This document shows, piece by piece, positions 1-30,963 of a DNA stretch of 30,963 nt. Positions within the stretch are counted from its first letter, which is position 1, and the number at the start of each line of letters is the position of its first letter. The DNA is from Sphingomonadales bacterium. Its GTDB lineage: Bacteria > Pseudomonadota > Alphaproteobacteria > Sphingomonadales > Sphingomonadaceae. The translations under genes and the position numbers were made by a program. Under the pieces are notes generated by a model that worked only from the letters and a program-made list of their open reading frames with translations, ran no database searches and was not told the DNA's origin. The stretch covers positions 1 to 30,963 of the forward strand of contig JAIVHR010000163.1 in the NCBI GenBank assembly GCA_020200935.1, given 5' to 3'.

Positions 1-498
1 GTCGATATCGTCGTCAACAATGCCGGCATCACCCGCGACGGCACGCTGATGAAGATGAGCTATGACGATTGGCACGAGGTGATGCGGGTCAATCTCGGCG
101 GCTGTTTCAACATGGCCAAGGCCTGCTTTCCCGGGATGAAGGAGCGCGGCTGGGGACGGATCGTCAATATCGGCTCGATCAACGGCCAGGGCGGACAATA
201 TGGCCAGGTCAACTATGCCTCGGCCAAATCGGGCATCCACGGCTTCACCAAGGCGCTGGCGCAGGAGGGCGCGCGCTACAACGTCACCGTCAACTGCGTC
301 GCGCCGGGCTATATCGATACCGACATGGTCGCCGCGGTGCCCGCCGAGGTGCTCGAGAAGATCGTCGCGCGGATCCCGGTCGGGCGGCTCGGCCAAGCCG
401 AGGAGATCGCCCGCGGCGTCGCCTTCCTGTGCGGCGAGGATGCGGGCTTCGTCACCGGATCGACGATGTCGATCAACGGCGGCCAGCATATGTATTGA
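1..498 (+). CDS. phaB: Acetoacetyl-CoA reductase (PhaB-like SDR), 5' end outside the window
   Basis: The frame is open from base 1, so the N-terminus, including the Rossmann glycine motif, lies upstream of the window; 165 codons remain. The visible part starts with the SDR motif VNNAGIT, and the catalytic Tyr/Lys pair is in NYASAK (Tyr codon at 214-216). Next comes a PGYIDTDM segment, and the protein ends NGGQHMY. The stretch around SINGQGGQYGQVNYASAK and the NGG-hydrophobic end resemble PhaB acetoacetyl-CoA reductases more than FabG. PhaB proteins reduce acetoacetyl-CoA to (R)-3-hydroxybutyryl-CoA with NADPH for polyhydroxyalkanoate synthesis in the cytoplasm. A FabG-type 3-oxoacyl-ACP reductase is the alternative. 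No pha synthase is visible in the window. The next gene starts 33 bases downstream on the same strand. Confidence 0.85.
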   Translation, partial: VDIVVNNAGITRDGTLMKMSYDDWHEVMRVNLGGCFNMAKACFPGMKERGWGRIVNIGSINGQGGQYGQVNYASAKSGIHGFTKALAQEGARYNVTVNCVAPGYIDTDMVAAVPAEVLEKIVARIPVGRLGQAEEIARGVAFLCGEDAGFVTGSTMSINGGQHMY

Positions 499-530
499 TC
501 GGGGCCGAAGGGGGCATCGGAGCGGCGGCG

Positions 531-770
531 ATGGACGATCTCTACCACCCGCCGGTCAAGCGCAGCGTGACGATCGCCGGCCACGAGACCTCGGTGACGC
601 TCGAGCCCGTTTTCTGGCGGGCGATCGAACGGGCGGCCGAGAGCCGCGCCATCCCGCTCAACGCGCTGATCGCGCGGATCGACGCCGAACGGCTCGAGGC
701 GGAGGAGCCGCCGGGCCTGGCGGGCGCGATCCGGGTATGGCTGTTTAGCGAGGCGGGTGAGGTTCAATGA
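531..770 (+). CDS. Small ribbon-helix-helix domain protein
   Basis: This is a 79-residue protein. A basic beta-strand (KRSVTIAGHETSVTLE) is followed by a conserved FW and two helices, ending GAIRVWLFSEAG. This matches the alphaproteobacterial ribbon-helix-helix family (RHH_4, PF13467), whose members are thought to be DNA-binding regulators. The ATG at 531 starts exactly at the conserved block. A TTG at 495 overlapping the phaB stop is also in frame, but would add residues without family resemblance. The gene lies 32 bases after phaB on the same strand and is probably cotranscribed. The target is unknown. A hairpin-doublet repeat follows directly and separates it from the convergent glutamate dehydrogenase gene. 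Confidence 0.72.
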   Translation: MDDLYHPPVKRSVTIAGHETSVTLEPVFWRAIERAAESRAIPLNALIARIDAERLEAEEPPGLAGAIRVWLFSEAGEVQ

Positions 771-771
771 T

Positions 772-844
772 CCGTTAGGGCTGAGCTTGTCGAAGCCCGC
801 TTCTCCGTACGCGAAACGCCCTTCGACAAGCTCAGGGCTAACGG
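772..844. repeat. Hairpin-doublet repeat between convergent genes
   Basis: Two arms, 772-799 and 817-844, are inverted copies sharing CTGAGCTTGTCGAAG. They differ where the left arm has GGG/CCC and the right arm, read inversely, has CCC/GGG. The changes compensate, so each arm alone can also fold (GGGCT with AGCCC; GCCCT with AGGGC). It occupies the gap between two converging genes and could act as a bidirectional transcription barrier, although there is no T-run. The sequence resembles repeats widespread in sphingomonad genomes (from memory, not searched). Confidence 0.75.
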
Positions 845-3800
845 GGATTGATCGTCCGGGCTTCTAGCCTTCCCGACCAAGCAAAATCCGCGCTTGCGCG
901 CCGATCTGGGCGAGCATCGCGGCGCTGGGAGCAGGAGCGGTGCGGGCGCGGGCGATGAGATCGGTGAACTGCCGGGCGCGCGCACGGTGCTGTTTGAGCC
1001 AGGTCTCGACCGCGGCAAGCGGGTCGTCGCTGTCGCAGCGGGCGAGGAAGTCGAGCCGCAGCAATTCGAAATCGCGGCTCAGACCGGCGGCGAGCAGCCG
1101 CTCCCAGGGATCGCTCGAGGCGAAGCGCATCGCCGCCGCCTTCGCCCAGTCGAGGCCGAGCGCCTCGCCGAGCCGCGTATAGGCGCGGGTGATCTCCATC
1201 TCGCTGGCGTCGAGCCGCGCGGCGAGCGCCGCCGTGCCGATCGCGCCGTCGCAGATGCGCCGACTGGAGCTGGGCTTCCTCGCGCAGCAGCCCTTCGAGC
1301 TCGGCATCGATCCGTTCGACGCCCGGGCCGATCTCGGCGACCAGCGCGCTCGGCGTCGTGGTTTCCTCGCTGGTGCGGATGAGGTCGGCGAGATGGAGCC
1401 TGAGGCTCGAGCGCGTCACCGCGAACAGCCGCAGACGCTCGGCCTCGGAAATCTCCGCAGCCTCGATCTGGTCCCACAGCGCGGCAAGACCGAACAGCTC
1501 GTCGGCCGCGACATAGGCCATCGCGACCTTCGACAGCCCGACGCCTTCCTCCTCGGTCAGCTCGAAGGGGGCGATGATGCCGACCCGGTTGATCACCCGG
1601 TTGGCGAGCTTGGTGGCGATGATCTCGCGGCGCAGCCGGTGGTCGGCGATCGCCTGCGGGAAGCCCTCGCGCATCGGCTCGGGGAAGGCCGCATAGAGCG
1701 TCGGCTCGAGCATCGCATCGTCGGGCAGCGCGGTGTTCTCGACCGCCGCCTGCATGGCGAGCTTCGAATGGGCGAGCAGCACCGAGAGTTCGGGCCGGGT
1801 CAGCCCGCGATTGTCCTGGCTGCGGCGCAGCAGCTCTTCGTTGGCCTCGAGCCCCTCGACCGCGCGGTCGATGCGGCCGCTCGCCTCGAGAATCTCGATC
1901 ACCCGGACCTGGCTCGGCAGCGCGTCGACGCCGTCATGCTCGGCGAGCGACAGCGCCAATGTCTGGAGCCGGTTGTCCTCGAGCACCAGGGCCGCGACAT
2001 CGTCGGTCATCTCGACCAGCAGCTTGTTGCGCGCCTCGAATTCGAGCCGGCCCTCGGCGATCTCGCGATTGAGCGGGATCTTGATATTGACCTCATTATC
2101 CGAGCAATCGACGCCGGCCGAATTGTCGATGAAGTCGGTGTTGAGCCGGCCGCCATGCGAGGCATATTCGATCCGCCCGGCCTGGGTCATGGCGAGGTTC
2201 GCGCCCTCGCCGATCACCTTGGCGCGGAGCTGGCGGCCGTTGACGCGCAATTTGTCGTTGGCCGGATCGCCGACCTCGACATGCGCCTCGGCCGATGATT
2301 TGACGTAGGTGCCGATGCCGCCGAACCAGAGCAGATCGATGTCGGCCTTGAGGATCGCCGAGATCAATTCCTGCGGCCGCAGGCTGTCCGCCTCGAGCTC
2401 GAGCAATTCCCTGATCCGCGGCGAAATCGCGATCTGCTTGAGATCGCGGGAGAAAACGCCGCCGCCCTTGGAAATGAGCTTCTTGTTATAGTCGCTCCAG
2501 GTCGATCGTTCGAGCTCGAACATCCGCTTGCGCTCTTGCCAGCTCTTCGCCGGATCGGGGTCGGGATCGAGGAAGATATGGCGATGGTCGAAGGCGGCGA
2601 CGAGCTTGATCGTCTTCGACAGCAGCATGCCGTTGCCGAACACGTCGCCCGACATGTCGCCGCAGCCGGCGACGGTGAATTCCTCCGATTGGACGTCGAT
2701 CTCCATCTCGCGGAAATGGCGCTGGACCGAGACCCAGGCGCCGCGCGCGGTGATCCCCATCGCCTTGTGGTCGTAGCCATAGCCGCCGCCGCTGGCGAAA
2801 GCGTCGCCGAGCCAGAAATTCCTGTCGAGCGCGATCTCGTTGGCGATGTCGGAGAAGGCCGCGGTGCCCTTGTCGGCGGCGACGACGAAATAGGGGTCCT
2901 CGCCGTCGCGTATCACCACCCGCTCGGGATGGACGACCTCGCCCTCGACGATATTGTCGGTCACCGAAAGCAAGGTGCGGATGAAGATGCGGTAGCTCTC
3001 GGTGCCTTCGGCATACCAGGCTTCGCGGTCGACGGCCGGGCTCGGCAGCTGTTTGGGGTAGAAGCCGCCCTTGGCGCCGGTCGGCACGATCACCGCATTC
3101 TTGACCAGCTGCGCCTTCATCAGTCCGAGGATCTCGGTGCGGAAATCGTCGCGCCGGTCGGACCATCTGAGCCCGCCGCGGGCGACCGGGCCGCCGCGCA
3201 GATGGATGCCCTCGACGCGCGGGCTGTAGACCCAGATCTCGCGCCACGGCACCGGCGCCGGCAGGCCCGGAATCTGGCTGCTGTCGAGCTTGAAGGCGAG
3301 CGCCTCGCGCGAGGCCGGGGTGAAGGCGTTGGTCCGCAGGCATCCTTCGACGACGGCGCGCAGCGCGCGCAGCATGATGTCGTCGTCGATCGCCTTGACC
3401 TTGGCGAGACCCGAATCGAGCATTTCGCGCGCTTCGCCGGCGGCCGCTTCGCGATCGCCCTCGAAATCGGGATCGTGGAGCGCGTCGAACAGCCGGACGA
3501 TAGCCAGGGTCAGCGCCGGCGCTTCGCGCAGCGTCTCGACCACCGTGGAGAGGCCGTAGGAGAAGCCGGTCTGCCGCAAATAGCGGAACCAGGCCCTGAG
3601 CAAAGTGACATCGCGCGGGTTGAGGCCGAGCGCGATGATCAGCTGGTTGAATTCGTCATTCTCGGCGCGGCTTTCGAGCACCGCCGAGATCGCGCCCTCC
3701 TTGACCCCGGCACGCTCGAGCATCGTCTCGGGCTCGGTGACGCCGTCGATCTCGAGCAGGAAATCGTGGATATAGCCGAGTTTGCCCTCGCCGAGCGGGG

Positions 3801-5454
3801 TCGGTATTTCCTCGAGCACGCGGAAGCCGAAATTTTCGAGCGCCGGCACCGCGTCTGACAGCGGGATCGAACGGCCGCGGCGGTAGAGCTTGAGCCGCAG
3901 CCGCTCGCCGACATCGCTGTCGAGCTTGTAGAGCCGCGCGCCGTGCTTGTGCTCGGAAAGGCCGCGCAGCCGCAGCACGTCGGTCGCCGCCTCGCGGGCG
4001 CCATATTCGCTGCGATAGGCCTCGGGAAAGGACGCCGCATAGGTCAGCGTGAGCCGCGCCGCGCGTGCCGGGGGCAGCAGCTTGGCAAGCTCGGCTTCGA
4101 CATCGGGCGCCCAGCCGCGAACCATCTGCTCGATCTCGGCATCGAGCGCTTCGGCGTCGGGCTCGCGCGCATCCTCGCCGAGATCGAGCGTGATGCGGAT
4201 AAAGGCGAGGTCGCCGTCGCCGAGTTCGATCGACCAGCTCGATATCATCGCGTTGGCCGCATTCTCGAGCATCGCGACGATCTCCTCGCGGCGCCGCGTC
4301 GAGAGTTCGTCGCGCGGCAGCCAGACGAAGGCGAAGAGATGGCGTTCGAGCGGGCCGCGGATCAGCAGCAATTTGGGCCGCGGCCGGTCGGCGAGCGACA
4401 TCGCGGTGAGCGCCGCGCGTTTGAGCGAATCGGCATCGAAGGCGATCAGGATATCGTGCGGCAGACGCGACAATGCATGCTGGAGCGCCTTGCCGGCATG
4501 GCTCTCGGGATCGAAGCCGAGCTCGCCTTCGAGTTCGGCCAATCGCTCGCGCAGCACCGGTACATCGTCGGCCGGCGCATTGAGCGCGGCGCTGGTCCAC
4601 AAGCCCGCATGCACCGACAGCGCGACTGTCTCGCCTTTTTCGCGCACCGGCACGATGGCGAGATCGAGCGGCACCCGGCGGTGGACGGTCGAGATCCGGT
4701 CGGCCTTGGTCAACAACGGCGCGGCGCCGCCCTGGTCGAAATAGGCGAAGGCCGAGTTGCGGGTGCTTTCGCCCCAGCAGGAGGGGCCGGCGGCGCGGAA
4801 GATGCCGAGCCCGTCATCGCGTTCGCCCTCTCGGTTCTCGATATAATGACCGATCTGGGTGAAGTGATGATCGACGAACCATTCGAGCAGCACCTTGCCC
4901 TCGACATTGTCGACGCTCGCCGCGTCGGCCTTGAGCCGCTTCTGCAGCGCCGGCCAGTCGGCGACCGCGACGCGGACATCGGCGAATACGCGGTTGATGT
5001 TGGTGATCAGATCCTGCCGGCTCCGCGCATCGGCGCGTTCGAGCTCGACATAGACGATGGATTCGCGCGTCGCCCGCTCGCCGCTGGCTTCGATCGAAAC
5101 CAGCCGGTTCGCCTCGTCGCGCTCGACCTTGAGGATCGGGTGGAGCAGCCGCTGCACGGCGAGGCCGTGGGCGGTGATCGCGCCGGTCAGCGAATCGACG
5201 ATGAAGGGCATATCATCGTTGATCACCGCCATCCGCATATAGCGGCGTCCGTCGGCATTGGGGATCGATTCGAGCCGCACCACCGCCTCGCCCGGCGGCC
5301 GTTCGGCGGCGGCGGCGGCGACGAAGCGCGCGGCTTCGGTCAGATCGTCGGGTTCGAGGTCTTCGGACTCGCCCGGTAGCGCGCCCTGGGTGAGCTTGGC
5401 GGCAATCGCGGCGGTCAGGGCCTCGTCGGGGGAGGACTGGGCGACGTCGTTCAT
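838..5454 (-). CDS. gdhB: NAD-specific glutamate dehydrogenase (large type), frameshifted near the C-terminus
   Basis: This is the large bacterial NAD-glutamate dehydrogenase family (PF05088; usually 1,550-1,650 residues), a cytoplasmic enzyme that deaminates L-glutamate to 2-oxoglutarate and ammonia. The N-terminal half (about residues 1-700) holds the ACT-like regulatory region. The catalytic core includes GGLRWSDRRDDFRTE, the lysine motif VPTGAKGGFYPK near residue 795, and AGCGDMSGDVFGNGM near residues 930-945; KVIGEGANLAMTQAGRIEYA follows further on. The ATG at 5454 has GGGGAG about 14 bases upstream. The frame is coherent to about residue 1399 (QSAHLR), then turns into arginine-rich nonsense and stops at 838. 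The expected end (DGAIGTAALAARL through LGREG) continues in another frame and stops at 864. About 25 residues normally lying between appear to be missing at bases 1250-1258. Catalytic residues are intact. The PAS gene lies 61 bases upstream on the same strand. Confidence 0.9.
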   Translation of the reverse strand: MNDVAQSSPDEALTAAIAAKLTQGALPGESEDLEPDDLTEAARFVAAAAAERPPGEAVVRLESIPNADGRRYMRMAVINDDMPFIVDSLTGAITAHGLAVQRLLHPILKVERDEANRLVSIEASGERATRESIVYVELERADARSRQDLITNINRVFADVRVAVADWPALQKRLKADAASVDNVEGKVLLEWFVDHHFTQIGHYIENREGERDDGLGIFRAAGPSCWGESTRNSAFAYFDQGGAAPLLTKADRISTVHRRVPLDLAIVPVREKGETVALSVHAGLWTSAALNAPADDVPVLRERLAELEGELGFDPESHAGKALQHALSRLPHDILIAFDADSLKRAALTAMSLADRPRPKLLLIRGPLERHLFAFVWLPRDELSTRRREEIVAMLENAANAMISSWSIELGDGDLAFIRITLDLGEDAREPDAEALDAEIEQMVRGWAPDVEAELAKLLPPARAARLTLTYAASFPEAYRSEYGAREAATDVLRLRGLSEHKHGARLYKLDSDVGERLRLKLYRRGRSIPLSDAVPALENFGFRVLEEIPTPLGEGKLGYIHDFLLEIDGVTEPETMLERAGVKEGAISAVLESRAENDEFNQLIIALGLNPRDVTLLRAWFRYLRQTGFSYGLSTVVETLREAPALTLAIVRLFDALHDPDFEGDREAAAGEAREMLDSGLAKVKAIDDDIMLRALRAVVEGCLRTNAFTPASREALAFKLDSSQIPGLPAPVPWREIWVYSPRVEGIHLRGGPVARGGLRWSDRRDDFRTEILGLMKAQLVKNAVIVPTGAKGGFYPKQLPSPAVDREAWYAEGTESYRIFIRTLLSVTDNIVEGEVVHPERVVIRDGEDPYFVVAADKGTAAFSDIANEIALDRNFWLGDAFASGGGYGYDHKAMGITARGAWVSVQRHFREMEIDVQSEEFTVAGCGDMSGDVFGNGMLLSKTIKLVAAFDHRHIFLDPDPDPAKSWQERKRMFELERSTWSDYNKKLISKGGGVFSRDLKQIAISPRIRELLELEADSLRPQELISAILKADIDLLWFGGIGTYVKSSAEAHVEVGDPANDKLRVNGRQLRAKVIGEGANLAMTQAGRIEYASHGGRLNTDFIDNSAGVDCSDNEVNIKIPLNREIAEGRLEFEARNKLLVEMTDDVAALVLEDNRLQTLALSLAEHDGVDALPSQVRVIEILEASGRIDRAVEGLEANEELLRRSQDNRGLTRPELSVLLAHSKLAMQAAVENTALPDDAMLEPTLYAAFPEPMREGFPQAIADHRLRREIIATKLANRVINRVGIIAPFELTEEEGVGLSKVAMAYVAADELFGLAALWDQIEAAEISEAERLRLFAVTRSSLRLHLADLIRTSEETTTPSALVAEIGPGVERIDAELEGLLREEAQLQSAHLRRRDRHGGARRAARRQRDGDHPRLYAARRGARPRLGEGGGDALRLERSLGAAARRRSEPRFRIAAARLPRPLRQRRPACRGRDLAQTAPCARPAVHRSHRPRPHRSCSQRRDARPDRRASADFAWSGRLEARTINPR

Positions 5455-5515
5455 GCGCCGGGGCTATGCTCCCCTTGGCGCGTCATCTCAACCCTTTGAT
5501 TGGGCTTTTAGCGGC

Positions 5516-6793
5516 CTATCGGGCGAGCTTGCGGACCGCGCGTTCGAGCAGCGCCCGATCGTGCGGAACCGCGCCGACGATGCCGATCCGCCCGTCGGGC
5601 AGGCGGCGCACCATGACCAGGCCGAACTCTTCATCGGCCCCGATCGCGCCGTCGCCGACATATTGCTGGACCGGCGTTTCGCGCAGCGTTTCGCGTGCCT
5701 GCTCGATCGGCGTTTTTTCGTCGACCGGGCGGCGGCGCGCGCGCTCGGCGGCGACGATCGCCTTGAGGCCGCCCGCGCGACCGGCGAGATAATCGGCAAA
5801 GCCGCCGGGCGCGATGTCCTCGCGCCGGGCGAATCCCAATGCGGCGGCATATTCGGTCAGCCGCTTCCTGTCGTAGCCGGCGCCGAAGACGAGCTTGACG
5901 ATCGGCGTCATCGGCGCGCGCTGCTGCGCCTTGATCCCCGCTTCCTCGAGGATCTCCCGATATCCCTCGCGGTCGGCCTCGGCGGCGCGGGCGAAATCAT
6001 AGGCATCGCCGAGCGCGCGATAGAGCGCGGCGCGGCTGCGCTGATCGGCGTCCTGCGCGGCGCCGGCGCTGGCGCGCGCCTGTTCGAGCCAGTCGGCGAG
6101 CGTCTCGGGCGCGCATGTCTCTTCGGGGATCGCGACCGGATCGGCGTCGGCATCGCCATCCTCGGCGCGGCTGCTCGGCCCGTCGGCCCAGACCGGGGTC
6201 GCGGCGCGGCGCTTGGCGGGAAGATCGGCCGAGAGGCTGGCGAACTGGCCGCGAATCTCCTCCTCGGTTTCGCGGTCGACGACCTCCTTCCAGTTGATCA
6301 CGCCATAGATGAAATCGATCGTGTCGCCGCCCGCGGAGAAGGGCATAAGGATGCCGCGGTACATGGTGTTGCAGCCGCGGATATTGACGAATTCGGCCTC
6401 GAAGCCGACCGGCGCCTGGTTGGCGATGATCTGCATATAATGGTCGGTGAGCCGCGAGAGCAGCGAGCGGGCCGGCACCTCGGACACCGAGCCGATGCCC
6501 GCATCGACGCCGCATTCCTCGCGCAGCGCATCGCCGAGCCAGGCGATCGACGGATCCTTCGCGCCGCCGGAGAAATCAAGCAATACGCTGTGCGGGCCGA
6601 AATCATCGAGCGCGGTGGGATCGAGCCGCTCGATCGAGGGATAGGCGACGCCCTGCAGCAGCGACGCCCAGTAATTATAGGCGCGCACATGCATCCGGCG
6701 CTCGTCGGTGCCGATTTGCGGCGGCGCCTCGATCGCCTCGTCTTCCTCCTCGGCCGCCGGTTCGTCGGCTCCGAAAGGGTGGAGATTGTCCAT
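5516..6793 (-). CDS. PAS_5-type sensory domain protein
   Basis: The protein has 425 residues. After an acidic N-terminus (about 1-30), residues 35-165 resemble the alphaproteobacterial PAS_5 domain: a YNYWASLLQG helix, a PSIERLDP segment, strands around HSVLLDF, and a final FIYGVINWKEV strand. A variable linker rich in Ala, Asp and Glu follows (about 180-240). The C-terminal region (about 250-425) is conserved-looking and mostly helical, with no catalytic motif I recognise. There is no signal peptide or membrane segment. GGGGAA lies about 8 bases before the ATG. The gene is directly upstream of and codirectional with glutamate dehydrogenase, suggesting shared transcription, but a regulatory link is only inferred. 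I do not recognise a specific function. Confidence 0.75.
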   Translation of the reverse strand: MDNLHPFGADEPAAEEEDEAIEAPPQIGTDERRMHVRAYNYWASLLQGVAYPSIERLDPTALDDFGPHSVLLDFSGGAKDPSIAWLGDALREECGVDAGIGSVSEVPARSLLSRLTDHYMQIIANQAPVGFEAEFVNIRGCNTMYRGILMPFSAGGDTIDFIYGVINWKEVVDRETEEEIRGQFASLSADLPAKRRAATPVWADGPSSRAEDGDADADPVAIPEETCAPETLADWLEQARASAGAAQDADQRSRAALYRALGDAYDFARAAEADREGYREILEEAGIKAQQRAPMTPIVKLVFGAGYDRKRLTEYAAALGFARREDIAPGGFADYLAGRAGGLKAIVAAERARRRPVDEKTPIEQARETLRETPVQQYVGDGAIGADEEFGLVMVRRLPDGRIGIVGAVPHDRALLERAVRKLAR

Positions 6794-6915
6794 GCTTGCC
6801 GTTCCCCGCGGGCTGTTGCCAGTCGCGGGCGTTATGAACCGGGGATGGTTACTTAACGGTAAACCAAGCGGCGCAGCCCGGTCACCCGACGCCCCGCGAC
6901 AGGCGGTATTTCGGC

Positions 6916-6943
6916 TTGTCTCGCCGCATCCCCCTTGCTAAGG
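6916..6943 (+). promoter_or_regulatory. Candidate tRNA promoter
   Basis: TTGTCT (6916-6921) and CTAAGG (6938-6943) are 16 bases apart and end 22 bases before the tRNA. The arrangement fits a housekeeping sigma promoter for a stable RNA in a GC-rich alphaproteobacterium. The -10 match is weak. Confidence 0.35.
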
Positions 6944-6965
6944 GCCGGCGCCCTTCGAAAGGCGG

Positions 6966-7041
6966 GCCGCTTTAGCTCAGCTGGTAGAGCATCGCATTCG
7001 TAATGCGGGGGTCGTTGGTTCGAGTCCAACAAGCGGCACCA
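6966..7041 (+). tRNA. tRNA-Thr (anticodon CGT)
   Basis: The gene is 76 bases long including an encoded CCA (7039-7041). The acceptor stem GCCGCTT (6966-6972) pairs with AAGCGGC (7031-7037), and the discriminator is A7038. The D-arm contains AGCTGGTAGAGC. The anticodon stem TCGCA/TGCGG encloses the loop TTCGTAA, with anticodon CGT at 6999-7001, which reads the threonine codon ACG. The T-arm contains GGTTCGAGTCC. All stems close properly, so this is a functional-looking tRNA. No integrase or truncated copy is visible nearby, so there is no evidence that it serves as an integration site here. Confidence 0.97.
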
Positions 7042-7085
7042 CACCGGCTCGTCTGCCGGCAGCCAATTCGGCCGGTCACCCGAAT

Positions 7086-8039
7086 CTAGACGCATCCCCG
7101 CGCAGCAATTGCGGCGCCCAGCAGGCCCGGGTGATCGCCCAACAGATACAGGACTTCGATCCCGGACATGCGCGGCGCGAAGCGGCCCTTGGCGACGAAG
7201 CTGTCCTTGAAAGTCGCCGAGCGCAGCCGCTCCTGCAAGCGCCCGGCCAGCGCGCCGACGAGGACCACGCAATGCGATCCGTGGGCAAGCGCCAGATCGC
7301 CGACGACCGCTCCAAGGACCCCGACGAAACGGTCGAGCGCCTCGGCCGCCGCTTCGTCCCCACCCTCGATCGCCGAGGACCAGAGTTCCGGGTCGGGCAT
7401 CGCATCGCAGGCATCGGGCCCGGCGAGCAGCTTGTAATAGTCGGCCAGCGCCGGACCCGAAGCCACCCGTTCGACCGAAACGCGTCCGTGCCGATCGCTC
7501 AGCACGTCATTGAGCTGCTTCTCGAAATCGTCCCGAGGCGCGAAACCGATATGCCCGCCCTCGGTGGACACGACATGATAGTGCCCGTCGGCCCGGATCA
7601 GCTGGGCGACGCCGAGACCCGTGCCGGGGCCGACGACCGATATGCTGCCGTTCCTCGCAAAGCCCCCCCGCGGCCCGAACAGATGCGCGAAATCCTGCTC
7701 CTCCGCCGCCGCGACGGCATGGGCGATCGCCTCGAAATCGTTGAGCAGCAGACAGTCTTCGAAGCCGAATTCGGCGATGAGTTCGCGACGATCGATGACC
7801 CAGTCGCTGTTGACCATCTCGGCGACATCGCCGGTAATGTCGGTGGCGAGCGCGAGCGATGCGGCGGCGGGCAACGGTCCCTCGACCGATCGGGCATAGC
7901 TGCGCAGCGCGGAGGCGAGGTCCGGGTGATCGGCGACCGCGAACACCGCCGCCCGGCTCAGCTCGATCCCCTCCTCGCCCGACCGCGCGATGGCGAAACG
8001 GGCGCGCGTGCCGCCGATATCGGCCACCAGCAAAGCCAT
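7086..8039 (-). CDS. glk: Glucokinase
   Basis: The protein has 317 residues, the usual length for Glk-type glucokinases (PF02685), which phosphorylate glucose to glucose 6-phosphate with ATP in the cytoplasm. It opens with the phosphate-binding motif ADIGGTRARFA (about residues 6-16). NDFEAIAHAV lies near residue 100, GPGTGLGVA near 135-143, and the glucose-binding STEGGHIGFAP near 157-168. The ATG at 8039 lies directly against the otsA stop, so it is the last gene of the otsB-GH15-otsA-glk operon. Glucose released by the GH15 enzyme is a plausible substrate. No transmembrane or signal sequence is present. Confidence 0.93.
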   Translation of the reverse strand: MALLVADIGGTRARFAIARSGEEGIELSRAAVFAVADHPDLASALRSYARSVEGPLPAAASLALATDITGDVAEMVNSDWVIDRRELIAEFGFEDCLLLNDFEAIAHAVAAAEEQDFAHLFGPRGGFARNGSISVVGPGTGLGVAQLIRADGHYHVVSTEGGHIGFAPRDDFEKQLNDVLSDRHGRVSVERVASGPALADYYKLLAGPDACDAMPDPELWSSAIEGGDEAAAEALDRFVGVLGAVVGDLALAHGSHCVVLVGALAGRLQERLRSATFKDSFVAKGRFAPRMSGIEVLYLLGDHPGLLGAAIAARGCV

Positions 8040-9413
8040 CTAGCCGGCCAGTGCCTCGACGAAGCGATTGCGCCACCATTCGACATCCTCGTCGCGCACA
8101 TTGGCATACATCGTCTTCCATCGCCGGACGCGTTCCTCGCGCGGCATGTCGAGCGCCTGGCGGATCGCCTCGCTGACCTCGTCGGCGCTGTGCGGATTGA
8201 CCAGCAGCGCATCCTCGAGCTGCAGCGCCGCGCCGGCGAAACGCGACAGGATCAGCACGCCGGGATCCTCGGGATCCTGCGCCGCGACATATTCCTTGGC
8301 GACCAGATTCATGCCGTCGCGCAAGGGCGTCACCAGCGCGATGGCCGAGGCGCGATAGAGCCCGGCCAGCGCGCTGCGCGGATAGCCGCGATTGACGTAG
8401 CGGATCGGCACCCAGTCGACCTCGGCAAAGCCGCCATTGATGTGGCCCGACAGGGTTTCGAGCCGTTCGCGGATCTCCCTGTAGGTATGCACCTCGCCGC
8501 GCGAGGGCGGCGCGATCTGCAGCAGCAGCACGTCTTCGCGCCGCTCGGGATAGCCTTCGAGGAACCGTTCATAGCCCTCGAAGCGCTCCTCGACGCCTTT
8601 GGAATAATCGAGCCGGTCGACGCCGATCAGCACCTTCTTCTCCTGCGCGCTCGATTTGAGCTGCGCATAGGCCGCCTTGGCTTCGCTGCCGCACCCGGCC
8701 TCGGTGAATTCGGCGAAATCGATGCCGATAGGAAAGGCGCGCGCGCGGACGGTCTTGTCGTCGACGCTCAGGCAGCCCTCTTCGTCGATCGCCCCGCCGA
8801 GTTCCTTTTCGATATAATGGGTGAAGCTTTCGAGCCATTCCTCGGTCTGGAATCCGATCAGATCGTATTCGAGCATCGTCCGCACCAGCCGCTCGTGGAA
8901 GGGCAGCGACACGAACAGCCGCGTCGGCGGCCAGGGGATGTGGAGGAAAAAGCCGATCCGGTTGGCGATCCCGCGGTCGCGCAGCATCTTGCCGAGCGGG
9001 ATCATGTGATAATCGTGGACCCAGACCAGATCGTCGGGCTCGATCAGCGGCGCCACCGCTTCGGCGAGCTTCTCGTTGACCCGTTCATAGCCGCTGCCGA
9101 AGGTGCGCTCATATTCGGCGAGATCGATCCGGTAATGGAACAGCGGCCACAGCGTCCGGTTGGCATAGCCGTTGTAATATTCCTCGATATCCTGGCGTTC
9201 GAGATCGACGGTGACGGTGGTGACGCCGTCATGGCGCTGGATGTCGAGCTTGCCTTCATATTGCTCGACCTCCTCGCCCGACCAGCCGAACCAGATGCCG
9301 CGGCTTTCGCGCAAAGCCGCCAGAAGCGCGACCGCCAGCCCGCCCTGCGCGCCGGCGGCGCCTTGCGCCTTGGGCACCGACACGCGGTTCGAGATGACGA
9401 TCAGGCGGCTCAC
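8040..9413 (-). CDS. otsA: Trehalose-6-phosphate synthase (OtsA)
   Basis: This is a GT20 glycosyltransferase of 457 residues that joins UDP-glucose and glucose 6-phosphate to form trehalose 6-phosphate. The GTG at 9413 gives VSRLIVISNRV, matching the usual OtsA N-terminus, and overlaps the GH15 stop as GTGA; an ATG at 9428 would add five residues. The G-loop is GGLAVAL, followed by WFGWSG, VHDYHMIPLGKMLR (about 131-144), FFLHIPWPPTRLF, and the donor-site motif GVDRLDYSKGVEERF (about 260). KEYVAAQDPEDPGVLILS comes near the C-terminus. All family motifs are intact. Translational coupling with GH15 upstream and glk downstream is likely. Because its partner phosphatase otsB is broken in this window, its product might accumulate unless another phosphatase exists. 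Confidence 0.94.
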   Translation of the reverse strand: MSRLIVISNRVSVPKAQGAAGAQGGLAVALLAALRESRGIWFGWSGEEVEQYEGKLDIQRHDGVTTVTVDLERQDIEEYYNGYANRTLWPLFHYRIDLAEYERTFGSGYERVNEKLAEAVAPLIEPDDLVWVHDYHMIPLGKMLRDRGIANRIGFFLHIPWPPTRLFVSLPFHERLVRTMLEYDLIGFQTEEWLESFTHYIEKELGGAIDEEGCLSVDDKTVRARAFPIGIDFAEFTEAGCGSEAKAAYAQLKSSAQEKKVLIGVDRLDYSKGVEERFEGYERFLEGYPERREDVLLLQIAPPSRGEVHTYREIRERLETLSGHINGGFAEVDWVPIRYVNRGYPRSALAGLYRASAIALVTPLRDGMNLVAKEYVAAQDPEDPGVLILSRFAGAALQLEDALLVNPHSADEVSEAIRQALDMPREERVRRWKTMYANVRDEDVEWWRNRFVEALAG

Positions 9414-11203
9414 CGTATGTGACTCCATGGCACCGACAGCAGGCCGGCGCAGTTGATTATACCGACCAGCGAATAGGTTTGTGGAAAGTTGCCCCACAGC
9501 TCGCCGGTCTCGAAATCCATGTCTTCCGAAAGCAGCCCCGATTCGGTGCGCCGCTCGAGCATCTGCTCGAACAATTCGCGCGCCTCGTTCTCGCGGCCGA
9601 CGATATGCAGCGCCTCGATCATCCAGAAGGTGCAGAAGTTGAAGGCGGTCTCGGGCAGGCCGAAATCGTCCTCGGCATCGTAGCGCAACATGTGCTCGCC
9701 GCGCCGCAGCCGTTTTTCGATCGCCTCGAAGGTCGCGCGAAAACGCGGGTCGTCGGCCGACAGAAAGCGCATGTCGATGAGCTGGAGGAGGCTCGCATCG
9801 ACATCGTCGCCGCCGAAGCTGGCGCCGAAACGGCCGGCCGCCTCGTTCCAGGCTTCGCGCTCGATCGTCGCGCGGATCTTCGCCGCGCGCTCGGCCCAGA
9901 AACCGGCGCGGTCGTCGAGCCCGAGCATCGCCGCGGCGTTGGAAAGCCGGTCGCAGGCCGCCCAGCTCATCACCGCGCTATAGGTATGGACCGCCGTCCG
10001 GGTGCGATATTCCCACAGCCCGGCATCGGGCTGATCGTGGTTCTTCCAGGCGATCTCGCCGACCGCCTCGAGCTTTTCGAAATCGGCCCGACCCGACATC
10101 CGCAGCAGCCGCTGGTCGGCGAAGGCCTGGATGTTGGGGAGGATGATCTGGCCATAGACATCGTGCTGGGTCTGCAGATGGGCGGCGTTGCCGATCCGCA
10201 CCGGCCCCATGCCGCGATAGCCGGCCAGCCGCTCGGCGACGCCCTCGGCAAGGTCGGTCTCGCCGTTGACCGCGAAGAGCGGCTGGATCGCGCCTTCCTC
10301 CATCTCATCGACAATGTTGCGCAGATAGCCGAGATATTTTTCGAGCACGTCGAGCGCGCCCAAGCGGTTGAGCGCCTGAACGGTGTAATAGGCGTCGCGG
10401 ATCCAGCAATAGCGATAGTCCCAGTTGCGCCCCGAATTGGGCGCCTCGGGAATCGAGGTGGTGAGCGCGGCGACGATCGCGCCGGTCTCCTCATGCTGAC
10501 AGAGCTTGAGCGTGATCGCGGCGCGGATCACCGCCTCCTGCCATTCATAGGGCGTCGCCAGGCCGCGCACCCAATAGCGCCAATAATCGCAGGTGAGATC
10601 GCGCATATTGGCGATCTCGCGGCCGATATTTCCGACGAAGGGCTCGTCGGGGCCGAGGAAGAAGTGATGCGGCCGCTCGATCCGGAACGGACGCTCCTCG
10701 AGCAGATGGCCGACCGGCGCGTCGGTGCTGAGCCTGAGCGGCTGGGGGCCGATCAGATAGCGAATGTGATTGGTGCCGTTGGTCCGCGCGACATCGGGGT
10801 CGCCCCAGTTCTTCGACGGCGCCAGCCGCATCCGCAGGCGCGGCGAACCGGCGAGCGGCGTGACGATCCGGCCATAGGCGACCGGGCGGTACATCCGGCC
10901 CGAGCGCTCGAAGCGCGGGCAGAAGCTCAATATCTCGACCTTGCCGCCCTGCGCATCGGTCAGCAATGTCGAGAGCACCGGCGTGTTTCTCAGATAGCGG
11001 CTCTCGGCGCCGGTCTGGTCGACGAGTTCCATCGTCCACGCGCCGTTGGGAGGAGCATCGGGCGGCGGATCGTCGAGCAGGGCGCAGAATACCGGATCGC
11101 CGTCGACCCGCGGCACGCAGCTCCAGACGATCGCGCCCTTCGCGTCGAGCAGCGCGCTCGCCTGGCAATTGCCGATCGGCCAGAGCTGAAGATCGGCGGT
11201 CAT
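9410..11203 (-). CDS. GH15 family glucosidase (glucoamylase- or trehalase-like)
   Basis: The protein has 597 residues, full length for bacterial GH15 enzymes. The N-terminus LQLWPIGNCQASALLD is the usual IGD/IGN-type opening of the beta-sandwich domain. In the (alpha/alpha)6 domain are NWDYRYCWIRDA (about 256-267), GPVRIGNAAHLQTQHDVYG, and the second catalytic region LLSEDMDFETGELWGNFPQ (about 558-576). There is no signal peptide, so it acts in the cytoplasm. GH15 contains glucoamylases and, in some bacteria, trehalases. Its place between otsB and otsA makes trehalose or a related glucoside a reasonable substrate, but the sequence alone does not decide. GGAGG lies 4 bases before the ATG, and the start overlaps the otsB stop (ATGA). 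Confidence 0.9.
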   Translation of the reverse strand: MTADLQLWPIGNCQASALLDAKGAIVWSCVPRVDGDPVFCALLDDPPPDAPPNGAWTMELVDQTGAESRYLRNTPVLSTLLTDAQGGKVEILSFCPRFERSGRMYRPVAYGRIVTPLAGSPRLRMRLAPSKNWGDPDVARTNGTNHIRYLIGPQPLRLSTDAPVGHLLEERPFRIERPHHFFLGPDEPFVGNIGREIANMRDLTCDYWRYWVRGLATPYEWQEAVIRAAITLKLCQHEETGAIVAALTTSIPEAPNSGRNWDYRYCWIRDAYYTVQALNRLGALDVLEKYLGYLRNIVDEMEEGAIQPLFAVNGETDLAEGVAERLAGYRGMGPVRIGNAAHLQTQHDVYGQIILPNIQAFADQRLLRMSGRADFEKLEAVGEIAWKNHDQPDAGLWEYRTRTAVHTYSAVMSWAACDRLSNAAAMLGLDDRAGFWAERAAKIRATIEREAWNEAAGRFGASFGGDDVDASLLQLIDMRFLSADDPRFRATFEAIEKRLRRGEHMLRYDAEDDFGLPETAFNFCTFWMIEALHIVGRENEARELFEQMLERRTESGLLSEDMDFETGELWGNFPQTYSLVGIINCAGLLSVPWSHIR

Positions 11204-11609
11204 CCTTCCTCCGCGGCCATGCGTTCGAGCCGCCGTATCGTTTCATCTCGATCTCCAACCCCGGTAGGTCACCGGCGCGTGCTTCGAGCGCCGCCTTGAT
11301 CTCGGACAGATCGCGATCGAGCGACCGGGCCACCGTTTCGCCGTTTGCAAACCGCAGCTCGTGGCCGTGCGATCCGACGATTGCGATCCCGTTGCGGCCG
11401 AGATGGCGGTCGAGATCGGCTATCGACCGTCCGCTGACCAGCACCAGCCTGCCATCGAGCCGGCGCGATACGTCGTGCAGCAGGTCGACGAGCCCCGGCC
11501 GCGGTTGAATCGCGTCCGGGCGGGCCGCGATCGGCACGAGTGTCCCGTCGAAATCGAGAAAGAGCGAGAGGCGAGCGAGCGGAGCCGGCAATTCGAAGGT
11601 CGATGCCAT
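11200..11609 (-). pseudogene. otsB: Trehalose-6-phosphate phosphatase (OtsB), internal deletion and frameshift
   Basis: The N-terminal part is a clear HAD-type trehalose-phosphatase. The ATG at 11609 gives MASTFELPAPL, then the nucleophile motif LFLDFDGTLVPIA, GRLVLVSGRS (motif II) and GSHGHELR. Sense ends near residue 125 at IEMKRYG (about base 11233). The remaining bases, read in another frame, give RRLERMAAEEG and a TGA that overlaps the GH15 ATG, which looks like the original OtsB C-terminus. The remnant is 410 bases instead of the usual ~730, so about 320 bases carrying the HAD lysine and Asp-Asp motifs III/IV are missing, and the remainder is out of frame. In the first frame, translation runs on into GH15 to 10545 as nonsense. 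As written it cannot make an active phosphatase. Confidence 0.8.
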
Positions 11610-11703
11610 CGGCGGGGGGATGGACCAGCCGCACCGATGCCGCAAGGTGCATTCTCGCCGGCCCGTCAAGCGGAGCTTCGCCCGATGCGGCGGGCGAGAC
11701 CCT

Positions 11704-12108
11704 TCAGCCCCGCACCAAATGCGGCGGGTGCGCGGCGATCACCTCGACCATGCCGTCGGCATAATAATCGTCGGCCTCGCGCCACCAGTCTTCGCGATCG
11801 CCACCGTCACCGTCGAGATGGCGCGGGCCGCCGAGAAATCTTTCCCGATCGACGCTCAGCGCATAGCCGGGCCGATCCGCCGAGCGTCTCAACAGGAGAG
11901 CGGGGACGGGACGGCAATCGTCGCCGGGGCCCAGAAAGCCCTCGGTCGAGAGGACGGCGTAGCGCGGACGGCTGTTCGGGGCATCGCTGACGACATATTT
12001 GAGCACCGCCACCCTGTGCCCGGCCGGATCGAATATCGGCGCTCCGCATTCCGCCTCCACCACGCGCCAGACGGGATCGTCCTTTGCGCGGGAGGGGGTC
12101 GTCGTCAT
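11704..12108 (-). CDS. PRC-barrel-like hypothetical protein
   Basis: From the ATG at 12108 the protein has 134 residues. The segment GAPIFDPAGHRVAVLKYVVSD, followed by YAVLSTEGFLG and later PVPALLLRR, has the strand pattern of PRC-barrel proteins, small cytoplasmic beta-barrels of varied function. The C-terminal part is acidic and tryptophan/tyrosine rich (REDWWREADDYYADG). A longer form starting at 12204 (MERFPVTGIEV) is possible: GAGGGG lies close before it, whereas 12108 lacks a clear Shine-Dalgarno. However, the added segment has no family resemblance. It stands alone on the minus strand between otsB and the thiolase. I do not recognise a specific function. Confidence 0.6.
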   Translation of the reverse strand: MTTTPSRAKDDPVWRVVEAECGAPIFDPAGHRVAVLKYVVSDAPNSRPRYAVLSTEGFLGPGDDCRPVPALLLRRSADRPGYALSVDRERFLGGPRHLDGDGGDREDWWREADDYYADGMVEVIAAHPPHLVRG

Positions 12109-12456
12109 GACCGACAGCCAAATACTGGAGCGCACATTCGCCGATATCCCGTCTTCCGTGCCCGATCGCCTGACCTCAATGCCCGTCACCGGAAATCGTT
12201 CCATAAACCCCTCTATTCGAGGGATTTATCGAGAGCATTTCACGATGGACTGCGTCCAGCCCGCCGTCTCTTTCCCCTGCTGGGAGCGGCGAAGCACCGA
12301 TAGCGCTTGCCGGTGAGCGAGCGAAGACGGACGTCGCTCCGCCTCGCCCGGAAGCGACCGGCCTTTCGCAGGCAGCGCGATCTGTGCCAGAGCGGTCGAG
12401 GCCGTGGTGCGCCCGAGAGGAGATGATCGATCGCTGCAATCGATGACAAGACGCCG
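12109..12456. other. Intergenic region between divergent PRC-barrel and thiolase genes
   Basis: This 348-base gap separates divergent genes and would have to carry both promoters. It contains an inverted repeat (12203-12229) and a Shine-Dalgarno-like GAGAGGAG (12415-12422) before the thiolase. No convincing -35/-10 pair, tRNA or conserved small ORF is visible. A seven-codon ATG frame at 12423 (MIDRCNR) overlaps the thiolase leader and is probably incidental. Confidence 0.5.
12203..12229. promoter_or_regulatory. Inverted repeat, possible operator or attenuator hairpin
   Basis: ATAAA-C-CCCTC (12203-12213), loop TATTC, GAGGG-A-TTTAT (12219-12229): eleven-base arms with one mismatch. It stands out because this GC-rich spacer otherwise has few A/T runs. 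It overlaps the alternative 12204 start of the PRC-barrel gene. It could be a binding site or an RNA hairpin; the function is unproven. Confidence 0.4.
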
Positions 12457-13968
12457 GTGATCGTCGGCGTCGGGCAATATTCCGAACGCCCTGACGATAC
12501 CGACTATCGCGCACTGTCGCCGATGGGTCTGGCGGGCCGCGCGCTCGCGGCGGCGATCGGCGATTGCCGGGAATCGGGCGATGTCGCGGCGGCGATCGAT
12601 ACCGTCGCCGCGATCCGCCAGTTCGAGATCTCGACACCGGTCGCCCGGGCGCCGTTCGGCAAGTCGGACAATCCGCCGCGATCGATCGCCGCGCGTGTCG
12701 GCGCCGATCCGGAGCGGGCTATCCTCGAAATGGTCGGCGGACAGGGGCCGCAGAAACTGGTCGGCGAGCTGGCGGCGGATATCGCGGCGGGCGATTGCGG
12801 CATGGCGGCGATCGTTGGCTCGGAGGCGATCTCGACGGCGCTGACGCTGGCCGGCCGCGGCGAGGCGCCCGACTGGTCCGAAAAGGTCGGCGGCCAGCTC
12901 GACGATCGCGGCTACGGCATGAAGGGGCTGCTCGATGCGAGCCTGATCGCCCACGGCCTCGCCGCGCCGATCCCGATCTATGCGCTGTTCGAGAATGCCC
13001 GCCGCGCCGAAAAGGGCCTGTCGCTCGATCAGTATCGGCGGGCGATGGGCGAATTATTCGCGCCCTTCAGCGAGATCGCCGCCGGCAATCCCCATGCCGC
13101 CGCGCCGATCGCCCGGAGCGCCGAAGAGTTGGCGGCGGTCACCGAGCGCAACCGGATCGTCGCCGAGCCCTATCCGCGGATGACCGTCGCCCGCGATCAG
13201 GTCAACCAGGCGGCGGCGATCCTGATCGCCTCGGCCGGCAAGGCGCGCCGGCTCGGCGTCCCGGAGGAACGCTGGGTCCATATTCACGGCGTCGCCGGCG
13301 CGACGGAAGCCTCGGTGCTCGAACGCGCCGACCTCGCGACGAGCCCGGCCTCGATCGCCTCGGTCCGCGCGGCGCTCGATTCAGCCGGGATCGGCATCGC
13401 CGATATACGTTATTTCGACCTCTATAGCTGCTTCGCGATCGCGGTCTTCAACATCATCGACGCTTTCGCGATCGAACCCGACGATCCACGCGGGTTGACC
13501 TTGACCGGCGGGTTGCCTTTCTTCGGCGGCGCCGGAAACAATTATTCGTCCCACGCCATCGCCGAGGCCGTGCAGCGGCTGCGCGGCGATCCCCAAAGCT
13601 ATGCGCTGATCGGCGCCAATGGCGGCTTCATGAGCAAATATGCGACCGGTATCCTCTCGGCCCGTCCCGCCGACTGGAGCGACGGCAGCCGCTGGCGGAC
13701 GCTCGCGAACGCCGAGGCCTCGGTCGCGGTCGAGGCCGGATATACCGGCGAGGCGACGATCGAAAGCTATACCATCATCCCGGGCATCCCGGGCCGCTCC
13801 GGCGACCATGGCGCGGTGGTGGCGCGGACCCCCGCCGGGCACCGATGCGTCGCCAATCCGGCCGACCAAGCCACGCTCGGCCGACTAAGCGAATCCCGAT
13901 CTTTCGGGCGGAGAATCCTTGTTTCGCCCGACGAATCCAATAAAAACACCTTCAGTTTTGCCGAGTAG
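12457..13968 (+). CDS. Thiolase-like acetyl-CoA acetyltransferase family protein
   Basis: The protein has 503 residues from the GTG at 12457. The N-terminal strand IVGVGQYSER and later blocks (GMAAIVGSEAIST, PYPRMTVARDQVNQAAA, YFDLYSCFAIAVF, LTGGLPFFGGAGNNYSSHAI, GANGGFMSKYATGILS) fit the SCP2/thiolase-like family often annotated acetyl-CoA acetyltransferase. In these proteins YSCF carries the conserved cysteine region, and GGLP/GGxGNNY forms the C-terminal catalytic loop. They are thought to act on acyl-CoA, but the substrate is not predictable here. The C-terminus is complete. Upstream in-frame codons encode AAIDDKTP before VIVGVGQ, as in relatives, and a GAGGAG lies seven bases before an ATC (12430). 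Initiation may therefore occur at ATC rather than the poorly supported GTG. Confidence 0.85.
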   Translation: MIVGVGQYSERPDDTDYRALSPMGLAGRALAAAIGDCRESGDVAAAIDTVAAIRQFEISTPVARAPFGKSDNPPRSIAARVGADPERAILEMVGGQGPQKLVGELAADIAAGDCGMAAIVGSEAISTALTLAGRGEAPDWSEKVGGQLDDRGYGMKGLLDASLIAHGLAAPIPIYALFENARRAEKGLSLDQYRRAMGELFAPFSEIAAGNPHAAAPIARSAEELAAVTERNRIVAEPYPRMTVARDQVNQAAAILIASAGKARRLGVPEERWVHIHGVAGATEASVLERADLATSPASIASVRAALDSAGIGIADIRYFDLYSCFAIAVFNIIDAFAIEPDDPRGLTLTGGLPFFGGAGNNYSSHAIAEAVQRLRGDPQSYALIGANGGFMSKYATGILSARPADWSDGSRWRTLANAEASVAVEAGYTGEATIESYTIIPGIPGRSGDHGAVVARTPAGHRCVANPADQATLGRLSESRSFGRRILVSPDESNKNTFSFAE

Positions 13969-14040
13969 CCGACCGAAAGCGGGTTCTGTTCCCCAACCAA
14001 CCGGCCGGCGCGGTGGCCTGACACGCCCGAAGAGTCTACC

Positions 14041-14055
14041 GGAGGGTAGTACATT
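14041..14055 (+). promoter_or_regulatory. Shine-Dalgarno followed by an ATT start codon
   Basis: GGAGGG (14041-14046) is followed after six bases by ATT (14053-14055), in frame with the sulfotransferase. An in-frame TAG at 14047 rules out any earlier start. The first in-frame ATG, at 14104, lies after the essential cofactor-binding motif. Confidence 0.65.
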
Positions 14056-14784
14056 ATCATCCACTATCATCTGTTCAAGAATGCCGGCACTTCGGTCGAT
14101 GCGATGCTCAAGGCGAATTTCGGCGACCGCTGGGCCACGCAGGAATTCGAGACCAACGATCCCTCGCGCAACAAGATGTTGGTCGAACAGTTCCTGCGCG
14201 ACCACCCGGAGATTTCGGCGCTGTCCTCCCACACCGCCTTGCTGCCGGCGCCGCAGCTTGCCGAGCGCGCGGTCTTCCCGATCATCTTCGTCCGCCATCC
14301 CTTGCTGCGGCTGGCCTCGGCCTATCGTTTCGAGGTCAAGCAGGATGCCGACACCTTCGGCGCCAGGCTCGCCAAGCGCACCGATTTCCCCGGCTATGTC
14401 GAGGAGCTGCTGCTACAGAACGAGCCGGGCCAGGCGCGCAATTTCCAGGCCGGCCGGCTGGCGATGAATTTCCCCGACAGCGAGGGTGCCCGGTTCAATC
14501 GCGCCTTGCGCGCCGTCGACGCGCTACCCTTTGTCGGGCTGGTCGAGGCCTATGACCGGTCGGTCGACCGGCTGGCCAGGATGCTCGAACCGCATTTCCC
14601 CGATTTCGAGCCGTTGATCGTGCAGGAGAATGTGTCGGGCGGCGCGGCGCATGACGTCGAAGGCCGCCTCGCCGAAATCCGCCAGCAGCTCGGCAACGAC
14701 CTCTTCCTGCGGCTGAGCGACGCCAATCGCGAGGATACCGCGATCTTCGAATCGGTGCGCGAGAGATACCGCCAGCCGGCCTAG
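14053..14784 (+). CDS. Sulfotransferase family protein, probable ATT start
   Basis: From ATT at 14053 the protein has 243 residues. The 5'-phosphosulfate-binding motif lies at the very N-terminus (HYHLFKNAGTSVDA, about residues 4-17). The 3'-phosphate motif IIFVRHPLLRLASAY lies near residues 76-90. Both belong to the PAPS-dependent sulfotransferase family (Sulfotransfer_2-like), which moves sulfate to a sugar, lipid or other acceptor; the acceptor is unknown. Starting at the first ATG (14104) would delete the 5' motif, so the upstream start is preferred, with GGAGGG six bases before ATT. There is no signal peptide or transmembrane segment. The gene follows the thiolase by 84 bases, and a GC hairpin (14830-14855) follows it. 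Confidence 0.82.
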   Translation: MIIHYHLFKNAGTSVDAMLKANFGDRWATQEFETNDPSRNKMLVEQFLRDHPEISALSSHTALLPAPQLAERAVFPIIFVRHPLLRLASAYRFEVKQDADTFGARLAKRTDFPGYVEELLLQNEPGQARNFQAGRLAMNFPDSEGARFNRALRAVDALPFVGLVEAYDRSVDRLARMLEPHFPDFEPLIVQENVSGGAAHDVEGRLAEIRQQLGNDLFLRLSDANREDTAIFESVRERYRQPA

Positions 14785-14829
14785 GCCGGTCCGGCTGCCG
14801 TCCGCCCGATCGCCGACGGCGCGACGGGG

Positions 14830-14855
14830 GCCGGCGCCCTTCCCCTCGCGCCGGC
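14830..14855. terminator. GC-rich hairpin after the sulfotransferase
   Basis: GCCGGCGC (14830-14837) and GCGCCGGC (14848-14855) form a perfect 8-bp stem with a 10-base loop, 45 bases after the sulfotransferase stop. No T-run follows, so it is at best a weak or Rho-assisted terminator. Confidence 0.35.
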
Positions 14856-14904
14856 AACCGGCTAGGTCCGCTGCTCACGTCGGGAAATGTACGGGAGAGT
14901 TTCG

Positions 14905-16356
14905 ATGGTGGCAGGCGGCGATCCGGGTGTTGCGGCTTCGGCAACGGCGCAGGACCATTGGTCTTCGCGCTTCGCCTTCGTCATGGCGGCGGTCGGTTCG
15001 GCGGTCGGGCTCGGCAATCTCTGGCGCTTCCCGGCCGAGGCCGGGGCCAATGGCGGCGGCGCCTTCGTCATCTTCTATATCCTGTGCGTCGTGCTGATCG
15101 GCCTGCCGATCCTCTTGTCGGAGACGCTGATCGGCCGCCACGGCCAGAGCTCGGCGGTCGAGAGCGCCAAGGTGGTGGCGCGCGAATCGGGCGCGTCGGA
15201 CGGCTGGTCGGCGCTCGCCTGGGTCGGCATGCTCGGCGCCTTCTTCATCCTCACCTTCTACAGCGTCGTCGCCGGCTGGGTGCTCTATTATATCGGCGTG
15301 TTCGGCACCGACCTGATCGCCGCGATCGGCGGGGGCACGCTGTTCGAGGGCGCCTTCGCCGGCCAGAGCGTCGAGCAGGTGCAGGGCCATCTGCCGTCGC
15401 TGTTCGCCGATCCGCTGATGATGATCCTGCTCCATGGCGCGTTCATGGGAATCACCATCTATATCGTCGCGCGCGGCGTGACCGGCGGGATAGAACTCGC
15501 CGCGACCTGGCTGATGCCGGCCTTTTTCCTGCTGCTCGTCGGAATCACCGTCTACGGCGCCTTCACCGGCGCCTTCGGGCAGGCGCTTGAATTCATGTTC
15601 GCCTTCAACCCCGAACGATTGTTGCACGGGCCGGTGATGCTCTCGGCATTGGGCCAGGCATTCTTCTCGCTGTCGCTCGGTTCGGCGCTGATGATCACCT
15701 ACGGTTCCTATGCCAGCCGATCGACCAACCTCGCCGGCGCTTCGACGATCATCGCCTCGGCCGACACTTCGGTGGCGATCATCGCCGGGCTGGCGATATT
15801 CCCGATCGTCTTCGCCGCCGGGCTCGATCCGGCGCTCGGCCCGACATTGATGTTCCAGACGCTGCCCGCCTCCTTCCAGGCGATGCCGGCCGGTTCGCTG
15901 ATCGGCTTCCTGTTCTTCGTCATGGTGTTCTTCGCCGCGCTGACCAGTTCGATCGCATTGCTCGAGGCGCCGACCAGCTGGGCGATCCACAAATTCGGCG
16001 CCGGACGTTCGCGCACCGCGATCACGCTCGGGCTGATCATCTTTTCGATCGGCATGCTCTCGGCGCTCGGCTACAACGTGCTCTCGCATGTCCGGCCGCT
16101 CGCTTTCTGGCCGACCTTCGCCGAGCTCGACATTCTCGATTCGATCGATGCGATCACCGGCAAGATCCTGCTGCCGCTGTCGGGATTGCTGACCGCGATC
16201 TTCATCGGCTGGATCGCCGACCGCAAGCTGACCGACGCCGAGAACGGCATCTCGGGCGGGCTGCATCTGATCTGGCGCTTCCTCATCGCCTGGCTCTGCC
16301 CGATCGCCGTCTCGCTGATCCTGATCCTGGGAATTTTCCCCGGCCTGATCGGCTGA
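14905..16356 (+). CDS. Sodium-dependent transporter, NSS/SNF family
   Basis: This inner-membrane protein has 483 residues and about 11-12 hydrophobic segments, normal for bacterial neurotransmitter:sodium symporters (LeuT-like). TM1 carries the family signature AAVGSAVGLGNLWRFP, with the glycine-rich unwound part that binds Na+ and substrate, followed by GANGGGAFVIFY. TM6 has FFSLSLGSALMITYGSYA. Substrates of this family are usually amino acids, but the specific one is not predictable. The ATG at 14905 was chosen because GGGAGAG ends five bases before it; an in-frame ATG at 14887 would add six residues. GrpB follows after seven bases and probably shares the transcript. Confidence 0.92.
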   Translation: MVAGGDPGVAASATAQDHWSSRFAFVMAAVGSAVGLGNLWRFPAEAGANGGGAFVIFYILCVVLIGLPILLSETLIGRHGQSSAVESAKVVARESGASDGWSALAWVGMLGAFFILTFYSVVAGWVLYYIGVFGTDLIAAIGGGTLFEGAFAGQSVEQVQGHLPSLFADPLMMILLHGAFMGITIYIVARGVTGGIELAATWLMPAFFLLLVGITVYGAFTGAFGQALEFMFAFNPERLLHGPVMLSALGQAFFSLSLGSALMITYGSYASRSTNLAGASTIIASADTSVAIIAGLAIFPIVFAAGLDPALGPTLMFQTLPASFQAMPAGSLIGFLFFVMVFFAALTSSIALLEAPTSWAIHKFGAGRSRTAITLGLIIFSIGMLSALGYNVLSHVRPLAFWPTFAELDILDSIDAITGKILLPLSGLLTAIFIGWIADRKLTDAENGISGGLHLIWRFLIAWLCPIAVSLILILGIFPGLIG

Positions 16357-16363
16357 GGCAACG

Positions 16364-16894
16364 ATGCCGACCGACGATGTAACGATCGTCGAGCCGGACT
16401 CGCGCTGGCCGCGCCGCTTCGAAGAAGAACGTGCGCGGCTCGAAACGGCGATCGCGCCCGAGGAGCGGCTGGCGATCGAGCATTTCGGTAGCACCGCCGT
16501 CCCGGGTCTCGCCGCCAAGCCGATTATCGACATCCTTCTCGCCGTCCCCGACTTGGACGCGGCGCGTGCGGCCTTCCCGGGTCGGCTTGCCCCTCTCGGC
16601 TATGTCTTCTGGGCCGACAATCCGAAGCGCGACCGGCTGTTCTTCGTCAAGGGCATGCCGCCCCATGGCAGAGGCCGCACCCATCATGTCCATGTCTGCG
16701 AACGTCCGGGCGAGATGTGGGACCGACTGGCGTTTCGCGACTGGCTGCGCAGCCATCCGACCGATGCCCGACTCTATGAACAGCTCAAGCGCGACGCGGC
16801 GACACGTTTCCCGACCGACCGCGAAGCCTACACCGCCGCCAAGGACGAATTCATAGGCTCGATCATGGCCCGCGCGGCCCCCCGGCGACGCTGA
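16364..16894 (+). CDS. GrpB family protein (UPF0157)
   Basis: This is a cytoplasmic protein of 176 residues. It has the GrpB/UPF0157 (PF04229) pattern: VEPDSRWPRRFEEE at the start, then the nucleotidyltransferase-like core HFGSTAVPGLAAKPIIDIL (about residues 40-58), GYVFWADNP, a strand ending LFFVKG, and THHVHVCE. The family adopts a nucleotidyltransferase-type fold, and its physiological role is uncertain. TGAGG precedes the ATG by six bases and includes the stop of the symporter gene, which indicates translational coupling. No feature links it functionally to its neighbours. Confidence 0.9.
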   Translation: MPTDDVTIVEPDSRWPRRFEEERARLETAIAPEERLAIEHFGSTAVPGLAAKPIIDILLAVPDLDAARAAFPGRLAPLGYVFWADNPKRDRLFFVKGMPPHGRGRTHHVHVCERPGEMWDRLAFRDWLRSHPTDARLYEQLKRDAATRFPTDREAYTAAKDEFIGSIMARAAPRRR

Positions 16895-16995
16895 CGCATT
16901 TTCCCGATTGCGCGGCGCTGAAAAGCCGATAAATCTCCGCCCCCGGAGCCGCCCGGCCATCCCGGCCGCCAGTTGTGCCTCCCGGACATGCCGCC

Positions 16996-18561
16996 ATGAT
17001 CTTCGGACGGGTCAAGCCGCTCGACGCGATCCTCGCAACCGCCGAGAAGAAAGCGCTCCATCGAACCCTCGGGCCGATCCAGCTGATGCTGTTCGGCATC
17101 GGCTGCATCATCGGCACCGGCATCTTCGTGCTGACCGCGGCCGGCGCGCAGAAGGCCGGGCCGGGGCTGATGCTCGCCTTTATCATCGCCGGCGCGGTCT
17201 GCATCGTCGCCGCGCTCTGCTATGCCGAGATCGCGGCGATGATCCCGGTCGCGGGCTCGGCCTACACCTACAGCTATGCGACGATGGGCGAATTCCTCGC
17301 CTGGACGGTCGGCTGGGCGCTGGTGCTCGAATATGCGATCGCCGGCAGCGCCGTCTCGGTCGGCTGGTCGGGCTATTTCACCGGCACGATATTGAACCAG
17401 TTTCTGGGCATAAGTCTGCCGCCCTGGCTCAGCGCCGGGCCGCTAGCGCTGGGCGGCGCTCCGGGCGGGTTGATCAACCTCCCGGCGCTCGTCATCGCGC
17501 TGCTCGTCACCTGGCTGCTGATGATCGGCACCAGCGAAAGCGCCAAGGTCAACGCCGTGCTCGTCGCGATCAAGGTGGCCGCGCTGACCGCCTTCATCGT
17601 GCTGACCCTGCCGGCGATCGAGCTCGAGCGCTTCAACCCGTTCCTGCCTGCCGGCATGTTCGGCGGCTTCGGCACCGGGCTCGGCGCGGTCGGCGCGGCG
17701 GCGACGATCTTCTTCGCCTATGTCGGCTTCGATGCGGTCTCGACCGCCGCCGAGGAGACCAAGAACCCGCAAAGGAACGTGCCGATCGGGCTGGTCGGAT
17801 CGCTGCTCTTCTGCACCGTCTTCTACATCCTTGTCGCCGCCGGCGCGATCGGCACGATCGGCGGCCAGCCGATCATGGGCCCCGGCGGCGTGCCCTTCCC
17901 GGCCGGCTCGGAAGAGCTCGCCCGGCAATGCGCGATGCCGCAACATGCCGAGGCGCTGGTCTGTTCGAACGAGGCGCTCGCCCATGTGCTGCGCCAGATC
18001 GGCTTTTCGGGCGTCGGCAACCTGCTCGGCATCGCCGCCTTCGTCGCTCTGCCGAGCGTGATCCTGGTGCTGCTCTTCGCCCAGACGCGCATCTTCTTCG
18101 TCATGAGCCGCGACGGGCTGCTGCCCGAATTCCTCTCCAAGGTGCACCCCAAATGGAAGACGCCCTATGTCGTCACCGCGATCACCGGGGTCGCGGTCGG
18201 CCTCGGCGCGGCCTTCTTCCCGGTCGGCCGGCTCGCCGACATCGCCAATGCAGGGACGCTCTACGCCTTCGCCGCGGTGGCGATATCGGTGATGCTGCTC
18301 AGGCGGCGCGATCCCGAGCGGCAACGCCATTTCCGCGTGCCGGCGCTGTGGCTGGTCGGCCCGCTGGCGATCGGCGGCTGCCTGTTTCTGTTCCTCAACC
18401 TGCCGACTGCGGCGATGCTGATGGTGCCGATCTGGACCGCGATCGGCCTCGTCATCTACGGCCTCTACGGCTACCGCAAGAGCCATCTCGGCAAGGGCCG
18501 GATCGAGGTCCACGAGCTCGAGATCGAGGATCTCGAACCGCCGGTCCCGGGGACGGAGTAG
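16996..18561 (+). CDS. APC-family amino acid permease
   Basis: This inner-membrane transporter has 521 residues and about 12-14 hydrophobic segments. TM1 has the unwound APC signature GIGCIIGTGIFVLTA (about residues 35-49). Next comes CYAEIAAMIPVAGSAYTYSY, and a VGFDAVSTAAEETKNPQRNVP loop after TM6, typical of the cationic amino acid transporter (CAT/YfnA) branch. The first residues, FGRVKPLDAILATAEKKALHRTLGP shortened here to its ends, form a cytoplasmic tail like that of relatives. The C-terminal tail is charged. The ATG at 16996 starts at that tail; a GTG at 16975 would add seven residues, and neither has a strong Shine-Dalgarno. The substrate is probably an amino acid. An intrinsic terminator within the following repeat (18771-18799) ends this strand's transcription. 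Confidence 0.92.
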   Translation: MIFGRVKPLDAILATAEKKALHRTLGPIQLMLFGIGCIIGTGIFVLTAAGAQKAGPGLMLAFIIAGAVCIVAALCYAEIAAMIPVAGSAYTYSYATMGEFLAWTVGWALVLEYAIAGSAVSVGWSGYFTGTILNQFLGISLPPWLSAGPLALGGAPGGLINLPALVIALLVTWLLMIGTSESAKVNAVLVAIKVAALTAFIVLTLPAIELERFNPFLPAGMFGGFGTGLGAVGAAATIFFAYVGFDAVSTAAEETKNPQRNVPIGLVGSLLFCTVFYILVAAGAIGTIGGQPIMGPGGVPFPAGSEELARQCAMPQHAEALVCSNEALAHVLRQIGFSGVGNLLGIAAFVALPSVILVLLFAQTRIFFVMSRDGLLPEFLSKVHPKWKTPYVVTAITGVAVGLGAAFFPVGRLADIANAGTLYAFAAVAISVMLLRRRDPERQRHFRVPALWLVGPLAIGGCLFLFLNLPTAAMLMVPIWTAIGLVIYGLYGYRKSHLGKGRIEVHELEIEDLEPPVPGTE

Positions 18562-18573
18562 GTATAAATGAGG

Positions 18574-18792
18574 CCCCCTCCCCTTCAGGGGAGGGAGTGT
18601 CGGGTCGAAATGTCCCCCGGACATTTCTGAACCTTGCGGGGCAAGGTTCACCCGACACTGGGTGGGGCAAGAGGCGGCAAGGGCTCGATGCCCTTGTCGG
18701 CTCTTCGAGCGCACCATTAACTGGATCGCGCGATTCACGCTCGCTTCCGCTCGCTCTGCACCCACCCCAACCCCTCCCTTGAAAGGGAGGGG
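18574..18792 (+). repeat. Composite intergenic repeat, copy 1 (with three-way-junction module)
   Basis: The element opens with the hairpin CCCTCCCC-TTCA-GGGGAGGG (18576-18595) and closes with CCCCTCCC-TTGAAA-GGGAGGGG (18771-18792). From about 18660 it carries a core (GGTGGGGCAAGAGGCGG onward, with the internal hairpin CAAGGGC/GCCCTTG) that is identical for more than 35 bases to the copy at 30566. Unlike copy 2, it contains a 62-base structured module (18597-18658) between the opening hairpin and the core. It fills the gap between two converging genes. Confidence 0.85.
18597..18658. other. Three-way-junction palindrome module
   Basis: Three perfect 9-bp stems are nested. The outer stem pairs GTGTCGGGT (18597-18605) with ACCCGACAC (18650-18658). 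Hairpin B pairs GAAATGTCC (18607-18615) with GGACATTTC (18619-18627), loop CCC. Hairpin C pairs GAACCTTGC (18629-18637) with GCAAGGTTC (18641-18649), loop GGG. Only single bases (18606, 18628) lie at the junctions. The CCC and GGG loops could pair. It has no protein-coding potential; the function is unknown. Confidence 0.85.
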
Positions 18793-18799
18793 CTTTTTT
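18771..18799 (+). terminator. Intrinsic terminator
   Basis: CCCCTCCC (18771-18778), loop TTGAAA, GGGAGGGG (18785-18792), one C, then six T (18794-18799). This is an 8-bp GC-rich stem with a T-run in the correct position for + strand transcripts from the permease. The T-run overlaps the stop codon of the converging pfkB remnant. Confidence 0.85.
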
Positions 18800-19552
18800 A
18801 GGCCAGCCTCTCGGCGATCCGCGCCTTGAGGTCCGCCTCGGGCCGCGGGCCGACATGCTGGATCACCTCGGCGGCGCAGATTGCGCCCATCGTCAGGCAA
18901 TCCCCGACCGACCGCCCCTCGGCGATACCCTGCAGGAATCCGGCGGCGAACTGGTCGCCGGCGCCGGTCGCATCGACGAGCTTGTCGATCGGCTCGGCGG
19001 CGACTTCGCTGCGCGCGCCATCCTTGACCGCGATGGCGCCCTTCTCGCTGCGCGTGACGACCAAAGTCGGCACTTTCCCGGCCGTCTTCGCCACGGCCTC
19101 GTCGAAATCATCGGTCTGCTGCAAGGATTTGATCTCATCCTCGAGGCGCCGAGAAAGGTGTTCATCGTCCGCTCGCCGTCGGGGGTGACGAGGATCAGGC
19201 AGCGCGCGGTCGGCGGCTCGCCCTCTCGCTTCTCTGTCGCGAAGGTGACGCCCAATGCCCGGATATCGTGCTCGAAGACTTCGCCGAGCTGGTCGTCGGC
19301 GACCTGGCCGATAAAGCCGGTCTTGCCGCCGAGCGCCGCCATGCCGGCGATCGTGTTGGCCGCCGATCCGCCGCTGGTCTCGACCGCCTGGCCCATCTTC
19401 GCATAGAGCGCCTCGGCCTCCTCGGTCGTGAAAAGCAGCTGCATCGCGCCCTTGGTGAGGCCTTCCTCGGCGATGAAGGCGTCGTCGGCATGGGCGATGA
19501 CATCGACGATGGCATTGCCGATGGCGACCACGTCGAGGGTGGGCTGGGTCAT
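18798..19552 (-). pseudogene. PfkB-family sugar/adenosine kinase, internal deletion and frameshift
   Basis: The N-terminal half from the ATG at 19552 is a normal PfkB kinase of the adenosine-kinase-like type: LDVVAIGNAIVDVIA, the substrate-site SGGSAANTIAGMA, and DGERTMNTFLGAS. After LGAS (about base 19150) the frame turns to nonsense. In another frame the sequence resumes with EDEIKSLQQTDDFDEAV and continues with the catalytic-base and anion-hole motif DATGAGDQFAAGFLQG (second PfkB signature) to the stop at 18798. Relatives have about 330 residues; the two parts total about 250. Some 70-80 residues between LGAS and the EDEIK segment therefore seem deleted out of frame, removing part of the central sheet. 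It would have phosphorylated a nucleoside or sugar. In the current state it is probably inactive. Confidence 0.82.
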
Positions 19553-19599
19553 GGGGCGGGCTCCGGTGGCTGCAGAATCAAGGGTGGCTCAAGGCGATA

Positions 19600-19682
19600 C
19601 GTCATGCCGGACTTGATCCGGCATCCAGAGCCGCAAGCATGGCGTCTGCTGCACTGGACCCCGGATCAAGTCCAGGGTGACG
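19600..19682. repeat. Hairpin-doublet repeat (CGTCA...TGACG type, variant B)
   Basis: The left arm 19600-19627 (CGTCATGCCGGACTTGATCC onward) and the right arm 19655-19682 are inverted copies sharing GGACTTGATCCGG. Each arm is itself a hairpin. The left uses ATGCCGGA/TCCGGCAT, and the right, read inversely, uses ACCCTGGA/TCCGGGGT, so the stem bases change together. It lies in the divergent gap between pfkB and the EI24 gene. Confidence 0.8.
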
Positions 19683-19768
19683 ACATGCGGTGGGTGCCTA
19701 GTCGGCCTGTTCGCGCCACGCAATGGGGTGATTGACGTGATCCCGCCGCCGCTCCATCCATCCTCCCG

Positions 19769-20452
19769 ATGTTCCGCGCGCTCGCCCTCTCCTTCGGACA
19801 GCTCTCCGATCCGGTGTTCCTCAAGGTTCTCGCCAAGTCGCTCGGGCTGACCGCGCTGATCTTTGTCGGCCTCGGGCTGCTGCTCTATTTCGCCCTCGCC
19901 TGGCTGATCGGCTGGGCGGGGTGGGGCGATGGCGGGATGTTCGCCGCGTTCGGCGCGATCCTGCTGACCGTGCTCGGCGGCTGGCTGCTGTTCCGGGCGA
20001 TAGCGATGGCGGTGATCGGGCTGTTCACCGAGGAGATCGTCGAGGCGGTCGAGGCGAAGCATTATCCCGATCGGCATGCCCGCGCCGTCCGCGCCGGAGC
20101 CGGCGAGCAGGTCCGCGTCGCGCTCGGCTCCTTCGGCCGGGCGATCGGCTGGAACCTCGTCGCGCTGCCGCTCTATCTGCTGCTCTTCGTCACCGGCATC
20201 GGCACGGTGATCGCGGTCTTCGCGGTCAATGCGCTGCTGCTCGCCCGCGACCTCGCCGATCTCGTCGCGATGCGCCACGTGGCCGAAGCCGAGCGGCCGG
20301 CCTGGCTCAAGCGCACCCGCTGGCGGCGGCTGCAGCTCGGCGGGGTATCCGCCGGTCTCTTCCTGCTGCCCGTCGCAAATCTGCTGGCGCCGATATTGAG
20401 CGCCGCGATGGCCGCGCATATGCTGCATCGAGGAGACAGACCGCATGCGTAA
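19769..20452 (+). CDS. EI24 / CysZ-like integral membrane protein
   Basis: The protein has 227 residues and strong hydrophobic segments at about 24-50, 57-85, 130-160 and 190-215. The opening FRALALSFGQLSDPVFLKVL, the amphipathic stretch around VEAKHYP, and the ALLLARDLADLVAMRH region match the EI24 domain family (PF07264), which includes the sulfate channel CysZ and many proteins of unknown role. It would be in the inner membrane. There is no clear Shine-Dalgarno before the ATG at 19769. Its last eight bases overlap the start of the following lipoprotein gene, so the two are cotranscribed. I see no sulfate-assimilation genes nearby, so a CysZ role is not supported. Confidence 0.82.
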   Translation: MFRALALSFGQLSDPVFLKVLAKSLGLTALIFVGLGLLLYFALAWLIGWAGWGDGGMFAAFGAILLTVLGGWLLFRAIAMAVIGLFTEEIVEAVEAKHYPDRHARAVRAGAGEQVRVALGSFGRAIGWNLVALPLYLLLFVTGIGTVIAVFAVNALLLARDLADLVAMRHVAEAERPAWLKRTRWRRLQLGGVSAGLFLLPVANLLAPILSAAMAAHMLHRGDRPHA

Positions 20453-20843
20453 AATCCTGACGATCGGCGCCGCCCTGGGGGTGTCCGCCTGCGCGGCGAC
20501 CGCGCCGCAGGGCCTGCCGGCGACGAGCCCGACGCTGATGACGACGACCGGCCTCGAAGCCGTGCTCGGCGCGACCGCCGCCGGATTGACGCAGATGTTC
20601 GGCGAGCCGGCGCAGGATTTCCGCGAACCCGGCGCGCGCAAGCTGCAATTCACCGACGGTAGCTGCGTGCTCGACGCCTATCTCTATCCCGAGGGCGGCG
20701 GCGGCGCCTCGGGCGTGATCAGTATGAACTATTTTGTTTGTCCGAAGTGCGGCACTTCAATGTACAAACATTCTTGGTATTACGCTTCTTGGCCACGCAA
20801 AGCGTGCGTGGACTGCGGGTTCGACCTTACCGCGCCTGACTGA
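20445..20843 (+). CDS. Putative lipoprotein with a foreign-looking zinc-ribbon tail
   Basis: The protein has 132 residues. The N-terminus MRKILTIGAALGVSAC is a lipoprotein signal peptide with the lipobox cysteine at residue 16. Residues 40-90 (LEAVLGATAAGLTQMFGEPA, KLQFTDGSCVLDAYLYPEGG) resemble small periplasmic proteins of sphingomonads. From about residue 91 (base 20716) the protein changes abruptly. It becomes NYFVCPKCGTSMYKHSWYY...KACVDCGFDL, a CPxCG...CxxCG zinc-ribbon-like tail of about 40 residues. The bases 20721-20820 are 47% G+C (counted), far below the neighbouring genes. The usual C-terminal end of the family is absent. This looks like a fusion or replacement by unrelated DNA. 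The tail could also be an independent 39-codon ORF from ATG 20723, but no Shine-Dalgarno is seen. It overlaps the EI24 gene by eight bases. Confidence 0.6.
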   Translation: MRKILTIGAALGVSACAATAPQGLPATSPTLMTTTGLEAVLGATAAGLTQMFGEPAQDFREPGARKLQFTDGSCVLDAYLYPEGGGGASGVISMNYFVCPKCGTSMYKHSWYYASWPRKACVDCGFDLTAPD

Positions 20844-20848
20844 ATAGA

Positions 20849-21901
20849 TTAGGAATGAGATTCGATCGACGCAGCTATCCTTCCTATCGCCCATCTCGCC
20901 GCTTCGCGCACCACATCATCCGGATCGTCGAGCAGCGCCGCCACTGGCTCACTCAGCGCCGCATCCCCGCTATTCCCCGCCGCGATCAGGCAATTGCGCA
21001 CCATCCGATCCCGCCCGATCCGCTTGATCGGCGAACCGGCGAAGACCTCGCGGAAGCCCGCATCGTCGAGCGCCAGCAGGTCGGCGAGTTGCGGCGCGGC
21101 GAGCTCGGCGCGCGGCAGGAAATGGCGGTTGGCCTGCGCCTGTTCGGCGAATTTGTTCCACGGGCAGATCGCCAGGCAATCGTCACAGCCATAGATGCGG
21201 TTGCCGATCGCCTCGCGGAATTCCTCGGGGATCGGCCCCTTATGCTCGATGGTGAGATACGAAATGCAGCGCCGCGCATCGAGCCTGTATGGCTCGGGAA
21301 AGGCATCGGTCGGGCAGATATCCTGACAGGCGCGGCACGATCCGCAGCGATCGACGCCCGGCGCGTCGGGCGCGAGATCGAGCGTCGTGTAGATCGCGCC
21401 GAGGAACAGCCAGTTGCCCTGCTCGCGCGAGAGCAGGTTGGTGTGCTTGCCCTGCCAGCCGATGCCGGCCGCCTCGGCAAGCGGCTTTTCCATCACCGGC
21501 GCGGTGTCGACGAAGACCTTGACCCGCGGATCGCCGTCGGCCGCTTCGACGATCCAGCGCGCCAGCCGCTTGAGCGCCTTCTTGACGACATCGTGATAAT
21601 CCTTGCCCTGCGCATAGACCGAGATGCGCCCGACATCGCGCTGCTCCTCGAGCCGCAGCGGATCTTCGGCCGGCGCATAGCTCATGCCGAGCATGATCAC
21701 CGAACGCACCTCGGGCCACAGCGCCCTGGGGCTCACCCGATGATGCGCGCGGCTCTCCATCCAGATCATCTCGCCATGCGCGCCGTCTTCGAGCCAGCGG
21801 GTCAAGCGCTTGCCGGCCTCGGGCGCCGCATCGGCGGGCGCGATGCCGCAAGCAACGAAGCCTTCCTCCAGCGCTCGGTTCCTGATCGCGGCGGTGTTCA
21901 T
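20849..21901 (-). CDS. queG: Epoxyqueuosine reductase
   Basis: The protein has 350 residues, normal for QueG, the cobalamin- and iron-sulfur-dependent cytoplasmic enzyme that performs the last step of queuosine synthesis on tRNA. The N-terminal half contains [19 protein letters not shown] and [20 protein letters not shown] with GKHTNLLS. Two 4Fe-4S motifs follow: [17 protein letters not shown] (about 187-203) and [14 protein letters not shown] (about 240-253). A HEAT-like C-terminal region ends the protein ([22 protein letters not shown]). The ATG at 21901 gives [15 protein letters not shown], the expected start. Its start overlaps the divergent ABC gene by eight bases. The last residues (ASIESHS) lie in the lower-GC patch shared with the lipoprotein tail. 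Confidence 0.94.
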
Positions 21902-22826
21902 TGTCCCCGCCCTCAACGCCATCGGCCTGGTCAAACAGTTCGGCGACAAGCGCGCGGTCGACGGCGTCGACATTCTCGTGCCGACGGGCAGCATCTACGG
22001 CATTCTCGGGCCCAACGGCGCGGGCAAGACGACTTTGCTGCGGATGCTGCTCGGCATCATCGAGCCCGATGCTGGGACGCGCCAGCTGATGGGGTCGGAC
22101 CAGCCGCGATCGAAAAGCTATCAGGTCGGCTATCTCCCCGAGGAGCGTGGGCTCTATTCGGGGATGAAGGCGCGCGAGGCGATCGCCTTCATGGGCGCGC
22201 TCAGGGGCCTCGACTGGGCGACCGGGCGCGAGCGCGCCGACGATCTGCTCGCCGAGGCCGGGCTGCCCGAGGCGCCGCGGACGAAGATCGGCAAGCTTTC
22301 CAAAGGCATGGCGCAGCTCGTCCAGCTGCTGGGATCGATCGTCCACAAGCCCGACCTGATCGTGCTCGACGAGCCCTTCTCGGGCCTCGATCCGGTCAAT
22401 CAGGGGCGGCTCGAGGAACTGATCCTCGCCGAGCGCGATCGCGGCGCGACGGTGCTCTTCTCGACCCATGTCATGGCGCATGCCGAGCGGCTCTGCGACC
22501 GGCTGGCGATCATCGCCCAGGGCAAGCGCCGTTATGAGGGCAGCGTCGACGAGGCGCGCGCGATGCTGCCGATGCAGGCGCATTATACGCCGCGGCGCAG
22601 CGACGACGGGCTTGCCGCGCTGCTGCCCGCCGAAGCCGTCGAGCAGAAGGGCGAATGGCGCTTCCCGGTGCCCGAAGACGGGATGGAGGCGCTGCTCGGC
22701 CGGCTGCTCGACAGCGGCTACGGGATCGCCGGCCTGTCGCTCGAACGGCCGAGCCTGCACGATGTCTTCGTCGCCCTGGTCGGCGCCGAGACGGTCGAGA
22801 AGATGGAAGAAGGGGCGGCGGCGTGA
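21894..22826 (+). CDS. ABC transporter ATP-binding protein (NatA-like)
   Basis: From the GTG at 21894 the protein has 310 residues. Walker A is GPNGAGKTT (about 40-48), the Q-loop region [10 protein letters not shown] near 80, the signature [14 protein letters not shown] (about 139), and Walker B with D-loop [13 protein letters not shown] (about 156-168). The H-loop is in [16 protein letters not shown] instead of LSGGQ is typical of the NatA/Ybh-type exporter ATPases. The C-terminal domain (about 225-310) is the extra domain of this group and ends [15 protein letters not shown]. The start is uncertain: homology begins at [11 protein letters not shown], and no ATG is close. The gene overlaps the permease gene by four bases (GTGA). 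Confidence 0.9.
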
Positions 22827-24055
22827 TCGGCCATTTCGTCGCCCAGGCGGCGGTCATCGCGCGGCGCGACTTTCTCGCCACCGTCGCCACGCCGGCCTTC
22901 CTCGTCTTCCTCCTGGCGCCGCTCTTCATGCTGGTCTTCGCGGTGGTCGGCGGCGCCGGCGCGCGGATGATCGCCGAGAGCGGCGAGGCGGCCGAACGCA
23001 TCGTCGTCATCGCCGAGGGCGATTTCGCGGCGCGGATCGAAGGCGCCGACGGGCGGATGCGCGGCGCCTTTCCCGAGATGATCCGCCCGCCGCGGCTCGA
23101 TCTGCGCGCGCCCGAAGCCGATCCCGAGAGCCAGGCCCGCGCCCTGTTCGAGGCCGAGGATATCGACGTTTCGGCGGCGCTCTACGGGCCGCCCGAGGCG
23201 CTCCGCATCCTGCGCACCGCCACTGCCGGCTCGCGCGCCGACTATCTGGCGCTGATCGCCGATGCCGCGCGCCGCGACGGCGCCGCCGGCCTCCCGGCCG
23301 ACCGCCCGCTCTCCGCCCCCGAAATCGAACTGCTCGAACGCGAAACGGCGACGATCAGCGGCCAGCAATCGATGGGCTTTACCGCCTTGTTCGTGATCTT
23401 CCTCCTCACCCTGCTGCTCGCCGGCCAGACGGTTTCGATGCTGGCCGAGGAGAAGGGCAACAAGGTGATCGAGATCCTCGCCGCCGCCGTCCCGCTCGAA
23501 GCCGTCTTCGTCGGCAAGCTGTTCGGGCTGTTCGGCGTCGCCATCGCCTTCATCGCCTTCTGGGGGACGCTCGCCGCGATCGGGCTGGTGCTGACGCCCG
23601 ATATCGGCCGGATCCTGACCGCGCTCGATCCGGCGATCGGCCTCGGCCCGTTCCTGCTGCTCGCCATCGTCTATTTCGCGATGGGCTATTTCCTCCTGGG
23701 CGCGGTGTTCCTCGGCGTCGGCGCGCAGGCGAGCTCGATGCGCGAGATCCAGATGCTCTCGCTGCCGATCACCTTCTTCCAGATGGGCATGTTCGGCCTC
23801 GCCTCGGCCGCCGCCGGCAGCCCGGGCACCGTCCTCGCCTACACAGCCGAACTGTTTCCCTTCAGCTCGCCCTTCGCGATGGCGGCCAAGGGCGCGACCG
23901 ACCCGCAACTCTGGGTGCACGGCGCGGCGATCGGCTGGCAGCTGCTCTGGGTGACGATCACCATCGCGCTGGCCGCGCGCTGGTTTCGCAAGGGCGTGCT
24001 CAAATCGGGGCCGTCGGTGTTCAGGCGCGTGGGGCGGTATCTGCGGGGAGGGTGA
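22823..24055 (+). CDS. ABC-2 type transporter permease (NatB-like)
   Basis: The protein has 410 residues starting at GTG 22823, overlapping the ATPase stop. One N-terminal membrane helix (about 20-45) is followed by a large extracytoplasmic domain (about 46-180). Five or six hydrophobic segments follow, beginning at GFTALFVIFLLTLLLAGQTV. The sequence SMLAEEKGNKVIEILAAAVP is the characteristic cytoplasmic loop of NatB/ABC-2 membrane-3 exporters. These systems export ions, drugs or lipids; the substrate is unknown. It forms a two-gene exporter with the ATPase upstream. A hairpin-doublet repeat follows eleven bases after the stop. Confidence 0.9.
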   Translation: MIGHFVAQAAVIARRDFLATVATPAFLVFLLAPLFMLVFAVVGGAGARMIAESGEAAERIVVIAEGDFAARIEGADGRMRGAFPEMIRPPRLDLRAPEADPESQARALFEAEDIDVSAALYGPPEALRILRTATAGSRADYLALIADAARRDGAAGLPADRPLSAPEIELLERETATISGQQSMGFTALFVIFLLTLLLAGQTVSMLAEEKGNKVIEILAAAVPLEAVFVGKLFGLFGVAIAFIAFWGTLAAIGLVLTPDIGRILTALDPAIGLGPFLLLAIVYFAMGYFLLGAVFLGVGAQASSMREIQMLSLPITFFQMGMFGLASAAAGSPGTVLAYTAELFPFSSPFAMAAKGATDPQLWVHGAAIGWQLLWVTITIALAARWFRKGVLKSGPSVFRRVGRYLRGG

Positions 24056-24065
24056 AGGAAAACAT

Positions 24066-24154
24066 CGTCATTCCAGCGAAGGCTGGAATCTATCCCGGCT
24101 TTCGGTCTCGCGCTCGCGTGTCGGGGATAGACCCCAGCCTCCGCTGGGGTGACG
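24066..24154. repeat. Hairpin-doublet repeat (CGTCA...TGACG type, variant A)
   Basis: The left arm 24066-24098 (CGTCATTCCAGCGAAGGCTG onward) and the right arm 24121-24154 are inverted copies. Each arm is also a hairpin: ATTCCAGC/GCTGGAAT on the left and ACCCCAGC/GCTGGGGT on the right, so TT/AA on one side is replaced by CC/GG on the other with pairing kept. It lies between two convergent genes. It belongs to the same family as the element at 26290. Confidence 0.82.
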
Positions 24155-24164
24155 AGATCAGAGT

Positions 24165-24776
24165 CTAAGCCTTCACGCTCTCGCGCTGGCCGATCCGGTC
24201 ATACCACTCCGACACGTTTTTCAGATTCCGGTCGAGCGGCTGGCCGACGCGTTCGCCGAAGGTGAGGAAGCTGTAGAGCACGATATCGGCGAGGGTGAAA
24301 CGGTCGCCGGCGATGTAATCGCGGTCGGCCAGCTGTCCATCGAGCCAGGCGAGCTTGTCCTGCGCGCAGGCCTTCAAGCCCTCGGCGGCCTCGGGGAGGC
24401 AGCGCGTCCGGCCCCTGAACAGCTCGATCCCCTCGGAAAAACGGAAGCCGTTGGCCATCGGCTCGACAATGTTGAGATCGACCCAGCGCGTCCAGCGCCG
24501 CGTCTGCGCGCGTTCCTCGGGCGTTTCGCCGATCAGGCTCGCGCCGGGCTGCGTCTCGTCGAGATATTCGCAGATCGCGGTGATCTCGGTGACGACGCCG
24601 CCGTCATCGAGCTCGAGCGCCGGCAGCTGGCCGGCCGGGTTGGTCGCCAGATAGGGTCCGGAGCGGTTGGCGCCGCCCATCAGATCGACCTCCACCGTCT
24701 CGCACGCGATGCCGCGCTCGGCCATGAAGGTCCGGACGACCTGCGGATTGGGTCCGACCGAGTTGTAAAGCTTCAT
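24165..24776 (-). CDS. Glutathione S-transferase
   Basis: The protein has 203 residues and is cytoplasmic. The thioredoxin-like N-terminal domain has MKLYNSVGPNPQVVRTFMAERG, the cis-proline segment NPAGQLPALELDDG (about 46-59), and the glutathione-binding TEITAICEYLDE (about 63-74). The helical C-terminal domain includes the N-capping box GDRFTLADIVLYSFL (about 160-174). These are the hallmarks of bacterial glutathione S-transferases, which conjugate glutathione to electrophiles or reduce or isomerise substrates. The ATG at 24776 has GGGAGG eight bases upstream. It is transcribed divergently from the first P450 gene, and a palindrome (24848-24863) lies in between, so joint regulation is possible. 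Confidence 0.93.
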   Translation of the reverse strand: MKLYNSVGPNPQVVRTFMAERGIACETVEVDLMGGANRSGPYLATNPAGQLPALELDDGGVVTEITAICEYLDETQPGASLIGETPEERAQTRRWTRWVDLNIVEPMANGFRFSEGIELFRGRTRCLPEAAEGLKACAQDKLAWLDGQLADRDYIAGDRFTLADIVLYSFLTFGERVGQPLDRNLKNVSEWYDRIGQRESVKA

Positions 24777-24847
24777 CGCAACGCCTCCCGGTGTTAGAAA
24801 GCTGCCGCGTGAACGGGCGCGAGGGACGAGTCAATCGCCCGGCGCTA

Positions 24848-24871
24848 TTGACATCACTGTCAATTATGTCA
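24848..24871. promoter_or_regulatory. Candidate operator between GST and P450 genes
   Basis: TTGACA-TCAC-TGTCAA (24848-24863) is a perfect palindrome with 6-base arms. TGACAT (24849-24854) also pairs across 11 bases with ATGTCA (24866-24871), so three half-sites are nested. Such TGACA/TGTCA palindromes suit a dimeric regulator (for example of the TetR or GntR type). The TTGACA could also serve as a -35 element, but no -10 at proper spacing is evident. It lies 30 bases before the first P450 start. Confidence 0.5.
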
Positions 24872-24900
24872 GTCTCAATTTGCTACCTTTAGGAGGGAAT

Positions 24901-26268
24901 ATGGCGAGTCAGCCCGAAGGCCGGACCGAGTCAGCAGGCTCGGGCGACGAACGCCCGATGACGCTCGAAGAACAGATGCGGCAGGATTGGGCGCGCGAAT
25001 TCCGCGAGGGCGTCGACCGGTCGAGCCTCGAAAAGCCGCTCGCCGACGCCGACACGCCGATCGACCAAATCGACGTTTCGCGCCCCGAACTCTATGCGCT
25101 CGATCGCTGGCAGCCGGTGTTCGAGAAGCTCCGCCGCGAGGAGCCGGTCCATTATTGCAAGGACAGCGTCTACGGCCCCTTCTGGTCGCTGACCACCTAC
25201 AAGCCGATCGTCCATGTCGAATCGCTGCCCGATATCTACAGCTCGGCCTGGTATAATGGCGGCTTCACGATCCTCGATTCGACCGACGACGAGACCATCG
25301 CGCTGCCGATGTTCATCGGCATGGACCGGCCCGAGCACACCGCCCAGCGCCGCACCGTCTCGCCGGCCTTCGCGCCGAGCGAGATGACGCGGCTCAGCGA
25401 AAATATCCGCGGGCGCACCGGCGAGGTGCTCGACCGGCTGCCGATCGGCGAGGAGTTCGACTGGGTCGATACGGTGTCGATCGAGCTGACGACGCAGATG
25501 CTGGCGATCCTGTTCGATTTCCCCTGGGAGGACCGCCGCAAGCTGACCTACTGGTCGGACTGGATGGGCGACATCGTCGCCGCGCTCGATCCCGAGCTCG
25601 GCCCCAAGCGCGGGGAGATCATGTGGGAGGCGGCGACCTATTTCCAGAAGCTCTGGGCCGAGCGCAAGGCGATGAGCGAACCCGGCCCCGACCTGCTCTC
25701 GATGATGGCGCATTCCGAGGCGCTGGGCGATATGAGCGACCGCAATTTCCTCGGCAACATCACCTTGCTGATCGTCGGCGGCAACGACACGACGCGCAAT
25801 TCGATGTCGGGCGCGGTCCATTTCATGACCCAATATCCCGAGGAGCGCGAAAAGCTCGAAGGCAATCCCGATCTGATCAGGAATGCCGTGTCCGAAACGA
25901 TCCGCAAGCAGACCCCGCTCTCGCACATGCGCCGCACGGCGATGGAAGATGCCGAATTGTTCGGCAAGGAGATCAAGAAGGGCGACAAGCTCGTGCTCTG
26001 GTATCTGTCGGCCAACCGCGACGAGGAGGTCTTCCCCGACGGCGACAGATGGATCGTCGATCGCGAGAATGCCCGCCGCCAGCTCGCCTTTGGCTACGGC
26101 ATCCATCGCTGCGTCGGCGCCCGGCTCGCCGAGTTGCAGCTGCAGATCCTGTTCGAGGAACTCGCCGCCCGGCGCCTGCGCCCCGAAGTGACCGGCGAGC
26201 CGGTGCGCGTGCTGTCCAATTTCGTCCACGGCTTCAAGCAGCTGCCGGTGACGTTGAGCAGATATTGA
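24901..26268 (+). CDS. Cytochrome P450, CYP153-like (1 of 4)
   Basis: The protein has 455 residues and is soluble. It has the I-helix oxygen-activation motif GGNDTTRNS (about 293-301), ExxR at Glu332/Arg335 (ETIRK), and the heme loop FGYGIHRCVG with axial Cys404. FDFPWEDRRKLT, SMMAHSE and QTPLSHMRRTA are characteristic of CYP153, bacterial enzymes that hydroxylate alkyl chains at the terminal carbon using ferredoxin and ferredoxin reductase. It has a longer N-terminus (about 60 residues before the VSRPELYA block) than the next three copies. The residue after ExxR is Lys where the other copies have Trp. The ATG at 24901 has AGGAGG four bases upstream. It is the first gene of the four-P450 block and lies next to the operator-like palindrome. 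Confidence 0.93.
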   Translation: MASQPEGRTESAGSGDERPMTLEEQMRQDWAREFREGVDRSSLEKPLADADTPIDQIDVSRPELYALDRWQPVFEKLRREEPVHYCKDSVYGPFWSLTTYKPIVHVESLPDIYSSAWYNGGFTILDSTDDETIALPMFIGMDRPEHTAQRRTVSPAFAPSEMTRLSENIRGRTGEVLDRLPIGEEFDWVDTVSIELTTQMLAILFDFPWEDRRKLTYWSDWMGDIVAALDPELGPKRGEIMWEAATYFQKLWAERKAMSEPGPDLLSMMAHSEALGDMSDRNFLGNITLLIVGGNDTTRNSMSGAVHFMTQYPEEREKLEGNPDLIRNAVSETIRKQTPLSHMRRTAMEDAELFGKEIKKGDKLVLWYLSANRDEEVFPDGDRWIVDRENARRQLAFGYGIHRCVGARLAELQLQILFEELAARRLRPEVTGEPVRVLSNFVHGFKQLPVTLSRY

Positions 26269-26289
26269 TGAGCTGGATCAAATCTCACG

Positions 26290-26401
26290 CGTCATGCCAG
26301 CGAAGGCTGGGAAGCGAAGCTGATCGAAAGATCAATCCATCCCATGTGTCGGTTGCGCGGTTGGATATGCGGGATGGACCCCAGCCTTCGCTGGGGTGAC
26401 G
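26290..26401. repeat. Hairpin-doublet repeat, variant A with a disrupted left arm
   Basis: The right arm (26376-26401, CCCCAGCCTTCGCTGGGGTG then ACG) and the left arm (26290-26310, CGTCATGCCAGCGAAGGCTG) match the element at 24066. In the left arm about 24 bases (near 26311-26334) separate CCAGCGAAGGCTGG from the continuing ATCCATCCC, so this copy appears interrupted by extra sequence. ATCCATCCC (26335-26343) still pairs with GGGATGGA on the right. It lies between P450 copies 1 and 2. Confidence 0.72.
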
Positions 26402-26430
26402 GAATGAGAGTTCGAAAAGAGGATTGAGCC

Positions 26431-27699
26431 ATGGCCACTGCCGCCCGCGATACCGAGCCAACCGAGACGGTCGTCGTCCATGCCCCGCATGAATGGGACG
26501 TCAGCCGCCCCGAAATCTATGCCGAGGATCGCTGGCAGCCGATCTTCCGGGAGATGCGCGCCAAGGCCCCGATCAACAAGGTGATCGGCTCCGATTATGC
26601 CGATTATTGGAACGTCACCAGCTACAAGGCGATCCAGCAGGTCGAATCCCTGCCCGACATCTATTCCTCGAGCGGCGAACTGGGCGGCATCACGATCGTC
26701 AACGAGGACAACGATCTGCCCGAGGAGATCAAGATCAAGGCGCCGATGTTTATCGCCATGGACCGGCCCGAACACACCGCCCAGCGCCGCGTCATCGCGC
26801 CGGCCTTCACGCCGGGCGAGATGGAGCGGATGAGCACCGACATCCGCCGCCGCACCGCCGAGCTTCTCGATAGCCTGCCCTTCGACGAGGAATTCGACTG
26901 GGTCGACACGGTGTCGATCGAGCTGACGACGCAGATGCTGGCGATCCTGTTCGATTTTCCCTGGGAGGACCGGCGCAAGCTCACCGAATGGTCGGACTGG
27001 GCGGGCGACATCACCGCCAGCCTCGACGAGGCTCGCGCCCGCGAACAATTGGCCAAATTGTTCGAGATGGCCGCCTATTTCAAGAATCTCTGGGACCAGC
27101 GGCTCGATGCCGACGAAGCGCCCGATCTCCTCTCGCGGATGATCCATTCGGAAATGCGCGAGATGGACGAGATGACCTTTCTCGGCAATCTGATGCTGCT
27201 GGTGGTCGGCGGCAACGACACGACGCGCAACTCGATGTCGGGCTTCGCCTACGGCCTCGATCAATTCCCCGGCGAACGCGAGAAGCTCGAGAAGAATCCC
27301 GAGCTGATCCCCGGTGCCGTGCAGGAGCTGCTGCGCTGGCAGACGCCGCTCGCCCATATGCGGCGCACGACGACGCAGGATACCGAGCTGATGGGCCACC
27401 GCATTCCCGAGGGCGAGAAGGTCATCCTCTGGTACATCTCGGCCAATCGCGACGAGGAAATGTTCGAGCGCCCCGACGACATCATCCTCGACCGCGAAAA
27501 GCCGGGGCGGCACCTGGCATTCGGCTGGGGAATCCATCGCTGCGTCGGCGCCCGGCTCGCCGAGTTGCAGCTCCGGCTGTTGCTCGAGGAGATGGCCGCG
27601 CGGCGCATCCGGGTCAATGTCACCGGCGATCCTGTGCGCGTCGCCCAGTGTTTCGTGCACGGATTCAGGAAGCTTCCCGTAACGTTGAGCAAATATTGA
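26431..27699 (+). CDS. Cytochrome P450, CYP153-like (2 of 4)
   Basis: The protein has 422 residues. The short N-terminus leads into VSRPEIYAEDRWQPIFREM. It has GGNDTTRNS in the I-helix, ExxR in QELLRWQTPLAHMRRT, and the heme loop FGWGIHRCVG with axial Cys371 (Trp in place of the Tyr/Phe seen in the other copies). FDFPWEDRRKLTEWSDW is shared with its neighbours. The family hydroxylates alkyl chains; the substrate is not predictable here. GAGGA precedes the ATG by about eight bases. A 50-base run encoding TVSIELTTQMLAILFDF is identical at the DNA level to copy 1, which implies recent duplication or gene conversion. The next copy starts 75 bases downstream. Confidence 0.93.
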   Translation: MATAARDTEPTETVVVHAPHEWDVSRPEIYAEDRWQPIFREMRAKAPINKVIGSDYADYWNVTSYKAIQQVESLPDIYSSSGELGGITIVNEDNDLPEEIKIKAPMFIAMDRPEHTAQRRVIAPAFTPGEMERMSTDIRRRTAELLDSLPFDEEFDWVDTVSIELTTQMLAILFDFPWEDRRKLTEWSDWAGDITASLDEARAREQLAKLFEMAAYFKNLWDQRLDADEAPDLLSRMIHSEMREMDEMTFLGNLMLLVVGGNDTTRNSMSGFAYGLDQFPGEREKLEKNPELIPGAVQELLRWQTPLAHMRRTTTQDTELMGHRIPEGEKVILWYISANRDEEMFERPDDIILDREKPGRHLAFGWGIHRCVGARLAELQLRLLLEEMAARRIRVNVTGDPVRVAQCFVHGFRKLPVTLSKY

Positions 27700-27773
27700 C
27701 GATTTATCCGCATAAATAACGGCCTGCCCGGTTCGCACCGGGATCGGGTCATGTTTCAGTTGGGGAAGACGAG

Positions 27774-29021
27774 ATGGCCACGGCCGCGAGGGAAATCGAT
27801 CATGCACCGGCCCATGCATCGGCAGCGCCGGTCATCGAGGCGCCGCATGACTGGGATGTCAGCCGGCCCGAAATCTATGCCGAGGACCGCTGGCAGCCGA
27901 TCTTCGCCGAAATGCGCAAGCACGCGCCGATCCACAAGATCGTCGATACCGACTATGGCGATTTTTGGAGCATCTCCACGCTCAAGCCGATCCAGCATGT
28001 CGAGGCGCTGCCCGAGATCTTCAGCTCGGAGAAGCTCGGCATCACCTTGGTCGCCAAGAATGTCCAGGACATCCCCGACGAAGACCGCGTGCCGATGCCG
28101 ATGTTCATCGCCATGGACCGGCCCAAACATACCGATCAGCGCCGGGTCGTCGCCCCGGCCTTCGCGCCGAGCGAAATGGAGCGGCTGACCGCGACGGTGC
28201 GCGGCAACACCGAGCAAGTGCTCGACAGCCTGCCGGTCGGCAAGAGCTTCGACTGGGTCGACAAGGTGTCGATCGAGCTGACCACCGGGATGCTCGCCAT
28301 CCTGTTCGACTTCCCCTGGGAAGACCGCCGCAAGCTGACCGAATGGTCGGACTGGGCCGGCAATGTCGAGCTGATGAAGAGCGACGAGATGCGCGAAAAG
28401 CGGCTCGAGAAAATGTACGAGATGGCCGGCTATTTCAAAGCGCTCTGGGACGAGCGGCTCGAAGCCGGCGAGGCGCCCGACCTCTTGAGCCGCATGATCC
28501 ATTCGGACATGCGCAACATGGATCCGGGCACCTTCATGGGCAACCTGATCCTGCTGATCGTCGGCGGCAACGACACGACGCGCAACACCATGTCGGGCTA
28601 TGCCTACGGGCTCGACCAATTCCCCGACGAGCGCGAGAAGCTCGAGGCGAACCCCGAGCTGATCCCCAACGCCGTCCAGGAGATCATCCGCTGGCAGACG
28701 CCGCTCGCCCATATGAAGCGGACGACGACGCAGGATACCGAGCTGTTCGGCCATCACATCCCCGAAGGCGAGAAGCTCGCCCTCTGGTATATCTCGGCCA
28801 ACCGCGACGAGAGCGTCTTCGAGGATCCCGACCGGCTGATGGTCGATCGCGAGAATGCCCGCCGCCATCTCGCCTTCGGCTACGGCATCCATCGCTGCGT
28901 CGGCGCCCGGCTCGCCGAATTGCAGGTGCGCATCCTGCTCGAGGAAATGGCCAAGCGCCGGCTGCGCGCCAATGTCCGCGCCGAACCGGTCCGCGTCCCG
29001 GCCTGCTTCGTCCACGGCTAG
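27774..29021 (+). CDS. Cytochrome P450, CYP153-like (3 of 4), C-terminus short
   Basis: The protein has 415 residues. It has VSRPEIYAEDRWQPIFAEM, GGNDTTRNT in the I-helix, ExxR in QEIIRWQTPLAHMKRT, and the heme loop FGYGIHRCVG with axial Cys375. The sequence stops at CFVHG, where the other three copies continue for about 11 residues (GFKQLPVTLSRY, GFRKLPVTLSKY or GYRKLMVELAEY). The final beta-strand is therefore missing because TAG follows GGC directly. This last strand lines the active-site region in P450s, so function may be affected. GGGGAAG lies about seven bases before the ATG at 27774. It is transcribed with copies 2 and 4. Confidence 0.9.
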   Translation: MATAAREIDHAPAHASAAPVIEAPHDWDVSRPEIYAEDRWQPIFAEMRKHAPIHKIVDTDYGDFWSISTLKPIQHVEALPEIFSSEKLGITLVAKNVQDIPDEDRVPMPMFIAMDRPKHTDQRRVVAPAFAPSEMERLTATVRGNTEQVLDSLPVGKSFDWVDKVSIELTTGMLAILFDFPWEDRRKLTEWSDWAGNVELMKSDEMREKRLEKMYEMAGYFKALWDERLEAGEAPDLLSRMIHSDMRNMDPGTFMGNLILLIVGGNDTTRNTMSGYAYGLDQFPDEREKLEANPELIPNAVQEIIRWQTPLAHMKRTTTQDTELFGHHIPEGEKLALWYISANRDESVFEDPDRLMVDRENARRHLAFGYGIHRCVGARLAELQVRILLEEMAKRRLRANVRAEPVRVPACFVHG

Positions 29022-29073
29022 ATTGACTCTCCCCCTCCCCCAGCGGACACTCGCGCCCGAGGGGGAGCAGGCG

Positions 29074-30345
29074 ATGGCGACAACCGCAGCGGCCGACGAA
29101 ACAATAGAGACCGTCACCCATGCCGCGCCGCATCTTTGGGACGTCACCGATCCGGCGATCTATGCCGAGGATCGCTGGCAGCCGATCTTCGCCGAGATGC
29201 GCGCGACGGCGCCGATCAACCGGATCACCGGCTCGGCCTTCGGCGATTATGTCAACGTCACGACATTGAAGCCGATCCAGCATGTCGAGGCACTGCCCGA
29301 CATCTACAGCTCGGCGACCGAATATGGCGGCATCACCATCTTCGGCAATATGGAGAATATGCCCGAGGATCTGCAGCGCCGCACGCCGAGCTTCATCGCC
29401 ATGGACCGGCCCGAGCACACCGCCCAGCGCCGCGTCGTCTCGCCGGCCTTCGCGCCGAGCGAGATGGAACGGCTGAGCACAGACGTCCGCCGCCGCACCG
29501 GCGAAATCCTCGATTCCCTGCCGCGCGGCGAGGCGTTCGATTGGGTCGACCGGGTCTCGATCGAGCTGACCACCCAAATGCTGGCGATCCTGTTCGATTT
29601 TCCCTGGGCGGACCGCCGCAAGCTGACCGAATGGTCGGACTGGGCGAGCGACGCCGATATCGTCGGCAATCCCGAACGCGCCTATGAGCGCCGCGATCAT
29701 CTGCGCGAGATGGCGGCGTATTTCACGGCGCTGTGGGAGGAACGCGCCGGCCGGCCCGAGGCGCCCGACCTCTTGTCGCGGATGATCCACTCGGACTCGA
29801 TGTCGAACATGGATCGCTACATGTTCATCGGCAATCTGACCCTGCTGATCATCGGCGGCAACGATACGACGCGCAATTCGATGTCGGCCTATGCCTGGGG
29901 GCTCGAGCAATTCCCCGACGAACGCGCGAAGCTCGAAGCGAACCCCGATCTGATCCCCAACGCGGTCCAGGAAATCATCCGCTGGCAGACCCCGCTCGCC
30001 CATATGCGCCGCACCGCGGTCAAGGATCACGAATTGTTCGGCCATTCGATCCGCAAGGGCGACACGATGCTGCTCTGGTACATCTCGGCCAACCGCGACG
30101 AGAGCGTGTTTACCGAACCCGACCGGATCGTCGTCGACCGCGACAATGCCCGCCGCCACCTCGCCTTCGGCTACGGCATCCACCGCTGCGTCGGCGCCCG
30201 CCTCGCCGAATTGCAACTGCGCATCCTGCTCGAGGAGATGGCCGCGCGGCGGCTGCGGGTGAATGTGCGCGAGGAGCCGGTCCGCGTCGGCTCCTGCTTC
30301 GTCCACGGCTATCGCAAGCTGATGGTGGAGCTGGCAGAATACTGA
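29074..30345 (+). CDS. Cytochrome P450, CYP153-like (4 of 4)
   Basis: The protein has 423 residues. It has VTDPAIYAEDRWQPIFAEM, GGNDTTRNS in the I-helix, ExxR in QEIIRWQTPLAHMRRTA, the heme loop FGYGIHRCVG with axial Cys372, and a complete C-terminus (YRKLMVELAEY). GGGGAG lies six bases before the ATG at 29074. The open frame extends upstream to 28855, but that part is a shadow of copy 3. It has FDFPWADRRKLTEWSDW where the other copies have WED. Like the others it would need an external ferredoxin and reductase, neither of which is encoded in the window. It is the last gene of the P450 block and is followed by a repeat-filled spacer. Confidence 0.93.
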   Translation: MATTAAADETIETVTHAAPHLWDVTDPAIYAEDRWQPIFAEMRATAPINRITGSAFGDYVNVTTLKPIQHVEALPDIYSSATEYGGITIFGNMENMPEDLQRRTPSFIAMDRPEHTAQRRVVSPAFAPSEMERLSTDVRRRTGEILDSLPRGEAFDWVDRVSIELTTQMLAILFDFPWADRRKLTEWSDWASDADIVGNPERAYERRDHLREMAAYFTALWEERAGRPEAPDLLSRMIHSDSMSNMDRYMFIGNLTLLIIGGNDTTRNSMSAYAWGLEQFPDERAKLEANPDLIPNAVQEIIRWQTPLAHMRRTAVKDHELFGHSIRKGDTMLLWYISANRDESVFTEPDRIVVDRDNARRHLAFGYGIHRCVGARLAELQLRILLEEMAARRLRVNVREEPVRVGSCFVHGYRKLMVELAEY

Positions 30346-30514
30346 ATCCTCCCCGTTTGCGCAGCAAATGGGGAGGGGGACCGGCGAAGCCGGTGGAGGG
30401 GCAATCGCGACGAACTATCGAATTGGTGCTTGGAAGCGGGAGGAGCTCGGCTTCGCCTCGCGCCCCTCCACCACTTCGTGGTCCCCCTCCCCACCGCTTC
30501 GCGGCAAAGAGGAT
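30346..30514. repeat. Large hairpin-doublet repeat with covarying arms
   Basis: The left arm 30346-30402 and the right arm 30462-30514 form an inverted pair sharing GGGGAGGGGGACC and GGTGGAGGGGC. Inside the arms, small hairpins differ but remain paired: ACCGGC-GAA-GCCGGT on the left versus ACCAC-GAA-GTGGT on the right (read inversely), and TTTGC/GCAAA versus CCGC/GCGG. The 59 bases between the arms have no visible structure. It follows the P450 block; with the next repeat it fills the gap 30346-30711, which holds no gene. Confidence 0.8.
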
Positions 30515-30538
30515 CTTTTACCGATACATCCCAGTTTC

Positions 30539-30702
30539 CCCCTCCCCTTCAGGGGAGGGGTAGGGGTGGGGCAAGAGGCGGCAAGGGCTCGATGCCCTTG
30601 CCGGCTCTTCGGAAGTGCCGGCTCTTCGGAAGCGAACTCCGAAGCCGGCATCGAACCGGCTTCTCCGTCACCAACCCCCTCCCCTCCCTTAAAAGGGAGG
30701 GG
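30539..30702 (+). repeat. Composite intergenic repeat, copy 2 (without three-way-junction module)
   Basis: It opens with CCCCTCCCC-TTCA-GGGGAGGGG (30539-30560) and closes with CCCCTCCC-TTAAAA-GGGAGGGG (30681-30702). The core from 30566 is the same as that at 18660 for more than 35 bases, with the internal hairpin CAAGGGC/GCCCTTG. The opening hairpin is followed almost directly by the core, whereas copy 1 has 62 structured bases there. Additional GGCTCTTCGGAAG repeats lie near 30602-30635. The closing hairpin lacks a T-run, unlike copy 1. Confidence 0.82.
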
Positions 30703-30711
30703 CGAAATCCA

Positions 30712-30963
30712 TTACAGCTTCAACCGATAGACCTCGGTCTCCCCCACCCCCTTGAGCGTGATCGTCTCGGGCGGGTGGAATTCCTCGCCGGCGCGGGTCT
30801 GGTAATAGGTGGCGGCCGATACGGCGATGCCGCCGGGATGGGCGATGCCTTCGAGCCGGCTGGCGATATTCATCGTGTCGCCCCAATAATCGTATGCCAG
30901 CCGGCTCGAACCGACGACGCCGCCGACCACCGGCCCCGAATGGATGCCGATCCGGATCTGCGC
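30712..30963 (-). CDS. Class III adenylate/guanylate cyclase, C-terminal fragment (5' end outside the window)
   Basis: The frame is open from the last base of the window; 83 residues and the stop (30712) are present. The sequence QIRIGIHSGPVVGGVVGSS followed by YDYWGDTMNIASRLEGIA is the C-terminal half of the class III cyclase catalytic domain. It includes the N-x-x-S-R segment whose Asn and Arg stabilise the transition state. The protein ends LKGVGETEVYRLKL, the usual last strand. These enzymes make cAMP or cGMP from ATP or GTP. The metal-binding aspartates, any sensor domain and any membrane segments would be upstream and cannot be judged. Confidence 0.92.
   Translation of the reverse strand, partial: AQIRIGIHSGPVVGGVVGSSRLAYDYWGDTMNIASRLEGIAHPGGIAVSAATYYQTRAGEEFHPPETITLKGVGETEVYRLKL

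What the first reader, a model, noticed from the sequence alone, without database searches (positions are those of the whole stretch)
18597..18658. Perfect three-way-junction palindrome with complementary loops
Sixty-two bases form three perfect 9-bp stems arranged as one outer stem and two inner hairpins, with only single unpaired bases at two junctions. The loops are CCC and GGG and could kiss. Simple terminators or REP hairpins do not have this organisation. As DNA it would extrude a cloverleaf-like cruciform; as RNA it resembles a compact structured element. It could be a processing, protein-binding or transposition-related unit.
Basis: seen in the sequence. Interest (0 to 1): 0.72.

Follow-up and report, generated by a model that had tools for sequence, protein, structure and literature searches.

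The report
Mobile three-way-junction DNA insert in sphingomonads
A 64-base piece of DNA that can fold into a three-armed shape sits at many places in sphingomonad genomes, where it takes the place of four bases inside other repeats; its arms change in matched pairs while its tips and centre stay fixed, which points to a tiny mobile element known to its unknown enzyme by its fold.

Summary
The three-way junction is real and is one copy of a dispersed 64-nt family. It was met only in Sphingomonadales: 29 of 199 genomes of the window's family; in a phylum sample 7 of 299, all of that family; 115 of 115 named stretches, a capped scan. Stems covary: among near-identical copies not found by a letter pattern, 30 compensated pair changes against 3.35 expected by placement. 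Loops stay CCC and GGG (71 of 74 each).

The new fact is that the cassette replaces 4 nt of a host repeat. The window holds both states: identical 20-nt and 37-nt flanks enclose the 64-mer at 18596-18659 and GTAG at 30560-30563. Orthologous cobN genes show the same swap. Of 160 distinct sites, 106 have an empty relative with a 4-nt gap, against about 14 in a control.

Best reading: a non-autonomous mobile DNA cassette recognised in trans as a folded strand. The enzyme is unknown; HUH/RAYT enzymes and DNA gyrase are candidates, neither shown. No Rfam match; my paper searches found no description.

The parts
18596..18659 (+). the 64-nt three-way-junction cassette (outer stem 18596-18605/18650-18659; hairpin 1 18607-18627; hairpin 2 18629-18649)
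   Evidence: model R1 match 88.6 bits
18576..18595 (+). left host flank, hairpin CCCTCCCCTTCAGGGGAGGG
   Evidence: identical 20 nt at 30540-30559
18660..18696 (+). right host flank
   Evidence: identical 37 nt at 30564-30600
18574..18792 (+). whole composite host repeat that holds the cassette, with a hairpin at each end
   Evidence: inverted pair 18575-18595/18772-18792; 59 matches of 18560-18810 in the own genome
18771..18792 (+). right end hairpin of the composite, followed by a run of T, so terminator-like
   Evidence: terminator role inferred
30560..30563 (+). GTAG, the four bases that stand in the empty copy where the cassette stands in the filled one
30540..30600 (+). empty copy of the same host site

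Best explanation
This is one copy of a non-autonomous mobile DNA cassette of Sphingomonadales. Shown here: a 64-nt unit with fixed loops, a fixed junction and covarying stems; many copies in different host repeats; replacement of 4 nt of the host. Inferred: an enzyme acting in trans knows the folded single strand (or the extruded cruciform) by the CCC and GGG loops, the GGT/ACC junction and the C.T flank of hairpin 1, and exchanges it for 4 nt in repeat hairpins. Also inferred: arms stay matched because a badly folded copy is not moved, perhaps helped by copying one arm from the other.
For: Covariation on 11 seed copies: 97.5% of cells paired, 17 of 28 pairs with changes on both sides, 0 of 500 shuffles reach the score, slid versions pair 32-39%. 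Nearest-neighbour pairs: 30 compensated, 42 one-sided, 3 changed on both sides without full Watson-Crick pairing and 4 unpaired changes in 33 pairs of model-found copies (3.35 both-side hits expected); 61 compensated and 60 one-sided in 57 pairs of pattern-found copies (5.46 expected). In 57 distinct model-found 64-mers the eight unpaired bases are each the same in 55 to 57. Filled and empty site in this window; orthologous cobN: 2 filled, 9 empty, 1 without the host repeat among 12 loci fetched of 80 matching genomes; 4-nt gap at 106 of 160 sites, control 43 in three re-dealings; other host families. Cassettes 1-3 bases apart in different hosts of one genome. No gene inside; 65 of 66 left halves in 10 genomes lie in full cassettes.
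Against: No enzyme found: no Y1 gene within about 1.5 kb of a cassette at 30 of 36 places looked at. Movement in the present is not shown; the orthologues are different species. One-sided stem changes are as common as compensated ones. Gaps of 3 and 5 nt also occur (62 and 51 of 160 sites; control 33 and 34 in three re-dealings), though G and C runs allow off-by-one reading. In a chosen set of 30 copies in unusual hosts, 9 gave 4 as the clear commonest gap, 4 were mixed and 17 gave no 4-nt relative. In evenly sampled DNA one of seven cassette-like folds has another second loop.
Confidence: 0.6

Rival explanations
1. A specific form of the best explanation: an HUH (Y1) enzyme of the RAYT or IS200/IS605 kind moves the cassette as a folded strand.
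For: TnpAREP cuts folded REP strands at CT and touches loops and mispaired bases (PMC8266576, passages); the cassette tends to end in CT (A-T at the first pair in 107 of 152, G-C at the second in 128 of 152). Y1 genes co-occur: 15 of 29 cassette genomes against 17 of 170 others; RAYT-like ones, sorted by hand, 12 against 13 (p 1.5e-5, not corrected for kinship).
Against: 0 of 30 Y1 loci carries a cassette; 14 of 29 cassette genomes show no Y1 match; the RAYT-like gene of the own genome is flanked by a different repeat (by eye). HUH insertion is not known to me to remove 4 nt (recalled). Replication-strand orientation is 15 to 27, p 0.09.
Confidence: 0.2
2. No dedicated enzyme: gyrase or another source of breaks with a 4-base stagger opens repeat hairpins, and repair fills the gap with a cassette copied from elsewhere; later conversion between repeats spreads it.
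For: Gyrase makes 4-base 5' overhangs and is enriched on BIME-2 repeats in E. coli, favouring loops and unpaired parts of REPs (PMC6379681, passages); replaced length and hosts fit. Sharing of host flanks between filled and empty repeats would allow conversion.
Against: It gives no reason for fixed loops and junction in a freely varying stem. No gyrase map of a sphingomonad was available to me.
Confidence: 0.15
3. A structured RNA element at gene ends, such as a stabiliser or processing site, working in either orientation.
For: Avoids divergent spacers: 4 of 92 against 76 of 362 gaps, p 5e-5. Strand-symmetric fold. G.T mispairs exceed A.C, 65 to 40, p 0.02 without correction for kinship.
Against: No orientation bias in tandem pairs (35 to 28); a role in RNA does not explain the 4-nt swap or two copies inside reading frames. 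Avoiding divergent spacers also fits an insert that harms promoters.
Confidence: 0.1
4. Pairing is upkeep by mutation: template switching keeps quasi-palindromes perfect without selection.
For: In copies two bases apart both changes often sit on one pair; G000 copies L011 and L012 carry reciprocal half-changes in the outer stem.
Against: Loops and junction bases would drift, yet are nearly invariant in model-found copies; it does not explain the 4-nt swap.
Confidence: 0.08

Closest known systems
MITEs (PMC10969869, passages)
   Same: Short, gene-less, inverted arms, dispersed, mostly between genes
   Different: 4 nt replaced, no target duplication seen; a three-way junction with fixed loops; stems covary, so ends are kept by pairing more than by sequence
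REP/REPIN/BIME repeats and their TnpAREP enzymes (PMC8266576, passages)
   Same: Palindromic, folded-strand substrates, loops and mispairs may matter, CT next to the fold
   Different: Two hairpins on an outer stem, no conserved GTAG before the fold, no neighbouring Y1 gene; here REP-like repeats are the target
Mitochondrial double-hairpin elements, GC clusters and sponge hairpin elements (PMC10085805, PMC4478555, PMC2800124; passages)
   Same: Short GC-rich mobile-looking hairpin units
   Different: In yeast and sponges stems are conserved and loops vary; here the reverse. Yeast clusters are flanked by short direct repeats
Rickettsia palindromic elements (PMC10969869, passages)
   Same: Palindromic elements also found in frame inside protein genes
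   Different: Those are about 150 bp and known for coding insertions; here most copies lie between genes and the unit is 64 nt
IS elements that insert into REP sequences (PMC1525189, listing and abstract start only)
   Same: REP-like repeats as targets
   Different: Those carry a transposase gene; this carries none

Membership tests
MITE | Terminal inverted repeats, no coding capacity, dispersed copies | tested here: met
   64 nt with paired ends
MITE | Target-site duplication | tested here: not met
   4 nt of the target are replaced, no flanking direct repeat, in the window, in cobN and at 106 of 160 sites
MITE | Ends shared with an autonomous transposon | tested here: inconclusive
   left halves lie in full cassettes in 65 of 66 cases in 10 genomes; other genomes not searched
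REP/RAYT system (REPtron) | Repeats flank a RAYT gene | tested here: not met
   0 of 30 Y1 loci has a cassette
REP/RAYT system (REPtron) | Conserved tetranucleotide (GTAG or like) at the foot of the hairpin | tested here: not met
   flanks of 179 copies show no shared tetranucleotide outside the stem, by eye
Rickettsia palindromic elements | Insertion in reading frames | tested here: met
   2 of 6 S. parapaucimobilis places looked at lie in annotated coding sequences
Rickettsia palindromic elements | Sequence kinship | not tested
   none
Known RNA family (Rfam 15) | Match at gathering score | tested here: not met
   only a tRNA at 6966-7038 in the window; no match in 7 further loci
Mitochondrial double-hairpin elements | Two hairpins, conserved stems, variable loops (yeast, sponges) | tested here: not met
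   loops fixed, stems covary
Integron attC sites | Folded strand recombined by IntI at a core site | not tested
   considered from memory only

The most novel reading that the evidence does not exclude
A new kind of mobile DNA: a gene-less three-way-junction cassette known by its shape and exchanged for exactly four bases of a repeat hairpin, a replacement chemistry unlike the target duplication of transposons, with arms renewed as matched pairs.
Probability: 0.35. Interest if true: 0.88.

Novelty: new variant of a known kind. Interest (0 to 1): 0.74.

Why it matters
If right, sphingomonads carry a mobile element defined by a fold more than by a sequence, which replaces four bases rather than duplicating any. 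Exact filled and empty pairs, one of them inside this window, give a clean assay for finding the enzyme. The family also separates what is kept for recognition (loops, junction) from what is free (stem letters). It may explain part of how REP-like repeats in these genomes become mosaics and how short in-frame inserts enter proteins such as CobN.

Tried and rejected
(1) RAYT/Y1 gene as neighbour: 0 of 30 loci, out of 36 listed places. (2) A split, IS-like parent with a gene between the halves: none; 65 of 66 left halves in 10 genomes lie in full cassettes, the other one (G138) has no model match. (3) Co-occurrence with reverse transcriptase: 10 of 29, p 0.44; IS110: 15 of 29, p 0.024, weak and not corrected for kinship. 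(4) Replication-strand bias: 15 against 27, p 0.09; assigned by hand from GC skew and KOPS-like motifs, 5 of 47 copies left out as too near a turning point or unclear, and one weak match not counted. (5) Predicting the missing bases from hairpin symmetry alone gave no peak (155 of 174 sites weak or none; 1 gave 4). I think the retained arms are too short and my cut-off too strict; direct comparison with empty relatives was used instead. (6) Orthologues of one G107 locus: only G261 spanned the place; it lacks the whole composite repeat (49 nt against 262). (7) Phage records: no match; 17 IMG/VR contigs matched a pattern and were not studied. (8) Kissing loops: not testable here. (9) Papers: searches, and a term search inside PMC3733652, gave no description of this element in what I saw (listings, starts of abstracts, passages); the library lacks most subscription journals.

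Limits of the counts. Model R1 was built from 11 copies, 10 of them from this genome (10 distinct rows), and scores letters as well as pairs, so loop variants may be missed. The named set was found with a pattern that fixes the junction and loop letters, so invariance is read from model-found copies only; the figures (152 copies; 150 copies, 95 compensated changes) mix both sets and are not used for invariance. A geometry-only scan found CCC and GGG in 73 of 78 folds in DNA fetched by BLAST, model, family or place, 132 of 138 in pattern-fetched DNA and 6 of 13 in 1.6 Mb of evenly sampled regions of five cassette-rich genomes; of those 7 others one looks like a cassette with another second loop and the rest look like other repeats or chance, by eye (first run, not split by source). 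One search used my own gene caller: 29 of 128 copies fell in open frames and 7 lacked a neighbour; these were set aside. In 6 of the 17 copies without a 4-nt relative the flank used lies inside a longer outer stem. One search was read by eye.

Full report
Observation. The 64 bases 18596-18659 fold into an outer 10-bp stem and two 9-bp hairpins with loops CCC and GGG; only C18606 and T18628 are unpaired at the junction. No shuffle of 200 folds as well, as RNA or as DNA. The stretch lies between an amino-acid permease gene (16975-18561) and a pfkB-type kinase gene on the other strand. It is not alone there: 18574-18792 is a composite repeat with a hairpin at each end.

It is a family. The own genome (66% complete) gave 59 matches to the composite and 24 rows for a covariance model built from 11 copies; both strands count, and the listing shows 13 distinct cassettes. 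In 199 genomes of the taxonomic family 29 match; in 299 of the phylum 7 do, all of the same family, with stricter filters that lose weak matches. Among plasmid records 7 matched, all Sphingomonas parapaucimobilis, one of them over 24 bases only. Phage records gave none.

Stems covary, tips do not. On the seed copies 97.5% of cells pair, 17 of 28 pairs have changes on both sides, and sliding the partner by one to three columns drops pairing to 32-39%. In 57 distinct model-found 64-mers the unpaired C is kept in 56, the unpaired T in 55, the CCC loop bases in 57, 56 and 57, and GGG in 57 each; the junction pairs next to them are as steady. Loops are CCC in 71 and GGG in 71 of 74 fitted model-found copies. 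Between nearest neighbours of this set (33 pairs, at most 6 differences) there are 30 compensated changes, 42 one-sided changes, 3 pairs changed on both sides without full Watson-Crick pairing and 4 changes at unpaired positions; chance placement on variable positions would hit both sides 3.35 times. The pattern-found set gives 61 and 60, with 5.46 expected. A geometry-only scan of 1.6 Mb sampled evenly from five cassette-rich genomes found 13 such folds: 6 with CCC and GGG, 1 cassette-like with another second loop, 6 that look unrelated. The design reads alike on both strands, so most copies match the model in both orientations.

It replaces four bases. In this window the 20 bases before and 37 bases after the cassette recur letter for letter at 30540-30559 and 30564-30600, with GTAG between. 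In S. parapaucimobilis cobN the cassette is translated in frame. Of 80 genomes that matched this gene, 12 loci were fetched: 2 filled, 9 empty, 1 without the host repeat; in four of the empty ones the alignment stops at base 573, resumes at 638 and leaves exactly four bases. Over 160 distinct filled sites, 106 have an empty relative with a 4-nt gap in the DNA at hand, 62 with 3 and 51 with 5; three re-dealings of the right flanks gave 43, 33 and 34 in all. In a set of 30 copies in unusual hosts, 9 gave 4 as the clear commonest gap, in hosts such as GAGACC|CCAG|CTTTCG, GTCGAAA|TGGC|GTATCG, TTCTCGACG|GACG|CTTCTCG, TTCGCCCTG|AGCC|TGTCGAAGG and GTCACGGGAT|TCAC|TCCCGTGAC; 4 were mixed and 17 had no such relative, 6 of these being copies with a longer outer stem. 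Six copies show an outer stem of about 18-21 bp with AG...CT still at its ends, by eye.

It moves apart from its hosts. Within one genome, cassettes 1-3 bases apart sit in different host repeats (G183 L208 and L209; G092 L211 and L212; G170 L202 and L207). One host repeat is hit at more than one place: the window copy stands for GTAG, many others for GGAG six bases earlier.

Context. With my own gene caller 92 of 128 copies had two clear neighbours: 63 tandem, 25 convergent, 4 divergent, where gaps over 60 nt are 211, 75 and 76 (p 5e-5 for divergent). Orientation in tandem pairs is 35 to 28. Replication orientation in five genomes is 15 to 27, p 0.09. G.T exceeds A.C mispairs 65 to 40, weak since copies are related.

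Mechanism. Shown: the fold family, fixed tips and junction, the 4-nt replacement, the variety of hosts, the lack of a gene. Inferred: recognition of the folded strand by an enzyme in trans. TnpAREP-type HUH enzymes cut folded strands at CT and touch loops and mispairs (PMC8266576, passages); the cassette tends to end in CT and RAYT-like genes co-occur with it (12 of 29 against 13 of 170 genomes). But no Y1 gene lies beside a copy at 30 places, and the own RAYT-like gene has its own repeat. Gyrase leaves a 4-base stagger and favours BIME-2 repeats (PMC6379681, passages), which fits length and hosts but not the fixed loops. Neither is shown.

Comparison. Nearest in form are mitochondrial double-hairpin elements and GC clusters, but those in yeast and sponges keep stems and vary loops. 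Rickettsia palindromic elements share in-frame insertion. MITEs share size and paired ends, but target duplication was tested and not met. I file it as working like a MITE, not as a member.

Noticed in passing
window 18801-19552, minus strand: The pfkB-like kinase frame 18893-19552 matches only profile positions 16-117 of 302; the sequence downstream on that strand looks like the rest of such a kinase in another frame, so the gene may be frameshifted or the assembly may be wrong here.
   Followed up: partly
L222, 1340-1425 and 2130-2225: The RAYT-like gene of the own genome is flanked on both sides by near-identical inverted repeats (GTGACAGTGCACTTAATT type), a second repeat system unrelated to the cassette.
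   Followed up: no
L366 and L368: Composite repeats with a cassette are translated in frame inside CobN and a cysteine desulfurase in S. parapaucimobilis; cobN of several relatives carries further repeats of the same kind.
   Followed up: partly
NZ_CP155749-NZ_CP155759: Records named plasmids of S. parapaucimobilis YK209 carry genes such as sufB, ccmC and cobN, so some may be chromosome pieces.
   Followed up: no
G107 contig 1: All 12 cassettes found lie between 1.69 and 3.28 Mb of a 3.38-Mb contig; it may be chance.
   Followed up: no
L249 about 7550, L261 about 14595: Another three-armed fold of the GAGGGTGGT...ACCACCCTC type, without CCC/GGG loops, in G107.
   Followed up: no
L011 and L012: Reciprocal half-changes in the outer stem (A with G, C with T) suggest exchange of halves between two cassettes.
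   Followed up: no
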